64,000 nucleotides of DNA, taken from NCBI RefSeq assembly GCF_018326305.1, contig NZ_AP023417.1:1-64000 (forward strand). Direction: 5' to 3'. The DNA comes from Vescimonas fastidiosa. GTDB lineage: Bacteria > Bacillota > Clostridia > Oscillospirales > Oscillospiraceae. Under the pieces are notes generated by a model. It made no database searches. It worked only from the letters and a program-made list of their open reading frames with translations, and had not been told where the DNA came from. How positions within the stretch are numbered: the first letter of the stretch is position 1; every line of letters begins with the position of its first letter. The position numbers were made by a program, and so were the translations under genes. Shown here in pieces: positions 1 through 64,000 of this stretch.

Positions 1-136
1 ATTGTGTTTTTTATAAGAAAAACAAAGGATATATGGGAAGAATTCGGACTATAACAATATGTGTCCGTGAAAAAATATTTCTTCCTGAAACGACACCGTT
101 CTCCCTTCGGCAGGGGGGGCGTCGCCGCATCTCAAT

Positions 137-181
137 GCAATAGCCCGGCCTGCCGATTTTTTCGGCAGGCAGGGCTATTGC
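137..181. terminator. Inverted repeat downstream of the small minus-strand gene
   Basis: Arms at 137-156 and 162-181 pair almost perfectly (GCAATAGCCC and GGGCTATTGC ends) around a short T-rich loop. The hairpin begins immediately after the stop codon of the minus-strand gene at 184-438, as expected of a transcription terminator or 3' stabiliser. There is no long U-tract on either strand. Confidence 0.55.
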
Positions 182-183
182 GT

Positions 184-438
184 TCAGCTTCTCAAATGCT
201 CTACATCCTTAAGTCGGTGGCTCATGCTGTGCAGCTGCTCCTCCAGCACCGGCACCCGACGGGCCAGCTCATTGTGCATCCGCACCTCTCGGGTCAGCGC
301 CTCCAGCTTCGTGTCCGTCACGGCCTGGGCCCGCTCCAGGCGGCTCTCCATGTCCCGGGCGTGTCGGCTGTTGGAGATCAGCACCCCCGCCAAGGTGGCT
401 GCACCGGTGATAATAGCCGCCAATACGGTCTCGATCAT
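184..438 (-). CDS. Small membrane-anchored coiled-coil protein
   Basis: 84 aa. The ATG at 438 is chosen because GGAGGGGAGGGAGAG lies directly upstream; an in-frame Met at 495 would add 19 residues but has no ribosome site. Residues 1-20 (MIETVLAAIITGAATLAGVL) form one membrane helix, followed by a charged heptad-rich coiled coil to the C-terminus. This layout resembles small holin-like or XhlA-type proteins, but no family-specific motif is visible, so no function is assigned. It lies 3' of prfB on the same strand, separated by 238 bp of hairpin repeats, so it is probably transcribed separately. Confidence 0.6.
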   Translation of the reverse strand: MIETVLAAIITGAATLAGVLISNSRHARDMESRLERAQAVTDTKLEALTREVRMHNELARRVPVLEEQLHSMSHRLKDVEHLRS

Positions 439-538
439 CTCTCTCCCTCCCCTCCGGCAAAAGCTCCTCTTGCCTGTGGGGGGAAAGTCAACCAAAGTTG
501 CCTGCTTCGCTGCCTGTTTTCAGGCAACAGGCAGCACA

Positions 539-562
539 AAAGCCGCCCCCATGGGAGCGGCT
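539..562. repeat. Short hairpin (AAGCCGC...GCGGCTT)
   Basis: AAGCCGCCCCCATGGGAGCGGCTT forms a compact stem-loop between prfB and the small membrane gene. With a T-run beside one arm it could end prfB transcription. Confidence 0.4.
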
Positions 563-567
563 TTCAA

Positions 568-657
568 GACTGTCGAAAAACCCTCCGGGTTTTTCCGACA
601 AAAGGTTTTATTTCTTTGCCGCCTGCGGGCGGCAAACTCTGCGAGGCTTTTTGACAC
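568..657. repeat. Dispersed hairpin repeat, family B, copy 1
   Basis: The element starts TGTCGAAAAACCCTCCGGG and ends GAGGCTTTTTGACAC, giving imperfect inverted ends around an inner GCCGCC/GGCGGC stem. The right half (611-657) recurs inverted at 27291-27336 with about five differences, and the left half recurs at 12771-12806. It sits directly downstream of the prfB stop and may also work as its terminator. Confidence 0.6.
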
Positions 658-676
658 AATGGCTATAGGGCAAGGC

Positions 677-1801
677 TTATTTTTTCAGCGTTCCGTTGGC
701 CGAGGCGGTGAGGTAGGCGTTGATGAACCCATCAATATCCCCGTCCATTACATTCTGGATGTTGCCCGTTTCAAAGCCCGTCCGGGTGTCCTTCACCAGA
801 GTGTAGGGCATGAACACATAGGAGCGGATCTGGCTGCCCCACTCAATCTTCATCTGCACGCCCTTGATGTCGGAAATCTTCTCCGCGTGCTGCTGGGCCT
901 TCATCTCCGCCAGCTTGGCCCGGAGCATCTTCATGCAGTTGTCCCGGTTTTGGAACTGGCTGCGCTCGGTCTGGCAGGAGACCACCACCCCGGTGGGGAT
1001 GTGGATAAGCCGCACCGCCGAGGAGGTTTTATTGATGTGCTGGCCGCCGGCGCCGCTGGAACGGAACACCTGCATCTCGATTTCCTCGGGACGGATCTCA
1101 ATTTCGCTGTCGTCCTCGATTTCCGGCATGACCTCCAGAGCGGAAAAGCTGGTCTGCCGCCGGGCATTGGCATCGAAGGGGCTCACCCGCACCAGGCGGT
1201 GTACGCCGTTTTCGCTCTTGAGATAGCCGTAGGCGTTGTCCCCCTCGATGAGGATGGAGGCGGATTTGATGCCGGCCTCGTCACCGTCCTCATAGTCCAG
1301 CAGCTGGTAGGTGAACCCGTGGCGCTCGGCCCAGCGGGTGTACATACGGTAGAGCATCTCTGTCCAGTCCTGGGCCTCGGTGCCGCCGGCCCCGGCGTGG
1401 AAGGTGAGGATGGCGTTGTTGGCATCGTACTCCCCGGTGAGCAGGGCTGCCAGACGGCGCTCGCTTATCTCCTTTTCCAGAGTCTCACAGCCCTGGGCCA
1501 CCTCGTCCAGTTGGCTGGCGTCGTCCTCCTCCTGGGCCATCTCGCACAGGGTCAGGGTGTCCTCCCAGTCGGAGACCAGGTGGTCGTACTTCTTGATTTT
1601 ATTTTCCAGGCGCTTGATCTTCTGAGCGATGCGCTGACTGCGCTCCACATCGTTCCAAAAGCCCTCCTGCTCCGTTTCGATCTGCAGCTCGGAAAGCTCT
1701 TTTCGGGCGGACTCAATATTCAGAGCCTGCTCCAGCTCCTTCAGCGTCGGCTCCAGGGCCAGAAGCTTTTGCTTATAAGCATCATATTCAATGACTGCCA
1801 T
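677..1801 (-). CDS. prfB: Peptide chain release factor 2
   Basis: 374 aa, full length for RF2. It recognises UGA and UAA stop codons and triggers peptidyl-tRNA hydrolysis on the ribosome. The stop-recognition motif SPF is in RVSPFDANARRQTSF, and the catalytic GGQ is in SGAGGQHINKTSSAVRL. The N-terminal helical domain starts MAVIEYDAYKQKLLALEPT. Most bacterial prfB genes have an in-frame UGA near codon 25 with a +1 frameshift; here the frame is open through that point (…LEQALNIESARKELSEL…), so that autoregulatory site is absent. It lies downstream of the selenium operon but is separated from it by a terminator. Confidence 0.97.
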   Translation of the reverse strand: MAVIEYDAYKQKLLALEPTLKELEQALNIESARKELSELQIETEQEGFWNDVERSQRIAQKIKRLENKIKKYDHLVSDWEDTLTLCEMAQEEDDASQLDEVAQGCETLEKEISERRLAALLTGEYDANNAILTFHAGAGGTEAQDWTEMLYRMYTRWAERHGFTYQLLDYEDGDEAGIKSASILIEGDNAYGYLKSENGVHRLVRVSPFDANARRQTSFSALEVMPEIEDDSEIEIRPEEIEMQVFRSSGAGGQHINKTSSAVRLIHIPTGVVVSCQTERSQFQNRDNCMKMLRAKLAEMKAQQHAEKISDIKGVQMKIEWGSQIRSYVFMPYTLVKDTRTGFETGNIQNVMDGDIDGFINAYLTASANGTLKK

Positions 1802-1881
1802 GGTCGGTGTCTCCTTCTCAATAATTCCTTAGCCTTACTATTATAGCCGAATCCGTCTCCGCTGTAAAGCATCAATTCACA

Positions 1882-1926
1882 CCTTTTTGCCGCAAAAAGG
1901 TCCCGGACCGCCGCCGATCCGGGACT
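1882..1926 (-). terminator. Intrinsic terminator of the selD-yedF-DUF3343 operon
   Basis: On the minus strand GTCCCGGATC pairs with GGTCCGGGAC across a short loop and is followed by CTTTTTG. It lies just beyond the stop of the DUF3343 gene and before prfB. Confidence 0.7.
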
Positions 1927-1931
1927 TTTCC

Positions 1932-2168
1932 TCAAATTATGACCCGATGCACCCCGCTGTATGCGATGCCAGCCGCCTCCAAAGCGGCGGTGACGGCCTC
2001 CTCCTGGTCCACCTCCGCCTTCCAGGCAAGGCCGCATCCGGCGGTGATCTCCCGGGGCACCGGGATCAGCCGCCCGGGAACGCCCCTTTCCAGGCAGTAT
2101 TTTTCCGCCGCCATGGCGGCGGCGGTGGCGTCAAAGGTCACCACCAGGCACAGTTTTTTTTGCAGCAT
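1932..2168 (-). CDS. DUF3343 family protein (putative Se/S carrier-like)
   Basis: 78 aa, starting MLQKKLCLVVTFDATAAAMAAEKYC. The small alpha/beta protein with a central GCGLAWKAEVDQ segment fits DUF3343, a family often found beside yedF and selD and proposed to handle thiol-bound selenium or sulfur. It starts 1 nt after the yedF stop, so the two are translationally coupled. The exact role is unknown; the family call rests on sequence resemblance plus context. Confidence 0.8.
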   Translation of the reverse strand: MLQKKLCLVVTFDATAAAMAAEKYCLERGVPGRLIPVPREITAGCGLAWKAEVDQEEAVTAALEAAGIAYSGVHRVII

Positions 2169-2169
2169 A

Positions 2170-2784
2170 TCAGGGCCTTACGATGAGGTCGGCGGCCATC
2201 TGCTTTTCCACGATGTCGTACATATTGGTCACGCCGCCCACGGCCAGCTTCTCCGTCAGCCCGTAGAAATTCAGGCAGGTGCCGCAGGTGAGAATTTCCA
2301 CGCCCCGCTCCGCCATGGATTGCAGGTCCTCCAGGGACAGGGAGCCCTGGCAGGTGAGGGACGCTCCGCCGTTATAAAACAGGATGGTCTTAGGCAGACG
2401 CTCCTGCTGGCTCAGAGCGTAGAGAAAGGCCTTCAGCAGGTTCTTACCCAGCTCGCCCTGGCCCTCGCCCATGTGGTCGGCCGCCACCACCACAACGGTG
2501 TTTTTCTGCCCGGCGGGAACGGCGCACACGGTCTCCTCATTCTCGGCGGGCAGGTCGGCCCCGGCGCCCACGGTCATGGTGACCCGGTACTCGTTTTCTC
2601 CCAGCTTCTCGCTCTCCACGCCGTAGCCCTTTTGATTGGCCATCTTGGTCAGGTTCTGCACGGCAATTTCATTGTCAACTAAGGTCTCCACCACACCGCC
2701 GTCTGCGCCCAGCTGGCGGATGGCGTCCTTGGTCTTTACCACGGGGATGGGGCAGGTATCGCCTATAGCGTTCACTTTCAGCAT
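2170..2784 (-). CDS. yedF: Sulfurtransferase-like selenium metabolism protein YedF
   Basis: 204 aa. The ATG at 2784 is chosen because GGAGG lies 8 nt upstream; a start at 2799 would precede that ribosome site. The N-terminus is a TusA/SirA-like domain with the Cys-Pro-x-Pro motif (GDTCPIPVVKTKDAI), the Cys being the expected persulfide or perselenide carrier. The C-terminal half (KNTVVVVAADHMGEGQGELG onward) is DsrE/F-like, with a Cys-rich GVEILTCGTCLNF segment. This two-domain form is typical of selenium-utilising bacteria and lies directly downstream of selD. It probably delivers selenium to a labile-selenium enzyme or to SelD. Confidence 0.88.
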   Translation of the reverse strand: MLKVNAIGDTCPIPVVKTKDAIRQLGADGGVVETLVDNEIAVQNLTKMANQKGYGVESEKLGENEYRVTMTVGAGADLPAENEETVCAVPAGQKNTVVVVAADHMGEGQGELGKNLLKAFLYALSQQERLPKTILFYNGGASLTCQGSLSLEDLQSMAERGVEILTCGTCLNFYGLTEKLAVGGVTNMYDIVEKQMAADLIVRP

Positions 2785-2823
2785 TTTTATATCCTCCAAT
2801 CAATATGCAGTATAATATAGTAT

Positions 2824-3852
2824 TTATCCGATAACGCGAATTTCGATGTCCTCGCTGTCTGTCACTTCTCCCACGACGGCTGCCGGCGCGCCGCCCCGGC
2901 GCAGGTCCTCCACCAAGGCCGCCGCCTGCTCTTTGGGCAGAGCCACCAGCAATCCGCCGGAGGTCTGGGGGTCAAACAGCACCTCCTCCATGGCGAAGGG
3001 GACATTTTCAAACCGCACGAAGGGCCCGGTGTGGTTGCGGTTTCGCTGCCCCGCCGCCGTCAGCAAAAATTCATCCGCGTGGCGCAGCGCCTCGGAGAAA
3101 ACCGGTACTGCCCCGGCCTCGATGCGGCAGCTGTGGGCCCCGTCCATCATCTCATGCAGGTGGCCCAGGAAGCTGAACCCCGTCACATCCGTGCAGGCGT
3201 GAACCTCGTAGGCCCGGCAGCACTGGGCGGCATATTTATTCAGGGTGGTCATGGAGGCAATGGCGGCTTCCATAGCCTCGGCGCTGGCCTCGCCTACACG
3301 GTTTGCGGTGCAGAGAATGCCCACGCCCAGCCGCTTGGTCAGCACCAGGCAGTCACCTGTTTGGGGCGTGTTGTTGGCGTAAATATGGTCCGGGTGGACA
3401 ACGCCCATAACCGACAGACCGTATTTCACATCGCTGTCGGCGATGGAGTGGCCTCCGGCCAGCACGCCACCGGCCTCCGCCACCTTTTCCGCGCCGCCGC
3501 GCATCATCTCCCCCAGAATATTCAGGTCCGACTTCTCCGGGAAGCACACAATGTTCAGCGCTGTTTTTACCTGGCCGCCCATGGCCCATATATCGCTGAG
3601 GGCGTTGGTGGCTGCGATCTGCCCGAAGGTGTAGGGGTCGTCCACCATAGGCGGGAAAAAGTCCAGGGTCTGCACCACCGCCACCTCATCCGTCAGCTTA
3701 TACACGGCGGCGTCATCCTTGCTGTCGTAGCCGATGAGCAGCGCCGGGTCCTTGTCAAACTTCGGCAGCCTTTCCAGCACCCGGCTCAAAATGCCGGCGC
3801 CCAGCTTGGCGGTGCAGCCGCCGCCCTTACAAAACAGTTTTTCGTTACCCAT
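2824..3852 (-). CDS. selD: Selenide, water dikinase (selenophosphate synthase)
   Basis: 342 aa. It makes selenophosphate from selenide and ATP, the selenium donor for selenocysteine, selenouridine and the Se-cofactor. The glycine-rich catalytic loop is [11 protein letters not shown] near the N-terminus; Cys13 aligns with the catalytic Cys17 of the E. coli enzyme and Lys16 with Lys20. The gene therefore encodes Cys, not Sec, at the active site, and the second loop cysteine is Ala. AIR-synthase-like motifs follow ([44 protein letters not shown]). It is first gene of a selD-yedF-DUF3343 operon; no selA, selB or tRNA-Sec is in the window. Confidence 0.96.
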
Positions 3853-4009
3853 AAGGTGCCTCCTTATTCTGCCGCCTGATAAGGACAGTCCTTGCTAAAC
3901 GGCTACACTCTAAGCATAGCACAAAACCCCGGAATGTAAAATAGATTTACTGCATAGAATGCCCTGATTTATCGTTTCTTCCTATAATTTCACACCCAGA
4001 AGTCCGAGG

Positions 4010-4038
4010 TTGCACCGGAGACCTCTTTCTGTTATAAT
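4010..4038 (+). promoter_or_regulatory. Sigma-70-type promoter for the nucleoside kinase gene
   Basis: TTGCAC at 4010-4015 and TATAAT at 4033-4038 are separated by exactly 17 nt, 38 bp before the start codon at 4077. It lies in the divergent region shared with selD. Confidence 0.7.
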
Positions 4039-4076
4039 AATAAGTTGTATACCTGCCCGAAAGGAGTTTCTGTTTT

Positions 4077-5003
4077 ATGCGCGTCATAGATTTGGAAAAT
4101 ATTAACACAGCCATGCGCAATGAGGAGCAGTTCGTTCTGCGCTGCGAGGAGGTCTTTCACGATAAGATCGGCTCCGCCGCGGCTACCATTTTAGCTGATA
4201 AAGCCAAAAAGCCCATTGTGGCCCTCACCGGCCCCTCCGGCTCCGGCAAGACCACCACAGCCATGCGCCTGCAGCAGTATCTGGAAAACCTGGGCGTAAA
4301 GGTCTGCATGCTGAGCATGGACAATTTCTTCCTGCCCCTGAACCAGCGTCCTCCGGAGGCCGCGGACTGGGAGAGCCCTTACTGCGTCAACCGCCAGCTC
4401 CTGGTGGACTGCATCCACCGCTTATCCGACGGCCAGGAGGTGGATATTCCCTGGTACGATTTCGTCACCGGCAACACCGGCGGCTGGCACAAGATGCAGG
4501 GCGACAAGGACGCCATCATCATCGCCGAGGGCATCCATATGCTCAATCCCCTGATCTTCGACCAGCTGCGCAGTGAGGCCAACGGCATCTATGTGGCCCC
4601 CCGCACCCGCATTATAACCAATGAGGATAAGATCGTCCGGCCCGAGCAGCTGCGGGTGGTCCGGCGCATGATCCGGGACTACAAGACCCGGGGCCACTCC
4701 CTGCAGGACACCGTCCGCAAGGCCCAAAGCGTGGATCGGGGCGAGGTGAATTATATCCAGCCCTATAAGAATAACGCCGCCATCCACATTGACAGCTTCC
4801 ACGACTACGAGCCCTGCATCCTGGCCAAATACCTGGAGGAGATCCCCCGCTTCCGGGAGGAGCTGACGCCGGAGTTCATCAGCCAGTACGGCCTTACAGA
4901 TCTGATGAAGGCCGTGGAGAGCGTTCCTCCCCTGCACACCCCCTATGTGCCCCTGAATTCCATCGTTCGGGAGTTTGTGGGCGGCAGCTGCTTCCAGTAT
5001 TGA
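4077..5003 (+). CDS. Uridine kinase/phosphoribulokinase-family nucleoside kinase
   Basis: 308 aa. The P-loop GPSGSGKTT lies near residue 53, preceded by about 45 residues that look like a short adaptor rather than a TGS domain. Other family segments are LSMDNFF (substrate-binding Asp), IPWYDFVTG and IIAEGIHML (Walker-B-like strand). The C-terminal part (RRMIRDYKTRGHSLQDT, YKNNAAIHIDS) matches uridine kinase-like proteins of Clostridia. It probably phosphorylates a nucleoside such as uridine with ATP or GTP; the substrate cannot be read from sequence. AAAGGAG precedes the start. It is a single-gene unit. Confidence 0.85.
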   Translation: MRVIDLENINTAMRNEEQFVLRCEEVFHDKIGSAAATILADKAKKPIVALTGPSGSGKTTTAMRLQQYLENLGVKVCMLSMDNFFLPLNQRPPEAADWESPYCVNRQLLVDCIHRLSDGQEVDIPWYDFVTGNTGGWHKMQGDKDAIIIAEGIHMLNPLIFDQLRSEANGIYVAPRTRIITNEDKIVRPEQLRVVRRMIRDYKTRGHSLQDTVRKAQSVDRGEVNYIQPYKNNAAIHIDSFHDYEPCILAKYLEEIPRFREELTPEFISQYGLTDLMKAVESVPPLHTPYVPLNSIVREFVGGSCFQY

Positions 5004-5067
5004 AAACGGGAAAACCGGGAAGGCGGCGGAAGAATTTCACCGCAGGCCCTTTTTGGCAGCCTCCGGG

Positions 5068-5120
5068 ACTGATTTCTGCGGTGAGGGAAGCCCTTTTTTG
5101 GGTTTCCCTCACATTTCTTC
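5068..5120 (+). repeat. Dispersed hairpin repeat, family A, copy 1 (divergent); likely terminator
   Basis: ACTGATTTC is followed by a GTGAGGGAAGCCC / GGGTTTCCCTCAC hairpin with a T-rich loop. The opening motif and hairpin architecture match the copies at 7081 and 26668. It lies 65 bp after the nucleoside kinase stop and probably terminates that gene. Confidence 0.55.
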
Positions 5121-5236
5121 CCTGCAGAGGGAATGTCCTGATTTCCCGGGCAGCCCAGCCAAACCGAAAAAATTTATTTTCCGTGCAATAAATCGACCCT
5201 CCCGTGCATTACCCGGATGACAGGAGAAAAAAGCCC

Positions 5237-5812
5237 ATGCTCAATATGCTGATGACAAGTGAATATGCCCCGGCGGAGGAGCGGCACCGGCTGCAGCGGA
5301 TGCTCCTCCGGGTTGCCGAAGGGGAACGCGAGGCACTGGCGGAGCTGTATCGGCACACCCGGGCGGCGGTGTACGGCCTGGCGCTGTCGTACCTTAAAAA
5401 TGCGCACGACGCCCAGGACCTGACCCAGGATGTCTATGTGCAGGTGTGGGACTGCGCGCAGCAGTACCGCCCCACCGGCTCGCCCATAGGCTGGCTGCTG
5501 ACCGTGTGCCGGAGCCTGTGCCTGATGCGTCTGCGGCGGGAAAAGAACAATGCCGCCCTCAGTGAGGAGGAATGGGACGCCATTCCTGCCCAGGCGTGCG
5601 GGCTGGATGCCGATGAACGCATTCTGCTGCAGCAGGCGCTGGGGTCTCTGGCAGAGGAGGAGCGGCGCATTGTGCTGCTCCATGCGGTTACGGGCATGAA
5701 GCATCGGGAGATTGCGGCCCTGCTGGAGCTGCCGCTTCCTACCGTCCTGTCAAAATATCACAGAGCATTGAAAAAGATGCGAAGTACTCTGGAAGGAGAT
5801 GACGCCCGATGA
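5237..5812 (+). CDS. ECF-like RNA polymerase sigma factor
   Basis: 191 aa from the ATG at 5237, chosen for AGGAG upstream; a GTG at 5204 is possible. Region 2 is visible as ALAELYRHTRAAVYGLALSYLKNAHDAQDLTQDVYVQVW, and region 4 as LGSLAEEERRIVLLHAVTGMKHREIAALLELPLPTVLSKYHRALKKMR with a clear helix-turn-helix. It directs RNA polymerase to a small regulon. Its stop overlaps the start of the anti-sigma gene by 4 nt (ATGA), which couples their production and argues that the two bind each other. Confidence 0.92.
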   Translation: MLNMLMTSEYAPAEERHRLQRMLLRVAEGEREALAELYRHTRAAVYGLALSYLKNAHDAQDLTQDVYVQVWDCAQQYRPTGSPIGWLLTVCRSLCLMRLRREKNNAALSEEEWDAIPAQACGLDADERILLQQALGSLAEEERRIVLLHAVTGMKHREIAALLELPLPTVLSKYHRALKKMRSTLEGDDAR

Positions 5813-7005
5813 CCAATGAAAAAATGGAGCAGAGGTTGGCCTCGGCCCTGGAAAAGACTGCGCCGGACGATGTGAGCGGCGTTCTCTCCCGCTGTGAAGT
5901 GCGGAAAGGAACGGTAAGCAGCATGAAAGCAAACCATACAATAAAGAAAAAATGGGCAACCCTTGTGGCCGCCTGTCTGGCGGTGATCCTGTTGGGCGGC
6001 GGAGGCGTGCTTTACCAGCAGGCAAATGCGGCCGCGTCCGTGGTGTCCCTGGATGTAAATCCCAGCATCGAGCTGCGGGTCAGCCGGAGTGAAAAGGTGC
6101 TGGCCTGTGCGCCGCTCAATGAGGATGCAAAAGCCATTCTTGCGGATATGGGCGGTGGGGCCGACCTCAAGGGGGCCAAGCTGGATGTGGCGGTGAACGC
6201 CATTGTAGGCAGCCTTGTGCGTAACGGCTACCTCAGCAGCATTTCCTCCGCCATTATGATCTCGGTGGAGGACAAGAATACCGCCCGGGCGGAAAAGCTT
6301 CAGCGGGAGCTGACGGACGCCGTGGACGGCGTATTGCAGACAAGTGATGCAAAGGCATCGGTTCTGACGCAGACCCTGACGCAGGATGCGGCCCGGGAGC
6401 AGCAGGCCCGGGAAAACAGCATTTCTACCGGCAAGGCGGCGCTGGTGAATCGCATTCTCGCCATCAACCCGGCACTGCAATTCGATGCGCTTGCAAAGCT
6501 CTCGGTGGAGGAGCTGAAGGATCTGGCGGAGGCGGGCGCGCCTGCCATGCCCATCGGCAAGGACAAGGCATTGAGCATTGCTGCGGCGGCCTTCAGCAGG
6601 GATCTTGCAGATGAGATACGGTACAGTGAGGTGGATGCGGAGCTGGATGAATCCCCGGCACAGTATGAGGTGGAGATCACCGGCCAAAAGGGCGAGGAAA
6701 TAGAGTATAAGATTGACGCCTACACCGGCACGATCCTGGAGAGTAAGCGCGAGACGGAGGAAAAGACATCTGCGGCGCAGCCCACCTCCTCCGGCGACAT
6801 CGGCCACGCCAAGGCGAAAGCCATCGCCCTGAACCACGCGGGCGTGAGCGAGAGCAAGGCGTATGACATGGAGATCGAGCTGGACGAGGAGGACGGGATG
6901 CTCGTCTACGAGGTGGAGTTCAAGTCCGGCGGCATGGAGTACAGCTACGAGATTAACGCCGCCACCGGCGCGATCGTCAAGCAGGAGGCGGAGCCGGATC
7001 GCTGA
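5809..7005 (+). CDS. RsgI-like membrane anti-sigma factor with two PepSY-like domains
   Basis: 398 aa. A short cytoplasmic N-terminus (about 1-48) is followed by one membrane helix (about 49-69) and an extracellular part starting SVVSLDVNPSIELRVSRSEK, the signature of RsgI-type anti-sigma proteins. After a helical stretch two PepSY-like repeats follow, one around residues 245-325 (KALSIAAAAFSRDLADEIRY; IDAYTGTILESK) and one at 335-398 (AKAKAIALNHAGVSESKAYD; INAATGAIVKQE). It presumably holds the upstream sigma factor at the membrane until a signal reaches the outer domains. Unlike RsgI of carbohydrate degraders there is no sugar-binding module. Confidence 0.85.
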   Translation: MTNEKMEQRLASALEKTAPDDVSGVLSRCEVRKGTVSSMKANHTIKKKWATLVAACLAVILLGGGGVLYQQANAAASVVSLDVNPSIELRVSRSEKVLACAPLNEDAKAILADMGGGADLKGAKLDVAVNAIVGSLVRNGYLSSISSAIMISVEDKNTARAEKLQRELTDAVDGVLQTSDAKASVLTQTLTQDAAREQQARENSISTGKAALVNRILAINPALQFDALAKLSVEELKDLAEAGAPAMPIGKDKALSIAAAAFSRDLADEIRYSEVDAELDESPAQYEVEITGQKGEEIEYKIDAYTGTILESKRETEEKTSAAQPTSSGDIGHAKAKAIALNHAGVSESKAYDMEIELDEEDGMLVYEVEFKSGGMEYSYEINAATGAIVKQEAEPDR

Positions 7006-7016
7006 GCCCCCTAAGG

Positions 7017-7038
7017 TGGGCAGGCCGATGGCCTGCCC
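7017..7038. terminator. Hairpin after the anti-sigma gene
   Basis: GGGCAGGCC and GGCCTGCCC pair around ATG, 12 bp after the anti-sigma stop. There is no U-tract, so termination would be weak, and the stronger family A hairpin follows at 7090. Confidence 0.4.
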
Positions 7039-7080
7039 GCCCGGGGCGGTCCTTGAAACTTTGAAAAAGTTCCAAAAACT

Positions 7081-7174
7081 ACTGATTTTAATGGCGAGGG
7101 ACACCCTTTTTGGGTGTCCCTCGCACTTCCTTCCTTGCCGTTATCGCAATTCCTGCCACTTTATCGACAGCCTC
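7081..7174 (+). repeat. Dispersed hairpin repeat, family A, copy 2 (best full copy)
   Basis: The unit runs ACTGATTTTAATGGCGAGGG, a hairpin GAGGGACACCC-TTTTT-GGGTGTCCCTC, TTCCTTGCCGTTATCGCAAT, and ends TTATCGACAGCCTC followed by a T-run. Related copies are at 5068, 9522 (inverted), 25111 (truncated) and 26668. All lie in intergenic DNA of the chromosomal half. Confidence 0.75.
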
Positions 7175-7203
7175 TTTTTTACTATTATTTTATGCGGTTT
7201 GGG

Positions 7204-7232
7204 TTGAACAATTTACATTTCGACTCTATAAT
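7204..7232 (+). promoter_or_regulatory. Candidate sigma-70 promoter
   Basis: TTGAAC at 7204-7209 and TATAAT at 7227-7232 are 17 nt apart. It would drive the small reading frame at 7273 and the 4Fe-4S protein at 7382. Confidence 0.6.
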
Positions 7233-7272
7233 AAACTATACATACGAAAATGCTTCAGGGCGGTCATCGTGG

Positions 7273-7404
7273 ATGACTGCCTTGCCCTGTATCGGGTCCG
7301 GCAGGCTGTTGGGCGTTGCCGTGGGTCTGTGCGGCGGCTGGGCAGTGGGGACGCTGCGAGGAAGGAGGAAGGAGGCAAAGGATGAGGAAAAGAAGGAAAA
7401 ATAG
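7273..7404 (+). CDS. Possible small membrane protein (43 aa)
   Basis: The frame MTALPCIGSGRLLGVAVGLC… has one glycine-rich membrane helix and ends in a lysine/glutamate tail (KEAKDEEKKEK). It lies between the promoter at 7204-7232 and the 4Fe-4S gene, overlapping that gene's first 23 nt. The upstream ribosome site is weak (GGCGGT), so it may only be a leader. No family is recognised. Confidence 0.3.
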   Translation: MTALPCIGSGRLLGVAVGLCGGWAVGTLRGRRKEAKDEEKKEK

Positions 7405-8236
7405 CAGAGGGCTTTCCCAATATGTCCCCTCGGCACTGCTGTTTTTACTGTTTGAAGCTGTGGCGGTTACGCTGTGGCTTACAAAGGGCAACCTGTTTTA
7501 TCTGCTGAATTTCAGCTATATCGGGGCCTGTCTCGGCCTGGGGACGGCACTGTTTACCGCCGGGAAGCGCTATGCCCGGCATTTCGTGCAGGTGGCGGTG
7601 GGCAGCTATATGCTGCTGTACCTGGGCGTGATCTCCCATGAGAATATGCAGATCGAGGGCTTTTGGTACTATCTGTTTTTGGGCGTATTTGAGGCGGCGA
7701 CCATCCACTACGCCGTGGCGAAGATTTTTGGGCCCTTGCTTTTTGGCCGGGGCTGGTGCGGCTACGCCTGCTGGACGGCCATGGTGCTGGACTTTCTGCC
7801 CTATAAGCAGCCGCAGAAGCCACGGAAGAAAAAACTGGGAATTTTGCGCTATGTGATGTTTGCGCTGTCTCTGGCCTTGGTTTCCGGTCTCTTTCTGATG
7901 AAGGCCGCGCACCTGGAGGAGATCATGTTCTGGCTTTTCCTTGCCGGAAATGCGCTTTACTACATCGCGGGCATTGCGCTGGCCTTCCTGTTCAGGGATA
8001 ACCGGGCATTTTGCAAGTACCTGTGCCCCATTACGGTGTTTCTCAAGCCCATGAGCTACTTCTCCCTGCTGCGGGTCCACTGCGACGAGGAAAAGTGCAT
8101 CCACTGCGGCAAATGTCTGCGCACCTGCCCTATGGATGTGGAGGTCAACCGGGAATCCCGCAAGCGGAAAAACGGGACAGAGTGCATCCTCTGCTACGAA
8201 TGCACGAAGGCCTGCCCCACAAAGGCGCTGCACTGA
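7382..8236 (+). CDS. Membrane-bound 4Fe-4S protein (NapH/polyferredoxin type)
   Basis: 284 aa; ATG at 7382 with GGAGG upstream. Several membrane helices fill residues 10-200, with two Cys pairs characteristic of NapH/CcoG-like electron carriers (RGWCGYACW and KYLCPITVF). The C-terminus holds two ferredoxin motifs, CIHCGKCLRTCP and CILCYECTKACP, each able to bind a [4Fe-4S] cluster. It should pass electrons between a quinol or flavoprotein and a redox partner on the membrane. No partner enzyme is adjacent, so the pathway is unknown. It converges with the exporter gene on the other strand, sharing a GC-rich hairpin at 8252-8274. Confidence 0.85.
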   Translation: MRKRRKNSRGLSQYVPSALLFLLFEAVAVTLWLTKGNLFYLLNFSYIGACLGLGTALFTAGKRYARHFVQVAVGSYMLLYLGVISHENMQIEGFWYYLFLGVFEAATIHYAVAKIFGPLLFGRGWCGYACWTAMVLDFLPYKQPQKPRKKKLGILRYVMFALSLALVSGLFLMKAAHLEEIMFWLFLAGNALYYIAGIALAFLFRDNRAFCKYLCPITVFLKPMSYFSLLRVHCDEEKCIHCGKCLRTCPMDVEVNRESRKRKNGTECILCYECTKACPTKALH

Positions 8237-8251
8237 GGGAAGGGATCTTGG

Positions 8252-8274
8252 GGCGGCGCGGCACCCTGCGCCGC
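8252..8274. terminator. GC-rich hairpin between convergent genes
   Basis: GCGGCGCGG and the matching GCGCCGC arm flank a CACCCT loop in the 39-bp gap between the 4Fe-4S gene and the exporter gene. It may stop transcription from both sides. Confidence 0.4.
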
Positions 8275-8275
8275 A

Positions 8276-9304
8276 TCACCAGAGGCCCATTACATGCTGC
8301 ATCAGCAGGCTGACGGCGGTGATGCTCACCCAGCAGCAGGCACCCAGCAGCAGGGGCTTGCCGCCGCTTTTTACCAGCTTGACGAGATTGCTGTTCAGCC
8401 CGATGGCCGCCATGGCCATGATAATGAAGAACTTGCTCAGCTCCTTCAGGGGCCGGAACACGGCTCCGGACACGCCGAGGGATGTGCAGAGGGTGGTGAC
8501 TACCGAAGCGCAGATGAACCACAGAATGAACAGGGGAAAGGCGTTTTTCAGCCGGAAGCGTCCCTGACCGTCTCCGGCCTTCTTCGCCTGCAGCAGCGAG
8601 AGCACCAGTGTAATGGGAATGATGGCCAGGGTACGGGTCAGCTTGACGGTCACGGCTTTATCCAGAGTCTGACTTCCCAGATCCCACATGCTGTCCCATG
8701 TGGAGGCTGCCGCCGTGACGGAGGAGGTGTCGTTTACCGCCGTTCCGGCGAAGATGCCGAAGGCCTCGCCGGAGGTGGTGTCAAAGCCGATGGCCTGCCC
8801 CAGCAGCGGAAACAGCAGCGCGGCCAGTACATTGAAAAAGAAAATGACGGAGATAGACTGGGCAACCTTTTCATCATCCGCGTTTATGACTGAGGCCGTG
8901 GCGGCGATGGCGCTGCCGCCGCAGATGGAGGAACCCACGCCGATCAGTGTGCCGGTTTCCCCGTCAATATGCAGCAGCTTGTGCAGGGCAAAGGCTACCA
9001 GCAGCGATGTGGTAATGGTGCAGACGATGATGGGCAGCGACTGCTTTCCGGTTTGCAGCACCACATTCAGGTTCAGACCAAAGCCCAGCAGCACCACGGC
9101 TGCCTGCAAATTTTTCTTAGAAGTAAAGCCTATGCCCGGCTTGCAGGATGCGCCCGGTGTCCAGAACAGGGCAATAAGCATCCCTATGAGGATGGAGAAA
9201 ACCGGCCCGCCGATCACCGGCACCAGCTTTCCCAGCAGCCAGGAGGGAACGGCAATGGCAAGGCACACAGCCAGGCCCGGTATATTTTTCTTAATGGATT
9301 GCAT
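8276..9304 (-). CDS. YeiH/UPF0324-family putative sulfate or organic-acid exporter
   Basis: 342 aa, about ten membrane helices. Family hallmarks are the glycine-rich [34 protein letters not shown] and [17 protein letters not shown] segments. Members are usually annotated as putative sulfate exporters, but experimental support is thin, so the substrate is uncertain. The start codon is preceded by AGGAG and by a leader that carries a 20-bp perfect inverted repeat, suggesting ligand- or regulator-dependent expression. Confidence 0.88.
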
Positions 9305-9330
9305 AGTGGGAGACTCCTTTATTTTTTTCT

Positions 9331-9383
9331 ATACCATCGATTGACAAGGGCAAACTGTGTCTACCCTTGTCAATCGATGGTAT
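9331..9383 (-). promoter_or_regulatory. 20-bp perfect inverted repeat in the exporter leader
   Basis: Arm 9331-9350 (ATACCATCGATTGACAAGGG) is exactly repeated in reverse complement at 9364-9383 around a 13-nt spacer. The minus-strand -10 element overlaps its distal end, so the repeat covers the expected transcription start and would form a very stable RNA hairpin. Operator, attenuator or RNA-stability roles are all possible. Confidence 0.8.
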
Positions 9384-9410
9384 TATAGCAGGATATGCGG
9401 GAGATAACAA
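9382..9410 (-). promoter_or_regulatory. Sigma-70 promoter for the YeiH-type exporter
   Basis: Reading the minus strand, TTGTTA (9410-9405) and TATAAT (9387-9382) are spaced by 17 nt, with initiation expected near 9375 inside the inverted repeat. Confidence 0.65.
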
Positions 9411-9521
9411 GGCACTGTAAAAATATAGGGGCGGATGCGGCGGGGCAGCCTGCCGCTGCTTTGCGGAAAGGAAGTTTTTCATTGACACCGCCGGGGTGTT
9501 TCCTGTAATATGGTGCTTAAT

Positions 9522-9606
9522 GGCTGCCGATAAGGCAGTAAAATTGCAATAACGGTAAAGAAGGGTGCGCGTGGGAGACCCAAAAAGGGTGTTCTGCGCC
9601 ATTAAT
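9522..9606 (-). repeat. Dispersed hairpin repeat, family A, copy 3 (inverted)
   Basis: On the minus strand this reads AATGGCGCAGAACACCC, TTTTTGGGT, then TTTACCGTTATTGCAATTTT and ends TTATCGGCAGCC, following the same order as the copy at 7081. It fills the gap between the divergent exporter and lipoate genes. Confidence 0.65.
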
Positions 9607-9672
9607 AAAATATGAAACCGGTGACATAAAAATCAGCGTGCCTTGCAGCAAAGGCGAAAGGCGGAGGCTTAT

Positions 9673-10620
9673 ATGCTAACTGTGCAAAATCTTTCCCACG
9701 ATCCGTTTTATAACCAGGCCTTTGAAGAATACATCTATCAGACCTATCAGGACGATGATATTTTCCTGCTGTGGCAGAACTCCCCGGCGGTGGTGGTGGG
9801 CAGCTACCAGAACATCTGCCGGGAGGTCCATGTGGAGGCCCTGCGGCAGCGGGGAATTCCCGTGGTGCGCCGGATCAGCGGCGGCGGGACGGTCTATCAC
9901 GACCTGGGCAATGTGAACTATACCTACATTATCCGCACGAACGGCGCTTTGGACTATGACGCCGTGCTCTCGCCGGTGATCGCGGCGCTGAACGCCATCG
10001 GCGTTCCCGCCCGGAAGAACCGAACCTGTGACATCGCCATCGGCGATTTGAAAATTTCCGGCAGCGCCCAAAGGATGATAAAGGGGCGGCTGCTGCACCA
10101 CGGAACGCTGCTGTTTTCCTCGGATCTGGGCGTGCTGGATCAGATCACTACCCACCGGAAAAACGACTGCTTCCAAAGCCGGGGGACCCAGTCCGCCATC
10201 TGCACCGTCACAAATATTCAGGAGCATTTGGAAAGCCCCATGACCATTGGGGAATTTCAGGATCGGCTGCTGAGGCAGATGGTGCCGCCGGGGAGTCCGC
10301 ATCTGGCCCTGACGCAGGAGCAGGAGGCGGAGGTCTGCCGCCTGCGGGATGAAAAATACCGCAGCTGGGAGTGGACATGGGGGAAAACCCCTGCCTTTAC
10401 CTACGAAAAGTCCGGGGCCTTTCGCGGCGCGCCCATCCGCGTGGCCTATCAGGCCAAGGGGGGTATCGTTTCCGGCGCGGTCATCGACTGCGTCGCCATT
10501 GACGGGGTCCTGGCGACGCAGCTTCTGAACGGCGCGCGCTTAGACCCGGAGGGCTTTGCCGCCATCTGCCGCCGACTGGCAGGGGAGAGGGCGGAGGAGC
10601 TGATGGACTGGCTCATGTAA
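9673..10620 (+). CDS. lplA: Lipoate-protein ligase A (first copy)
   Basis: 315 aa; ATG at 9673 with GGAGG upstream. It activates lipoate (or octanoate) with ATP and transfers it to a lysine of a lipoyl domain. Family motifs are VVVGSYQNICREVH, the RRISGGGTVYHDLGNVNYT lipoate-binding loop, the KISGSAQR lysine loop and LLHHGTLLFSSDL. The C-terminal accessory domain begins around residue 235 (EKYRSWEWTWGKTPAFTY). It opens a four-gene lipoate operon with a second LplA paralogue at 11770, only moderately similar, so the two probably differ in substrate or acceptor. Confidence 0.92.
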   Translation: MLTVQNLSHDPFYNQAFEEYIYQTYQDDDIFLLWQNSPAVVVGSYQNICREVHVEALRQRGIPVVRRISGGGTVYHDLGNVNYTYIIRTNGALDYDAVLSPVIAALNAIGVPARKNRTCDIAIGDLKISGSAQRMIKGRLLHHGTLLFSSDLGVLDQITTHRKNDCFQSRGTQSAICTVTNIQEHLESPMTIGEFQDRLLRQMVPPGSPHLALTQEQEAEVCRLRDEKYRSWEWTWGKTPAFTYEKSGAFRGAPIRVAYQAKGGIVSGAVIDCVAIDGVLATQLLNGARLDPEGFAAICRRLAGERAEELMDWLM

Positions 10621-10679
10621 AGAAGCTTTAAGCGCTTTTGAAAATCGTATTGCCGGGTACGGCAGAAAGGAACAACACG

Positions 10680-10919
10680 ATGGAAAAGAAGATCAATATG
10701 CCTAAGCTGGCACCGGAAATGGAAAGCGGCGTTTTGTGCGCATGGCTGAAGGAGGAGGGCGAGAGCGTCGCGGCAGGCGAGCCCCTTTTTGAGATTGAGA
10801 CCAATAAAGTAGTTAACCAGGTGGAGGCCACTACCTCCGGCGTGCTGAAAAAGCAGCTGGTGGAGGAGGGGGACACCGTTCGTGTGGACACCGCCGTGGC
10901 GGTGGTGGAAGCGGAGTAA
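10680..10919 (+). CDS. Free-standing lipoyl carrier domain protein
   Basis: 79 aa, start ATG 10680 with AGAAAGG upstream. The whole protein is one biotinyl/lipoyl fold: INMPKLAPEMESGVLCAWL, then the hairpin turn FEIETNKVVNQVEATTSGVL, whose Lys in ETNKV is the expected lipoylation site. It equals the N-terminal domain of a 2-oxoacid dehydrogenase E2 without the catalytic part, and is too short for GcvH. Between lplA and lipA, it may be the scaffold on which octanoyl groups are converted to lipoyl groups, or a carrier for an enzyme encoded elsewhere. A gene fragment is unlikely, since both ends are intact. Confidence 0.85.
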   Translation: MEKKINMPKLAPEMESGVLCAWLKEEGESVAAGEPLFEIETNKVVNQVEATTSGVLKKQLVEEGDTVRVDTAVAVVEAE

Positions 10920-10922
10920 GAC

Positions 10923-11783
10923 ATGGAAAAGAAACCGGAATGGCTGAAGGTCCGCTACAATCAGGACGCCGTCAACGAGGTGGCGGCGCTGATGCGGGAT
11001 CTGAAGCTGAACACCGTCTGCAAGGAGGCCAACTGCCCCAATCTGGGCGAGTGCTACCAGAAGCACACCTCCACCTTTATGATCCTCGGCAGTGTCTGCA
11101 CCCGGAACTGCCGATTCTGCAATGTGACCACCGGCCACCCTCTGCCCCCCGACCCGGAGGAGCCTATGAATGTGGCAAAGGCAGCCAAAAAGCTGAATCT
11201 GCGGCATGTGGTCCTGACCTGCTCCACCCGGGACGACCTGCCGGACGGGGGCGCGGAGCAGTTCGCCAAGTGCGTCCGGGCCATTCGGGAGGTCTGCCCC
11301 GGCACTACCGTGGAGACGCTGATCTCCGACATGAAGGGCGACCACGCCTCTCTGGACACGGTGATCGCCGCCCACCCGGAGGTGCTGAACCACAATGTGG
11401 AGACGGTGAAGGAGCTGCAGGCTGCCGTGCGGCCCCAGGCCCGGTACGAGCGGTCCCTGGGCGTGCTGCGCTACTGCAAGGAGCAGGACCCCACGCTGCT
11501 GACCAAGACCGGCTTCATGGTGGGGCTGGGAGAGACGGAGGAGCAGATCAGCCGCCTGATGGACGACATTCTGGAGACCGGCTGCGACATTCTCACCATC
11601 GGGCAGTATCTCCAGCCCTCGCCCCAGCACTATCCCCTGGCGCGGTACGCCACGCCGGAGGATTTTGCCCGCTGGAAGGAGCTGGCGCTTACCAAGGGCT
11701 TCCGCCATGTGGCCTCCGCGCCGCTGGCCCGGAGCTCCTATAAGGCCTGGGAGGCACTGGAGGATGTCCATGATCTATATTGA
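10923..11783 (+). CDS. lipA: Lipoyl synthase (radical SAM)
   Basis: 286 aa, starting 3 nt after the lipoyl carrier gene. It inserts two sulfurs into protein-bound octanoyl groups. The auxiliary cluster motif is CKEANCPNLGEC, the radical-SAM motif is CTRNCRFCNV, and the C-terminal RSSYKA serine motif that ligates the auxiliary cluster is present. Its 3' end overlaps the next ligase gene by 14 nt, so the cluster is one operon. Confidence 0.97.
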   Translation: MEKKPEWLKVRYNQDAVNEVAALMRDLKLNTVCKEANCPNLGECYQKHTSTFMILGSVCTRNCRFCNVTTGHPLPPDPEEPMNVAKAAKKLNLRHVVLTCSTRDDLPDGGAEQFAKCVRAIREVCPGTTVETLISDMKGDHASLDTVIAAHPEVLNHNVETVKELQAAVRPQARYERSLGVLRYCKEQDPTLLTKTGFMVGLGETEEQISRLMDDILETGCDILTIGQYLQPSPQHYPLARYATPEDFARWKELALTKGFRHVASAPLARSSYKAWEALEDVHDLY

Positions 11784-12750
11784 GACCGGCTCCACGGATG
11801 TGTACTATAACTTCGCTCTGGAATACTACTTCACCCTGGAAAAGCGTCTGCCGGATACGGTGTTCCTATTCTGGCGCACCACGCCGACCTTGATGGTGGG
11901 CAAGTACCAGAATGTGCTGGAGGAGATCAACAAGCCCTATGCCGATGCCCACGGCATTCATCTGGTGCGCCGCATGAGCGGCGGCGGCACCATCTATACG
12001 GACATGGGCGGCTGGCAGTTTACCTTTATCCAGCACAAGGAGGCTGGGGAAATCGAATTTGGCCAGTATATCGCCCCGGTGATTGACGCATTGCGGGAGA
12101 TGGGGGTCAACACCGCCTTCAACGGCCGCAACGACCTGACCATCAACGGCAAGAAGTTCTCCGGCAACGCCCAGTACCGGCTGGGCGACTGCATCGTGCA
12201 TCACGGCTCCCTGCTGTTTGACACGGATATTGCCCAGATGGTGGCCTCCACCACCGTGGACAGCTACAAGATCACCTCCAAGAGCATCAAGTCCGTCCGG
12301 GACCGCGTGACCAACATCTCTGAGCATCTTCCCGGCCCCATGGACGCGGAGACCTTCAAGGAGACCATGGTGCGCCACATTATGAACGGCAGCACCGCTA
12401 CCTATACCGTCACGCCGGAGGACGACGCCCGCATCCGGGAGATCGCCCGGGAGCAGTTTCAAAGCTGGGAGCGGATCTTCGGCAGAAGCCCGAAGTTCAC
12501 CATTGACCGCACGGGCCGCTTTGCCGGCGGGAAGGTCCAGTTCAAGCTGGATGTGCAGAAGGGGCTTATCCGGGATGCCGCCGTATACGGCGACTTCTTC
12601 TCCACCCTGGACGCCGACACCCTCTGCGCCGCGCTGCTGGGCTGCCCCTATGAGCGGGGGGCGGTGCTGAAAGCCCTCCGCAGCCACGGCATCGACGGGG
12701 CGGTATACCGCATTTCCGCCGAGGAGCTTGCATCGGTGGTGGTTGACTAA
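11770..12750 (+). CDS. lplA: Lipoate-protein ligase A family protein (second copy)
   Basis: 326 aa. The ATG at 11770 sits 6 nt after GGAGG; the alternative ATG at 11764 abuts that ribosome site. Motifs parallel the first copy: LMVGKYQNVLEEI, RRMSGGGTIYTDMGGWQFT, KKFSGNAQYRLGD and CIVHHGSLLFDTDI. The accessory C-terminal domain is retained. It may transfer lipoyl groups from the carrier to end-user enzymes or act as a second ligase; sequence alone does not decide. Confidence 0.9.
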   Translation: MIYIETGSTDVYYNFALEYYFTLEKRLPDTVFLFWRTTPTLMVGKYQNVLEEINKPYADAHGIHLVRRMSGGGTIYTDMGGWQFTFIQHKEAGEIEFGQYIAPVIDALREMGVNTAFNGRNDLTINGKKFSGNAQYRLGDCIVHHGSLLFDTDIAQMVASTTVDSYKITSKSIKSVRDRVTNISEHLPGPMDAETFKETMVRHIMNGSTATYTVTPEDDARIREIAREQFQSWERIFGRSPKFTIDRTGRFAGGKVQFKLDVQKGLIRDAAVYGDFFSTLDADTLCAALLGCPYERGAVLKALRSHGIDGAVYRISAEELASVVVD

Positions 12751-12770
12751 AGCAAATCCTATATCAGCGT

Positions 12771-12870
12771 GTCGAAAAACCCTCCGGGTTTTTCCAACAA
12801 AATCACACCCGGCTGCCAAAAGCGGCCGGGTGTGATTTTGTCGGGGAAAAGCTCCGTTTTTTTCGACAAA
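12771..12870. repeat. Dispersed hairpin repeat family B, copy 2, with nested terminator
   Basis: Outer ends GTGTCGAAAAACCCTCCGGG and CTCCGTTTTTTTCGAC are imperfect inverted repeats. Nested inside is a strong hairpin (about 12798-12840; CACACCCGGC paired with GCCGGGTGTG). The left 35 bp nearly match 568-604. Placed just after the lipoate operon stop, it probably terminates it. Confidence 0.6.
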
Positions 12871-12997
12871 GGTATCACAGTGAGTTTTTTTACACGCTGT
12901 AATTTTTTCTCGTTTTTATGAATGTTGTCTGTTGCATCTTTTTCTTCATTGCCGTATACTCTAACTATTATTTTTACAGGATAGGCAGGTGGAGCGA

Positions 12998-14293
12998 ATG
13001 AAAACCTATCGATTTGCATACGGCAGCGGCACGGTGGAGTTCCCGCTGGAGGAGAAGAACATCATCGGAGAGCTGCACGGCAATGTGGTGGAGCCGATCT
13101 CCGACATACGCAAGGAGCTGTGGGCCTCGCTGGATGCGCCCATCGACAGCGCACCTCTGTGCCGGCGGGTCACCCCGGGCAGCACCGTTGCGCTGGTGGT
13201 CAGCGATATGTCGCGCTTCTGGATGCGGCAGGATCTGGTGGTGCCGCATCTGGTGGACTATCTCACCCAGCGCTGCGGCGTGCGCGAGAGGGACATCACC
13301 ATCGTGATCGCCAACGGCACGCATACCGGCGGCGATGAGGCGGAGCTGCGCACCCTGGTGACGGACGCCGTTTACGACCGGATCACCGTGGAAAACCACA
13401 ACTGCGAATCGGAGGATCTTGTCTACCTCGGTACAACGCCCCACGACACGCCGGTCTCCATCAATCGCACTGCGGCCCTGGCGGATATGGTCATCTGCCT
13501 CGGCGCGGCAACCCATCATGTGATGGCCGGCTTCGGCGGCGGACGCAAGAGCATCCTGCCCGGCATCAGCGGCCGGGAGACCATCTTTCACAACCATGCC
13601 TTTTCCCTGGATGCCGCAGCCCTGCGGTCTAACCCCGCCGTGGGCAATGGCATTTTGCAGGGCAATCCCCTGCACGAGGATATGTGCGAAGCCGCCGGCC
13701 TGGTGAAAAACCTGTTTATGGTCAATCTTGTCATGAACACGCAGATGCGCCTGGCTGCCATTTTTTCCGGCCACTACCTCACCTCCTGGGAGCAGGCCTG
13801 CCGGACGGTTAACCGCATTTACCAGGTGGATGTGCCCCGGAAGGCGGATGTTGTCATTACAAGCTGCGGCGGCTTTCCCAAGGACATTTCGCTCTACCAG
13901 GGCACCAAGGCCATTGATAATGTGGAATCGGCCCTGAAGCCGGGGGGCACGCTGATCCTGGTGATCGAGGCCCGGGAGGGGGGCGGACCCGCCGAATACT
14001 TCGGCTGGTCGAAGGATCTCCTTGCCGGTACCATTGAGCGGCGCCTGCGGGAGCATTTCACGGTGGCCGGGTATGTTTTCTTCCTCAACTGCGAGCAGGC
14101 ACAGCGCTATAATATCCTACTCTATTCCAGCATCGACCCCAAGGCGGTGGAGCCCATGGGAATACGGGCCTTCTCCGATGTGGATGCGCTGCTTGAGGCG
14201 GCTCGGCTCCCGGGAAAAACCATCTATGTGATCCCCAATGGGTCCACTGTGATCCCACATGTTGTTAAGGAGGTATCTGCAAATGAAGCGTAA
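12998..14293 (+). CDS. larA: LarA-family nickel-dependent racemase (lactate racemase-like)
   Basis: 431 aa from ATG 12998 (an upstream GTG at 12989 is possible). LarA enzymes use a nickel-pincer nucleotide to racemise alpha-hydroxy acids by hydride transfer. Characteristic segments are VALVVSDMSRFWMRQD, ANGTHTGGDEAELR and the His-rich GAATHHVMAGFGGGRKSILPG loop with catalytic His and cofactor-lysine candidates. The cofactor genes larB, larC and larE are not nearby. It overlaps the aminotransferase gene by 11 nt, which suggests that this operon interconverts a hydroxy acid, its keto acid and an amino acid rather than lactate itself. Confidence 0.85.
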   Translation: MKTYRFAYGSGTVEFPLEEKNIIGELHGNVVEPISDIRKELWASLDAPIDSAPLCRRVTPGSTVALVVSDMSRFWMRQDLVVPHLVDYLTQRCGVRERDITIVIANGTHTGGDEAELRTLVTDAVYDRITVENHNCESEDLVYLGTTPHDTPVSINRTAALADMVICLGAATHHVMAGFGGGRKSILPGISGRETIFHNHAFSLDAAALRSNPAVGNGILQGNPLHEDMCEAAGLVKNLFMVNLVMNTQMRLAAIFSGHYLTSWEQACRTVNRIYQVDVPRKADVVITSCGGFPKDISLYQGTKAIDNVESALKPGGTLILVIEAREGGGPAEYFGWSKDLLAGTIERRLREHFTVAGYVFFLNCEQAQRYNILLYSSIDPKAVEPMGIRAFSDVDALLEAARLPGKTIYVIPNGSTVIPHVVKEVSANEA

Positions 14294-15434
14294 CTACATT
14301 GCCCGGCGTTTTCAGCTGGGGGGGACGGGCTTATCCCTTGACACCGAGGCCCTTTCCAAGTACAAGGATATTATTGACCTGAGCATCGGCGACACCGATT
14401 TTACCACCGATGAGGCCATCATCGCCGCCGCATTCCGGGACGCCGGACTGGGCCACACCCACTATGGCGACCCCAAGGGCGATCCGGAGCTTATCTCCGC
14501 GGTCTGCCGGGCCTGGGAGGAGGATTTCGGCCAGCCCCTCTCCGGCAACCATGTGCTTGTGAGCGCATCAAGCTGCCTGGGTATGGCCCTTACCATGCTC
14601 GCCATTCTGGACCCCGGCGACGAGGTGATCGTCTTTTCTCCCTATTTTGCCGTATACCGCTCCCAGATCGAGCTGGCCGGCGGCGTGTGCGTGGATGTGC
14701 CCACCTATGCCGATGAGAATTACGCCATCGACGAGGCCCGCCTCCGCGCCGCCATCACGCCGCGCACCAAGGCCATTATCTTCAATAACCCCGCCAATCC
14801 CACGGGCATGAGCTATGACAGGGACACCCTGTCCATGCTGGCCCGCATTGCGCAGGAGTATGATCTGCTGATTGCCGCCGATGAGATCTATACCACCTAT
14901 CTGTATGAGGGGGACTTCTGTCCTATCCGTACCCTGCCCGGTATGGCCGAGCGTACCATTACCCTGAACAGCTTTTCCAAAAACTACCTCATGACGGGCT
15001 GGCGTGTCGGCGTCATCATTGCCGAGCCGGAGCTGCTGGCGGTGATGAACCGCATCAACGGCGCGCTGGTTTACACGGCGCCCTCTATTTCCCAGCGTGC
15101 GGCCATCCAGGCGCTTTCCATGCGCAGGTCGATTCGGGAAAAGTATATTTCCGAATACCGCGACCGTATCTTTTACGCTGCCGACCGGATCGAAAAGATC
15201 CCCTACCTCAGCCTCGTTCGCCCCAAGGGCACCTTCTATCTCTTCCCCGGTATCGAGAAAACCGGACTGGACGAAAAGCAGTTCTGCGAGGCCCTGTTAG
15301 AGAGGGCGCACATTTTGGTCACGCCCGGCACGCCCTTCGGCGTAAGCGGCGCGGGACACTTCCGCATCGCCTGCACCGTGGGCATCGAACACCTTAAAAT
15401 CGCATTTGACCGCATGGAGAAGCTGTCGTTTTGA
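14283..15434 (+). CDS. PLP-dependent class I/II aminotransferase
   Basis: 383 aa, ATG 14283 with AAGGAGG upstream. Fold-type I features are LSIGDTDFTTDEAI at the N-terminus, NNPANPTGMSY, the AADEIY Asp that holds the pyridine nitrogen, and the Schiff-base lysine in LNSFSKNYLMTGWRVG. It transfers an amino group between an amino acid and a 2-oxo acid; the substrate is not evident. It is coupled to larA and followed by an amino-acid ABC transporter under a separate promoter. Confidence 0.9.
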   Translation: MKRNYIARRFQLGGTGLSLDTEALSKYKDIIDLSIGDTDFTTDEAIIAAAFRDAGLGHTHYGDPKGDPELISAVCRAWEEDFGQPLSGNHVLVSASSCLGMALTMLAILDPGDEVIVFSPYFAVYRSQIELAGGVCVDVPTYADENYAIDEARLRAAITPRTKAIIFNNPANPTGMSYDRDTLSMLARIAQEYDLLIAADEIYTTYLYEGDFCPIRTLPGMAERTITLNSFSKNYLMTGWRVGVIIAEPELLAVMNRINGALVYTAPSISQRAAIQALSMRRSIREKYISEYRDRIFYAADRIEKIPYLSLVRPKGTFYLFPGIEKTGLDEKQFCEALLERAHILVTPGTPFGVSGAGHFRIACTVGIEHLKIAFDRMEKLSF

Positions 15435-15466
15435 CGGCTTCCCTAAGACCTTTTACTACGCAGGGA

Positions 15467-15500
15467 GAAGCTGCCGCCCGGACAGCTTCTTCCTTTTTTG
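15467..15500 (+). terminator. Intrinsic terminator after the aminotransferase gene
   Basis: GAAGCTG and CAGCTTC pair around CCGCCCGGA and are followed by TTCCTTTTTT. Confidence 0.7.
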
Positions 15501-15555
15501 CATATTTACACAATTCGAGGGTATATTTTTCCTGCATTCTTGTGACACGCGGCTA

Positions 15556-15621
15556 TTTACAAATCAATTCACGGGTGTATAATTATGCACATAAATCAAG
15601 AGAATATGCATTTAAATGCAT
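15556..15621 (+). promoter_or_regulatory. Promoter and palindromic operator of the amino-acid ABC transporter
   Basis: TTTACA (15556-15561) and TATAAT (15578-15583) are 16 nt apart. Downstream is the perfect palindrome ATGCATTTAAATGCAT (15606-15621), just before the ribosome site; its TGCAT-N4-ATGCA form resembles ArgR/AhrC-type boxes. A repressor bound there would block transcription. Confidence 0.55.
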
Positions 15622-15636
15622 GGAACGGAGGAAAGT

Positions 15637-16503
15637 ATGAAAAAATTTAACTTGACAAAGAAGATGCTTGCTTTGGCACTGGGCGTGCTGATGCTGCTGT
15701 CGGTTATGACCGGCTGCGGCAAGACCAACGATCAGGCCGGCGGCGGAAGCGGCGACACCCAGCAGGAGCAGACCGGAGCCCTGCTCAAAAAGATCAAGGA
15801 CAGCGGCAAGCTGGTTGTGGGCACCGAGGCCCAGTATGCCCCCTATGAGTTCAAGGACCTGGACGCTAACTTTGTTGGCTGCGATATGTGGCTGGCACAG
15901 CAGATTGCCGACAGCCTGGGCGTTAAGCTGGAGATAGTGGATATGTCCTTCGACGGCATCATCCCCGCTGTGCAGTCCGGACAGGTTGACCTGGGCATCG
16001 CGGCTTTCACCAACACCCCTGAGCGTGCAAAGGAGATCGACTTCAGCAATCTGTATGAGACCAGCGCACAGCTGCTGATCGTCAAGACCGGCAACGCAGA
16101 TGTCTACTCCACCAAGGAGTCCCTTGCCGGGCAGAAGGTCGGCGCACAGAAGGGCACCATTCAGTCTCAGCTGATCCAGTCCGCCCTTCCGGACAGCGAG
16201 CTGTTTGAGCTGGAAAAGTATCCTGCTCTTGCTCTGGAGGTGCAGAATGGCAACATTGCCGGTCTGGTAGTGGATCAGGCTGTGGGTGAGTCTCTGGTGG
16301 CCACCAGCAACGGCGGCCTGGAGGTTTCCAACTTCGCCTTCACCGCAGAGGAGGCCTCCTTCGGTAAGTCCGTCGTGATCGCCAAGGGCAACGAGGATCT
16401 GGTGGCCGCTGTGAACCAGGTCATCGACAAGGTCACCTCCGACGGCAGCTATCAGAAGGCCTACGACGATGCTGTTAAGCTGGCTGCCAGCCTGGGCCTG
16501 TAA
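15637..16503 (+). CDS. Amino-acid ABC transporter substrate-binding lipoprotein
   Basis: 288 aa, ATG 15637 with CGGAGG upstream. A lipoprotein signal ends at the lipobox VMTGC. The mature part is a family 3 solute-binding fold: KLVVGTEAQYAPYEFKD, FDGIIPAVQSGQVDLGIAAFTNTPERAKEIDFSNLY and VGAQKGTIQSQLIQ. It captures a polar or basic amino acid outside the membrane for the permease and ATPase that follow. A hairpin separates it from the permease gene, which would keep the binding protein in excess. Confidence 0.93.
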   Translation: MKKFNLTKKMLALALGVLMLLSVMTGCGKTNDQAGGGSGDTQQEQTGALLKKIKDSGKLVVGTEAQYAPYEFKDLDANFVGCDMWLAQQIADSLGVKLEIVDMSFDGIIPAVQSGQVDLGIAAFTNTPERAKEIDFSNLYETSAQLLIVKTGNADVYSTKESLAGQKVGAQKGTIQSQLIQSALPDSELFELEKYPALALEVQNGNIAGLVVDQAVGESLVATSNGGLEVSNFAFTAEEASFGKSVVIAKGNEDLVAAVNQVIDKVTSDGSYQKAYDDAVKLAASLGL

Positions 16504-16537
16504 AACCACGGGAGAGAAAACAGCATAAGTAAGCAAA

Positions 16538-16571
16538 CCACGGGCTTCGCCGCCGAAACGGCGAAGCCCGG
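16538..16571 (+). terminator. Intra-operon hairpin after the binding-protein gene
   Basis: CGGGCTTCGCCG and CGGCGAAGCCCG form a 12-bp stem without a U-tract, between the binding-protein and permease genes. It is probably a 3' stabiliser or partial terminator. Confidence 0.6.
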
Positions 16572-16594
16572 CTATGCATTGAGGAGGGTTCCCC

Positions 16595-17296
16595 ATGAAA
16601 TTCATTGCGTTTATCGAGACCATCGGACAGCTCATCGCCCGGTACCACAGCTTCTTTGAGGAGGGCATCGTCAACACCCTGGTCATCGCAGCTTTCACCG
16701 TGTTATTCGGCACGATTTTCGGCACGCTCATGTCCTGTATGCGCATGAGCAAAATACTGCCCCTTCGCTGGTTCGCAGTGGCCTACATTGAGTTCATCCG
16801 CGGAACGCCGCTGATGGTGCAGCTCATGTTCATTTTTTACGGTCTTCCCATGATTGGCTTTACGCTTCCCGATATTTCCTGGATCCCGAATTTTTCGCGG
16901 TTTTCCGCAGGTATTATCGCCATGAGCATCAATAGCTGTGCCTATGTGGCGGAGATCATCCGCTCCGGCGTGCAGGCCGTGGACTATGGCCAGATGGAGG
17001 CTGCGCGCAGCATCGGCTTCAGCCACGGTCAGGCTATGCGGCTGGTGGTTTTGCCCCAGGCGATCCGCAATATCCTCCCGGCCCTGGGCAATGAGTTTGT
17101 CACCGTTATCAAGGAATCTTCCATCGTATCCGTTATCGGCCTTGCCGACCTGATGTTCCGGACCAATGATGTCATCGCCGTCACCTACAAGAGCCTGGCC
17201 TGCCTTGCTATCGCGGCGCTGTGCTATTTTGCGATGACCTTTACAGGCGGCCGCCTGATCTCGCTGGCAGAAAGGAAGATGAATCATGGCAAGTGA
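16595..17296 (+). CDS. Amino-acid ABC transporter permease
   Basis: 233 aa with about five membrane helices. The HisM/GlnP-type motifs are [19 protein letters not shown] and the cytoplasmic EAA loop [40 protein letters not shown] precedes the ATG at 16595. The 3' end overlaps the ATPase gene by 11 nt. A single permease gene implies a homodimeric channel. Confidence 0.93.
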
Positions 17297-18029
17297 AAAT
17301 GTCCTGCAGGTGATAGACCTGTGTAAAAGCTTTCATAAGCTCGAGGTTCTCAAGAACATCAGCGTCACATTCAAGAAAAACGAGGTGGTATCCATCATCG
17401 GCCCCTCCGGCGGCGGCAAAAGCACCTTCCTGCGCTGCCTAAACCTGCTGGAAAAGCCCACCTCCGGGCAGATTCTGATTGACGGCGTGGACATCTGCGC
17501 CAAGGGGCAGAGCAAGCATATCGACCAGCACCGGCAGAAAATGGGCATGGTGTTCCAGCAGTTCAATCTGTTCAACAATATGAATGTGATGAAAAACCTG
17601 ACCGCCGGACCCGTCCGCATTAAGGGCATGGATCGGGCGGAGGCGGAGGAAAAGGCCCTGGAGCTTCTTGGCCGCGTAGGGCTGGCCGACCGCGCCGACG
17701 CATATCCCAGCCAGCTCTCCGGCGGGCAGAAGCAGCGCATAGCCATTGTGCGTTCGCTGATGATGGACCCTGAGGTGATGCTCTTTGACGAGCCGACCAG
17801 CGCCCTTGACCCGGAAATGATCGGGGAGGTGCTGGATGTTATGAAAAATCTTGCCGAAAGCGGCATGACTATGATCGTCGTCACCCATGAGATGCGCTTT
17901 GCCCGTGAGGTCAGCAGCCGCACCATCTTCCTGGACGGTGGGCACATAGAGGAGGATAAGCCCTCTCACGAGCTCTTTGCGCACCCAGAGAGCCCGCGTC
18001 TGATCAGTTTTCTCAATAAGGTGCTGTGA
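17286..18029 (+). CDS. Amino-acid ABC transporter ATP-binding protein
   Basis: 247 aa. Walker A is GPSGGGKST, the Q-loop is [10 protein letters not shown], the signature is [11 protein letters not shown], Walker B is [14 protein letters not shown] and the H-loop is [13 protein letters not shown]. It powers the preceding binding protein and permease and matches GlnQ/HisP-type uptake ATPases. It is the last gene of the operon. Confidence 0.95.
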
Positions 18030-18084
18030 AAAGAATACGACCGACCCGCCGACCCTGGGCGTATACCGGGGCGGCTGTAACGGC

Positions 18085-18134
18085 TACCGCAAAAGCGGCA
18101 GGCTCAAATCAAAGGAGCCTGCCGCTTTTGCGGT
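18085..18134. terminator. Long hairpin after the ABC transporter operon
   Basis: ACCGCAAAAGCGGCAGGCTC and its reverse complement GAGCCTGCCGCTTTTGCGGT make a perfect 20-bp stem with a 10-nt loop, 55 bp past the ATPase stop. The rest of the 326-bp gap holds the promoter of the next gene. Confidence 0.65.
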
Positions 18135-18198
18135 CTATGGCGGCGCTGCAGGGAATATCTGGAAAAGAAGAAATGACCTCATTATTCACTAAAATTCA

Positions 18199-18227
18199 TT
18201 GACAGAGGCCGTTCTTTTTCGTATAAT
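18199..18227 (+). promoter_or_regulatory. Consensus sigma-70 promoter for the lipoprotein gene
   Basis: TTGACA (18199-18204), a 17-nt spacer and TATAAT (18222-18227): a near-perfect vegetative promoter, with a leader of about 115 nt before the start codon. Confidence 0.8.
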
Positions 18228-18355
18228 ATAGCTGAATATAGAAAGAAGGGAGGCTTGTGACCCGATTTCATAAAACCCACAGGCAAATAAAGGACATCCA
18301 ATAGCAGCGAAAACGCCGGGTACTATATTACCCACTGACAGGAGGATATACTTGT

Positions 18356-19399
18356 ATGAAGCGGATATTATTGCTATCCCTGGTCTTTGTATTTTCTCTT
18401 TGCGCCTGCTCTAAGCAGAGCCGGCAGCCGCCGGAGCCCACGGTGCAGCCGCTCCCTTCTCCGCTGACGCTTTCCGCAGAGGAGGACGCCCTGATGCTGT
18501 GCTGCGAAGAAAACCGCGCCCTGCTGGCCGTCGGGCATCGCAACGGCGCGCAGGAGGGCCCCCTCTATAATACCGATTACCTGCTTCGCTGGAATTATGC
18601 GGACGGGACCTCGGATAAGGTGCCTATCCAGTCCCAGGCCTACATCACCTCTGCGGTTTTTGACAAATCCGATCTTCTCTATGTGGATTATGAAGCGGCG
18701 GATGCGCACATTGCCTGGTCCCTGATCCGCTGCACGGAAGCGGGGAAAACCACCCTTGCCTCCGGGCAGGCCGATTCCTATGACCGGGTTCCCGCTCTGT
18801 TTACCCTGGATAAGCAGCCGATGTATCTGCTGGCGGAGGATTCCGGCCTGTCGGTATGCCGGGTTGACGGCAGCGAGGTTTCTGCGGTGCTGACCGTTCC
18901 CGACTGCACCATGCTCGGCCCTGTGGCCGTATGCAGCAACGGCACCCAATACGCCTTTTTGGCGGCCGTCAACGGAGCTGCCTACGGTACCGTCTTTATC
19001 TGCGACGGCTCCGGGATTCTCCGGCAGAAGGAGCTTTCCAAGCCGGTTACCACCTTTGCCATCACGGACGACTATGTGGTGTGCGGACTGGGTACGCCGG
19101 ATGCAGATGCGTTTTCCTATGAAACCATTCTTATCGGCGATGGAAATACAACCACAGCCGACGCCGCGACGCCCATGTGGCGGCTGGCCGGAAGCGGCCA
19201 TAGCTGTATGTATGTTGACGGGGCCTTTGCACCCCACATCTTCTATCCGAATACGCAGCAGACCGATACCCTTACGATAAACACCGATACCGCAACTTAT
19301 CAGAATTGGCCTACGCTGTTCTTCTCTGACGGTGCAGGCGGGTATCTGGCGCAGATGGACATAGACAATACCGACTATTTCTGGCACATAGCCGCCTGA
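18356..19399 (+). CDS. Predicted secreted lipoprotein, possibly beta-propeller
   Basis: 347 aa. The signal peptide MKRILLLSLVFVFSLCAC ends in a lipobox Cys. The rest is rich in short beta-strand repeats separated by turns (LLRWNYADGTSDKVPIQ, WSLIRCTEAGKTTLAS, LSVCRVDGSEVSAVL, TVFICDGSGILRQKEL), as in propeller-like or WD40-type lipoproteins. No catalytic motif or named family is recognised. It is monocistronic behind a strong promoter, with a terminator beyond. Confidence 0.75.
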   Translation: MKRILLLSLVFVFSLCACSKQSRQPPEPTVQPLPSPLTLSAEEDALMLCCEENRALLAVGHRNGAQEGPLYNTDYLLRWNYADGTSDKVPIQSQAYITSAVFDKSDLLYVDYEAADAHIAWSLIRCTEAGKTTLASGQADSYDRVPALFTLDKQPMYLLAEDSGLSVCRVDGSEVSAVLTVPDCTMLGPVAVCSNGTQYAFLAAVNGAAYGTVFICDGSGILRQKELSKPVTTFAITDDYVVCGLGTPDADAFSYETILIGDGNTTTADAATPMWRLAGSGHSCMYVDGAFAPHIFYPNTQQTDTLTINTDTATYQNWPTLFFSDGAGGYLAQMDIDNTDYFWHIAA

Positions 19400-19417
19400 T
19401 TTGAAGCGATAAAAAAA

Positions 19418-19449
19418 CCGCCGTACGGACTGGCATCCGCGCGGCGGTT
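19418..19449 (+). terminator. Terminator of the lipoprotein gene
   Basis: AACCGCCG pairs with CGGCGGTT across a 15-nt loop, followed by AACTTTTTTG. It lies 20 bp after the lipoprotein stop and may also serve the convergent regulator gene. Confidence 0.65.
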
Positions 19450-19521
19450 AACTTTTTTGCCTACCGGGGGCTTTTTGCCCGAAGGGGCGGGATGGATAGG
19501 GGGGCGGAAGCGGAAAACGCT

Positions 19522-20763
19522 CTACTTGATCCTGGCGCTATACAGCATTCTATATGGCGGATTTTTGCTGACGGAAATACCGCTTTGCGCGCTGGTTTCC
19601 CAAATGTTTCGCAAAAAGATGGTATCCTTAATCTGGTACCCCGCGTTTTTGAGATTCTCCTCAAATCCGCCGGGAGCGTATAGTTTATAGAGATTATCCG
19701 GCAATTCAGGATGAAGCTGCTTTAATTTCTCGAAGTATATCGGGTCCTTAATTACCAGACTCACGCCGTAGATATGGGCCTCCTGCTTCATATAGGCGCG
19801 AAGAACGGCCGGGAGAAATTCGCAATTAGACTCGGAAAAATCTGTGCTATCCATATAATCAATCCACAGGTCAACACAGCCGTGGCGCAGCGGATATCGG
19901 TTTGGGCGACACGCCATAAACAGGCACTGGCGTCTGTCATCGCCGGAATCAAAAATGGATTTGTGATAGGCAACGACCTCGGGATAGCTTTCGGCAAATA
20001 TGTAGCGGTGCTGCGTTCCGATGGACTCTATGTTTTGCGCCGTGAAAAACCATCGCTTAAAGTTTGTTTCGATAATAACCTTGGGCTCCGCCATGAGCTT
20101 TTGGGGGATGAGAGCCAGCAGCGCCTGCTCGTCCTTTTTGATCGCTGTGACGGCTTGCGCATCATACTCCTCCAGGAAAGTGGTGTGGGCATTGAAAAAG
20201 GAATTATCCAGGATGCTGGGAAGATCCTTGTCGTAAAGAATGCCGTCTTGAATGGTAAAGACCGCGCCGCATCCGCAAGAGAGCTTCCCAGAGAGGACTT
20301 GCCCGTTTCGGATAACAGCGTCGGACAGCGTGAAGGCTCCATGGCAATCGGGGCATTCCAATAGGTCTAAAAAGCTGAGCGGCATTCCGCTTGTGCGTAC
20401 CGGGTTAGAGATTTTCAGCTGGTATTCCTCGATGGATCGGCTTAGCTCCTGAATGGAGTCTTTAAGCGCCTCTTGGGCCTTCTCTAATTCATTGCGCTTT
20501 CTCTGGAGGATGTTCAGCAGATAGGAGACCTCCTTCGGCCCGTGCAGGGAAGCTACACGGTGAAGGGACAGAATACGAAGCGTTTCCTCTAAAGAAAAGC
20601 CCATTCTCTTGCAGCTTTGAATATAGCGCAGATCCTTTAGATCCTGCTCCGAAAAGGAATACTGATACGAGGTGTGCAGGGGAATCAAAAGGCCTTTTTT
20701 GATATAAAACCGTATGGTTTGCTCAGAAACATTACTTTTATTAGAAAACTCGCTAATTTTCAT
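19522..20763 (-). CDS. MerR-type regulator fused to a zinc ribbon and methyltransferase-like domain
   Basis: 413 aa. Residues 1-70 are a MerR winged helix (KISEFSNKSNVSEQTIRFYIKKGLL), 80-118 a dimerising coiled coil, and 132-178 a Trm112-like zinc ribbon (LECPDCHGAF at 137-140; LSCGCGAVF at 163-165). The remaining 230 residues resemble a class I SAM-methyltransferase Rossmann fold (IFAESYPEVVAYHKS; CVDLWIDYMDSTDF), but the glycine-rich SAM motif is poor, so it is more likely a ligand sensor than an enzyme. It is divergent from the sodium symporter operon, which it probably controls. MerR regulators usually have short effector domains, so this architecture is unusual. Confidence 0.8.
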   Translation of the reverse strand: MKISEFSNKSNVSEQTIRFYIKKGLLIPLHTSYQYSFSEQDLKDLRYIQSCKRMGFSLEETLRILSLHRVASLHGPKEVSYLLNILQRKRNELEKAQEALKDSIQELSRSIEEYQLKISNPVRTSGMPLSFLDLLECPDCHGAFTLSDAVIRNGQVLSGKLSCGCGAVFTIQDGILYDKDLPSILDNSFFNAHTTFLEEYDAQAVTAIKKDEQALLALIPQKLMAEPKVIIETNFKRWFFTAQNIESIGTQHRYIFAESYPEVVAYHKSIFDSGDDRRQCLFMACRPNRYPLRHGCVDLWIDYMDSTDFSESNCEFLPAVLRAYMKQEAHIYGVSLVIKDPIYFEKLKQLHPELPDNLYKLYAPGGFEENLKNAGYQIKDTIFLRNIWETSAQSGISVSKNPPYRMLYSARIK

Positions 20764-20967
20764 GGGAACCTCACTTACCCAGCCTCAAAATCTATACCCA
20801 ACTTTAAGTTTGGGGAAGAACAGGGCGAAAAACGGTATTGACTTGCAGCGTTATCCGGAATTTATAATATAAGCGTGTATAAATACAATCGTGTATAAAA
20901 GAGAGGCACACCGGTGCCGGTAAATTGGAAGAAAGACAAGAAAATCAACACAAAGGAGGGACGCGCT

Positions 20968-22398
20968 GTGTTTTCGGGTATGTCCTCCGGAGGCATAACA
21001 CTGATTGTCGTAAGCACGATCGTTGTTATGCTTATCGGAACCATTATTACAGCATATTTTACTAAAAAGACAAAAACAAGTCAAGACTGGGCGACAGGCG
21101 GAGGGAAAACGCCGACGATCGTTCTGGTGTTTACTATGTTTGCCACGCAGGTTGGAGGCGGTGTGCTGGTAGGACATGTGGGCATCGGCTATTCCTACGG
21201 CTTGGCACCGCTGGCATACGCCACCTGCGGGATCGCCGGACTTCTGCTGATGATGATCGCCGCCGGGTGGTTTCGTAAGAATCATTTCACGACTATTCCT
21301 GACATTTTTTTGAAGCTCTATGGTGAGAACAAGGCTTTGATGATTTTAGCGACCTTGATGGCAGTTATTGTTCCCTTTGGGTGGATCGCCAGTCAAATTG
21401 TCTCCTTTGGCAAAATGTACGCGGCTATTACCGGACTCGATACGACTGTACTTATTGTTGTCTTTGCTATTATCTGCATGCTGTTCACAATTCCGGCCGG
21501 ATTCAACTCTGTGGCATGGAGTGACTTTATTTTCGGCCTGATGATGCTGCTTTTGTGCTGCATCACCGGTTATCAGGCAATTCACCTGGGCGGCGGCTGG
21601 GAGCACATTGTGCAGTCTTTCCCGGAGCAGGAGCATGTCTCGTTCCCCGGGGGTATTATGGGCGCAGGCCTGTCTACAACGCTGCTGTGGTTTGTTGCGG
21701 CAACGCCCGGTATGATGACGAACCAGATGTCCATTCAGCGTGTCTGCGCTGCAGACAGCACAAAGAGCGCACGAAAAGTGCTGTGGCTGAGCTCTATCAT
21801 CATTGTGGCTTTGGAAATATGGGTCGTGGTCATAGCTCTTACCTGCCGCGCCCTGCAGCCGGAGCTCCCCTCCGGAGAGGACGCCATCGGTATTCTGCTG
21901 CCCCGCCTCCCCATTTGGACAACGGCTATGTTCGCAGGCTTTATTACCACCACTATTCTCACTACCACCGACAGCGCCATGCAATCTGTGGCGGTGAACC
22001 TGACCAACGACATTTATGCCCGCTATGTTAACCCCGGTGCCGATGACAAAAAGCTCATGAAGATGTCGCGGCTGTTTACCCTGTTTATCACGGTGGCGGC
22101 GATCCTGCTGGCGGTCAATTTCCAGCAGGTGCTGAATCTGATCACCTCCACTTATTCCTACGCGGCGTCCGGTCTGCTGATTCCCATTTACGGTGGGTAT
22201 CTGCTCAGCAAGAAACGCCGGCTTACACCGGCCTGCGGTCTTGTCAGCATGATCAGCGGTGTGGTGGGCTGCTTCGTGGTGTCTCGTTGGTTTGATACAT
22301 TCCTGCCTGCCGCTTTCTATGGCATTCTTATTTCGACTGTTGCTATGTTGGTTATGGTTTTCTTGGTTAAGGGAAAAGCCAATGTGGTAAAAGAATAA
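20968..22398 (+). CDS. Sodium:solute symporter (SSS family)
   Basis: 476 aa from GTG 20968, which follows AAAGGAGG at ideal spacing; a longer frame to GTG 20914 exists but lacks a ribosome site. About 13 membrane helices. SSS-type segments are TKKTKTSQDWATGGGKTP, FATQVGGGVLVGHVGIGYSYGLAPL and the TTTILTTTDSAMQSVAVNLTNDIY sodium-site helix. It imports an organic solute with sodium; the ornithine-cyclodeaminase-like partner downstream suggests an amino acid or imino acid. The operon is divergent from the MerR-like regulator. Confidence 0.92.
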   Translation: MFSGMSSGGITLIVVSTIVVMLIGTIITAYFTKKTKTSQDWATGGGKTPTIVLVFTMFATQVGGGVLVGHVGIGYSYGLAPLAYATCGIAGLLLMMIAAGWFRKNHFTTIPDIFLKLYGENKALMILATLMAVIVPFGWIASQIVSFGKMYAAITGLDTTVLIVVFAIICMLFTIPAGFNSVAWSDFIFGLMMLLLCCITGYQAIHLGGGWEHIVQSFPEQEHVSFPGGIMGAGLSTTLLWFVAATPGMMTNQMSIQRVCAADSTKSARKVLWLSSIIIVALEIWVVVIALTCRALQPELPSGEDAIGILLPRLPIWTTAMFAGFITTTILTTTDSAMQSVAVNLTNDIYARYVNPGADDKKLMKMSRLFTLFITVAAILLAVNFQQVLNLITSTYSYAASGLLIPIYGGYLLSKKRRLTPACGLVSMISGVVGCFVVSRWFDTFLPAAFYGILISTVAMLVMVFLVKGKANVVKE

Positions 22399-22420
22399 TA
22401 AAACAGAAGGAGAAAAAGCT

Positions 22421-23425
22421 ATGAATACATTGTTGCTTAACGAACAGCAGATCAAAGGCTTGCTGACCATGAAAGAAGCCATAGATATTTGCGACAGAAC
22501 TTTTGCCGATCTGGCACTGGGCAATACGCTCAACCCGGCAAAGGTCAACCTGAACCTTGGCGATAGTGAGCCCACCAAGCTGCCCTATAAGGCTTCCTTG
22601 AACGCAATGCCCGCTTATATCGGCTGGCAGGATGTGGCCGGAATGAAATGGGCAGGCGGATTCGGTAAGGGTCGTATTGAGATCGGCCGTCCCTTCCTGA
22701 ACGCACTGATTCTCCTGATCCAGCCTAACTACGGCGATTTCCAGGCTGTTATGGATGGCTCCTGGATCATGGCCATGCGTACCGGCGCACAGAGCGCGGT
22801 CTGCCTGCGTCATTTGTGGCCCGGTAAGAAGAGCGGCACCTTCGGCATCTTCGGCTGCGGACTGCAGGGCCGTACCCAGACGATGGCTCTGGCCAGCGAA
22901 TATCACATTGACAAGCTGATCGTATACGATCCCATTCCCGCCGCTACCGAGCGCTTTGTGAAGGATATGCAGGATGTGGTGCAGGGCGAGATCGTCGTTG
23001 CCAAGGAGCCCAAGGAGGTTTCAGAGTCTGATGCTTGCATCTCTGTGACAAATGCAAACGATCAGTTTATCAAGGGCGAGTGGTTCGGCAAGGGCAGCGT
23101 CTATCTGTCCCTCGGCTCCTATAGCGAGTGTGACGACCAGGCAATTCTGGGCGCCGATCACATTATTGTCGACCATGTGCAGCAGTGCCTCCACAGAGGC
23201 AATCTGAAGCGCCTGGCAGATCAGGGGAAGCTGGATGAAAGCAGCTTCTACTGCACCGTGGGTGAGATGGCTGCCGGTCTGCGCAGCGTTGAAAATGTCA
23301 GCCAGAAGAAGATCCTCATGGTCCCCATCGGAATGGGCTGCCTGGATGTGGCGTGTGCCGGCATCGTGTATAAGAAGGCAATTTCCATGGGCCTGGGCGA
23401 GACATTCATGTTTGACCAGAAGTGA
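22421..23425 (+). CDS. Ornithine cyclodeaminase / mu-crystallin family dehydrogenase
   Basis: 334 aa; AGAAGGAG precedes ATG 22421, 22 nt after the symporter stop. The NAD(P)-binding loop is GTFGIFGCGLQGRTQTMAL. The N-terminal substrate domain has MKWAGGFGKGR and MDGSWIMAMRTGAQSAVC. Family members cyclise ornithine to proline, reduce ketimines or act as alanine dehydrogenases, so the exact reaction is open. Together with the symporter it forms an uptake-and-conversion operon. Confidence 0.9.
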   Translation: MNTLLLNEQQIKGLLTMKEAIDICDRTFADLALGNTLNPAKVNLNLGDSEPTKLPYKASLNAMPAYIGWQDVAGMKWAGGFGKGRIEIGRPFLNALILLIQPNYGDFQAVMDGSWIMAMRTGAQSAVCLRHLWPGKKSGTFGIFGCGLQGRTQTMALASEYHIDKLIVYDPIPAATERFVKDMQDVVQGEIVVAKEPKEVSESDACISVTNANDQFIKGEWFGKGSVYLSLGSYSECDDQAILGADHIIVDHVQQCLHRGNLKRLADQGKLDESSFYCTVGEMAAGLRSVENVSQKKILMVPIGMGCLDVACAGIVYKKAISMGLGETFMFDQK

Positions 23426-23455
23426 TTCTCTGACATAGAATTTTTTCCTCTTGCA

Positions 23456-23504
23456 AAGGTGGATATGCATGCTTGAACAGAGCTTGCATATCCACCTTTT
23501 TCTT
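23456..23504 (+). terminator. Intrinsic terminator of the symporter operon
   Basis: AAGGTGGATATGCA and TGCATATCCACCTT form a long stem followed by TTTCTTT. The following stretch to purA (23505-23761) has a GC-rich hairpin near 23720 and a TATAAT with no good -35; nothing else is seen. Confidence 0.75.
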
Positions 23505-23761
23505 TGATGAGACAAGGCCGTGGCCGGTTATGGGGCATAATGCGCCCCTATTGTGCTTGGCTGGCGAAGCATCCCCAAGGATGCGCAGCGGGGGAATATC
23601 CCGTTTGGCGGCGGCACTGAGGAAAGTATAAGCACAGCTTATGTCAAATATGCGAAATTCATTCTTTTCTTAGGGTGGGAATGCGACTATAATAACACGG
23701 TCAAAAAATCCAAACACCGGGCCGCGGTGCGGCCCGATATATCGATCGGAGGTTATTATTC

Positions 23762-25036
23762 ATGGCAAATTGCGCGATCGTAGGCATCAACTGGGGTGAC
23801 GAGGGCAAGGGCCGTATGGTGGACTACCTGACGAACCACTATGACATCGTCGTTCGCTATCAGGGCGGCGGCAACGCAGGACATACCGTGGTCAACGAAA
23901 AGGGCAAGTTCGCCCTGCACCTGCTGCCCAGCGGTATTTTCCGGGACGGCGTTGTCAACATTCTCGGCAACGGCGTAGCGCTGGACTGCGAGAACCTGTT
24001 GAGCGAAATGAACACCATCCGTGCCGCAGGTGTCGCCATTACGCCGGATAACCTGAAGATCAGCGACCGCGCCTCTCTGCTGCTGCCCTGGCACCGGGAG
24101 CTGGATGCACTGGAGGAGGCGCGGCTTGCCGATAAGAAGTACGGCTCGACCAAGCAGGGCATCGCGCCCTTTTACGGCGATAAGTACCAGAAAAAGACCG
24201 TGCAGGCGGGCGAGCTGCTACATCCCGAGCATTTGAAGGAGCATCTTGCCGACCTGCTTGCCTGGAAGAACCTGACGCTTCAGAAGGTCTACGGCGCCAA
24301 GGGCTACACCATGGAGGAGCTGATGAGCTGGGTCGAGACCTATGGCGATGCGATCAAGCCCTACATCACCGACACAGGCCGCTTCCTGAGAAGCGCCCAG
24401 AAGGAGGGCAAGTCCATCCTCTTTGAAGCCCAGCTGGGCGCTCTGCGGGACCTGGACTACGGCATTTATCCCTATACCACCTCGTCAAACTCCGTGGCGG
24501 CCTATGCACCTGTGGGCTCCGGCCTTCCTACGGCGAGGATCGACGAGGTCGTGGGTGTGGTGAAGGCCTACTCCTCCTGCGTGGGGGAGGGCCCCTTCGT
24601 CTGCGAGTGGTTTGGTGAGCAGGCACAGCAGCTGCGGGATGCGGGGGAGGAGTACGGCGCAAAGACGGGCCGCCCCCGCCGGGTGGGCCCCATCGACTTG
24701 GTTGCCACGCGCTACGGCGTGGAGACCCAGGGGGCGACGAATATTGCACTGACGAAGCTCGATGTCCTGAGCTACATGGAGAAGCTCCCGGTTTGCGCGC
24801 ACTATGAGCTGAAGGGTCAGCAGACCGACGAGTTCCCGTTCCCTGTGCTGCTGCAGGATGCTAAGCCCGTTGTGGAGTATCTGCCCGGCTGGCAGTGCGA
24901 CATCTCCGGCGCGCGCAAGTGGGAGGATCTGCCGGAGAATGCACGCAGGTATGTGGAATATGTCGAAAAGGCCATTGGCTGCCACATTGGCTTCGTCTCC
25001 GTGGGTGCAGAGCGTGACAGCCTCATTATCCGCTGA
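23762..25036 (+). CDS. purA: Adenylosuccinate synthetase
   Basis: 424 aa. It joins IMP and aspartate using GTP, the first committed step to AMP. GTP-binding and catalytic motifs are NWGDEGKGRMVDYL with the catalytic Asp, GGGNAGHTVV, TKQGIAPFYGDKYQKK and the IMP-site ITDTGRFLRSA. The C-terminal domain contains KTGRPRRVGPIDLVATRYG. CGGAGG precedes the ATG. It lies next to purB, the following enzyme of the same branch. Confidence 0.97.
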   Translation: MANCAIVGINWGDEGKGRMVDYLTNHYDIVVRYQGGGNAGHTVVNEKGKFALHLLPSGIFRDGVVNILGNGVALDCENLLSEMNTIRAAGVAITPDNLKISDRASLLLPWHRELDALEEARLADKKYGSTKQGIAPFYGDKYQKKTVQAGELLHPEHLKEHLADLLAWKNLTLQKVYGAKGYTMEELMSWVETYGDAIKPYITDTGRFLRSAQKEGKSILFEAQLGALRDLDYGIYPYTTSSNSVAAYAPVGSGLPTARIDEVVGVVKAYSSCVGEGPFVCEWFGEQAQQLRDAGEEYGAKTGRPRRVGPIDLVATRYGVETQGATNIALTKLDVLSYMEKLPVCAHYELKGQQTDEFPFPVLLQDAKPVVEYLPGWQCDISGARKWEDLPENARRYVEYVEKAIGCHIGFVSVGAERDSLIIR

Positions 25037-25110
25037 GGAAAGTAAAGAACAGGAAAGAAAGGCAAAGAGGGGACGAAAGCCCCCTCTTTCAGCGTGCCGA
25101 AATAAATCTG

Positions 25111-25164
25111 TTTGACACCCTTCCTTGCCGTTATCACAATTTCTGTCACCTTATCGGCAGCCTC
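25111..25164 (+). repeat. Dispersed hairpin repeat, family A, copy 4 (truncated)
   Basis: TTTGACACCCTTCCTTGCCG, then TTATCACAATTTCTGTCACC and TTATCGGCAGCCTC. The 3' half of the family A unit is intact; the hairpin half is missing. Located between purA and purB. Confidence 0.6.
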
Positions 25165-25230
25165 TTTACTTTTCAGATGTTTCTATATAAAATATGAGCA
25201 GTGATCGCTGCAAAAGAAAAGGAGAATCCC

Positions 25231-26649
25231 ATGGGTAAGGATATTTACGAGTCCCCGCTTTCGTCCCGCTATGCCTCCGAATATATGCTGCACCTCTTTT
25301 CCCCTGACACGCGCTTTCAGACCTGGCGCAGACTGTGGGTGGCCCTGGCCCGGGCAGAGCACGGGCTGGGTCTTCCCATTACGCAGGAGCAGGTGGACGA
25401 GCTTGCTGCGCACATCACCGACATCGACTATGCGGTGGCCGAGCAGCGGGAGCATGAGGTGCGCCATGATGTGATGGCGCATGTGTACGCTTACGGTAAG
25501 GCTGCGCCCACCGCCGCCGGCATCATCCATTTGGGCGCGACCAGCTGCTATGTAACTGATAATGCCGATCTCATCCTCTATCGTGACGGCCTCAGATATT
25601 TGCGGGGGCAGCTTTTGAGCGTGATGCGCAACCTATCTGTATTTGCGCGCGAATACGCTGAAACCCCGACCCTGGGCTACACGCACTATCAGCCCGCGCA
25701 GCCCGTGACTGTCGGCAAGCGCGCGACGCTGTGGATGCAGGACTTCCGCACGGATCTGGAGGAGCTTGATTTCGTCATTGACTCCATGCGATTTCTCGGC
25801 TGCCGCGGCACCACCGGCACAGAGGCGAGCTTTTTGGATCTCTTCGATGGCGACGGAGACAAGGTTGACGAGATGAACCGCCGCATCGCTTCCGAGTTCG
25901 GCTTTGAAAAATGCTTCTCTGTCAGCGGCCAGACCTATCCGCGCAAAACCGACAGCCGCATCCTGAATGTGCTGTCGTCCATCGGGCAGAGCGCATACCG
26001 CATGGCCAACGACATTCGCCTGCTCCAGCACGACCGTCAGGTGGAGGAGCCCTTTGAAAAGAACCAGATCGGCTCATCCGCCATGCCCTACAAGCGCAAT
26101 CCCATGCGCTCCGAGCGCATCTGCTCCCTTAGCCGCTACCTGATGGCCGACGCGGCCAACGCGCCCATGACGGCCTCGACCCAGTGGCTCGAGCGCACGC
26201 TCGACGACTCGGCCAACCGCCGCATCTCCATGCCCGAGGGTTTCCTCTGCGCCGACGCGGTACTGCGCCTGTGCCAAAGCGTGACCAAGGGCCTACATGT
26301 GAATGAGGAGATCGTCCGGCGCGCGCTGCGGGAGTACCTGCCGTTCCTTGCAACGGAAAACATCATGATGGAGGCCGTCAAACGCGGCGGCGACCGGCAG
26401 GAGCTGCACGAAAAGATTCGTCGGCACTCCATGGCCGCCACCGCCCGCATGAAGAAGGGGGAGGCGTGTGACCTTTTAGACCGCCTTGCGGGCGACCCGG
26501 CTTTCGGCATGACGCGGGAGGAGCTGGACGCCGTTATGGAGCCGAAGCTCTACATCGGCCGCTGCAAGCAGCAGGTGGAGCGCTTCCTTGATGAGTGTGA
26601 GCCGCTTTTGCGGGACGCTGCGGCGGCAGACGGGCAGATCAGCCTGTAA
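25231..26649 (+). CDS. purB: Adenylosuccinate lyase
   Basis: 472 aa from ATG 25231 (AAAAGGAG upstream). It splits adenylosuccinate to AMP and fumarate, and SAICAR to AICAR. Fumarase/aspartase superfamily motifs are HEVRHDVMAH, HLGATSCYVTDNADL and the signature loop GSSAMPYKRNPMRSE containing the catalytic Ser. The C-terminal region is complete. It is in a purA-purB pair separated by a family A repeat. Confidence 0.96.
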   Translation: MGKDIYESPLSSRYASEYMLHLFSPDTRFQTWRRLWVALARAEHGLGLPITQEQVDELAAHITDIDYAVAEQREHEVRHDVMAHVYAYGKAAPTAAGIIHLGATSCYVTDNADLILYRDGLRYLRGQLLSVMRNLSVFAREYAETPTLGYTHYQPAQPVTVGKRATLWMQDFRTDLEELDFVIDSMRFLGCRGTTGTEASFLDLFDGDGDKVDEMNRRIASEFGFEKCFSVSGQTYPRKTDSRILNVLSSIGQSAYRMANDIRLLQHDRQVEEPFEKNQIGSSAMPYKRNPMRSERICSLSRYLMADAANAPMTASTQWLERTLDDSANRRISMPEGFLCADAVLRLCQSVTKGLHVNEEIVRRALREYLPFLATENIMMEAVKRGGDRQELHEKIRRHSMAATARMKKGEACDLLDRLAGDPAFGMTREELDAVMEPKLYIGRCKQQVERFLDECEPLLRDAAAADGQISL

Positions 26650-26667
26650 AACAGAAAAAGCGGAGAT

Positions 26668-26764
26668 ACTGATTTCAGCGCCGAGGGACACCCTTTTTGG
26701 GTGTCCCTCATGCTGCCTTTCTTATCTTACCGTTATCGCAAATTCTACCGCTTTATCCACAGCC
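26668..26764 (+). repeat. Dispersed hairpin repeat, family A, copy 5
   Basis: ACTGATTTCAGCGCCGAGGG, hairpin GAGGGACACCC/GGGTGTCCCTC, then CTTACCGTTATCGCAAATTC and TTTATCCACAGCC. A full copy directly after purB, and likely its terminator. Confidence 0.75.
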
Positions 26765-26776
26765 TTAAAAGCCGCT

Positions 26777-27091
26777 TCACTCCCTGGGTGTCTGCGTCAC
26801 TGCGTCCGGCATGAAATATTTCCGCCAAGGAAAGCGGTCGCAGAATGTCCAGTGCTTTTCATAGAATGCAGAGATTCGCCCGATGATGTGGCCGTTGATC
26901 AGCGCGCACAGAATCGTTCCCCACTTTACGCCCTCAAAGTGCCAAAGCCCAAAGACGAGAAAGCTCATCGCCACGCCAATCAGGCAGCTCACGCAGTCGT
27001 AGCCGGTTTTGAAGCGGTTGATGTCTGCGCCGAAATGGGCGGAGACCTCCTTCACAAAAAGCTCGTAGACCTCGGGGGAATTGTACCATGC
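26777..27091 (-). pseudogene. Truncated YczE/DUF6198-like membrane protein (C-terminal part only)
   Basis: About 104 codons remain, reading YNSPEVYELFVKEVSAHFGA, two membrane segments (CLIGVAMSFLVFGLW and GTILCALINGHIIGRI) and a cytoplasmic tail ending RKYFMPDAVTQTPRE. This matches the last third of YczE/YitT-type membrane proteins. The frame is closed by a TGA at 27095-27097 with no start codon or ribosome site at the broken end, so the 5' two-thirds are missing. The break lies within 250 bp of the ICE left border, so element insertion or an earlier deletion there may have removed it. A GTG at 27055 could start a 92-aa product, but that is unlikely to be functional. Confidence 0.65.
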
Positions 27092-27290
27092 CTGTCAAGC
27101 GGTGCAGAGCCGTAAAAGCGGGGGATTCCGAGCAATCTCATCTAAACAATTTCAAACAGGATAAGAAAGCATCTCTTGTGAGGCGATTTTTTTAAATGGC
27201 TTCGGAGGATTCACAAACAGGCGGAGAGTTTTTTCGCGCAACGGCTTGAGAAAAAAGAGGTTATATGCTATAATTTATAAAATCCGCAGC

Positions 27291-27336
27291 GTGTCAAAAA
27301 ACCTCGCTGAGTTTTCCGCCCACAGGCGGCAAAGAA
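27291..27336 (-). repeat. Dispersed hairpin repeat family B, half copy at the ICE border
   Basis: On the minus strand it reads TTCTTTGCCGCCTGTGGGCG, AAAACTCAGCGAGG and TTTTTTGACAC, matching 611-657 with about five differences. Only one half is present, and the expected partner end is absent to the right, where ICE-like A/T-rich DNA begins. Confidence 0.65.
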
Positions 27337-27344
27337 CAGCTCCA

Positions 27345-27838
27345 AGGATACCCACTTATATAAGCGCTGCATCGAAGCAGGGATCGGGCAATTCCGGCAA
27401 AATGGTGCAGCCTGATGAAATCCAATAAAGCCAAATGCTAAAACGGTGTAAAAATGGTGTAACAGCCAAGACACCAAACGCTGAAACCCCTTGAAAATCA
27501 GGGAAAATCGAAGGAGAATGAGTACAAATGAAATTAGGAATCGATATAAATTAACCTTTTTGTGCATCTTTATGTATCTCTATAAATCTCCACAAATCGT
27601 TGTAATATAAGGGCTTCCACATTTTTCAGAAGAATGTAAATCGATGTAAAACGCCATATCTCAATGTCAAAATGGTGCGGATATGGTGCGAAGAAAAACG
27701 AGAAAACCCAACGCGGCAGCAAAATAAGGATGTGCATGATTGGAAAGGTTCCTTTCTTAATTGTGCGCATCTTTTTTGGCAAACATAATCTCTTCGCTTT
27801 TCGGAATTAAGTTGTTTACAAAAAGCGAGGTAATAAAT
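27345..27838. other. Putative ICE left end (attL region) with short direct repeats
   Basis: No protein gene is supported here (27092-27838 as a whole lacks one). The DNA turns A/T-rich and carries repeated ATGGTGY words: AAAATGGTGCAG (about 27400), ACGGTGTAAAAATGGTGTAA (about 27443) and AAATGGTGCGGATATGGTGC (about 27669). AATCGTTGTAAT and AATCGATGTAAA also recur. Such clustered repeats resemble arm-type sites of tyrosine recombinases. The exact core site cannot be set without the right end. Confidence 0.4.
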
Positions 27839-28975
27839 ATGCGCGAATATACACTTGAGATCAAACAGATCGTAGATTATCCACGATGCCGGATCTACCG
27901 GCAGTTCGTACAAGCCTTGATAGCAGACCGGAGCATTCGCGTGAGCGGAGGCTCCGGTCTTTTTTATTTTGTCGTGCTATGCTCCTATGCCAACTTCCGC
28001 ACCTCATACAAGCGCATTGATGGCATTAGTTACACCATCTACCCCGGCGAATGGATTATGTCCGTGGAGGAATTGTCCCGGTATTTCCGAACACGCTTCC
28101 GCCGCCAGACCTTAACCGCATTGGAGGGGCTGCAAAAGAAAGGACTTATCAGCTTTCTTGTTCTCGGACATGGTAAGCTGGTCAAATTCAAGATTCGCGG
28201 GTGGCGGCGTCACAACACGATTCTCGACTACAATGCGCCCTGTCAGAAGGATACCGGCTTTTTCTTCTTCCCTGTATCCACTGCCACAGAGCTGGTCAGT
28301 GCCGGTCACTGCTCGGAGATGGACGCCGTATTGGATCTATGGCTGAACACGGTCTATAACGATCCGCAAGTCCTCGGTTCAGACGTCGGGCCGGTGGTCT
28401 ATCTCCGCAACGGTACAGGCTGCCCGCTGGTCAGCTACGCGGAACTGGCATCCCGCTGGGGCGTCTCTAAGGCAACTGCCGGCCGATACCTCAAGCGCAT
28501 GGCTGAACGGGGCTATCTGCAACTGGCAGCATTCCCCGGCACACATGGCACCACGATCTATCTACAGAACTATCTCTCCACCATGTTCCAAATTTCTGAC
28601 ATCGTGGTGGATAAGGAAGAGATCGCCATGAGCCTTGGCATCAAGCTGGAGCTTCAGGAGGAAACCGCCCTGACCACGACGGTAACAAGCGGTTCAAATG
28701 AGACCGGTAGCGTTTCAGAAATGAACCGCCATCGAATCGAGCGGAAGATGCGGGAGATCCTTGTGGCACAAGGGCTGCCGTGTGCGTCATGCCCTAAATC
28801 CAAGTATATGTTATTACCATTATCCGACGACTGCGAGGTTACAATAGAAGGGGGGCCTCCGCTGCGCCGGTGGCTTCAACTGGTGGTCACCTGCGGTGAT
28901 GCTCAGGAAGTCTATCACTTTGAACTCAGATTGCACCCGACAGGGATGCGCGGCGATAAGGAGGTCGAACGATGA
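27839..28975 (+). CDS. ICE winged-helix DNA-binding protein
   Basis: 378 aa from ATG 27839 (GCGAGG upstream). Two winged-helix-like segments are visible: EWIMSVEELSRYFRTRFRRQTLTALEGLQKKGLISF (about 83-118) and YAELASRWGVSKATAGRYLKRMAERGYLQL (about 204-233). The rest is not recognised. As first gene of the ICE it may be a replication initiator-like protein or master regulator. A strong terminator hairpin lies inside codons 30-42, in the ADRSIRVSGGSGLFYF segment. The stop overlaps the next gene by 4 nt (ATGA). Confidence 0.75.
   Translation: MREYTLEIKQIVDYPRCRIYRQFVQALIADRSIRVSGGSGLFYFVVLCSYANFRTSYKRIDGISYTIYPGEWIMSVEELSRYFRTRFRRQTLTALEGLQKKGLISFLVLGHGKLVKFKIRGWRRHNTILDYNAPCQKDTGFFFFPVSTATELVSAGHCSEMDAVLDLWLNTVYNDPQVLGSDVGPVVYLRNGTGCPLVSYAELASRWGVSKATAGRYLKRMAERGYLQLAAFPGTHGTTIYLQNYLSTMFQISDIVVDKEEIAMSLGIKLELQEETALTTTVTSGSNETGSVSEMNRHRIERKMREILVAQGLPCASCPKSKYMLLPLSDDCEVTIEGGPPLRRWLQLVVTCGDAQEVYHFELRLHPTGMRGDKEVER
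27926..27970 (+). terminator. Terminator-like hairpin inside the 5' coding region of the first ICE gene
   Basis: GACCGGAGC (27926-27934) pairs perfectly with GCTCCGGTC (27951-27959), followed at once by TTTTTTATTTT. This is a textbook intrinsic terminator about 88 bp past the start codon, so full-length mRNA would need readthrough or antitermination. Confidence 0.75.
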
Positions 28976-29508
28976 AAAAGACTGCACAAGAACCCAAAGT
29001 GACCGAGAACCCCTTGTACCATGACACATGGATGCTGCTACGCAAGTACCGGGACGTGGTGTGGAGCCTGGAGCTGTCCGTGCAGCAGGTACGTCGGCAG
29101 TTCCAGATCGAGTATGGCAGCAGCATAGAGGAATTTCTGGAATCCCTCTATGTGGCCGGCATCACCTTCGATGGCTCGGCGATTGAGGATCATGCCCGCT
29201 GCATCGAGCGCAGCTACAAGATGCTGAAGCTGCTGGATACCTCCGTGGAGCTGCTGCGGACAAAGCACAAGTACGGTGAGAGCTATTACTGGCTCCTGTA
29301 CTACACCTACCTGTCACCGCAGCAGTTGGCGAACACGCAGGAGATCATCGACAAGCTGGAGCCGCACATTCGGGACATCAGCTACCGCACCTACTTCCGC
29401 AAGCGTCAGATGGCGATTGATGCCCTGAGTTCGGTGCTGTGGGGGTATTCGTCGAAGGAGAGTCTGGCACTGTTGGAGAAGTTTGTGCCGGAGGAAAACA
29501 AACCATGA
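28972..29508 (+). CDS. Hypothetical ICE protein, all-helical
   Basis: 178 aa, translationally coupled to the preceding gene (ATGA overlap). It is predicted almost entirely helical and rich in Tyr and Arg (YHDTWMLLRKYRDVVWSLEL; SYYWLLYYTYLSPQQL), with a C-terminal segment (YRTYFRKRQMAIDALSSVLWGYSS) resembling the last helices of ArpU/RinA-like phage regulators. That resemblance is weak, so no function is assigned. It probably works with the winged-helix protein. Confidence 0.65.
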   Translation: MKKTAQEPKVTENPLYHDTWMLLRKYRDVVWSLELSVQQVRRQFQIEYGSSIEEFLESLYVAGITFDGSAIEDHARCIERSYKMLKLLDTSVELLRTKHKYGESYYWLLYYTYLSPQQLANTQEIIDKLEPHIRDISYRTYFRKRQMAIDALSSVLWGYSSKESLALLEKFVPEENKP

Positions 29509-29527
29509 AGAAATAATCATACAATCA

Positions 29528-29648
29528 AAACCTCCGGCTAAGCCGGAGGTTTGATCAGGCCCTATAAGGGCCTATTACTGGCAAGCCCCTCAAGGGGCAC
29601 TGAATTTTTCTTCGCTTGCATTCTCTGCCCTACCGCCCGTAAACGGGC
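29528..29648. repeat. Cluster of four short perfect palindromes
   Basis: AAACCTCCGGC/GCCGGAGGTTT (29528-29552), AGGCCCT/AGGGCCT (29557-29573), GCCCCT/AGGGGC (29585-29598) and GCCCGT/ACGGGC (29635-29648) lie within 121 bp. Arms and spacers differ, so this is not a CRISPR array. They fit the 3' hairpins of an IS200/IS605-like unit. Confidence 0.8.
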
Positions 29649-29696
29649 TATCACCATCACCGGAAGCCTTTTGCTTGTCGGTGTATTGCTTGTCAT
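29562..29696 (-). pseudogene. Remnant of an IS200-like transposase gene (44 codons)
   Basis: ATG at 29696 follows GAGGAGAC at 9-nt spacing, as in intact tnpA genes. The frame reads MTSNTPTSKRLPVMVIARLR… to …SVPLEGLASNRPL and stops at TAG. No HUH motif or catalytic tyrosine remains, consistent with an internal deletion that joined the first codons to the 3' tail. Confidence 0.45.
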
Positions 29697-29845
29697 GAAT
29701 TAGTCTCCTCGTTTTTGTAAGTGTTGGTCGGCAAACTTTTCACTTACTCTAACTTGGAGACTTTTTCTTTTTTGCTCTCTTCCACGCCATAGGCTTTTGT
29801 ATCCCCCCGGCAGAGCCGGGGGTTCTCTTTGGTGTCCAAATGAAA

Positions 29846-29905
29846 TAGCGGAGATGTGCAAAAGCAACATCTCCGCTATCGTTCCTACAATCCGTATTGT
29901 AGGAA
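29846..29905. repeat. Two adjacent stem-loops upstream of the remnant transposase
   Basis: AGCGGAGATGT/ACATCTCCGCT with loop GCAAAAGCA, and CCTACAAT/ATTGTAGG. Further right, TCTGAG/CTCAGA (about 29920-29940) and ATATGGG/CCCATAT (about 29969-29987) continue the series, so a minus-strand transcript from 30049 would pass through several consecutive hairpins. Confidence 0.6.
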
Positions 29906-30055
29906 TCTTTCGTCTTCTGAGGAGTCAACTCAGAGAGTAGATCCTGGCTCAAGAAGAACGTAAAACAATATGGGCCGTTCCCATATGGTTTAACAAAAGT
30001 ATATGCGTATAAGCACGCAAGCATACCATCACCACAAAAAATCTTTGTTCTACAC

Positions 30056-30084
30056 ATTATACATAACAAGCACATGCTTGTCAA
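30056..30084 (-). promoter_or_regulatory. Perfect sigma-70 promoter firing into the hairpin-rich gap
   Basis: On the minus strand TTGACA (30084-30079) and TATAAT (30061-30056) are 17 nt apart, with start expected near 30049. It lies about 30 bp past the stop of the cyclase-like gene and points away from it, into 29.5-30.0 kb where no intact gene exists. It may drive a structured RNA or the lost transposase. Confidence 0.65.
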
Positions 30085-30112
30085 GCCACTATATGCTTAA
30101 GGCGAAGAAGAG

Positions 30113-31591
30113 TTATCGAATCCTAAACAGCAGATCCATTCGTTCTTTTTTCTCTGACTTGACCGATGTCTTACTGCTTGGTAAGCCATAGGCTTCAACG
30201 TAGCCATCTTCTGAAATCTTAATGCCTACTCCAAGATGAGCAAGCTTTTTTGCTGCAGCTGTACGCCCACCGCCTGTACTTCCTGAGGGAACTGCAACGA
30301 TTGAACCTGCACAATAAAACGAGCCGTCAAGAGAAACTACGGTTGCGCCATCAAGACTCAATATTTCTTTTCTCAGCGGGGCATCAAGCTCGAAAAACGA
30401 GCGAATGTTAAAGTTGTTGTCAACTAGCAGATAGCTAAGTACCTTAATTTTTTCTTGGCTCTCCGAACTTACCCCGTCAGGCAACTTTCCAGCAACACTC
30501 AAATCGAAGCGCTCTTTGATTACCTTAGATATTTCGTCATCATCTATGCCAGGGACAATGATAGATAAGCAACCTCCAACATGAGAAAACGATACATCCA
30601 GTATTGTGTTGTAAATAATCTTGATCTTTCTTTCAATATCGATTATATCAGCATTCTCGGTTGTCAAAAAGTAAGGCAGTAGCTGTGAGCGTATACGATC
30701 CCAATCAAATGATACCCATTTTGTTCCTCGCTTAGCAAAGCAGATGGCACGTTTTTTAACTAAGAGTATTTCGCCATTAGTCAGAACAATAACGCCAATT
30801 GCATTGCCGGAACAATGTTGTGCGATATCCGAAAACTGATAGGGCACAAACATTTCGTTTTCTGGCTGGTGATTTTTAATTGGGGTATTCCGTGTTATAA
30901 ACGAAAGCACTCTACCTTTTTGATCCAGTCTTATTCCAGAAAATACACCGTCTGTAAAAACGGCACTGCAGTCATTCTGCAGAAAACTCAAGTAACTGGC
31001 AGCGTCTTTATTTGCTTTCGCGTCAAAGTCTACTACAAAACCAAACGGAACACTGCTCCCTTCATATGTTTTTGAGGCCCACTCCTCCATGCGGCACAAC
31101 ATGGCGTGTAGTGTGAATGCACCATCGTGTGGAGCCAGCCAAGAACACATACCAAGCTCAAATGCCAATTGGAGGGTCTTGTTCTTATATGATGTGTATC
31201 TGCGCTTGCCGTTCCCGTAGTCACGTTGCTTTCGTATTTTACCATCGAAGCAATTATATTCAGTGACTTTTAAGAGTTCCCTTAGAATGACATTGAGACG
31301 CTTAACTATAGATTTGGGGGAATATGTTTTTACCTTATAACAAAATGGTGTTGTATGGCCGTTTCGGGAAATGCACGGGAAAAAATACAAGCAGGGACTG
31401 TTCTTTCCGTTTTCCACATAAGAAACTAAAGCAGTATTCATTGAAGGCTTTTTAACAAGCTTCAGGTTACCCCGTGAATCACAAAGTGGAAGAATAAAAG
31501 TGTTAATAACGGAATGAAATTCTACTTGGGCTTTATTTAGAAGATCGTCTTGTGTGTTTTCAATATCCGAGCCATGTTTAGCTTGCGCCAT
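30113..31591 (-). CDS. Putative diadenylate-cyclase-like (DAC/DisA_N) enzyme with large sensor region
   Basis: 492 aa, on the strand opposite to both flanking ICE operons and visibly more A/T-rich. The C-terminal ~95 residues look like a DAC catalytic core: LDGATVVSLDG (DGA at 414-416) and, 27 residues later, GGGRTAAAKKLA (440-451), in the place of the DisA RHRAA motif, then VGIKISEDGYVEAYG. DAC domains condense two ATP to c-di-AMP. The RHR triplet is altered here, so activity or product may differ. Residues 1-400 match none of the housekeeping forms (no CdaA membrane helices, no DisA HhH) but contain a beta-rich segment (VPFGFVVDFDAKANKDAASY) as in DAC-linked sensor domains. It has its own promoter (31627-31655) and AGGAGAG, so it is probably cargo, perhaps anti-phage or stress signalling. 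No effector is adjacent. Confidence 0.6.
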   Translation of the reverse strand: MAQAKHGSDIENTQDDLLNKAQVEFHSVINTFILPLCDSRGNLKLVKKPSMNTALVSYVENGKNSPCLYFFPCISRNGHTTPFCYKVKTYSPKSIVKRLNVILRELLKVTEYNCFDGKIRKQRDYGNGKRRYTSYKNKTLQLAFELGMCSWLAPHDGAFTLHAMLCRMEEWASKTYEGSSVPFGFVVDFDAKANKDAASYLSFLQNDCSAVFTDGVFSGIRLDQKGRVLSFITRNTPIKNHQPENEMFVPYQFSDIAQHCSGNAIGVIVLTNGEILLVKKRAICFAKRGTKWVSFDWDRIRSQLLPYFLTTENADIIDIERKIKIIYNTILDVSFSHVGGCLSIIVPGIDDDEISKVIKERFDLSVAGKLPDGVSSESQEKIKVLSYLLVDNNFNIRSFFELDAPLRKEILSLDGATVVSLDGSFYCAGSIVAVPSGSTGGGRTAAAKKLAHLGVGIKISEDGYVEAYGLPSSKTSVKSEKKERMDLLFRIR

Positions 31592-31626
31592 ATCTTTCTC
31601 TCCTAATGCGTAAATTGAATATATTT

Positions 31627-31655
31627 ATTATAACAATAATTGAGCAAATTGTCCA
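31627..31655 (-). promoter_or_regulatory. Promoter of the cyclase-like gene
   Basis: Minus strand TGGACA (31655-31650), 17-nt spacer, TATAAT (31632-31627), then a 36-nt leader and AGGAGAG before the ATG at 31591. Confidence 0.75.
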
Positions 31656-31730
31656 CATTGTCTGCAAATAATTGTAAAGAACCTTTCTTGTACTTATTTG
31701 CAATTCTTACTGGCACCCTCTTGCCACAAC

Positions 31731-31798
31731 ATTGGCACGGTTTTGCGATTTCGGCGTAAATCCAAGTGTGCTATACTGTGTATGCTCAAAACTATGCC
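31731..31798 (+). promoter_or_regulatory. ICE promoter copy 1 (transfer operon)
   Basis: An extended -10 TGCTATACT (TATACT at 31772-31777) is preceded by TTTTGCGATTTCG and CGTAAATC, which contain a GATTT/AAATC inverted repeat. No good -35 is present. The same ~47 bp occurs at 43928-43974 before the pilus operon with only a few changes, implying a shared activator or alternative sigma factor. Confidence 0.75.
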
Positions 31799-31812
31799 AA
31801 GGCGATACGAGT

Positions 31813-31846
31813 AACACCATCCTACGGGGTGGTGTTATTTTGTTTC
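31813..31846 (+). terminator. Attenuator-like hairpin just after ICE promoter copy 1
   Basis: AACACCATCC (31813-31822) pairs with GGGTGGTGTT (31827-31836; one G-U pair), then ATTTTGTTT. It lies about 30 nt past the expected transcription start and 80 nt before the first transfer gene. Confidence 0.7.
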
Positions 31847-31926
31847 CGGGTATTTGGGCAGTCCAAGAGGGGCGACTTTTAGAGAGTAGCCCCTCCACAT
31901 CTTTTCTATCACAGGAGGTATCACGA

Positions 31927-32298
31927 GTGAAAAAACATGACCTGACCAAGACACATCTCCACAGGGCAAGCCCCGGCATGGCACTATATGCGGCCTTCGC
32001 GGGCGTGACCATGGCCGCAATGCTTTGCCAGCCTGTCTTTGCCGCCACCGTCTGGGAGAAGGCCAATGAGATCATGAAGGATGTCTATAACCAGATTCTT
32101 CTTATCTCCACCATTGCCGCCATTGTCACCGCGTCGGTGGCACTGCTGATGATGAACTTCTCCCGCAATGGCCGCACTGTGGACGAGAGCCGCGCATGGC
32201 TCAAGCGTATCATCATCACATGGGCGATCCTTAACGGTTTGGGCTTCATCATGTCCTATGTGACGCCCTTCTTCGCAGATGGCAGATGGAACGGATAA
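31927..32298 (+). CDS. VirB2/TrbC-like membrane protein (putative pilin-like subunit)
   Basis: 123 aa from GTG 31927, supported by CAGGAGG upstream. A signal-like hydrophobic stretch (GMALYAAFAGVTMAAMLCQPVFAA) is followed by two membrane helices (LLISTIAAIVTASVALLMM and IITWAILNGLGFIMSYV), the layout of type IV secretion VirB2/TrbC proteins. It opens the transfer operon, directly before the VirB6-like gene. The assignment is by topology and position. Confidence 0.65.
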   Translation: MKKHDLTKTHLHRASPGMALYAAFAGVTMAAMLCQPVFAATVWEKANEIMKDVYNQILLISTIAAIVTASVALLMMNFSRNGRTVDESRAWLKRIIITWAILNGLGFIMSYVTPFFADGRWNG

Positions 32299-32332
32299 CG
32301 CCAAACTGCCCGGCTGAGAAAGGAGAAGTGCT

Positions 32333-33043
32333 ATGGGCATATTAGATGGCATTGTAGAATGGATCGCGGAACAGGTCATGTACGGTCTTGACCTTATCAA
32401 CACCTCTGTGCTGGGGGCTCTGGGCTGCGACATGACCACCTTCCTGCGCTACTTCCCTGCCGCGGAGACGATGTACAACATCTTCGTGGCACTGGCTATC
32501 GGCATGATCCTGCTGAACCTGATCTGGCAGCTATTCAAGAACTACGGCCTTATAGCAGGCGTAGAGGCAGAAGACCCGGTAAAACTGACGATCCGCTCCG
32601 TGCTGTTTATCCTGCTGGCCTATTTCGCAGATGAAATCGTGGAGCTGATACTGAAAATCGGCGGGACACCCTACGCGTGGATCATGTCGTCTGAGCTGCC
32701 CACACTGAACTTTGCCGACTTCAATTCGGTCATACTTACCATCCTTGGGGTCTGTGCCAACGGCGCGGTGGCTCTAATCGCCCTGATCCTCGTACTCATA
32801 TTGGCGTGGAACTATATCAAGCTGCTATTTGAGGCGGCGGAGCGTTATGTGCTCCTGGGCGTTCTGGTATTCACGGCACCGGTGGCTTTTGCTACGGGCG
32901 CGGCGCAGAGCACCTCCAACATCTTCAAGGCGTGGTGCCGGATGTTCGGCGGCCAGATGTTTCTGCTGCTGATGAACGCATGGTGCCTTCGCCTGTTCAT
33001 CACCATGGTGGGAACCTTCCTGGCAAACCCCTTATCCCTATAG
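32333..33043 (+). CDS. VirB6/TrbL-like conjugation channel protein
   Basis: 236 aa, GAAAGGAG upstream. It has about six membrane helices, with the VirB6-like pattern of a short N-terminal amphipathic stretch (MGILDGIVEWIAEQVMYGLD) and a conserved-looking loop (AERYVLLGVLVFTAPVAFATGAAQSTSNIFKAWCRMFGGQMFLLLMN). It should form part of the inner-membrane channel of the mating apparatus. Confidence 0.85.
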   Translation: MGILDGIVEWIAEQVMYGLDLINTSVLGALGCDMTTFLRYFPAAETMYNIFVALAIGMILLNLIWQLFKNYGLIAGVEAEDPVKLTIRSVLFILLAYFADEIVELILKIGGTPYAWIMSSELPTLNFADFNSVILTILGVCANGAVALIALILVLILAWNYIKLLFEAAERYVLLGVLVFTAPVAFATGAAQSTSNIFKAWCRMFGGQMFLLLMNAWCLRLFITMVGTFLANPLSL

Positions 33044-33052
33044 GAGACGATC

Positions 33053-33982
33053 ATGAATCAAAAAACGAAATACATCACAGGGATCGTGTTGTCCGTACTG
33101 GTTATATGTGCGCTCACAATCCCGGCCTTTGCTCTGACGGAATCAGATGTGCAGTCTCAGGTCTCAGCCTCCGGTAAAGAAGGCGTGGCCGGAAACCTGT
33201 TTATCTGGTTTCTGTGCGCAGTGGCATTTTTGAAGATCTCACAGAAAATCGACAGCTTCATGCAGGGCCTTGGCATCAATGTGGGTCATACAGGCGGCTC
33301 TATGCTGGCAGAAGCGATGCTGGCCGCGCGGAGCACTGCTGCCGCCCGTGGCGTCGCTGGACGCGGTCGAGGCGGTAATGCAGGGCGAGCCGGAAGCACC
33401 GGTGGCAATGGCGGTGACAGCAACACCTTCCTGCAAGGTGGTCTGGCCGGTGTTGCCAATCGCAGCTTCTATAACGGCGCATACCGAAACGCCACCGGCA
33501 CAGGCAGCGGCGGCGTTGGCGGCATGGCGTTCCGTGCCTCTATGACCAAGGGCGGCGATATTGCCAATAACGTTATCAGCCGGATTGCCACCGGCAGCGC
33601 GGGATCAGGGGATGTCATGTCCGGCAATATGGCAGCGGACGCTCTCATGTCCTATATGGGCTATACGGCTCTTGGTGAAGGCGCGGCGGATATTCCGACC
33701 TTCTCCAATGTGGAGATCGGCGGTGGGTATATCACCGGCACGGAGACCTCTGAGGAAGAACCTGACGGTCGTGCCTTTGCCATGTACAGCACTGAACAGT
33801 ATATGGAGCCAAAACGGGAATACACTATCGTCACCACCGTGGATGGCGCAAAGTGGTATAGGCAGTACGCACAGGACATAGTGGAGAAAAAGCCTTATCA
33901 GAATCCGGATGGCGGCATTTCCTATCGTGAGAGCCTGATTCGGCGTCTGCCTGACCCGCCTCGCAGAAAGGACAAGACCTGA
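33053..33982 (+). CDS. Glycine-rich membrane protein of the transfer operon
   Basis: 309 aa, 9 bp after the VirB6-like gene. A signal peptide (residues 1-27, ending PAFAL) and one further helix (GNLFIWFLCAVAFLKI) precede a long Gly/Ala/Arg-rich tail (ARGVAGRGRGGNAGRAGSTG and onward), like the extended soluble tail of TrbL proteins. It may be the second half of a split TrbL. No enzymatic motif is seen. Confidence 0.7.
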   Translation: MNQKTKYITGIVLSVLVICALTIPAFALTESDVQSQVSASGKEGVAGNLFIWFLCAVAFLKISQKIDSFMQGLGINVGHTGGSMLAEAMLAARSTAAARGVAGRGRGGNAGRAGSTGGNGGDSNTFLQGGLAGVANRSFYNGAYRNATGTGSGGVGGMAFRASMTKGGDIANNVISRIATGSAGSGDVMSGNMAADALMSYMGYTALGEGAADIPTFSNVEIGGGYITGTETSEEEPDGRAFAMYSTEQYMEPKREYTIVTTVDGAKWYRQYAQDIVEKKPYQNPDGGISYRESLIRRLPDPPRRKDKT

Positions 33983-33983
33983 T

Positions 33984-35375
33984 ATGACCCAGCAAGAACG
34001 CAACGGTCTGAACGAAGCCGCTGAGATCAGCGCACACGCTGCCGGTGCCGTGCGCGGCGCCATCAAGACAGGAAAAATGGTAAGCGGCGCGGCAAAAGGT
34101 GCTGCTGCCGCAGGCCCTTACGGTGCGGCGGCAGCGGCACTCTGGACACATCGCAAGGCGGTTGCTGCCATCATTGCCGGGTTGCTGGTGCTTCCCGTCC
34201 TGTTCATCATGCTGCTGCCCTCCCTGATCTTCGGCGGGTTGACCAAGGCAGGGGTTGAAGGAAGTCCAGACACACCGATTCTTAACGACAACGCCGTCAT
34301 TGTGGAGAACATCAATCAGATCTCGCAGGCAATCAGCGACTTGCTGGAGGAAGGGCAGGAGGATGTTCGCGCCCGGATTGACGCGGATTTTACCGCTTCC
34401 GGCACTGACCAGAAGGAGATCATCAATCCATACGAAAGTTCCCCGACCTACAACGCCAACCGCTTCATTGCCATGTACTGTGCCGCCAAAAATCAGGACT
34501 ACACATCTATCTCCCTCAAGGATATGGAGGACGTAATCCGTAAGGCCAAGGACGCTCTCTATACCTTCGCGAGCACGGAGGAGTCTCGCACGACTACGGT
34601 AACGGAAACGAATACGGATCCCAAAACCGGTAAGGTCACAGTGACGGAAACGGAGGTCACGGAGATATGGAAGATCTATACCATTGTCTACAACGGAGAA
34701 GCCTATTTTGAGGATAAGATATTCGCTCTGTCGGATGAACAAAAGGGATTGGCGGAAAACTACGCCCAGAACCTGAGCGTATTCCTGGGCGATGGTATGA
34801 TGCAGGGCTTGCTGCCTGCCGAGTTCACCGGCCTTGTATCTCTGGGCGACATTCGTTTCTCGGATGGCGCGGCGCAGGTGGTCTACTATAATCAGTTGGA
34901 CAAGCGGTACGCGCACAAGCCCTACGGCACCGACGACATCGGCACCTACGGCTGCGGGCCTACCTGTATGGCAATGGTGGTATCTTCTCTGACCAACGAG
35001 ACGGTCGATCCCGTTGAGATGGCACGTTGGGCCTATGAAAACGGTTACTGGTGCAGTAGAAGCGGTTCCTACCATTCGCTGATCCCCGGTGCTGCCAAAG
35101 CGTGGGGGCTTCCGGTACAGGGCTGCGGGAAAACAGAAGGGCAGCGCATTGCGGATGCGCTCTCTCAAGGCAAGCTGGTGGTTGCAATCATGCTGAAAGG
35201 TCATTTCACCAGCTCAGGACACTTCATCGTGCTGCGCGGTGTGGAGAACGGAAAGATACTGGTGGCCGACCCTGCCAACTATACCCGAAGCCAACAGGCA
35301 TGGGATCTGGCTATCATCCTGAATGAAGCCAGCGGCCGTGCCGGTGCCGGTGGGCCTTTCTGGATCATAGGGTAG
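33984..35375 (+). CDS. Membrane-anchored C39-family peptidase of the transfer operon
   Basis: 463 aa. The N-terminal 60 residues are Ala-rich and are followed by one membrane helix (AAIIAGLLVLPVLFIMLLPSLIF). A helical stalk runs to about residue 300. The C-terminal C39-like papain fold has Cys in YGCGPTCMAMVV, His in SSGHFIVLRGV and Asp in ILVADPANY. In conjugation systems this place is usually held by a cell-wall hydrolase; a C39 domain suggests cleavage of a peptide or wall cross-link to let the channel pass. The substrate is unknown. Confidence 0.82.
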   Translation: MTQQERNGLNEAAEISAHAAGAVRGAIKTGKMVSGAAKGAAAAGPYGAAAAALWTHRKAVAAIIAGLLVLPVLFIMLLPSLIFGGLTKAGVEGSPDTPILNDNAVIVENINQISQAISDLLEEGQEDVRARIDADFTASGTDQKEIINPYESSPTYNANRFIAMYCAAKNQDYTSISLKDMEDVIRKAKDALYTFASTEESRTTTVTETNTDPKTGKVTVTETEVTEIWKIYTIVYNGEAYFEDKIFALSDEQKGLAENYAQNLSVFLGDGMMQGLLPAEFTGLVSLGDIRFSDGAAQVVYYNQLDKRYAHKPYGTDDIGTYGCGPTCMAMVVSSLTNETVDPVEMARWAYENGYWCSRSGSYHSLIPGAAKAWGLPVQGCGKTEGQRIADALSQGKLVVAIMLKGHFTSSGHFIVLRGVENGKILVADPANYTRSQQAWDLAIILNEASGRAGAGGPFWIIG

Positions 35376-35390
35376 GAAGGAGAACTAAAT

Positions 35391-38219
35391 GTGAGTAAAC
35401 CAAATGAATATGAAACCTATATCATCCCGCCCAATTTTATTGAGGGCGGGACTTTTTTCGGCGGACTGCTGAAGCTCCGCAATACAGCCGAGGCACTGGT
35501 TATCGTGTTGGCTATCGGCATACCAGTGTTTTCGGTGTCCGCACTGACACTGACTGCCAAGATCATCATTCTGTGCCTGACCGCACTGCCTCTTGGCATC
35601 GTCGCACTGGTTGGCATCAACGGCGAAAGCCTCTCGTCATTTATCTTTCTTGTTCTGAAATATCTCTGCAACCGCCGTGTTATTACACGCAATGAAGAGG
35701 AACAGGACAAGCGGGAAAAACGCAGGAAGCGAAAAGCTAAGAGCGGTGACGACGCGCCCAAGTACATCAATCCAGTGGCGGAATACCTGCCTGTGGAGAA
35801 GATCGAAAACGGCATCATCTACACACGGGATCACCGTTACCTGAAGATTGTCGAAGTTATACCTATCAACTTCCTGCTGCGCAGTGCCAGAGAGCAGCGA
35901 AACATCATCTATTCGTTTATTTCGTTTCTGAAGATCAGCCCGGTCAAAATGCAGATCAAGGTCATTGCCAAGCGTGCCGACCTGAACCGGCACAGAGAGA
36001 TCGTGCAGCGGGAGATGGCGCGAGAAACCGATGAAAACTGTCGCCTGCTGCAGCGGGACTACCTGACGCTCATTGACCGGATCGGTGCACGGGAAGCCAC
36101 CTCGCGCCGGTTCTTCATGGTATTTGAATATGAGGCATGGGCAGGCCGGAAACGGGATAACGAGGAAGCGGAGGCCATCGCCTCCCTGCAAACGGCAGCC
36201 CGCACCGCAGTCAATTATCTCAAGCAATGCGGCAATGAGGTGTTGATCCCGGAAAACGACGATGAGTTTATGATCGATACCCTCTACCATTTGCTGTGCC
36301 GCAACACCACTACATCGCTGCCGGATCGAGTTCGCCGGATCGTTGCCCAGTATCAGGAGAAAGGACTGGAATCTGAGATCGACGCCATTCCCTGTACAGA
36401 GTTTTTCGCCCCTGACAGCATCGACTTCACCAACGGGCGGCATATCTGTATTGACGGACTCTACTATGCCTATCTGCTGGTGCCCTCCACTGGCTATAAG
36501 GCGCAGGTGCCGGCCGGCTGGCTGTCCCTTATCGTTAACGCCGGGGATGGCATTGATCTGGATATGTTCATCAGCCGCCAGCCGAAAGCCCGCATGGTGC
36601 AGCGGCTGGGACAGCAGCTTCGTATCAATCGCAGTAAGATCAAGGACGCCAGCGATACAAACACAGACTTTGATGATCTGGATGGGGCCATTCGCAGCGG
36701 CTACTTCCTGAAGGAAGGGCTGGGCAACAACGAGGACTTTTATTACCTGAATCTGCTGATCGCAGTGACAGCTCCCACAGTGGATGAACTGGAATGGAAG
36801 GTCAATGAACTGAAAAAGCTGCTCGTGTCCCGTGATATGGACGTGTGCAGCTGCGCCTTTCATGAGGAGCAGGCGTTTCTATCGTCGCTGCCGCTGGTCA
36901 GCATGGAAAAGCACCTCTTTGAACGCTCCAAGCGCAATGCGCTGACCACCGGCGTGGCAAGCTGCTACCCCTTTACGTCCTACGAGCTGAGCGACGAAAA
37001 CGGCATCCTGTTCGGCCTGAACAAGTACAACAACTCTCCGGTCATCATCGACATCTTTGATTCCAAGGTTTATAAAAACGCCAATATTGCCGTATGCGGC
37101 ACCAGCGGCGCAGGAAAGACCTTCCTGATCCTGCTGATGGCACTCCGTATGCGGCGTAAGGGCATACAGGTTTTCATGCTGGCACCCTTGAAAGGTCATG
37201 AGTTCCACCGTGCCTGCGTCAATACAGGCGGCGAGTTTATCAGTATCTCCCCCGCCTCCAAAAGTTGCATCAACGTGCTGGAGATACGCAAGATAGACAA
37301 GTCCGTGGAGGAAACGCTGGATGGCCCCGGTATCGAACGCTCTGAGCTGGCAGCAAAAATTCAGCGGCTTCATATCTTCTTTGCCCTGCTGATCCCCGAT
37401 ATGTCCTATGAGGAAAAACAGCTTTTGGACGATGCCCTGATTCGTACCTACGCACGGAAAGGTATCACCCATGATAACACTTCTCTCAGTGATCCGAATA
37501 ACCCCAACGTTTACCGCCAGATGCCTGTGCTGGGCGACCTCTACGACGTTCTGCGGGAGGAGAGCGATACCAAACGCCTTTCCAACATCATCAACCGCTT
37601 TGTACACGGCTCGGCCAGCACCTTCAACCAGCAGACCAATGTGAATCTGGATAACAAGTTCACGGTGCTGGACATCTCGGAACTCAGCGGCGATCTGCTG
37701 CCTATCGGCATGTTCGTAGCGCTGGATTTCGTGTGGGATAAAGCCAAAGCCAACCGCACGGAGGAAAAGGCCATCTTCATCGACGAATGCTGGCAGCTCA
37801 TTGGCGGCGGCTCCGGCACCTTCGGCGTCGGCAACCGTCTTGCGGCCGAGATGGTGCTGGAGATCTTCAAGACCATCCGCGCCTATTCCGGCAGCGGCAT
37901 TTGCGCGACGCAGGATCTGAACGACTTCTTCTCCCTGGACAACGGCAAGTACGGCAAGGGGATTATCAACAACTGCCGCACGAAAGTCATCTTGAATCTG
38001 GAGGACGAGGAAGCCCAGCGCGTTCAGCAGGTATTGCATCTCTCCGAAGCGGAGGTCATGGAGATCACCCACTTTGAGCGGGGCAATGGCCTGATCAGCA
38101 GCAATAACAACAATATCACAGTGGAAATCAAAGCCAGCCCACTGGAACGCGACCTTATTACCACAGACCGCCGCGAGTTGCTTGACCTGCTGCGCCGCAT
38201 GAATCGACCGGAAGCCTAA
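35391..38219 (+). CDS. VirB4-type conjugation ATPase with N-terminal PrgI/VirB3-like segment
   Basis: 942 aa from GTG 35391 (AAGGAG upstream). Residues 1-100 hold a PrgI/VirB3-like membrane part with two helices (ALVIVLAIGIPVFSVSALTL; IIILCLTALPLGIVALVGI), fused to the VirB4 body. Walker A is GTSGAGKT (about 570-577), Walker B is AIFIDECWQL (about 792-801) and a late arginine region is FKTIRAYSGSGICATQDL. It energises substrate export and pilus assembly at the inner membrane. A terminator-like hairpin lies within codons 12-23. Confidence 0.95.
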   Translation: MSKPNEYETYIIPPNFIEGGTFFGGLLKLRNTAEALVIVLAIGIPVFSVSALTLTAKIIILCLTALPLGIVALVGINGESLSSFIFLVLKYLCNRRVITRNEEEQDKREKRRKRKAKSGDDAPKYINPVAEYLPVEKIENGIIYTRDHRYLKIVEVIPINFLLRSAREQRNIIYSFISFLKISPVKMQIKVIAKRADLNRHREIVQREMARETDENCRLLQRDYLTLIDRIGAREATSRRFFMVFEYEAWAGRKRDNEEAEAIASLQTAARTAVNYLKQCGNEVLIPENDDEFMIDTLYHLLCRNTTTSLPDRVRRIVAQYQEKGLESEIDAIPCTEFFAPDSIDFTNGRHICIDGLYYAYLLVPSTGYKAQVPAGWLSLIVNAGDGIDLDMFISRQPKARMVQRLGQQLRINRSKIKDASDTNTDFDDLDGAIRSGYFLKEGLGNNEDFYYLNLLIAVTAPTVDELEWKVNELKKLLVSRDMDVCSCAFHEEQAFLSSLPLVSMEKHLFERSKRNALTTGVASCYPFTSYELSDENGILFGLNKYNNSPVIIDIFDSKVYKNANIAVCGTSGAGKTFLILLMALRMRRKGIQVFMLAPLKGHEFHRACVNTGGEFISISPASKSCINVLEIRKIDKSVEETLDGPGIERSELAAKIQRLHIFFALLIPDMSYEEKQLLDDALIRTYARKGITHDNTSLSDPNNPNVYRQMPVLGDLYDVLREESDTKRLSNIINRFVHGSASTFNQQTNVNLDNKFTVLDISELSGDLLPIGMFVALDFVWDKAKANRTEEKAIFIDECWQLIGGGSGTFGVGNRLAAEMVLEIFKTIRAYSGSGICATQDLNDFFSLDNGKYGKGIINNCRTKVILNLEDEEAQRVQQVLHLSEAEVMEITHFERGNGLISSNNNNITVEIKASPLERDLITTDRRELLDLLRRMNRPEA
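35426..35458 (+). terminator. Terminator-like hairpin inside the first codons of virB4
   Basis: CCCGCCC (35426-35432) pairs with GGGCGGG (35444-35450), followed by ACTTTTTTCG. It is 35 bp into the reading frame, the same position-type as at 27926. Confidence 0.7.
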
Positions 38220-38291
38220 TACGGCGTTTATACGGAGATAACACGCATTACAAAATCAATACGCATATAATACGGAGTTAATACGCATTAC
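38219..38291 (+). repeat. Iteron-like short repeats between virB4 and the next gene
   Basis: The 73-bp gap consists of repeated ATACGSMKTTA/ATACGCATTA-type words: AATACGGCGTTT, ATACGGAGATA, ACGCATTAC, AATACGCATAT, AATACGGAGTT and AATACGCATTA. Five or six copies of AYACGS occur every 11-16 bp. Confidence 0.6.
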
Positions 38292-38307
38292 GGAGGTGGT
38301 GCCGCCT

Positions 38308-38877
38308 ATGAGAAACAGAGAGCAGATCTATGGACAGGAGGCCGCAGGGCTGCTGCGGAACATAACCGTCTATCACTGCATACGCCGTGACCAGCTTCTA
38401 CGCCTGTATCCGGGCAAGGAGGGCGTGATTGAAAACCTGCTGCGCTATCTGGTCAAGCAGCAGCGGATATTTTATAACACTGACCGGGATTGCTACGGAG
38501 ATGTCCCTGACTGCCGCGAGGACAGAGAACTGACAGCGGCACTATGGGTGCTGCTGGACTTTATCGAAAAGGTGGAGTATCACAGCCCCGACAATATGCC
38601 GGCAAAGCTGGTATTCTTCGCTGATGGAGAGGTATATGAGGTCGTCTATGTAGGCCCGGGTAAGGAAGCGTTGCTGCAGCACGCACTGGTCGCGGAAGAT
38701 GATTCCGGGCGACGGCTCGTTATCATTGAGGAAGAAGACCAAATGCAGCACCTGCACATCCCTCATATCGCCGCCTACTGCATGGTGGATGACCAGGGCT
38801 GCGTACAGTACTTCAGGAAGGAGGAACCTTGTGGACAGAGCCACCCTCTCGCAGCGGATAGAGAGCATTTTGAATGA
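38308..38877 (+). CDS. Hypothetical transfer-operon protein (DUF5697-like)
   Basis: 189 aa from ATG 38308 with CGGAGG 11 nt upstream (GTG 38296 is inside the ribosome site). The N-terminus looks like a winged helix (GLLRNITVYHCIRRDQLLRLYPGKEGVIENLLRYLVKQQRIF) followed by an alpha/beta region (AKLVFFADGEVYEVVYVGPG). Similar proteins sit between virB4 and virD4 in clostridial ICEs. The function is unknown; DNA or relaxosome binding is possible. Confidence 0.65.
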   Translation: MRNREQIYGQEAAGLLRNITVYHCIRRDQLLRLYPGKEGVIENLLRYLVKQQRIFYNTDRDCYGDVPDCREDRELTAALWVLLDFIEKVEYHSPDNMPAKLVFFADGEVYEVVYVGPGKEALLQHALVAEDDSGRRLVIIEEEDQMQHLHIPHIAAYCMVDDQGCVQYFRKEEPCGQSHPLAADREHFE

Positions 38878-39493
38878 GATCACCCGCCTGTCCAACACGC
38901 TCTACGCTATGGACAACACGAATATCCAGCGGCATTCAGATAGCTATGAAATACTGTCCACAGAGGCCGCACTGCGGGGTGAGGTCATTGCCTGCCGGCT
39001 GCGGCACCTGATCTATGAGACGACCACCATCCGAAAAGCCGAGTATCTGACATCAGCTGGTGTCATGCAGGGCATCTCTGTTATAGAGAAAGATGGCATA
39101 CTGGAAATCACGCTCCCCTGCCTACTGCCTAAGAAGAGCAAGAAGCATAGCTGCGAGTATCTGACAGACCCCATCTACTACACGCTTAGTAAGTATGCGC
39201 AGACACACACGCTGCCCAAGTTCCGGCACTGTGTTGTCTGCTTTTCTCATATCTACAGCCGCGAGCTGTCCCCCAACCGGGTGCGTGACTATGACAATCT
39301 GGAGCTCAAGCAGCTTTTGGATGCGATTGCCACCTTCGTTATGGAGGATGATACGGGTCTGCTGTGCGATGCCTATAACACGACGGATATCGGCGACAGT
39401 GACTGTACCCGCGTGTCGGTGATGGATAAGGAGCGTTTTCAGGGCTGGCTTTCGGACCGCGAGAATCGGCTCAGATCTATATCCGATTTATAG
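38831..39493 (+). CDS. Hypothetical transfer-operon protein
   Basis: 220 aa. The start is GTG 38831, preceded by GGAAGGAGGAACC; longer readings overlap the previous gene further and have no ribosome site. It overlaps that gene by 47 nt. The N-terminus is helical (RIESILNEITRLSNTLYAMD), then alpha/beta (KDGILEITLPCLLPKKSKKHSCEYL; HCVVCFSHIYSRELSPNRVRDYDNLE). No known family is recognised. Confidence 0.65.
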   Translation: MDRATLSQRIESILNEITRLSNTLYAMDNTNIQRHSDSYEILSTEAALRGEVIACRLRHLIYETTTIRKAEYLTSAGVMQGISVIEKDGILEITLPCLLPKKSKKHSCEYLTDPIYYTLSKYAQTHTLPKFRHCVVCFSHIYSRELSPNRVRDYDNLELKQLLDAIATFVMEDDTGLLCDAYNTTDIGDSDCTRVSVMDKERFQGWLSDRENRLRSISDL

Positions 39494-39565
39494 TGTTTCG
39501 ACCGTATCAAAAACAGTACACATGACAATGGTACGGCAAAGCCTGTGTTTCTGGGCATTTTCACA

Positions 39566-39597
39566 TGACCGGTGCGGGCGAAAAATACCGTGGTCAT
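39566..39597. repeat. Hairpin in the intergenic gap
   Basis: TGACCGGT and ACCGTGGTCA pair imperfectly around GCGGGCGAAAAAT, upstream of the ribosome site of the next gene. Confidence 0.4.
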
Positions 39598-39636
39598 GGC
39601 AGTCTGGGTACTGCACACCAGAAGGAGGTGGTCAGT

Positions 39637-40755
39637 ATGAGTACCCTACCACAGAAAGCTCCTGGTAGCCTATCACAAGCCTATCAGCTATTGGTGCTGG
39701 TCGCCCTTTCCGGTGAGCTGCCGGCCAGCCAACTGAGCAGACTCGCCGGTGGCAGCAGCTACAAAGAGAACGTGGTCAAGTCGCTGAAGCGTCAGCGGCT
39801 TTTGCTGTCCTACTACAAGAACGGACTGCGTGGATACCGGCTCACCGCCGCGGCGAAAAAGCTGCTGCTGGAACACAACCCGGAGAGGTTTTCTTTCTAC
39901 CTGTCCGGAGCCTGCACCACCAACCACATCAGGAGTGAACCGGAGCAGAGGCTTCGACTCCACCGTGTCTCGCAGACATTGATCACCATGCGTAACGCCA
40001 ACGCTAATATCTTCCGCGATGAAAAGCTAGGCGTATTCCGTCCCGGTGAAACAGCGATTGGTAGCATCTGCACACCTGCCTTCTACACCTCCCGTGAGAT
40101 CAAGGAGATGGGGAGAACCTTTGTTAAAATCCGTGGTGCCCGGTCCGTGGGCGTTTTACTGACACCGCAGCATATCCACGTGGTTTACAACATGGGCAAC
40201 GCGCTGATGAAATGGAGCTATAAAGCTGAGATGCGGACAAAGGCACTCATGCAGACGGTGCTGTGCCGTGAACGAATGCCGCACCAGTATCACCCGGATG
40301 CGGTGCGGGGTCTCCTGCTGGGTGATAGCATGGAACTGGCCTATGAGCTGCTGACTGATCAGGGTGGCAAAAACCATTTCGTTCTGGATGGCAGCTATGA
40401 GCAGTTCTGCTTCTTGACTAACGACCATCATGGAGAGGTGCTGCTGCGCCTCCTCTGTGATAAAGAACTAGACAATGACCTGCGCGAGCTGCTGCTCCTC
40501 GATCTGGAGCCCCGGCAGCTGAGTGAAACAGTGGAGAATGACGCCATGACGCCGGATGGTGCGCCGGTGCTGTTCGCCTATGACTGTGACCTGCCGCGGA
40601 TCAGGCGGTTCGATACGGCACTGCGGCTTCAGGACCGCTATGGCATCCTGATCTGCTTCGACCATCAGGCCGAAGTGCTGCGCCGCTACTGCGGTAACAG
40701 GGCCGTTGTGCAGGCCATTGACTTTGATGCGTTTGAAAGGAGGTTTTTGCCGTAG
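39637..40755 (+). CDS. Winged-helix protein, replication-relaxation-like
   Basis: 372 aa from ATG 39637 (GAAGGAGG upstream). Residues 15-75 form a winged helix (AYQLLVLVALSGELPASQLSRLAGGSS; NVVKSLKRQRLLLSYYKNGLRGYRLT). The remainder is alpha/beta with a nuclease-like spacing of acidic residues but no certain catalytic motif. Its position just before virD4 fits the replication-relaxation protein family of Gram-positive ICEs. It probably handles DNA at the coupling stage. Confidence 0.6.
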   Translation: MSTLPQKAPGSLSQAYQLLVLVALSGELPASQLSRLAGGSSYKENVVKSLKRQRLLLSYYKNGLRGYRLTAAAKKLLLEHNPERFSFYLSGACTTNHIRSEPEQRLRLHRVSQTLITMRNANANIFRDEKLGVFRPGETAIGSICTPAFYTSREIKEMGRTFVKIRGARSVGVLLTPQHIHVVYNMGNALMKWSYKAEMRTKALMQTVLCRERMPHQYHPDAVRGLLLGDSMELAYELLTDQGGKNHFVLDGSYEQFCFLTNDHHGEVLLRLLCDKELDNDLRELLLLDLEPRQLSETVENDAMTPDGAPVLFAYDCDLPRIRRFDTALRLQDRYGILICFDHQAEVLRRYCGNRAVVQAIDFDAFERRFLP

Positions 40756-40802
40756 AGAAAAAGAAACTGCGAAGTCTGCTGTTCTCGCTCCCGCTTTTTC
40801 TG

Positions 40803-42632
40803 GTGGGGCTGCTGTTTGGCGGCGGCTATCTATCGCAATTCGTCCGGAACTATCAGCAGTGGAAGGACGCGGGCGGAACGCCAGGCGACGGAAGCTCCCC
40901 GGCCGCGCCGGTGCTGTCCTTCTCCGCCTGCTGCGAAGCACTGTTCAGTAAGAGCGGGCTCATCGGCGTAGGGCTTTGCCTGTTGCTGCTGGGCCTGCTG
41001 ATCGTCATGGTGATGCGCATGGGCTATTCCGATGTTGGGGAGTATGACGCGGAGCGCAACCTGACCTACTCCAACAAAGGCACCTACGGAACGGCTGGTT
41101 TCATGGAGAAAGCGGAGATGAAGGGCGTCCTTGATCTGGTGTCCGATATCCGCAAACACAGCGGCGTCATACTGGGCAAGCTGGACAATCAGGTGGTGTG
41201 TATTCCCGAGAACTCCCGGCTTAACGGCAATATCGCCGTGTTCGGCGCCAGCGGCTCCATGAAAACGCGAGCCTACTGCATCAATCGCATTTTGCAAAGC
41301 GCGTCCGAGACCCACAACGGCCACAAGGAGTCCTTGATCATCACCGACCCGAAATCGGAGCTTTACGAAAAGACCAGCGAATATCTGCGCAGCAAGGGCT
41401 ACGTGGTAAAGGTGTTCAACCTGATCCAGCCGGAGAACTCTGATTCATGGAACTGCCTGGCGGAGATTGAGGGTGATGAGCTGATGGCGCAGATCTTCTG
41501 CGACATTATCATCAGGAATACCGGCAGCGAAAAGGGCGACCATTTCTGGAACGCCGCGGAGATGAACCTCCTGAAAGCGCTGGTACTGTATGTGGCGCTG
41601 GGTTATCCACCGGAGAGCCGGAACATCGGTGAGGTCTATAAGCTGCTGGTGCTGAACGCGGAGAATGAGCTGGACAACCGTTTTTCCATGCTGCCTGCCA
41701 GCCATCCTGCCAGAGCACCCTATGCGCTATTCAGCCAATCCTCAGATACGGTGCGCAGCGGCGTTATCATTGGGCTGGGCAGCCGCTTGCAGGTGTTTCA
41801 GAATCGGCCCATCTGCCAGATCACCAGCCATGATGAAATTGACATGGAGCTGCCGGGCAAGCAGCCCTGTGCCTATTTCTGCATCACATCCGATCAGGAC
41901 AGTACCTTTGATTTTCTCACGTCCCTGTTTCTGTCCTTCGCGTTTATCAAGCTGATCCGTTACGCGGATAAAAACTGTGCCGACCGCAGGCTGCCAGTCC
42001 CCGTTCATGTGCTGGGCGAAGAGTTGACAGCCTGCGGCGTTATTCCAGACTTGAGCCGGAAGATCAGTGTGATCCGCTCGCGGGGCGTCAGCATGAGCTG
42101 CGTGTTTCAGAATCTGGCGGGCTTGCAGAACCGGTATCCCTACAACCAATGGCAGGAGATATTGGGCTGCTGCGACTATCAGCTTGCACTGGGCTGCACC
42201 GATGAGCTGACTGCCAAATTCCTCAGTGACCGCACCGGGGAGGTCAGCGTCCATGTCTCCAGCAAGGCCAAGCAGTTGGGTACATGGCGTATCAGCAACT
42301 ACACGCCGGAGTTCCGCGAAACCAGCGGCGTGGGCAAGCGCAAGCTACTGACTATGGATGAGGTGCTGCGCCTGCCGGTAAACCGCGCGCTGGTCATCGC
42401 ACGCGGCAACAAGGTGCTGCAGGTAGATAAGTACGACTATACCAATCACTACGAGGCAAAGAAACTGCGGGACTGCAAGGCCTCCGCCCATATCCCGGAA
42501 TGGCGTAAAAGCCCTGTGTTTTCGCCCGCACCGAAACAAACAGAGCAGCCTATTAAGTCAAAGAAGGTGCCGAACAGGCGCAGTGAGTTTGTAAAAACCG
42601 ATAAGGATTCCATCATGTCAACCAAAATGTGA
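40803..42632 (+). CDS. VirD4/TraG-type coupling protein
   Basis: 609 aa from GTG 40803. Two N-terminal membrane helices (the first VGLLFGGGYLSQF region, the second GLIGVGLCLLLLGLLIVMV) anchor a hexameric ATPase with Walker A GASGSMKT (about 148-155). The Walker B region is not sharply conserved by eye; other VirD4 blocks are SLIITDPKSELYEKTSEYLRSKGYVVKVFNL and VIRSRGVSMSCVFQNLAGLQ. It couples the relaxosome to the channel. The reading frame is open 17 codons further upstream, to a GTA at 40752 that sits 8 nt after AAAGGAGG and encodes VEKKKLRSLLFSLPLFL, so the true start is probably upstream but lacks a standard codon. Confidence 0.93.
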   Translation: MGLLFGGGYLSQFVRNYQQWKDAGGTPGDGSSPAAPVLSFSACCEALFSKSGLIGVGLCLLLLGLLIVMVMRMGYSDVGEYDAERNLTYSNKGTYGTAGFMEKAEMKGVLDLVSDIRKHSGVILGKLDNQVVCIPENSRLNGNIAVFGASGSMKTRAYCINRILQSASETHNGHKESLIITDPKSELYEKTSEYLRSKGYVVKVFNLIQPENSDSWNCLAEIEGDELMAQIFCDIIIRNTGSEKGDHFWNAAEMNLLKALVLYVALGYPPESRNIGEVYKLLVLNAENELDNRFSMLPASHPARAPYALFSQSSDTVRSGVIIGLGSRLQVFQNRPICQITSHDEIDMELPGKQPCAYFCITSDQDSTFDFLTSLFLSFAFIKLIRYADKNCADRRLPVPVHVLGEELTACGVIPDLSRKISVIRSRGVSMSCVFQNLAGLQNRYPYNQWQEILGCCDYQLALGCTDELTAKFLSDRTGEVSVHVSSKAKQLGTWRISNYTPEFRETSGVGKRKLLTMDEVLRLPVNRALVIARGNKVLQVDKYDYTNHYEAKKLRDCKASAHIPEWRKSPVFSPAPKQTEQPIKSKKVPNRRSEFVKTDKDSIMSTKM

Positions 42633-42650
42633 GCTAAGGAGGAAAGTAAT

Positions 42651-43895
42651 ATGCCGAGAAAGAAAACAGAAGAACTTGCCGTGATGCCGGAAGCACCGGC
42701 ACTTCCCGTCGTCCCCGAGGAAGCGGCAGAACAGCCGGTGACAGAAGAGTGTTTGCCGGAAACCGCAGCCGATCCTGTTGTGGAGGATACTGTACCTACA
42801 GAGAGTGTTCTCGCTGAGCCTGCGGAAGTGGTGACTGTGCCGGAGGATCCCCAGCCCTCTGAAAAGCCGAAGCGCACTGTCCGCAAACGAACCGCTGCAA
42901 AAAAGACGGTAGAGGTGGAGAAGCAGGCTACGCCGCCTACTGAGGATGCTGCCGCCTCTGCTGAACCTGCCCCTGCCGCTGTCCAACAGAGAGATATTTT
43001 GACTTTGGATGCCCGGGGCGAAGCGGAAACGCAGGCGCAGATGGAGGACATTATCTGGCACGAGATCCACAATGCCTACCGCACCCGGCGCATGCTCTCC
43101 GGTATGCTGAGCGGCATTGAAAGAACGGAGGCGGGGAAAACCATTGCCATTGTGGACTACAAGGGATTCCGCATTGTGATCCCCTTGAAGGAGATGGTGC
43201 TGGACTTCCCGGCAGATATGTACGGTGCTGACTATAATGAGATGATCCTTCGACACCAGAAGATCCTCAATAAGATGCTGGGCGCAGAGGTGGATCTTAT
43301 GGTCAAGGGCATCGACGCCAAAAGCCGAACCGTTGTTGCCAGCCGAAAGGATGCCATGCTGAAGAAGCAGCAGATCTACTATTTCGGTAAGGACAGTGAC
43401 GGACAGTATCGTATCTATGACGGACGCGTGGTAGAAGCCCGTGTGATCGCCGTGGCGGAGCAGGTCGTCCGGGTCGAAGTGTTTGGCGTGGAGACATCAA
43501 TTCTGGCTCGCGACCTTTCGTGGGACTGGATCGGCGATGCTCATGACCGCTATGCTGTGGGCGACAAGACTCTGGTACGCGTGCTGGAGATTGACCGCAC
43601 AGAGCCGGAGCGTATCAGAATTAAAGCCGACATCAAAAGCGTATCCGGCAACAGCAAGAATGACAATCTCCAGAAATGCCGTATTCAGGGCAAATATGCC
43701 GGGAAGGTCACCCATATCCATAAGGGCGTTGTGTATATCCGCCTTAGCAACGGGGCCAATGCCATAGCACATTCCTGCTATGATCGGCGCAGACCCGGAC
43801 GAAAGGATGATGTCAGCTTTGCCGTTACCCACCTGGATGAGGAACATGGCGTTGCGCTGGGGATTATCACCCGAATTATCAAGCAGCATGTCTGA
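42651..43895 (+). CDS. S1-domain RNA-binding protein of the transfer operon
   Basis: 414 aa. The first 120 residues are a low-complexity Pro/Glu/Ala linker (PEAPALPVVPEEAAEQPVTE; RKRTAAKKTVEVEKQ). Then come OB-fold repeats: about 195-235 (VDLMVKGIDAKSRTVVASRKDA), 250-310 (GRVVEARVIAVAEQVVRVEV…VLEID) and 340-410 (GKYAGKVTHIHKGVVYIRLS). The last two are recognisable S1 domains. It resembles ribosomal protein S1 halves and may bind ICE mRNA, ribosomes or ssDNA. AGGAGG precedes the ATG. Confidence 0.85.
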   Translation: MPRKKTEELAVMPEAPALPVVPEEAAEQPVTEECLPETAADPVVEDTVPTESVLAEPAEVVTVPEDPQPSEKPKRTVRKRTAAKKTVEVEKQATPPTEDAAASAEPAPAAVQQRDILTLDARGEAETQAQMEDIIWHEIHNAYRTRRMLSGMLSGIERTEAGKTIAIVDYKGFRIVIPLKEMVLDFPADMYGADYNEMILRHQKILNKMLGAEVDLMVKGIDAKSRTVVASRKDAMLKKQQIYYFGKDSDGQYRIYDGRVVEARVIAVAEQVVRVEVFGVETSILARDLSWDWIGDAHDRYAVGDKTLVRVLEIDRTEPERIRIKADIKSVSGNSKNDNLQKCRIQGKYAGKVTHIHKGVVYIRLSNGANAIAHSCYDRRRPGRKDDVSFAVTHLDEEHGVALGIITRIIKQHV

Positions 43896-43927
43896 TCTGA
43901 CACGGTATCGGCAGGGTATGGCAATGG

Positions 43928-43991
43928 ATTGGCACTGTTTTGCGATTTCGCCGTAAATCACCATGTGCTATACTTGGTACAGTCAAAATTG
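43928..43991 (+). promoter_or_regulatory. ICE promoter copy 2 (pilus operon)
   Basis: ATTGGCACTGTTTTGCGATT, then CGTAAATC and TGTGCTATACT (TATACT at 43969-43974): nearly identical to 31731-31777. The similarity stops shortly after the start site. Confidence 0.75.
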
Positions 43992-43992
43992 T

Positions 43993-44024
43993 AAAGACCG
44001 CCGGGTGGTAACTCGGCGGTCTTT
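43993..44024 (+). terminator. Attenuator-like hairpin just after ICE promoter copy 2
   Basis: AAAGACCGCCG (43993-44003) pairs perfectly with CGGCGGTCTTT (44014-44024). It starts about 10 nt after the expected transcription start. The U-tract is short. Confidence 0.65.
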
Positions 44025-44148
44025 CGCATACAGGAAGAGGGTGTTTTATATGTGGTAGGCAGAGCAGCGTTTCGCGCCCGAGCGGCAAATGCAATCACTG
44101 CAAAACCCAAACGACAGTACATAGTGTTGAAAAAGGCGAGGCTCCAGT

Positions 44149-44193
44149 CGTAAATATCTTCAAAGCACATTAAACAGTGCTGCGATATTTACG
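44149..44193 (+). promoter_or_regulatory. Two-tier stem-loop in the pilus-operon leader
   Basis: Outer arms CGTAAATATC/GATATTTACG (44149-44158, 44184-44193) enclose inner arms AGCAC/GTGCT (44164-44168, 44177-44181). It lies just before GGAGAG and the start at 44211, and could gate translation. No gene is supported in 44025-44148. Confidence 0.6.
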
Positions 44194-44210
44194 TAAAGGA
44201 GAGAACGCCC

Positions 44211-44987
44211 ATGAGGAGAAAAAGAATGCGTTTAGTTTCACTAATTTCGAGTGCCGTGTGTCTGTTAGGCTGCGCAGTCCAGCCGGCACCGGTCTCGGAT
44301 TCGTCTGAGTCCAACACCAAGGTCTCTGCCTATGCAGCAAGTCAGGCCGAGCAGAACGAAGAGGAGCGCACGGTGGCCGAATCTCTGCTGCCGCAAACAG
44401 AAGATGGAGGCGATGCATCCGAGAGTAGCGTCGCTCCTGAGCGGGCGGGTGCGGAGAATACGGATAAAGCCGCGAAAAAACAGCCTGTACCCGCTGAAAC
44501 GGCACCGCCCGCTGCACCGAAAGAGCCGGCAATACCCGCGCCTGCACCGGAGGATAAACCTACTCCCACACCCACACCGGCACCTACACAGAAACCGGCA
44601 GAGAAACAGGGGGAGCAACCTGCGCCTAAGCCCGAACCTGCCCCTACGCCTAAGCCTGCCGCCAGCGGGAACATCTACTCTATTGCGGAGGCTATCCGGG
44701 CGGGTAACGAGTATGCAAGAGCGCAGTGCGGCGTGACCATTGACACCGGTCTGACTGCGGAGAACACCAGCTACTTCCCCGGCACGGCAGACAGCGTGGC
44801 GTGGCTGGCGGCCAACGGCGGGCAGGAGGCACTAAACCGCGCGGTACGGGGCAATGTGGACGCCACCTTCCAGTATTTGGCAGCCATGGACAGTGCGGAT
44901 GCCGTCAGAGCCTATGCACGGTTCAACTGCACCGTGCGCTATAGCGCAGCATCGGACGAGTACATCGTGGTGGTGCTGTACGGATAA
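44211..44987 (+). CDS. Lipoprotein with proline-rich linker and C-terminal small domain
   Basis: 258 aa. The lipobox LLGC places lipid at Cys21. Residues 22-150 are an extended Ala/Glu then Pro/Lys/Thr linker (PTPTPAPTQKPAEK), suited to spanning the cell wall. The last ~100 residues (NIYSIAEAIRAGNEYARAQC; YSAASDEYIVVVLYG) form an unrecognised small domain. First gene of the pilus operon; it may present a surface domain during mating. Confidence 0.7.
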   Translation: MRRKRMRLVSLISSAVCLLGCAVQPAPVSDSSESNTKVSAYAASQAEQNEEERTVAESLLPQTEDGGDASESSVAPERAGAENTDKAAKKQPVPAETAPPAAPKEPAIPAPAPEDKPTPTPTPAPTQKPAEKQGEQPAPKPEPAPTPKPAASGNIYSIAEAIRAGNEYARAQCGVTIDTGLTAENTSYFPGTADSVAWLAANGGQEALNRAVRGNVDATFQYLAAMDSADAVRAYARFNCTVRYSAASDEYIVVVLYG

Positions 44988-45005
44988 AATCGAATACCCA
45001 ACAGA

Positions 45006-45032
45006 AGGCCGACAGCGTGAGCTGCCGGCTTT
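45006..45032 (+). terminator. Hairpin with T-run before the adhesin gene
   Basis: GCCGACAGC and GCTGCCGGC pair with one mismatch around GTGA and are followed by TTTTG. It is one of the recurring hairpins between ICE genes. Confidence 0.5.
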
Positions 45033-45053
45033 TGCGTCGGGAGAAAGGACATT

Positions 45054-46385
45054 ATGAAGAAAACCATTCCCAAGCCGCTAACGCTGGTGTGCCTGCTGGC
45101 GGTGCTCATGGGGCTGTCCGCTGTGACAGCTCACGCTGAAACCATCTCCGGCACCATCTCGGGCGGCAGAAATTATCACTACTATGAGGACAAATCCAAT
45201 GTGCCCCAGTGGGGTCCATTCATCAGCACGAAGCTGAAATACTTTACAAGGAGTGATACCGGCAAGACGGTGCCTGCCTACTGTATGGAGCCTGCCGCAG
45301 CCTCCTCGGGGTCTGCCTTGGGCTACTCATCCGTGTCCTGGAGTGCTCTGAGCTGGAATCAACGTTATGCGGTGACCTTGGCACTGGCCTACGGCCACGG
45401 CGGCAGCTATACATTTGATATGAATCCCGATTATGCGCAGTTGGCGACCCAAGCCATTATCTGGGAATTTGTCTGCGGCTACCGCAGCCCCACCTACCCC
45501 TACACGCTGCACGACATCACCTGCAATCGGATGTTCCGCTATGTGGACGCAGGCGTGGGACAAGCCTACGACACCATCATTGACCGCATGATGCAGCACG
45601 GTAAGCTCCCCAGCTTTGCGGTGCGGTACCGAAACCAGTTGAGCGAAAGCAATGCCATCGAGCTGGACTGGGACGGCAGCCGGTACACAGGAACGGTCAC
45701 CGACACCAACGGCGTGCTGTCGCAGTATTCCTTTGGCTGCAACATCGGCGGCGTGACAATCCGCCAGGAAGGCAACGCATTGACAGTGACCGCCACCAAG
45801 GAGGCCGCCGAAAAGCTGGACGGCTATGTCAGCAGCGAAAAAGGCTATTCCCTGGATGTGGACGGCACGGAGGCCGTGCTGCTGGAGCCAAGCAACGGCA
45901 GCAACTTCCAGTCGTGTGCCGCACTGACCACCCTGCCCGATCCCGTGTGGGCGTATATCCAGTTCAAAGTCAACAAGGTGGGCAGCATTTCCGTTCGTAA
46001 GGTAGATGCCGCAGGCGAGGCTCTCGCCGGGGTGGAATTTCTGCTGGAAACCTCTGCGGACGGACAGCCATGGACAGAAGTCTGCAGTGTCAACACCGGT
46101 GCAGATGGACTTGCCCAGTGGGAAAATCTCAAGACCGGCGTACAGTATCGCATTACCGAGGCGAAAACGCCCGTCGGATATACCCTGCTGCCTGAGCCGG
46201 TGGAGGTGGGCACGCTGACGGCGGATGCAGCGGACATCACCATCACCCTCTGCAACAATGCAGGATTTGAGCTGCCATTCACAGGCGGCACGGGATTCAC
46301 AACATATTTCCTGCTTGCGGCACTCATGCTCTGCATGGGTGTTTATTTTTGCAAAAAATCTAATATCAGGAAGGAGAACAACTGA
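45054..46385 (+). CDS. Thioester-domain surface adhesin with SpaA/CnaB domain and LPXTG-like anchor
   Basis: 443 aa. A signal peptide ends near HAE (residue 29). A class-I-like thioester domain follows: Cys77 in VPAYCMEP and Gln133 in ATQAIIWEF are the expected Cys-Gln bond pair, which can form a covalent bond with host or partner-cell amines. Residues about 305-390 are a SpaA/CnaB-like domain (SISVRKVDAAGEALAGVEFLL; YRITEAKTPVGY with isopeptide Glu). LPFTG (407-411), a helix and a positive tail form the sorting signal. It is probably the pilus tip. Confidence 0.85.
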   Translation: MKKTIPKPLTLVCLLAVLMGLSAVTAHAETISGTISGGRNYHYYEDKSNVPQWGPFISTKLKYFTRSDTGKTVPAYCMEPAAASSGSALGYSSVSWSALSWNQRYAVTLALAYGHGGSYTFDMNPDYAQLATQAIIWEFVCGYRSPTYPYTLHDITCNRMFRYVDAGVGQAYDTIIDRMMQHGKLPSFAVRYRNQLSESNAIELDWDGSRYTGTVTDTNGVLSQYSFGCNIGGVTIRQEGNALTVTATKEAAEKLDGYVSSEKGYSLDVDGTEAVLLEPSNGSNFQSCAALTTLPDPVWAYIQFKVNKVGSISVRKVDAAGEALAGVEFLLETSADGQPWTEVCSVNTGADGLAQWENLKTGVQYRITEAKTPVGYTLLPEPVEVGTLTADAADITITLCNNAGFELPFTGGTGFTTYFLLAALMLCMGVYFCKKSNIRKENN

Positions 46386-46387
46386 AC

Positions 46388-48214
46388 ATGAAAAAGAACC
46401 ATCGCATAGTATCGCTGCTGCTGGCGACACTTATGGCCATCGGCCTCATGACCACGGCATTTGCCGCAGAGCCTACCATCAACACCGGCAAGAGAGCGTC
46501 CCTGAACATCTACAAGTACGATATCACCACGGCCAGCGCGGACGGCGCGTGGGACGCAGAATCCTATGTCAGCACCGGCCTGCATGACGACGCCGTCATC
46601 GACAAGCTGGCAAAATATGCCGTGCAGGGCGTGGAATTCACCTATTTGAGAGTGGCGGGCATCGCCATGAACAATGAGCTGGTGAATGGTCGGCGCCGGG
46701 TAGGTGTGCTGTACGGCTTTGACGGCGCGGACGCGGTGCTGCCCGCCATCGGCGTGACCGCCGCGGATGCCTACAAGAGCGAAAACGGAAAAAACTACTA
46801 CACCAGCGATGTGCTGAATGGCAAGCTGGCCGCTGCGCTGGCTGCCAATGCCACCACGGTGAAAAATGCGCTGGAAGCTGCGGTCAAGAACGGCACGGCC
46901 ATGACCGAGACGGACGCTGCCGGTCACACCTCTGCGGAAAACCTTGGGCAGGGCCTGTACCTCGTTGTCGAAACCAGAGTACCGGAGAATGTCACCTCTA
47001 CCTGCAACCCTTTCTTCGTGTCCTTGCCCATGACCACCGTGGACGGCACAGGCTGGAACTATGATGTGACTGTCTATCCCAAAAACCAGACCGGCAACCC
47101 CACGCTGGAGAAAACCGTGCGCGAGAGCAAAAATTCCACCGGCAAGAACAGCGGCAGTCTGACAGACATTGGGGACGGTTACGCCCACACCGCCACCGCC
47201 TCAGTGGGTGATGTGGTCGACTATCAGATCATCAGCACCCTGCCCACTATTACCTCCAAGGCGACCAGCCTGAGTGAGTATACTTACGTCGATACCATGT
47301 CCAAGGGCATCCGTTACAATAAGCAGGATGTAGTCATCGAGTTCTTCAAGGACGCTGGCTGCACCGATAAGATCACCACTTGGGCGGAGGATTCCGGCAA
47401 ATTCACCGTGACCTATGACGATACTGCCAACACCATGACCATCCGCATGACCGAGGCCGGTCTGACCGAGATCAACGAAGCGGCTACCGTTTACACCGAC
47501 AGCGTGAAGCGGGGCTATTCCGACTGCACCATGCGCATCACCTACGCCGCCACTCTGACTGCCGACGCCCAGATGGGCGACAAGGACAACCCCAACGATG
47601 TCGTGCTGACTTGGAAGCGCACCAACGCCACTTATTTTGACACGCTGGAGGACTGCTGCCATGTCTACACCTACGGCATCGACGTTCTCAAGCAGTTCAG
47701 CGACAACGGCGGCAAGGTGCAGAACGTGAAGTTCCTGCTGCACAACGATACCGACGATGTGTATGTGATTGCTGAGCAGAAGAACGGCGTGTATTACGCC
47801 AAGGGCTTCGCCGCCAAGAAGTCAGATGCCACCACTTTCGTTCCCAACGCGCAGGGTCATGTGATGGTCAATGGCTTGGAGGACGACACCTATTCTCTGA
47901 CCGAAATTGCCACCGACAAGGGCTATGTGCTGCTGAGGGACGCGGTCAAGATCGTTATCAAGACCGCTGAGAATGGGCAGTGTGAGAAGTGCGGCGCAAA
48001 GCTGCTGACCGCCTCTGCTACCGTCAACGGCAAGGACGTTACCATGACCGACGGCAACGCCATTGTGCCTCTGACCGTGGTCAATAACCCCGGCTTCAAT
48101 CTGCCCAAGACAGGCGGCTACGGCACGTGGATGTTCACCATCGGCGGCGTGGCGCTGCTGGGCGCGGCGGCGTTTATCGTGATCCGCAGCCGCAAGCATA
48201 AGAACGAGCAGTGA
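46388..48214 (+). CDS. Sortase-assembled backbone pilin (isopeptide-forming)
   Basis: 608 aa, 2 nt after the adhesin gene stop. Signal peptide 1-27. The pilin motif YPKN (230-233; Lys232 is the polymerising lysine) and the LPKTG sorting signal (572-576) with membrane helix and RKHKNEQ tail define a major pilin. D2-type domain strands are DVVDYQIISTLPTI and MTIRMTEAGLTEINE; the CnaB-like last domain contains YSLTEIATDKGYVLL. Sortase C should link Lys232 of one subunit to the LPKTG Thr of the next. Confidence 0.9.
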   Translation: MKKNHRIVSLLLATLMAIGLMTTAFAAEPTINTGKRASLNIYKYDITTASADGAWDAESYVSTGLHDDAVIDKLAKYAVQGVEFTYLRVAGIAMNNELVNGRRRVGVLYGFDGADAVLPAIGVTAADAYKSENGKNYYTSDVLNGKLAAALAANATTVKNALEAAVKNGTAMTETDAAGHTSAENLGQGLYLVVETRVPENVTSTCNPFFVSLPMTTVDGTGWNYDVTVYPKNQTGNPTLEKTVRESKNSTGKNSGSLTDIGDGYAHTATASVGDVVDYQIISTLPTITSKATSLSEYTYVDTMSKGIRYNKQDVVIEFFKDAGCTDKITTWAEDSGKFTVTYDDTANTMTIRMTEAGLTEINEAATVYTDSVKRGYSDCTMRITYAATLTADAQMGDKDNPNDVVLTWKRTNATYFDTLEDCCHVYTYGIDVLKQFSDNGGKVQNVKFLLHNDTDDVYVIAEQKNGVYYAKGFAAKKSDATTFVPNAQGHVMVNGLEDDTYSLTEIATDKGYVLLRDAVKIVIKTAENGQCEKCGAKLLTASATVNGKDVTMTDGNAIVPLTVVNNPGFNLPKTGGYGTWMFTIGGVALLGAAAFIVIRSRKHKNEQ

Positions 48215-49029
48215 AACGCTGGCTACTGACGGCGGCTTGCGGCGTTGCGGCGCTGGGCCTGATGCTTTACCCATTGGTGGGAGAACTTCTGAGTGAAAAG
48301 TATCATTCGGATGTGAAAACCGTCTACACCGCAGCCATAGAAGGCACCGACAAAACCGAACTGACTGCACAGCGGGAAGCCGCAGAGCAGTACAACGCCA
48401 TGCTGTCCGACACGGCGACCATTACAGAGGGAGGGGCTTCCGCCCCTCCCTTGGCGTATGAAGAACAACTCACGGTGGGCGGCGTCATGGCCTATGTGGA
48501 CATTCCCAAAATCAAAGTGTATCTGCCGGTGCAGCACGGTACGGAGGCAGACACGCTTGAAAAGTCGGTCGGCCATGTGGTCGGCACGTCTCTGCCGGTA
48601 GGCGGTAGCAGTACCCACGCGGTACTGTCGGCGCACAGTGGGCTGGCGAGTTCCAAGCTATTTTCGGACATCGACCAGCTTACAGGGGGCGATGTGTTCT
48701 ACATCCATGTGCTGGGTGACACTTTGGCCTATAAAGTAGACAGCATCAACACAGTCTTGCCCGCAGACACGAGCCTGCTGCAAATTGAGGATGGCAAGGA
48801 CTTGGTTACACTGGTGACGTGTACGCCGTTTGCCATCAACACCCACCGACTTTTAGTTCGTGGGCACCGCGTTCCTTATACCCCCGAACAGGAAGCATCT
48901 GCCGCCGCAGAAAAACCAGCCGCGTCCTCGTGGACGCGGCACTACCTTACCGGTCTGGGCATCGGTCTTGGCACGGTAGTTGTTGCAGGCGGCGGATACT
49001 TCCTGATGAGGAGGAAACGCCATGCGTAA
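48211..49029 (+). CDS. Class C (pilus-specific) sortase
   Basis: 272 aa from GTG 48211, overlapping the pilin stop. The catalytic triad is His142 (LSAHSGL), Cys204 (TLVTCTPFAINTHRLLVRG) and Arg213. N- and C-terminal membrane helices are as in SrtC, and the lid-like segment is between residues 70 and 90. It polymerises the upstream pilin and attaches the tip. It overlaps the next sortase gene by 8 nt. Confidence 0.93.
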   Translation: MKRWLLTAACGVAALGLMLYPLVGELLSEKYHSDVKTVYTAAIEGTDKTELTAQREAAEQYNAMLSDTATITEGGASAPPLAYEEQLTVGGVMAYVDIPKIKVYLPVQHGTEADTLEKSVGHVVGTSLPVGGSSTHAVLSAHSGLASSKLFSDIDQLTGGDVFYIHVLGDTLAYKVDSINTVLPADTSLLQIEDGKDLVTLVTCTPFAINTHRLLVRGHRVPYTPEQEASAAAEKPAASSWTRHYLTGLGIGLGTVVVAGGGYFLMRRKRHA

Positions 49030-49723
49030 GACATACCTCTTGCTGGCGGTACTGTTGTTGGCCGTGGCGGGCATCTGCGTCATGCTGTGGCCGGCGTTCA
49101 CAGGACATAGGCTGCAAGCCGACACAGACGCCGCCGTGCAGAGCTTCCTCAAAGAACGAAATCCGGAGCAGCAATATCCCGAACTGCTGGCGGCTCTACA
49201 AGAGTATAACCGCCAGCTTTACGCAGAAAAGCAGTGCAACCTCACCGACCTTGAAGCCTGTGAGGAGCCCGCCGCCGACTTGACTGCCTACGGCATCGAG
49301 GACGAGGTAATAGGCGTCTTGGAAATTCCCACCATGGAACTGACCATGCCGGTCTACTTGGGTGCATCCGATGAACACCTTGCCGCAGGCGCGGCGGTGC
49401 TGGGCAACACGTCCGCGCCCATCGGTGGGGATAACACCAACTGCGTCATTGCCGGTCACCGTGGCTGGCGCGGCGCGGACTACTTTCGGCATATAGACCG
49501 CTTACAGGTTGGAGACACCGTGCAGCTGACGAATCTATGGGAAACGCTGACCTATACCGTAACGGACATTCAGATTATCCAGCCCCACGAGGTGGACAAG
49601 ATCAAGATACAGCAAGACCGCGACCTGCTGACGCTGTTGACCTGCCATCCTTACGCCAGCGGTGGGCGGGAGAGGTATGTGGTGTACTGCGAAAAACTGC
49701 CCACCATGAGCCAATCACGGTGA
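49022..49723 (+). CDS. Second sortase (housekeeping/B- or C-like)
   Basis: 233 aa. N-terminal helix (TYLLLAVLLLAVAGICVMLW), catalytic His in VIAGHRGWRG and Cys in LLTLLTCHPYASGGRERYVV with Arg soon after. It lacks the TPxxxNTHR form of class C, so it may anchor the finished pilus to the wall or act on another substrate. Its last residues (LTCHPYASGGRERYVVYCEK) recur in a remnant at 51244-51309. Confidence 0.85.
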   Translation: MRKTYLLLAVLLLAVAGICVMLWPAFTGHRLQADTDAAVQSFLKERNPEQQYPELLAALQEYNRQLYAEKQCNLTDLEACEEPAADLTAYGIEDEVIGVLEIPTMELTMPVYLGASDEHLAAGAAVLGNTSAPIGGDNTNCVIAGHRGWRGADYFRHIDRLQVGDTVQLTNLWETLTYTVTDIQIIQPHEVDKIKIQQDRDLLTLLTCHPYASGGRERYVVYCEKLPTMSQSR

Positions 49724-49744
49724 GCAGTTTTATTTTGAGAGGAT

Positions 49745-51046
49745 TCAGACAAGCGTGTCATCCAGCAGGAAGTCAATGACGCCAATATTGAGAATGCCGC
49801 CCTCATCATACCAACGCTTACGGATGTCATGACGGACAATGATCTTCGGGAAGGAATCACCGGTCAGCGCGAAAGGCTTATTCTCGGTGATCGCCTTTTC
49901 CGCTGTTCCCAATGCGTAGGCAGACTGGATATAGGTCTTCTTGCCGCCGGAGGTTGCAATGAAGTCGATTTCCCGCGCGACCGGCACGACCTTTCCTTTG
50001 GTATTTTTCTCGTTGCCGTAGACAATGCCGATGTCAACGGCGCATTCACGGATCATCAACTCATTGAAAATGATGTTCTCCATGATGTGCGTCATTTCCT
50101 GCTGGCGGAAGCCGATACGGGCATTTCTCAGTCCAATGTCCTCACAGTAGTATTTGTTGGGATAGTCAAAATAGCTCTTGCCCTTCACATCCCAGCGCTT
50201 GCATTCGGTAAAGAGGAAGGAATCCGATAAGTGATCCATATAGGCTTTCACGGTGTTCAAGGCAACGACATTTTCACCGCTACGCTTCTGCACTGTGTTG
50301 ATGGCGGCAGCAACCTTCGTTGGGTTGGTCAGAGAGCCAATAGACGAACACAGCAGATCAAGAATCGCGGACAGCACATCCTCACGCTTGATCTTCTTCC
50401 GCTCTACAATGTCCTTCAGATAGACCTCAGAAAACAGCGATTTCAGATAAGCCATTTTCGCGGCATCCGTGGGACGGGACAGGATCAGCGGCATACCGCC
50501 GTAGAAAGCAAAATCGTCAAAAGCGTCCTGCTTATCGCCGCCAACAGCCGAGTAGTATTCGGCAAAGGAAAGCGGATGCACACGGATCTCATCGCTGCGC
50601 CCCCGGAACTCGGTCAGTATATCAGAGGACAGCATTTTGGAGTTGCTTCCGGTCACATAAATGTCTAAGTTGGGCAAGGACTTCAAATCGTTGAGCGCGT
50701 CGTAGAAGGTAATCTTCTTTCCGTCCGGATTATAGGGATTCGGAACTTCGTCGGACATCTGAATCTCGTCTACAAAGAGATAATATTGGTCTGTACTGTG
50801 TTCTACGATCTCCCGGACATGAGCCGCAAGCTCCAACGGATTGCGATAGCGAATATCACGGGTCAAGTCCAACTCAAAGGACAGAATATGATCTTCGGCA
50901 ACACCCTCACTGAGAAGGTAGCTCTTGAACAGATTGCGAAGCAGATAGGACTTGCCGCATCTGCGGATGCCGGTAATCACCTTCACCTGACCATCCCACA
51001 TAAAGGAGATGATTTTCTTCAAATAGCGATCTCGTTTTATTTCCAT
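49745..51046 (-). CDS. AAA ATPase with DUF4143 domain
   Basis: 433 aa, opposite strand to the surrounding ICE operon. The Walker A is GIRRCGKSY, Walker B is YLFVDEIQMS and sensor 1 lies in DIYVTGSNSKML. A C-terminal DUF4143 region (YLKSLFSEVYLKDIVERKKI onward) completes the family. Such proteins are scattered mobile genes of unknown role, possibly defence- or toxin-related. A GGAGG precedes the ATG at 51046. It seems to have inserted at the end of the pilus module. Confidence 0.85.
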   Translation of the reverse strand: MEIKRDRYLKKIISFMWDGQVKVITGIRRCGKSYLLRNLFKSYLLSEGVAEDHILSFELDLTRDIRYRNPLELAAHVREIVEHSTDQYYLFVDEIQMSDEVPNPYNPDGKKITFYDALNDLKSLPNLDIYVTGSNSKMLSSDILTEFRGRSDEIRVHPLSFAEYYSAVGGDKQDAFDDFAFYGGMPLILSRPTDAAKMAYLKSLFSEVYLKDIVERKKIKREDVLSAILDLLCSSIGSLTNPTKVAAAINTVQKRSGENVVALNTVKAYMDHLSDSFLFTECKRWDVKGKSYFDYPNKYYCEDIGLRNARIGFRQQEMTHIMENIIFNELMIRECAVDIGIVYGNEKNTKGKVVPVAREIDFIATSGGKKTYIQSAYALGTAEKAITENKPFALTGDSFPKIIVRHDIRKRWYDEGGILNIGVIDFLLDDTLV

Positions 51047-51219
51047 AGCCCAACCTCCATTGAAAACTTGCTGGTATTATCATGCTACATTTCAATGGAT
51101 AGTATACGGCACCGTGAGATAAAAATCAATAGCTCTGATGAAATGTTTGCAGATAAACCCGGTAACATTTCAGCGGGCGGCAATTCAAACCCCCGATCCT
51201 GTGAGGTAAAGAAGCCTGA

Positions 51220-51315
51220 AAGTTGACAAGAACTGCGACGCGGCTGACCTGCCACCCCCACGCCGGCGGCGGGCGGCAGCGGTTTGTGGTCTACTGTGAA
51301 CGAACTGAAAATTAA
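51220..51315 (+). pseudogene. Remnant of a sortase C-terminus
   Basis: Frame LTCHPHAGGGRQRFVVYCER (51244-51303) then TEN and a stop, close to the end of the intact sortase at 49022 (LTCHPYASGGRERYVVYCEK). There is no start or upstream catalytic domain. It lies just beyond the DUF4143 gene, as if the original sortase 3' end was displaced when that gene was inserted or duplicated. Confidence 0.75.
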
Positions 51316-51328
51316 GGAGAAATGCACA

Positions 51329-51424
51329 ATGAAAAAAGCAATTTGTATCATTTTAGCTGCGGCAGCTGCCGTGGCAATTATCGTTTCCAGACGCCTCCGA
51401 CCCCGTGGCCGCAGAGAAATTTGA
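51329..51424 (+). pseudogene. Signal-peptide fragment
   Basis: 31 codons with AAGGAG upstream: MKKAICIILAAAAAVAIIVS then Arg-rich and a stop. It looks like the start of a secreted protein whose body is lost. The stretch 51047-51490 holds only these remnants and the promoter of the DUF4143 gene. Confidence 0.5.
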
Positions 51425-51490
51425 AAATTTTTTCAAAAAGTGGCGCACTTTTGATTTCGTTTTACGGATAATGATAGTAGAGGGAATTTT

Positions 51491-51799
51491 ATGGACAAGC
51501 GTTTTTACCGATTTTTACAGGCAACCTGCTGTAACTGGCACAACAGCTTCTTCGTTGATTGCCACCGTTGTGACGGATGCTCCGGTTTTCTCCTGTCTGT
51601 AAATCACAATGCCGTGCCGTCAATCATCCCTGTGGCGGTATTCGAGGAACTGTCCGGTGAGACCGTGGATAAATATGATTGCATCGGCATTATGACGCTG
51701 GAGGGATTCCAACGCTTCTACACCAGCTGGCTTGTCTGGAACGTAGAAGACCCGAAACGGTGCAGTTTATCCCAATTGTGGGAGAGCTGCCAACAATGA
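51491..51799 (+). CDS. Small Cys-rich hypothetical ICE protein
   Basis: 102 aa, AGGGAA upstream. The N-terminus has CCNWHNSFFVDCHRCDGC, a Cys/His cluster that might bind a metal. The rest shows no motif. It is followed by the zinc-finger protein at 51824, so both may belong to one unit. Confidence 0.55.
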   Translation: MDKRFYRFLQATCCNWHNSFFVDCHRCDGCSGFLLSVNHNAVPSIIPVAVFEELSGETVDKYDCIGIMTLEGFQRFYTSWLVWNVEDPKRCSLSQLWESCQQ

Positions 51800-51823
51800 A
51801 CGCACACAAGCCGAAAGAAGGAG

Positions 51824-52234
51824 GTGAACATTCTGAAAAGAGTCAATATCCATTGCCCCAACTGCGGAGCTAAGGCTACCTTGCATCCTGCCAGCTTTGT
51901 ATATGGCAACAGTCGTAGTGCAGGAAGCTATCTGTATGTTTGTGATCGCTATCCCGCCTGCAACAGCTATGTGGCTGCCCATCGCACCACACGGCAGCCC
52001 ATGGGCTCTCTGGCTGACGGGGAGCTTCGGCATAAGCGTATCCAGGCACACCGGGCATTTGACCGCCTGTGGCGTTCCGGCTTGATGACCAAGAAAGAGG
52101 CGTATCAATGGATGCAGACAGAGTTCGGTCTGCACGAGGAACAGGCGCATATCGCACAATTCGGCGCGTACATGTGTGATCGGTTGATCTGCGCCTGCGA
52201 GAAGTTTCGTATCCACAGCGCAGAGGCTGCATAG
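51824..52234 (+). CDS. DUF3268-like zinc-finger protein
   Basis: 136 aa. N-terminal zinc ribbon CPNCGAKATL… with YLYVCDRYPACNSYV, then helical (FDRLWRSGLMTKKEAYQWMQ). This matches the DUF3268 'zinc-finger-containing' proteins of mobile elements. The start is uncertain: AAGGAGG abuts GTG 51824, and the better-spaced codons downstream are ATT and CTG (51830, 51833). Confidence 0.7.
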   Translation: MNILKRVNIHCPNCGAKATLHPASFVYGNSRSAGSYLYVCDRYPACNSYVAAHRTTRQPMGSLADGELRHKRIQAHRAFDRLWRSGLMTKKEAYQWMQTEFGLHEEQAHIAQFGAYMCDRLICACEKFRIHSAEAA

Positions 52235-52277
52235 AGAGCACGCCTAAAGCCACAGAGAAAGAGAGGTGAATCTGACG

Positions 52278-52895
52278 ATGAAGAATAAGGATATTGCCCT
52301 TACTGATGCCCAGCGCAGTATGGTAGAGGCGAATATGGACGTGGTACGCTGGGCCATCCGTACCAGCATTCAGGTCAATGAGCAGCGCTATGGTTTCGGC
52401 TATGACGATTTGTTTCAAGAGGGCTGCATTTGGCTTTGCAAGGCCGCAGTGACGTATGACCCGGACGGCGGCGCCAGCTTTTCTACCTATGCTCAGAGGG
52501 TCGTTGAGAACGGTCTGCGTACCTATTGCCGGCTGCAGCACAGCAGGGAGCTGCGCAGCTTTCCTGTATCGGAGATCTTTGACACGGAGGCTGACGGTCA
52601 CCGTGCCATGGCCACCGGCATCTGCAGTCTTCAGGAGCAGTTGGCTGAGGTAGATGCGTTATCGCTTCTGGAAAGCGCGAAGCAGCAATACAACGGTGTC
52701 GCACGGCTGGGTATCGAGGCGATGCAGCTGAAATTTATCGGCCTGAGCAATACGGACATTGCTGCCTATTATGGGATCAAGGCCAACTATTTGGGCGCGG
52801 CCGTACATAGAGCCGCTGAGCGGCTGAGGAACAATGCGGAGTTTTTGAATAGCCTTGAATATGAGCCGATGAAGAAAAGCTCCAAGGCTTCGTGA
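52278..52895 (+). CDS. ICE-encoded sigma-70-family factor
   Basis: 205 aa from ATG 52278 (GAGAGGTG upstream). Region 2 reads GYDDLFQEGCIWLCKAAVTYDPDGGASFSTYAQRVVENGLRTYCR with the typical sigma core-binding form; region 4 is GVARLGIEAMQLKFIGLSNTDIAAYYGIKANYLGAAVHRAAERLR. It is probably a dedicated sigma factor for ICE promoters or for late replication genes. Confidence 0.88.
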   Translation: MKNKDIALTDAQRSMVEANMDVVRWAIRTSIQVNEQRYGFGYDDLFQEGCIWLCKAAVTYDPDGGASFSTYAQRVVENGLRTYCRLQHSRELRSFPVSEIFDTEADGHRAMATGICSLQEQLAEVDALSLLESAKQQYNGVARLGIEAMQLKFIGLSNTDIAAYYGIKANYLGAAVHRAAERLRNNAEFLNSLEYEPMKKSSKAS

Positions 52896-52914
52896 AAAAT
52901 GTGAGGTGAAATTC

Positions 52915-53607
52915 ATGCAGAAATACTATACGGCCGTCGGCCGATTCGAGCGCAAAGGCCGCATGGGCGATATGACCTGCCCTATGGTCATCATCAACAA
53001 CCGGGAATATGCATTGGACATCCAGGAGATGATCCTTTGGGCTGCGCTGAACTGGCAGATCATGGACGCCGGATCCCTTGAGGATGCTTATTCTGCCAAG
53101 CTGAAAGCCAGCGGCATCAGACCCCAGCGCAGTATCTCCGACTGTATGCGCCGACTGATGCAGCGCGGACTGGTGGTGGAGGGCTGCGGCGAAACCGATG
53201 AGGATACACTGTATGCTCTGTTGTCAGGGCTTTACGTGGTGCCAATCTCGGACAGTCTGCTGCTGCGGCTGATCTCGTTTATCAAGCTGACGGTTTTCGG
53301 CCATGTCCCTTTTGCGGTTACCAGGAAGCTGTTTCGCAAGGAGCGGCGCAGCGCAAACGAACGGCGGGTTTATCGTCTGTCCCGTCAGGCACTCTTATCC
53401 ACGGCAGAACTGATCAAGTGTGTGGAGTATGACATCCATACGATCCACTCTGATTCGCAGCTGATGGACGCCCTGTATGCAGACGATACCACCACCAGCG
53501 ACAATATCGCGGATATGGTCAGGCCCTTCGTCTGCTGCCGCCCCGTGCTGCAGGCTGTGGCAAACCTCTATCTGCGCCGTCAGATCATCTTTGAGAGGCT
53601 GTCATGA
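52915..53607 (+). CDS. Hypothetical ICE protein
   Basis: 230 aa from ATG 52915 (GAGGTG upstream). The N-terminal half resembles a winged helix (MILWAALNWQIMDAGSLEDA; SISDCMRRLMQRGLVVEGCG); the C-terminal half is helical and Arg-rich. Overlaps the next gene by 4 nt. The function is unknown; transcription control is possible. Confidence 0.6.
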   Translation: MQKYYTAVGRFERKGRMGDMTCPMVIINNREYALDIQEMILWAALNWQIMDAGSLEDAYSAKLKASGIRPQRSISDCMRRLMQRGLVVEGCGETDEDTLYALLSGLYVVPISDSLLLRLISFIKLTVFGHVPFAVTRKLFRKERRSANERRVYRLSRQALLSTAELIKCVEYDIHTIHSDSQLMDALYADDTTTSDNIADMVRPFVCCRPVLQAVANLYLRRQIIFERLS

Positions 53608-54095
53608 TGGACAAGCTCAGGACAGCACCGCTGCCTCTGAGAAGAAAGCTGCTCCTCACCGCGTTGGCAGGGGCGGCTTTCTTCCTTGTAGGGCTGGCAG
53701 CCATTTTCTTTTCCCTCGATACCGTTACAGCTCTGCTCAGCGGCATCCTCGCCATAGGACTTGCTTTTAAAACGGCAGAACTCTACCGCCTAATTATCAC
53801 CGGGCACTACACGGACATTGATGGCATCTGCATTGCCATCACACAGACGCCGCTCCGCAAGTACCGCAATGTCCGGATCATAGACAGTCAGGAGCGTGAA
53901 AGGACGCTTGTACTGCCTAGGCAGGACAAGATAGAGGTTGGCCGCCGATATCGTTTCTATTTCAAATCCTCTGCACATAAATCTCCTGCACAGGTACAGA
54001 CTGGCAGCAGCTTCATAGACGAATCTCTCCCGACCGATGGCTTTCTTGGGCTTGAGGCGGCGTCGGATTATAGTAATATTGACACGGTGCGTTGA
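53604..54095 (+). CDS. Hypothetical two-helix membrane protein
   Basis: 163 aa. Two membrane helices (LLLTALAGAAFFLVGLAAIF and VTALLSGILAIGLAFKTAEL) precede a soluble beta-rich tail (VRIIDSQERERTLVLPRQDK; YRFYFKSSAHK). No family is recognised. Coupled to the preceding gene (ATGATG start). Confidence 0.6.
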   Translation: MMDKLRTAPLPLRRKLLLTALAGAAFFLVGLAAIFFSLDTVTALLSGILAIGLAFKTAELYRLIITGHYTDIDGICIAITQTPLRKYRNVRIIDSQERERTLVLPRQDKIEVGRRYRFYFKSSAHKSPAQVQTGSSFIDESLPTDGFLGLEAASDYSNIDTVR

Positions 54096-54287
54096 TTATA
54101 GTGTAATTCGAATCAAGGAATCTCCTTCGGCAGATCCTTGACTCCGATGCATATAGGAGTGACTATGAGCAGATTACATCCGCACTCCTTTTTGAAGACG
54201 TGTCATATTCCACCGCAATCACTGCGCTGCAGCACATCATTGATTCGCGTGCGTTTCAATAAATATCTATATATAGAATTACGACTC

Positions 54288-54316
54288 TTGACAATCGCAA
54301 TATATAGTGCTACAAT
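54288..54316 (+). promoter_or_regulatory. Perfect sigma-70 promoter of the SSB operon
   Basis: TTGACA (54288-54293), 17-nt spacer, TACAAT (54311-54316) with an extended TGC. Start expected near 54323, giving a leader of about 170 nt. The 398-bp gap 54096-54493 contains this and the attenuator below. Confidence 0.8.
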
Positions 54317-54402
54317 ACACTTGTAATTGTTCTTTGTGCATCGCCTATTCAGGGTTTCCGAATACCTTTCGGATCGCACACGTTTGTTAAGATTGTAATT
54401 TA

Positions 54403-54455
54403 GTGCCGACATGACAGCTTTGGCTTATTGCTGATGCTGTATGCCGGCACTTTTT
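54403..54455 (+). terminator. Attenuator in the SSB operon leader
   Basis: GTGCCGACATGACAGC (54403-54418) pairs with GCTGTATGCCGGCAC (54436-54450) apart from one mismatch and one bulge, followed by TTTTT. It stands between the promoter and the SSB start, so expression would need readthrough. Confidence 0.75.
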
Positions 54456-54493
54456 ATTATAGATATTTAAGCCGTAAGGCAGAAAGGAGTGTA

Positions 54494-54871
54494 ATGGCAA
54501 ACATATCCGTCGTTGGCCGTATTGTATCGGATGATATTGAACTGAAGATCAGCGCCAATAATCGGCCCTATCTACGGTTCGACCTTGCGGAGCGTACCGG
54601 TAAGGGGGCTTACGCAAGAACGCAGTATTATCAGGTCGTTGCCTTTGGGGCTATTGCCTCACAGTTCGCCAAAAGAGGCTTGTGCCGCGGCGCGCTGATC
54701 AGTGTGGAAGGCACGCTGGAGCTGGAGGACTATCTGAAACGGGATGGTTGGACGCGGGATAAGCGTCTGAAGGTCATCGCGCTGCGATGGCGTTATCTCC
54801 AGCCCTATGACACGAAAGTGCCTGAACAGGTACCGGAGATCGACGGAGAACGAGAACCCTTGCCCGGATAG
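54494..54871 (+). CDS. ssb: Single-stranded DNA-binding protein
   Basis: 125 aa from ATG 54494 (AAAGGAG upstream; the in-frame ATG at 54428 lies in the attenuator hairpin). OB-fold strands are ISVVGRIVSDDIELKI, RPYLRFDLAERTGKGAYART, QYYQVVAFGAIASQFAKRGL and GALISVEGTLELEDYLKRDG. It is shorter than chromosomal SSB and lacks the acidic DDDIPF-type tail that recruits replication partners, as is common in element-borne SSBs. It protects ssDNA during transfer or replication. Confidence 0.88.
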   Translation: MANISVVGRIVSDDIELKISANNRPYLRFDLAERTGKGAYARTQYYQVVAFGAIASQFAKRGLCRGALISVEGTLELEDYLKRDGWTRDKRLKVIALRWRYLQPYDTKVPEQVPEIDGEREPLPG

Positions 54872-54883
54872 GATGCCGGGCAT

Positions 54884-54930
54884 AAGAGGAGCTGTCATGT
54901 ATCAAAAGGATGCGTGGCAGCTCCTCTTTT
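54884..54930 (+). terminator. Terminator after the SSB gene
   Basis: AAGAGGAGCTGTCATG pairs (with G-U) to CGTGGCAGCTCCTCTT, followed by TTTTGTTTT. It lies 12 bp past the stop, before the next gene in the same direction. Confidence 0.75.
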
Positions 54931-54966
54931 TTGTTTTCATCACGAAAAGGAAAGGATGTGCAAAGC

Positions 54967-55773
54967 ATGAATAAGAAGAAGTCCATCTGGTCTGGCGTAT
55001 CTGTCCTTATCGCAGCCGTTCTGGCCATCGTTGCGTTTGTACGCAGCGACACACAGATCTGGCTTCTGACAGCTGCATTTACCATTTGGGCGATTTGGGT
55101 CACGGCCGCATTCGTATTCCCTTATATACAGGAACAGGAAAACGAAAAGCGGCGCGCCGCCCGCAGAGCAGCCTATGACGCACAGCGCCAGAGTCTTCGC
55201 GCACTGTCTGTGGAAGAGGAGGATGGCTTCGGCCCACTGCTGCTCCGCCATGTTAACCACCGGATATCAGCATATTTGAAAGCAGTGTATCCGGATGCCA
55301 CATGGGAGTGGCGCAGCCCAGAGCCGGAGAAACTGATCCTTCACGGCGGTACAGGCCGTATCACCATCTCTGGTATTCCCGACTATGATCAGGCGGAGGT
55401 GACCTTTGACCAAAAGGCCAACTTCTCCTGCTCACTGCTGAAGGTCACACCTGTGGTACAGAGTGCGGCAGAGAACGGCACCTCCGAGAAGCTGCCTGCT
55501 CCGCCCCGTGAGATCGATCCGCAGGTCTGGTTCGAGCAGCAGGGACGCAAGGTTCTGGATGATCTGATCTACGACCTCAACTCCCGTGGCTATAGCAGCC
55601 TTGTCATCAAGGACAACGGTGACATCTGCATCCGTCAGGGTGACGTAGAGAAAGCGCAGACCTCATTCAAAAGCCTGCCGGAGAAGCATTACTGGCCCCG
55701 GCTCCTGAAGGTGTTCGAGCGTGAGGGCATCGCCGCCAGCATGACGGATGATGCCATCGCGCTGAACTGGTAA
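54967..55773 (+). CDS. Membrane-anchored hypothetical ICE protein
   Basis: 268 aa from ATG 54967 (GAAAGGATG upstream). Two N-terminal helices (SIWSGVSVLIAAVLAIVAFV and WLLTAAFTIWAIWVTAAFVF) and a charged cytoplasmic region with repeated EEDGFGPLLLRHVNHR-type stretches. No catalytic motif. The C-terminus (DLIYDLNSRGYSSLVIKDNG) is alpha/beta. Role unknown. Confidence 0.6.
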   Translation: MNKKKSIWSGVSVLIAAVLAIVAFVRSDTQIWLLTAAFTIWAIWVTAAFVFPYIQEQENEKRRAARRAAYDAQRQSLRALSVEEEDGFGPLLLRHVNHRISAYLKAVYPDATWEWRSPEPEKLILHGGTGRITISGIPDYDQAEVTFDQKANFSCSLLKVTPVVQSAAENGTSEKLPAPPREIDPQVWFEQQGRKVLDDLIYDLNSRGYSSLVIKDNGDICIRQGDVEKAQTSFKSLPEKHYWPRLLKVFEREGIAASMTDDAIALNW

Positions 55774-55786
55774 GGAGGGTGCTGCC

Positions 55787-56863
55787 ATGAAAACAGGCTT
55801 AACCCTGGAGCAGCTTGCCGCGGAGATCACCCGGCAGCAGAGTGCCAAAGAGGATTATGTGGTCAATACCGGCAATCTTCGGCTGGAAAGCTATGGACCC
55901 GAGCTGACACTTCGCGTGCTGGACAGTGACGGTGCAGACCGTATCGAACCGCTGGAGATCGGCGATATCGCCCACCGGCAGATTGGTACGCACCTGAGCA
56001 TCCCTGCCAAGTACTATGAGCGAATGCGCAGCGAAGACCCCGGACTACTGGCACACAATGTCAACACATGGCTGGAGCGGACACCTGCCCAACGCATGAT
56101 CCGTGTGCTGGACGGTAAGGCACGCGCCTACCTCAGCAATCGTTATCTGCGTATGGACAACTACAGTATCGCCTCAGCGGTGCTGCCCATCCTGGCGGAG
56201 ATCCCCGATGTGCGCATCGAGAGCTGTCAGATCACCGACTCCCGCATGTATATCAAGGCGGTCAATCCCCGTTTACAGGAGGATGTGACGCCGGGTGACA
56301 CAGTGCAGGCCGGCGTGGTCATCAGCAACAGCGAGGTGGGCTTAGGCTCTGTCAACATCCAGCCTCTGATCTACCGATTGGTATGCAGCAACGGTATGGT
56401 GGTCAACGACGCCGCCACAAAGCGCAACCATATTGGCCGGGCAACGGATGCGGAGGAGAACTTCCAGCTCTATTCCGAAAAGACGCTGGCTGCAGACGAT
56501 CACGCTTTTCTGCTGAAGGTGCAGGACACTGTCCGTGCCGCCGCAGAGGAAGCGCGGTTCGCTCAGGTGGTGGGCATGATGCGGGAGGCTGCGGCCATCC
56601 CCATGAACACCGCAGATGTACCCGGCGTTGTGAAGCTGGCCAGCAGACAGTTCGGCCTTACGGACTCGGAGGGTGAGGGCATCCTGCAACATCTGATCGA
56701 AGGCCATGACCTGAGCCTGTACGGTCTTTCCAATGCGGTAACACGGTACAGTCAAGACGTAAGCAGCTATGACCGCGCCTCGGATCTGGAGATCATCGGC
56801 TACAACATTCTGGCAATGCCCAGAAGTGTGTGGTCGCGGCTGAATCAGGTATCCGCGGCGTAA
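55787..56863 (+). CDS. DUF932 (phage/plasmid-like) protein
   Basis: 358 aa, GGAGGGT upstream. The N-terminal beta segment (DYVVNTGNLRLESYGPELTL), YLSNRYLRMDNYSIASAVLP, and PLIYRLVCSNGMVVNDAATKRNHIGRA all fit the DUF932/TIGR03299 family common on plasmids and ICEs. Members are suspected of RecT-like ssDNA annealing or replication roles, without proof for this family member. Confidence 0.85.
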   Translation: MKTGLTLEQLAAEITRQQSAKEDYVVNTGNLRLESYGPELTLRVLDSDGADRIEPLEIGDIAHRQIGTHLSIPAKYYERMRSEDPGLLAHNVNTWLERTPAQRMIRVLDGKARAYLSNRYLRMDNYSIASAVLPILAEIPDVRIESCQITDSRMYIKAVNPRLQEDVTPGDTVQAGVVISNSEVGLGSVNIQPLIYRLVCSNGMVVNDAATKRNHIGRATDAEENFQLYSEKTLAADDHAFLLKVQDTVRAAAEEARFAQVVGMMREAAAIPMNTADVPGVVKLASRQFGLTDSEGEGILQHLIEGHDLSLYGLSNAVTRYSQDVSSYDRASDLEIIGYNILAMPRSVWSRLNQVSAA

Positions 56864-56901
56864 TGTGAAAAAACAAAAAAGATAAAATGGAGGATCAAAA
56901 A

Positions 56902-57744
56902 ATGAGTTATCCTGAAACTACTACGATGGCAACTGCCAGTGCATTCAACCTTCCCACCATGGCCGGCCTTGATTTCGGCAACGATGATCTTGCCGACGAT
57001 ATGGAGGGCTTGACGCTCTCATTCCCCAAGGTCAAGATCCCGTCCGGCGGCGCACTGCAATTCGAGCTGCCTACCGGCGACCCGGAGAATCCGGAGTATA
57101 CCCGGTTTCTGCAGGGCGTTATCCTGTATCACCATGCCAGTGGCGCGTATTGGCCCGAGGGCTGCGAATACGATGATAACACCGCCCCTCTGTGCTCCAC
57201 CGTGGACGGAAAGCAGGGCTACGGTACACCCGGCGGCGCCTGCGCTGCCTGTGAGCTGAACCGTTATGGGACGGCAACAGACGGAAGGGGGAAGGCCTGC
57301 AAGAATATGCGTATTCTGTATCTTCTGCAGGACGGTGACTATATCCCGCTGCAGCTCTCTCTGCCGCCTACCAGCCTGCGACCGTTCAATGATTTCATGA
57401 ATGCCGCATTTGTGGCCCGGCGCCGTCCGGCATGGAGCAGCGTGGTGCAGATCGGCTTGAAGCGCGTGGACAACGGCAACAACACCTACAGCGTGGCGAC
57501 CTTCCGTAAAGTGGAAGATCTCCAGCCTGAACAGGTGGGCGAGTTCCGCGCCTTTGTAGAGTCGTTCCGCCAGCAGGCGAAGGAGATGCTGAAGAACCGT
57601 GCGGAGCTGTCTGCCGCCCGTGAGGGTGAGGAGGACCAGTATGCCACCGCAAACACCGAGTATGCTGTTGCCGACAGCGGCCAGCATTTCTGCATTTCCG
57701 GTGCGGATGTGATCGATGGCGAGCGTGAGGAGCTTCCCCACTAA
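56902..57744 (+). CDS. Cys-rich hypothetical ICE protein (possible ssDNA-binding)
   Basis: 280 aa. ATG 56902 follows GGAGG by 8 nt; the ATG at 56887 overlaps it. A beta-rich core (LTLSFPKVKIPSGGALQFEL) surrounds a Cys cluster: CEYDDNTAPLCS and GGACAACELNRYG with KACKNMR, a plausible zinc site. Similar phage and ICE proteins are annotated only as hypothetical. Its neighbours SSB and DUF932 suggest DNA replication or recombination. Confidence 0.6.
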   Translation: MSYPETTTMATASAFNLPTMAGLDFGNDDLADDMEGLTLSFPKVKIPSGGALQFELPTGDPENPEYTRFLQGVILYHHASGAYWPEGCEYDDNTAPLCSTVDGKQGYGTPGGACAACELNRYGTATDGRGKACKNMRILYLLQDGDYIPLQLSLPPTSLRPFNDFMNAAFVARRRPAWSSVVQIGLKRVDNGNNTYSVATFRKVEDLQPEQVGEFRAFVESFRQQAKEMLKNRAELSAAREGEEDQYATANTEYAVADSGQHFCISGADVIDGEREELPH

Positions 57745-57784
57745 ATGAACCTATCAGACCTTATAAGGATCTGAAACATGTGAA

Positions 57785-57819
57785 GAGCCGCAGTCTGTGT
57801 AAAACACAGGCTGCGGCTC
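57785..57819 (+). terminator. Hairpin before the second sigma-like gene
   Basis: GAGCCGCAGTCTGTG (57785-57799) pairs with CACAGGCTGCGGCTC (57805-57819) with one mismatch. There is no U-tract. Confidence 0.55.
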
Positions 57820-57841
57820 CCGGCATATAGGAGGAACTGTA

Positions 57842-58354
57842 ATGAATGAAAATACCCCCATGACCCCGGCGCAGCAGTTATTTGCGGAGGAGCATCACAA
57901 TCTGGTCTATGCTTTTCTCAATGAGAAGAAGCTGCCGGAGGATGAGTATTACGATGTGGTGGTCTTTGGCTACTTGCAGGCAGTCATGGACTATACCACG
58001 CAGGGTGAGTCCAGCCGTTTCAGCTTCGCCACCATTGCATGGCGCAAGATGGAGAGCCGCCTGGCAGACCACTTCCGCCATCAGGCATCTACCAAGCGTG
58101 CAGCACCGACGGTCAGCCTCAATGCTGTTATGGACGATGCCGGCCTGTCTCTGTCCGATATGCTCTCCGCAACGGATGAGAGCTTTCTGGAGATGGAGAC
58201 CGGCCTGCTGTTCCACGATCTGGGCCGGCATATGCCCCGCCGTGATATGAACGTACTGCGACTCAAGGCAGATGGCTACGGTACGCGGGAGATCGCACAG
58301 AGGGAGAATACCACCGTGCACATGGTGCGGAGTATTCTCAAGTGTGCCTATTAG
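57842..58354 (+). CDS. Second ICE sigma-70-like factor
   Basis: 170 aa, AGGAGG upstream. Region 2-like segment AEEHHNLVYAFLNEKKLPEDEYYDVVVFGYLQAVMDYTTQGESSRFSFATIAWRKMESRLADHFRHQ and a C-terminal helix-turn-helix (RLKADGYGTREIAQRENTTVHMVRSILKC). It is shorter than typical sigma factors, lacking a region 1, so it may be ECF-like or a transcription regulator. It is the second such gene in the ICE. Confidence 0.75.
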   Translation: MNENTPMTPAQQLFAEEHHNLVYAFLNEKKLPEDEYYDVVVFGYLQAVMDYTTQGESSRFSFATIAWRKMESRLADHFRHQASTKRAAPTVSLNAVMDDAGLSLSDMLSATDESFLEMETGLLFHDLGRHMPRRDMNVLRLKADGYGTREIAQRENTTVHMVRSILKCAY

Positions 58355-58433
58355 ATCATTCGCAAGCTGTTTTTCGATTCGGATAATGATCGCGCTTTTC
58401 ACGACCACACAGGTCGAAGGAAGGAGAAAGAAA

Positions 58434-58661
58434 ATGAATAAGAAGCAGGTCATTCTTACCGGCCGGTTGGCCGCACCGCTCTGCGAGGGCAGCCGTGCAT
58501 GGATACGCCATCATAGCGGTCTGGTCTGCACCTCACGGGTCGTCCGTATCCAATCTCTCACTGACAGAAAGGCCGTTTTTGAGACCATGAACTCCATGTA
58601 TCATGTGTCCTTGGAAACGTACCCTTTTGTGATGGAGCTGCCGGAAGCGATGTGCGCATAG
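58434..58661 (+). CDS. Small hypothetical ICE protein
   Basis: 75 aa from ATG 58434 (AAGGAG upstream). Beta-rich: QVILTGRLAAPLCEGSRAWI; TSRVVRIQSLTDRKAVFETM. Reminiscent of small OB-like proteins but unassigned. A hairpin (TATAGGAGG/CCTCCTATA, 58672-58703) follows. Confidence 0.6.
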   Translation: MNKKQVILTGRLAAPLCEGSRAWIRHHSGLVCTSRVVRIQSLTDRKAVFETMNSMYHVSLETYPFVMELPEAMCA

Positions 58662-58671
58662 TATGACGAAT

Positions 58672-58703
58672 GGTATAGGAGGGCGGCAAACGCCGTCCTC
58701 CTA
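58672..58703. terminator. Hairpin after the 75-aa gene
   Basis: TATAGGAGGGCGGC and GCCGTCCTCCTATA make a long stem around AAAC. The rest of the gap to 58910 has the terminator at 58845 and nothing else. Confidence 0.6.
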
Positions 58704-58844
58704 TATCCCCATCTCCCAGTATAATGGGATCGAAGGAAGCTAACATACCGATTTATGCGACAGTAAAGTCCGGTGCAAATCTATGCATCTTCCCCCGATA
58801 CCAAACGAGTTAATCGAAGCAGCACAATAAGAATAAATGCGGAG

Positions 58845-58890
58845 AAGCACCGCTGAATTGTTTGACGACAGTTCAGCGGTGCTTTTGTTT
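58845..58890 (+). terminator. Intrinsic-type terminator upstream of the DUF4942-like gene
   Basis: AAGCACCGCTGAA (58845-58857) pairs perfectly with TTCAGCGGTGCTT (58872-58884), followed by TTGTTTTTG. The ribosome site of the next gene is only 8 nt further. Confidence 0.75.
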
Positions 58891-58910
58891 TTGTAGGAGG
58901 ACTTTTAATT

Positions 58911-59795
58911 ATGGGATTACTCGATAAATTGGAGCAAGTTGAGATCAAGGCGGATTCTCGCCTGCCGGAGGATGACCTGATGTTCTGCGAAACCCAGCAA
59001 CAGGCGTATGATGAATCCTGCCGTGCGCTCCGTGAAATACGCCAACAGTGGAAAAAAGCGATTCAGGCGCAAAGAGACCTGCTCGGCATTGGGCAGGATG
59101 GGTCGCTGCCCTACTTTGGGAGCAATTACCGGTTCGGGATAACGGATCTGAACCGAGAACTGGAGAAGTTCCACAGTAGGTTCATCTCTGAGCTCACACA
59201 GCATTTCAATGAGAAATATAGCGTAACGATCTCAACGGATGCCATCAAAGAGCATCTGATCCCCGCAGAGCCAGACCCGTATAGGTGCGATATGGATACG
59301 AGCAAGGAGTATCATCGCAATCTGCGGGCTCTTTCGCTGCACTATGAAGATGTGGTTGACCAGATGTTCATACAACTGGATGGACTCAGTTTTGTAGAAC
59401 GCGCTTATCAGGAGCTACGCATTAAATGCTATAAAGCGGCGCATAGCTACAACGACAAGCCCAGCTACGACAGTAAAGGGGATACGCTTCGCTTTGGCGG
59501 ATACTTTTGCACCTGTGATGAAAATTGGGGTCGTGAAGACTGGAGCCTTGCAGACCGCATGAAGGATGTCCTTGCCGGCGTGGCGCACTTTGAAACCAAT
59601 ACCTTTGGGTGCAAGCCTGCGGGATTCTCCGAGCTACTCGGTTATTCCGATGTGTCCACCTCAGTGTTTCAGTTCCCAGACTGCCAGAAGCTCATACAAC
59701 TGCGCATGTTCAAAAATGGGCGCGTGGATCTGAAGTTTAAGACGGCGTCTATTGCAAAGGAGTTTGCCGAAACGTATCTTGACTATTCATGCTGA
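58911..59795 (+). CDS. DUF4942-like protein
   Basis: 294 aa, TAGGAGG upstream. Mostly helical N-terminus (ESCRALREIRQQWKKAIQAQ) and an alpha/beta C-terminus whose end (LRMFKNGRVDLKFKTASIAKEFAETYL) resembles the DUF4942 family, which often accompanies element-borne methyltransferases. Here the methylase-helicase gene follows after 9 nt, so the two are probably partners. Confidence 0.7.
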   Translation: MGLLDKLEQVEIKADSRLPEDDLMFCETQQQAYDESCRALREIRQQWKKAIQAQRDLLGIGQDGSLPYFGSNYRFGITDLNRELEKFHSRFISELTQHFNEKYSVTISTDAIKEHLIPAEPDPYRCDMDTSKEYHRNLRALSLHYEDVVDQMFIQLDGLSFVERAYQELRIKCYKAAHSYNDKPSYDSKGDTLRFGGYFCTCDENWGREDWSLADRMKDVLAGVAHFETNTFGCKPAGFSELLGYSDVSTSVFQFPDCQKLIQLRMFKNGRVDLKFKTASIAKEFAETYLDYSC

Positions 59796-59804
59796 GGTGT
59801 CGTC

Positions 59805-62800
59805 ATGAAGTATACACCCTCGACAGAATCGATCCCCCAGAGCAGTCGCAGAGCAGTTAACGAAAAGCTCCTGTACCTGATCGACAACAACTGCTGCGAA
59901 GCGTATGGTATCACGAAGCAGGATGTTTTTCAGGGTTATACAGGGGATGGGGGCCTGCACGGGCTTTCCCGGAAGAACTATCGGAGCTACCATACATACA
60001 GTGAGGCAAAAAAGGAACTGGAAAACGGCCAGTTCTTTACACCGCCCGCCTTGTGTCAGTTCGTGGCGGATTGCCTTTGTCTGGAGGAGGACGATCTGGT
60101 AGCGGACCTCACCTGTGGGATGGGGAACTTCTTCAACGTAATGCCGGTGGAAGCCAATGTCTATGGCTGTGAATTGGACACCAAGGCATTCAAGGTGGCG
60201 TCATATCTTTATCCGGAGGCCAATCTGGTTAATAAGGATATTCGCAATTATATGCCGCAGGTACGCTTTGATTATGTGGTAGGCAACCCGCCCTTCAACC
60301 TGCAATGGATGGCTGAGAATGGAAAGGAGTATCTATCGCAGCTCTACTATTGCTTGAAGGCTGCCCAATTCTTGAAGCCACTGGGAATCCTGGCTTTGAT
60401 CGTACCCAACTCATTTCTGGCCGACTCGTTTTCGGACAGCTCAATGATTCGGAAGATGGAGGCACAATTCCGGTTTCTTGGTCAGATCCTGTTGCCGGAT
60501 GATACCTTTGCGCAGATGGGTGTTTCGCACTTCCCAATAAAGCTGCAGTTCTGGCAGAAGAAGGGCGTGGATTCCGAAACACCGGCTCGCTATCGCACAG
60601 GAATGGATAACGATCTTTCCGGCGGTATCTATGCTGGTGCAGCACAAGCGATCCACATGTCGCTGCTGCAAATGCCAAAGGCCATGCTGAAGGAAAATCG
60701 CGCCAAGATCCTGCGGGAACTGGCAAAGGAGCGTCAAACCTCTGCATCGTTTACTTATACGGTAGAGAAGATGCTGTACCAAATCAGGATACATCCGTCC
60801 CTGAAGGATCGGTATGCCCAATGCTGCGCGTATCTGCATCGGTTCTATACGGAGACACAGCCGCCAGAGATGCGATATGAGGAATGGTGCAAACGGCGGT
60901 TGACCGAGGCGAAGGTACTGCATTATCTTCGTCAGACACTCAGACGTCAGAACCGGCAGCCGGAACGTGATGAGATCCACCTTGTCAAGCGGGATTATTC
61001 ATTCGCCTATAAAGGGTATAGTGCTGTAGTGCGACGCCGCATGAGCGAAGAGCTGCGCCAACCTATCCCGGTCTGTGAAGCAGTGCTGCGCGGTGAAACA
61101 CTCCCTGGTTACGAACGGCTGCTGCGTAAAAAGCGGCATGAATACCTGATCCAGAGCCAGCCTTTTCAGGAAATGACCCCGGACACGGGAATTGGGAAAT
61201 GGTTGGATGATTTCTGGTTATGGGATGCCGAGAACGAGGAGGAGATCCTGCTGAACGATACCCAACTCCACGACCTGAATCTTGCTCTGCAAAAGCGTTA
61301 TACGCTGCTGCAATGGGAACAGGGTTCCGGTAAGACACTGGCTGGCATTGCCTATGGGAAATACCGCATGGACAGACAAGGGTATCGTAACACCTGGGTC
61401 ATTTCATCGGCCATCTCTATCCGCAATAACTGGAATGTGGTGCTGCCCAACTATGACGTGTCGTATGTGTTCGTGGAACGGCTGAGGGATCTGGAGCGGA
61501 TCAAGCCCGGCGACTTTGTGCTGATGACCTTTAATGCGCTGTGCAAGTATCGCAGGCAGATCAAAAAATGGCTGAAGATCCATAGCCGCAAGACCTGTCT
61601 TGTACTGGATGAAAGCGATGAGATATGCAATCCGTACAGCAGCCGTGCCAAGGCGGTGCTGTCCTGCTTCAGACGATGCCAATCAAAGCTGCTGACCACA
61701 GGAACCAGTACCCGGAACAACATCTCTGAGTTCGCACCGCAGATGGAATTACTTTATAACAATTCCATCAATATGCTATCCTGCTGCCACACCATCTATC
61801 ACTATGATAAGGACGGCACGGCGACACGAGAGACTAACCCGTGGTACGGTCAACCGATCCCGGCCTATCGTCGTGGGTACACGCTGTTTGCCAATTCACA
61901 TCTGCCGGAGAAGATCACCGTATTTGGTGTCGGACAGCGCACACAGGACATCTACAATGCAGATATTCTGCGTGATATCCTCGCCAAGACAGTAATCACC
62001 CGTACCTTTGAGGAGGTCACCGGGAAGGACATCAAACGTATCCATCAGGAGCCCATTCCGTTTTCAGCAGAGGAGAAGGCTGTATGGGTACAGGCGGTCA
62101 AGGAGTTCCATACCATGCGCCAGAAATATTTCACCTCAACGAAAAACGCGAGGAAAGATGCTATGCTGCGGATCATCCAGCAGATCACGCTTTTGCTGCG
62201 GATCAGTGCCGCGCCCAATACGGTTTCGGAGTATAGCGGCGAGCTTCCCGGGAAGCTGCGGAGAACGATCCAGCTTACCGGCAGCTGGGCAGAAGAGATC
62301 GTGGCCATAGGCGTCCGCCATACCGTGGTGCTGGACGCCTATGCGGCAGCCCTGCGGGAAGCGTTTCCCAACCGGCCACTTTTCATTGTGACCGGCGCGA
62401 CGACTACCTTTGCAAAACGCAGGGCATTACGGCAAACACTCCGCGAGAGCGGAAACGGCATCCTGCTGTGTACGCAGCAGAGCTTGCCCAGCTCAGTCAA
62501 CTTCGAGTTCGTCAACAAAGTCATCATCCCGGAGCTGCACTATAACAACTCCCGCATGAGCCAGTTTTACATGCGCTTCATCCGCTTTAATTCCGTTGAC
62601 TGGAAGGACATCTATTTCCTGACCTATGCACAGAGCATTGAGTCCAACCTGATGCAGATGATATTGGCAAAAGAGAAGCTCAATCTCTTCATGAAGGGCG
62701 ACGAAACAGATATGGATGATATTTACGAACGATTTGGAGTGGACTACGATCTCACATCGTTGCTGTTATACCGCGACATAGATGAAGACGGCCGTTTCAG

Positions 62801-62831
62801 CATTCGCTGGGGCGAACAGGAAATTGCGTAA
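59805..62831 (+). CDS. N6-adenine DNA methylase fused to an SNF2/DEAD-type helicase
   Basis: 1008 aa. N-terminal methylase: QFFTP (76-80), SAM motif DLTCGMGNFF (101-110) and catalytic NPPF (161-164), the order of gamma-type N6-adenine methylases. The middle holds a helical region that could recognise the target. From about 480 a helicase follows: Walker A EQGSGKT (505-511), a VLDESDE Walker B (600-606) and a late SQFYMRFIRFNS segment resembling motif VI. Such fusions occur in phage anti-restriction proteins (DarB type) and in some restriction systems; no nuclease motif is seen, so protection of incoming ICE DNA is the favoured reading. Confidence 0.8.
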   Translation: MKYTPSTESIPQSSRRAVNEKLLYLIDNNCCEAYGITKQDVFQGYTGDGGLHGLSRKNYRSYHTYSEAKKELENGQFFTPPALCQFVADCLCLEEDDLVADLTCGMGNFFNVMPVEANVYGCELDTKAFKVASYLYPEANLVNKDIRNYMPQVRFDYVVGNPPFNLQWMAENGKEYLSQLYYCLKAAQFLKPLGILALIVPNSFLADSFSDSSMIRKMEAQFRFLGQILLPDDTFAQMGVSHFPIKLQFWQKKGVDSETPARYRTGMDNDLSGGIYAGAAQAIHMSLLQMPKAMLKENRAKILRELAKERQTSASFTYTVEKMLYQIRIHPSLKDRYAQCCAYLHRFYTETQPPEMRYEEWCKRRLTEAKVLHYLRQTLRRQNRQPERDEIHLVKRDYSFAYKGYSAVVRRRMSEELRQPIPVCEAVLRGETLPGYERLLRKKRHEYLIQSQPFQEMTPDTGIGKWLDDFWLWDAENEEEILLNDTQLHDLNLALQKRYTLLQWEQGSGKTLAGIAYGKYRMDRQGYRNTWVISSAISIRNNWNVVLPNYDVSYVFVERLRDLERIKPGDFVLMTFNALCKYRRQIKKWLKIHSRKTCLVLDESDEICNPYSSRAKAVLSCFRRCQSKLLTTGTSTRNNISEFAPQMELLYNNSINMLSCCHTIYHYDKDGTATRETNPWYGQPIPAYRRGYTLFANSHLPEKITVFGVGQRTQDIYNADILRDILAKTVITRTFEEVTGKDIKRIHQEPIPFSAEEKAVWVQAVKEFHTMRQKYFTSTKNARKDAMLRIIQQITLLLRISAAPNTVSEYSGELPGKLRRTIQLTGSWAEEIVAIGVRHTVVLDAYAAALREAFPNRPLFIVTGATTTFAKRRALRQTLRESGNGILLCTQQSLPSSVNFEFVNKVIIPELHYNNSRMSQFYMRFIRFNSVDWKDIYFLTYAQSIESNLMQMILAKEKLNLFMKGDETDMDDIYERFGVDYDLTSLLLYRDIDEDGRFSIRWGEQEIA

Positions 62832-62879
62832 AGGAGATATCGAGCATTGAGGTAAAGAGAAACCAAGGCGGAACGGTTC

Positions 62880-63068
62880 GTGCGTGTGGCTGAACAGCGC
62901 ACACAACGAGCCGTAGACGCTATCCATTCGCTTTCTAATTGTGCAAGCCGTGTGTGTTACGATTACACGCCGGAACAGGTAGAACAGATCATAGCGGCAC
63001 TGGAGGCGGAAGTAAGACGCCTGCAGAGTGCATTTACGGGCGAAAACCGCTTTACACTGCGCCCATGA
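62880..63068 (+). CDS. Small helical hypothetical ICE protein
   Basis: 62 aa, GTG 62880. The family-like core QRAVDAIHSLSNCASRVCYDYTPEQVEQIIAALEAEV is one helical hairpin. The ribosome site is weak, and the open frame extends to AGA at 62856 (RETKAERF) without ATG, GTG or TTG there, so the start may be wrong or non-standard. Confidence 0.6.
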   Translation: MRVAEQRTQRAVDAIHSLSNCASRVCYDYTPEQVEQIIAALEAEVRRLQSAFTGENRFTLRP

Positions 63069-63072
63069 GTCA

Positions 63073-63099
63073 GAGGCCCCGGATGATTTCCGGGGCCTC
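63073..63099 (+). terminator. Hairpin after the small helical gene
   Basis: GAGGCCCCGG and CCGGGGCCTC pair perfectly around ATGATTT. No U-tract follows. Confidence 0.6.
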
Positions 63100-63126
63100 A
63101 AATATAAGTCAATAAGGAGTATAAAC

Positions 63127-63693
63127 ATGAAAAGAGAATCTGCCCCGCAGGAGTATACCTGTCGGAATTGCCCGGAACGGTATTACCATGCGATCCCCGC
63201 TCCCCAGAAGTCAAAGGGACTCATGATGCACTTTGGCGAAAGCTATTGCACCCTGCCGAAGAGAGCCAGACATCTTAAAAGCCGTGATCTGAACAGACGG
63301 GCACCGGAATGGTGCCCGAAGCGGAAAGTGCCGAACACGCTGCGGATCTACTATTACCGCAGCTCGGAAACGTATATGTTGGACAATGTGCTGCATCAGG
63401 GCTTTGCATTCACACCGCTGCCCACGGCAAGCCGCTATGCAATGGCATATGAGGGAACTTCCTCGCTCTCCCCGCGGGAGTTTTGGCTAAAGCTGCTCAC
63501 ACAGAAGGATACGGAGCTGTTAGGCATAGAGGTCAAAGCCAAGTCCGTAGTAGAGATAGACGATGGGCTTGCCCCGTGCTTTTTCTTCAAAACGGAAGAA
63601 GGCTATACGCGCTGTCAGTGCTTCGATGCTGATCGCGCACGCACCAACTGCATGGAAGGCTGGGAGGAATATAATCAGGAGGACATAAAATGA
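63127..63693 (+). CDS. Hypothetical ICE protein with N-terminal Cys cluster
   Basis: 188 aa from ATG 63127 (AAGGAG upstream). TCRNCPERYYH and YCTLPKRAR with WCPKRKV give a possible zinc site in the first 65 residues. A conserved-looking alpha/beta body follows (LLGIEVKAKSVVEIDDG). Unknown function; overlaps the next gene by 4 nt (ATGA). Confidence 0.6.
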   Translation: MKRESAPQEYTCRNCPERYYHAIPAPQKSKGLMMHFGESYCTLPKRARHLKSRDLNRRAPEWCPKRKVPNTLRIYYYRSSETYMLDNVLHQGFAFTPLPTASRYAMAYEGTSSLSPREFWLKLLTQKDTELLGIEVKAKSVVEIDDGLAPCFFFKTEEGYTRCQCFDADRARTNCMEGWEEYNQEDIK

Positions 63694-64000
63694 TCATCAA
63701 CCAAGAGGGTATGCGCTATACATACAACGGCATGACCTACACTGTCGGTGCCGCTGTCATGGCAACAGAGGCAAGTGAATATCGTGGACTTTATGGCACC
63801 ATCACGGAGATCCGTGATGGATCTGACCGAGAGACAGAGAACGATACGCCTGACATCTATTGCTGTTTTGAACCACCTCTGTTTCAAGAAGAGATCCAAG
63901 AGCTGGAGCAACGCTTCACAAAACTATATCAATCGCCTAAGAAGCTCGATGAGATCACACTGGATATGGTTATCATGGCACCAGAGATGGTTCGGGTGAT
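63690..64000 (+). CDS. Hypothetical ICE protein, cut by the window edge
   Basis: At least 103 codons, open at 64000. ATG 63690 follows AGGAGG. It reads MIINQEGMRYTYNGMTYTVG, TITEIRDGSDRETEN and DIYCCFEPPLFQEEIQEL. The beta-rich start suggests a small surface-like fold. No family is recognised. Confidence 0.6.
   Translation, partial: MIINQEGMRYTYNGMTYTVGAAVMATEASEYRGLYGTITEIRDGSDRETENDTPDIYCCFEPPLFQEEIQELEQRFTKLYQSPKKLDEITLDMVIMAPEMVRV

Follow-up and report, generated by a model that had tools for sequence, protein, structure and literature searches.

A mobile insert carries a DAC-like gene and a predicted RNA gene

The window, which is the whole stretch of DNA analysed here (64,000 nucleotides), contains an ICE interrupted by a 2.24-kb insert (29493..31730). 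The insert is made up of IS200-like ends, a predicted RNA gene, and a gene for a protein related to diadenylate cyclases (DACs). It is missing from four sibling ICEs, namely the second ICE of the same genome and three others that were fetched. In all four, the empty site is evident as 40-79 bp separating the bases that match 29463-29493 and 31726-31731. The gene is thus ICE cargo, as originally predicted, and the insert that carries it is mobile. On the left, the ICE backbone (27761..29508, + strand) encodes two proteins, one containing a winged-helix stretch and one of 178 aa that lacks a Pfam match. On the right (31732..38219, + strand), it carries conjugation-type genes, named from sequence, including a TraE-like ATPase (35391-38219, + strand). 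One 13-mer was all that a search for repeats at the ICE ends returned. The G+C content is 41.7% for the insert and 41.4% for the DAC-like gene, compared with 53.7% in the left ICE stretch (27761-29492) and 54.8% in the right (31731-38219). The A/T-richness of the gene had been correctly read at the outset, as had its orientation on the - strand, opposite to the ICE genes that flank it on both sides.

Two ends of an IS200/IS605-like element, without a transposase, lie beside the RNA gene (29523..29839). These ends match copies of about 750 bp in G008 and G053; those copies contain a Y1-type transposase frame, recognised from sequence. Similar ends are present in multiple copies in related genomes, where full copies are again about 750 bp long.

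The DAC-like protein has a nearly invariant motif set

The gene (30113-31591, - strand) is an open reading frame of 492 codons with an ATG start. It is more than a chance reading frame, since 285 homologues were found at E ≤ 1e-3 among 7999 candidates scored. The 120 homologues listed are all without a Pfam domain, and only one was named by its source ('hypothetical protein'). The window protein itself has no usable match in Pfam, PADLOC, NCBIfam or PHROGs, with weak chance-level hits only, and none among PDB sequences (best E 0.18). Pfam and PADLOC gave no ToxN- or Abi_2-type match, and a reverse transcriptase domain is absent by Pfam scan. A divergent family member with 33.7% identity is carried by MT837587.1, a record from human faeces submitted as an unverified phage; the gene sits at the very end of the record, so any accompanying RNA would lie beyond it. 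Scans of viral contigs with two protein alignments confirmed no relative.

The gene had been credited with its own promoter. A probable promoter found by consensus scan (31627..31655, - strand; TGGACA-17-TATAAT with TG before the -10) scores 11/12 and ends 36 nt 5' of the ATG, which favours that claim, but the region holds 5 promoter-like sites against 4.4 expected, so that the count shows no excess over chance.

Alignments were used to judge the domain limits of the 492-aa protein. The N-terminal part of about 150 aa is the most different from a sister clade described below. The middle part contains TYEG (175-178) and FTDG (212-215). The C-terminal DAC-like region (residues ~325-470) contains GGC (339-341), DGA (414-416), GGR (441-443) and SED (460-462). 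The DGA lies where it had been placed; GGGRTAAAKK begins at residue 440, 24 residues after DGA rather than the 27 first given, and SEDG begins at residue 460. Across 98 aligned members of the window clade, G339, C341, G415, A416, G441, G442, R443, A445, A446, S460 and D462 are invariant, and G340 and D414 are each kept in 97. The residue after R443 is threonine in 81 of the 98 and the next is alanine in all of them. When 85 sister-clade sequences are added, the DGA aspartate is present in 182/183 and the GGR arginine in 183/183, which points to a nucleotide-handling site that is under selection rather than decayed.

Remote homology to diadenylate cyclases runs through a sister clade

DACs share a canonical set of motifs consisting of DGA, a G-x-R element and SE-type residues, and bind the triphosphate through an RHR triplet. 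The superfamily is mostly known for housekeeping synthesis of c-di-AMP. Direct comparison of the window protein with this superfamily gave little: the Pfam HMM check proposed for it returned no DAC match, and only one of the 98 window-clade members matches PF02457 (E 0.062). A genome scan found a sister clade (L008-L013) in Proteobacteria and others, 27-31% identical over the matched part (about 25-31% for the clade overall), together with a 46-residue match at 61% identity at a contig end (L014). An alignment of eight proteins, comprising L008-L013 and two plasmid copies (L015 and L016), served as the sister-clade query and retrieved 362 proteins at E ≤ 0.01 from 8000 candidates scored. Among the matches listed, UniRef/JGI labels some 'DAC domain-containing' or 'DisA with diadenylate cyclase activity', and one carries a precomputed PF02457 assignment. 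PF02457 matches 47 of the 85 sister-clade proteins scanned at E ≤ 0.1. The best (E 3.4e-6) may sit near the gathering cut-off of 27 bits; another, P0225, scores 24.8 bits over model positions 41-114 of 119.

The two clades align with one another at an hhalign probability of 100 (E 5e-54, residues 20-473 of the window protein). Against CdaA-type DACs, the window clade reaches a probability of 0.4, no better than 20 column shuffles (0.0-0.6), and the sister clade reaches 4.9 with a motif-correct alignment, the shuffled controls applying to the window clade only. An HMM of 41 DACs lists 70 of the 85 sister-clade proteins (best 10.7 bits) and 21 of the 98 window-clade proteins (best 10.5 bits), the window protein not among them, with reversed controls at 2.7 bits or less. 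The GGRHAAA motif of L013 aligns with GTRHRAA of this HMM with no gap inside the motif, such that the first arginine is kept and the third is alanine. Alanine replaces the third arginine in 98/98 window-clade and 81/85 sister-clade sequences, and the altered triphosphate-binding triplet that was predicted is therefore both real and conserved.

Because the sister clade weakly matches PF02457 and the two clades match each other, we assign the C-terminal region by transitivity as a remote member of the DAC superfamily. The resemblance to DACs proposed originally thus holds by way of the sister clade and fails for the window protein taken alone. DGA is present in the window clade, the RHR triplet is not intact and the PF02457 gathering cut-off is not reached, and for the last two reasons we use the label DAC-like.

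A DAC scoring over the cut-off is encoded in the window's genome and in the other five Firmicutes genomes that carry the gene, and is absent from five of the seven non-Firmicutes genomes with a family protein. In 321 genomes of the class of L008, which we interpret as Gammaproteobacteria, a DAC search gave one sub-threshold match, flanked by genes that resemble mnmE and gidA in sequence. The Massilia protein, used as a query against 369 genomes, recovered its own source alone, and blastn probes that included the DNA of three sister-clade genes had no match in complete E. coli genomes.

A predicted structured RNA gene lies downstream

Scanning the insert revealed, beyond the stop codon of the DAC-like gene and in its orientation, a sigma-70 consensus promoter (30056..30084, - strand) that matches TTGACA-17-TATAAT at 12/12 positions and whose -35 element starts 29 nt past the stop. 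It would drive a predicted structured non-coding RNA gene (29838..30050, - strand, ends inferred) with a folding z of -7.3. The conserved core of this RNA (29881..29991, - strand) consists of a hairpin P1, a closing stem P2, a small hairpin P2b, and a hairpin P3, and is followed by a 3' hairpin with perfect 13-bp arms (29845..29879, - strand) that probably forms the RNA end. It had been claimed that the gene has no adjacent effector, which is correct for protein genes and overlooks this dedicated RNA gene.

TTGACA-17-TATAAT with zero to two mismatches precedes the RNA in all six Firmicutes copies. In L003, L006 and L007 the gene has the same layout behind it, promoter first and structured RNA second; in L005 this layout comes after an inverted-repeat element. 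That element (L005:3586-3862, about 280 bp, read from sequence) lies between the gene and the RNA promoter and leaves the RNA intact. Five of the six copies were folded, including that of the window, and the other four have z values of -8.4 (L003), -8.4 (L005), -7.0 (L006) and -5.1 (L007). The L007 copy of the gene is without its 5' half and the RNA is present.

The structure of the RNA is conserved across copies. In the six-row model alignment, 95.3% of pairing cells can pair, compared with 86.4% in shuffles and 36-43% when the rows are slid by 1-3 columns. Changes on both sides of a pair occur in 13/29 pairs, compared with 4.8 in shuffles (0/500 shuffles reach 13), in an alignment that was fitted to the structure and holds only six related sequences. 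P3 has most of this covariation (7/9 pairs). The number of further pair types is not unusual, being matched by 115/500 shuffles. RNAalifold, run on five longer sequences that were not fitted to the structure, also predicts P1, P3 and the terminal hairpin; P2 is not predicted and the covariation term is slightly unfavourable (+1.32). Rfam 15 gave nothing above gathering and five weak matches (best E 0.14), all outside the core, and no tandem motif was seen in the RNA.

Two other origins for the RNA were considered and rejected. It is probably not a 3' UTR of the gene, as it has its own promoter in all six copies. Nor is it likely to be part of the IS200-like element, which ends at 29839, outside the core; the core matches neither of the two full element copies. 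An IS200-transposase-like frame lies 3' of the RNA in L105, in one of the five other 3' flanks (252-1976 bases), as a counter-observation.

The RNA accompanies the gene in six Firmicutes genomes

A covariance model (R1) was built from four copies of the RNA, with L006 and the genome of L004 held out. The window core, a member of the training set, scores 108.6 bits. Over 29 sources, R1 recovered the four training copies and the held-out L006 (53 bits, E 4.5e-7); it found no RNA in the L004 locus, L008-L016 or the sibling ICEs, and gave one noise match (E 0.54). In the held-out genome of L004, the RNA is found at 116.8 bits on a different contig from the gene. Both contig ends carry insertion-sequence genes, which differ from one another, and share a 26-base stretch, so gene and RNA were probably separated by an inserted IS.

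Among the 13 genomes with a family protein, the RNA is present in 6/6 Firmicutes and in 0/7 others, which have the sister-clade protein. A survey of 99 relatives found the protein in the window's genome only and the RNA likewise only there, with no RNA in the 98 that lack the gene. Of 250 Lachnospiraceae scanned for the RNA, the one positive was an already known gene carrier, the only one of the 250 for which the presence of the protein had been established. Copies as diverged as that of L006 could be missed in both surveys, because their stricter filters lose weak matches. The Fisher value for the linkage (7e-10) is descriptive only, since carriage of the protein decided which genomes counted as positives, and the model was itself derived from four of these six.

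The sister clade, including two copies beside CBASS genes, has no such RNA, which indicates that part of the family does without it. An equivalent RNA was sought there and rejected. With mononucleotide shuffles, the 3' z of -4.6 in L008 reflects a terminator-like hairpin, six other members have 3' z values of -2.1 or weaker, and 5' z values are at most -3.4 in eight. On the Firmicutes side, L005 has a z of -5.0 upstream of the gene. RNA-motif scans of viral contigs flagged five and two stretches; R1 found no RNA in the five and scored at most 11 bits in the two. Blastn with the L007 copy of the RNA hit no phage or plasmid.

Gene neighbourhoods suggest a link to phage defence

Defence-type genes lie within about 4 kb at 5 of the 14 relatives' loci (L003-L016), a count with no background rate behind it, with some loci cut by contig ends and the other nine read from ORF lists or annotation (Pfam or PADLOC being applied to some genes of L003, L004 and L013 only). 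L006 has SngA/SngB, which we take to be Shango, and a helicase nearby. L010 has CapV and a CD-NTase, L015 a type II CBASS set, and L011 a type IIG/DrmMI-like methyltransferase. Of the nine loci that belong to the sister clade (L008-L016), two thus have CBASS genes nearby. In L009, a gene for a SLATT_5 membrane effector (L009:8746-9501) sits directly 5' of the sister-clade gene in the same orientation, and the two are possibly a cyclase-effector pair. In L013, a 1206-aa protein without a Pfam match (L013:1956-5576) is encoded directly 3' of the sister-clade gene and has one weak PADLOC match (DUF626_VIII, E 3.5e-4). These neighbourhoods make phage defence a plausible role.

No defence gene is immediately adjacent in the window. 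Six proteins of its contig were scanned with PADLOC, and these six include no cyclase and no CBASS effector; the genes to the right of 31732 were read from sequence and look conjugation-type. Further along, the contig holds two ATPase-like genes with PADLOC matches to phage-defence candidates, one at 49745-51046 of the window (PDC-S01, E 5e-101) and one at contig positions 64378-65778 (L061:378-1778; PDC-S27, E 3e-52).

A proposed RNA-partnered nucleotide switch

The gene is mobile, its nucleotide-handling motifs are nearly invariant, and each of the six Firmicutes genomes found to carry it also has a dedicated RNA with a consensus promoter. Together these features suggest an RNA-governed signalling or toxin module. 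We lean, by a modest degree, towards a mobile two-part module that pairs a DAC-superfamily protein having an altered triphosphate-binding triplet with its own strongly promoted structured RNA. Such a module would probably act against phages as an RNA-partnered cyclase or nucleotide switch. The RNA would bind the DAC-like protein, and we guess that it does so at the N-terminal part because this differs most from the RNA-less sister clade. In healthy cells the bound RNA would hold the protein off or tune it. Infection or another stress would then remove, compete for or remodel the RNA, and the C-terminal DAC-like domain would be switched to make or bind a nucleotide signal. The targets of this signal could be c-di-AMP receptors of the host or an unlinked effector, and the outcome an anti-phage, probably abortive, response. 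One point against this reading is that the host encodes a DAC of its own, which would make a plain source of c-di-AMP redundant. Among restraint, activation and scaffolding as roles for the RNA, restraint is favoured given that the RNA has its own promoter and a separate transcription unit.

A type III-like toxin-antitoxin or abortive infection pair would have the same parts, with the protein as a toxin that needs no cyclic nucleotide and the RNA as its neutralising antitoxin. A consensus promoter and a hairpin-ended RNA adjoining a mobile, sporadic gene would fit such a pair, as would the parallel with AbiF, whose RNA (RCd22) binds and neutralises the protein according to the available text of PMC12373285. 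The same text describes the ToxIN and AbiF RNAs as repeat arrays 5' of the gene, whereas the RNA here is 3' and has no tandem motif. Conservation of DGA...GGR...SED points instead to a site that handles nucleotides, and sister-clade genes are kept without such an RNA. We regard this explanation as unlikely, though one to be taken seriously.

We also think it improbable that the protein is a pseudo-DAC, a nucleotide sensor without catalysis that would serve as a brake or reporter on binding NTPs or a signal of the CBASS type. Loss of the third RHR arginine in nearly all sequences and the CBASS genes near two sister-clade loci are consistent with it; the near-universal DGA aspartate argues the other way. 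So does the finding, in the available portion of PMC13092281, that two predicted catalytic residues of the DAC in the DS-2 system are needed for defence, if that DAC is assumed to belong to the same family. The protein could also be a DAC variant acting alone and making c-di-AMP or a related dinucleotide, the RNA then being an unrelated neighbour or a 3' mRNA regulator. This would explain the remote homology through the sister clade but is quite improbable, as gene and RNA occur together in differing surroundings in 6/6 Firmicutes genomes, and the RNA has its own promoter and was not found in 98 relatives without the gene.

If the two-part module works as proposed, it may represent a kind of mobile immune module not described before, a cyclase-RNA ribonucleoprotein. 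Here a structured RNA would directly control, or be required for, its cognate DAC-like enzyme, whose remodelled triphosphate site would make a new nucleotide signal. This broader claim is tentative, and we place it a little on the doubtful side. To our knowledge, no nucleotide cyclase or DAC-like protein has been reported to have its own dedicated non-coding RNA, and none was found in the titles and abstract openings of the open-licence papers retrieved. Gating of the protein by the RNA would bear on the long-standing question of how signal-producing immune enzymes stay off and what they sense, and would be testable in a module of about 1.8 kb. The results also tie the DAC superfamily to mobile DNA near defence genes, and add an RNA family with a ready covariance model (R1).

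Comparison with known systems

Retrons and DRT systems combine a protein with a dedicated structured RNA. The present module has the same plan, and its protein differs in having no reverse transcriptase domain. Compared with established DACs (PF02457; CdaA, DisA and CdaS), the family has the same order of DGA, G-x-R element and SE-type residues. It differs in having R-T-A in place of RHR, a long upstream part without a Pfam match, and an RNA partner; the window clade falls below detection with DAC models, whereas the sister clade scores against PF02457.

DS-2, from a DefensePredictor screen of E. coli strains, combines a phospholipase, a cGAS and a DAC. As the available text of PMC13092281 describes it, defence is lost when two predicted catalytic residues of the DAC are mutated, and half of its 30 DAC homologues (15) adjoin CBASS; the CBASS-DAC association is credited there to Galperin 2023. 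DAC-like genes near a phospholipase and a cGAS-like enzyme in L010 and L015 resemble this arrangement; for the window copy, no CBASS gene was found among the six contig proteins scanned. The DS-2 DAC may be only distantly related to the present family, since the three sister-clade genes match nothing in complete E. coli genomes.

AbiF with RCd22 and type III toxin-antitoxin systems, as far as PMC12373285 describes them in the available text, likewise pair a mobile gene with a structured RNA. The protein here is unrelated to theirs, and its RNA is downstream and adopts a predicted single complex fold rather than a repeat array. AbiF-RCd22 is the nearest working analogue of the module, though not a relative.
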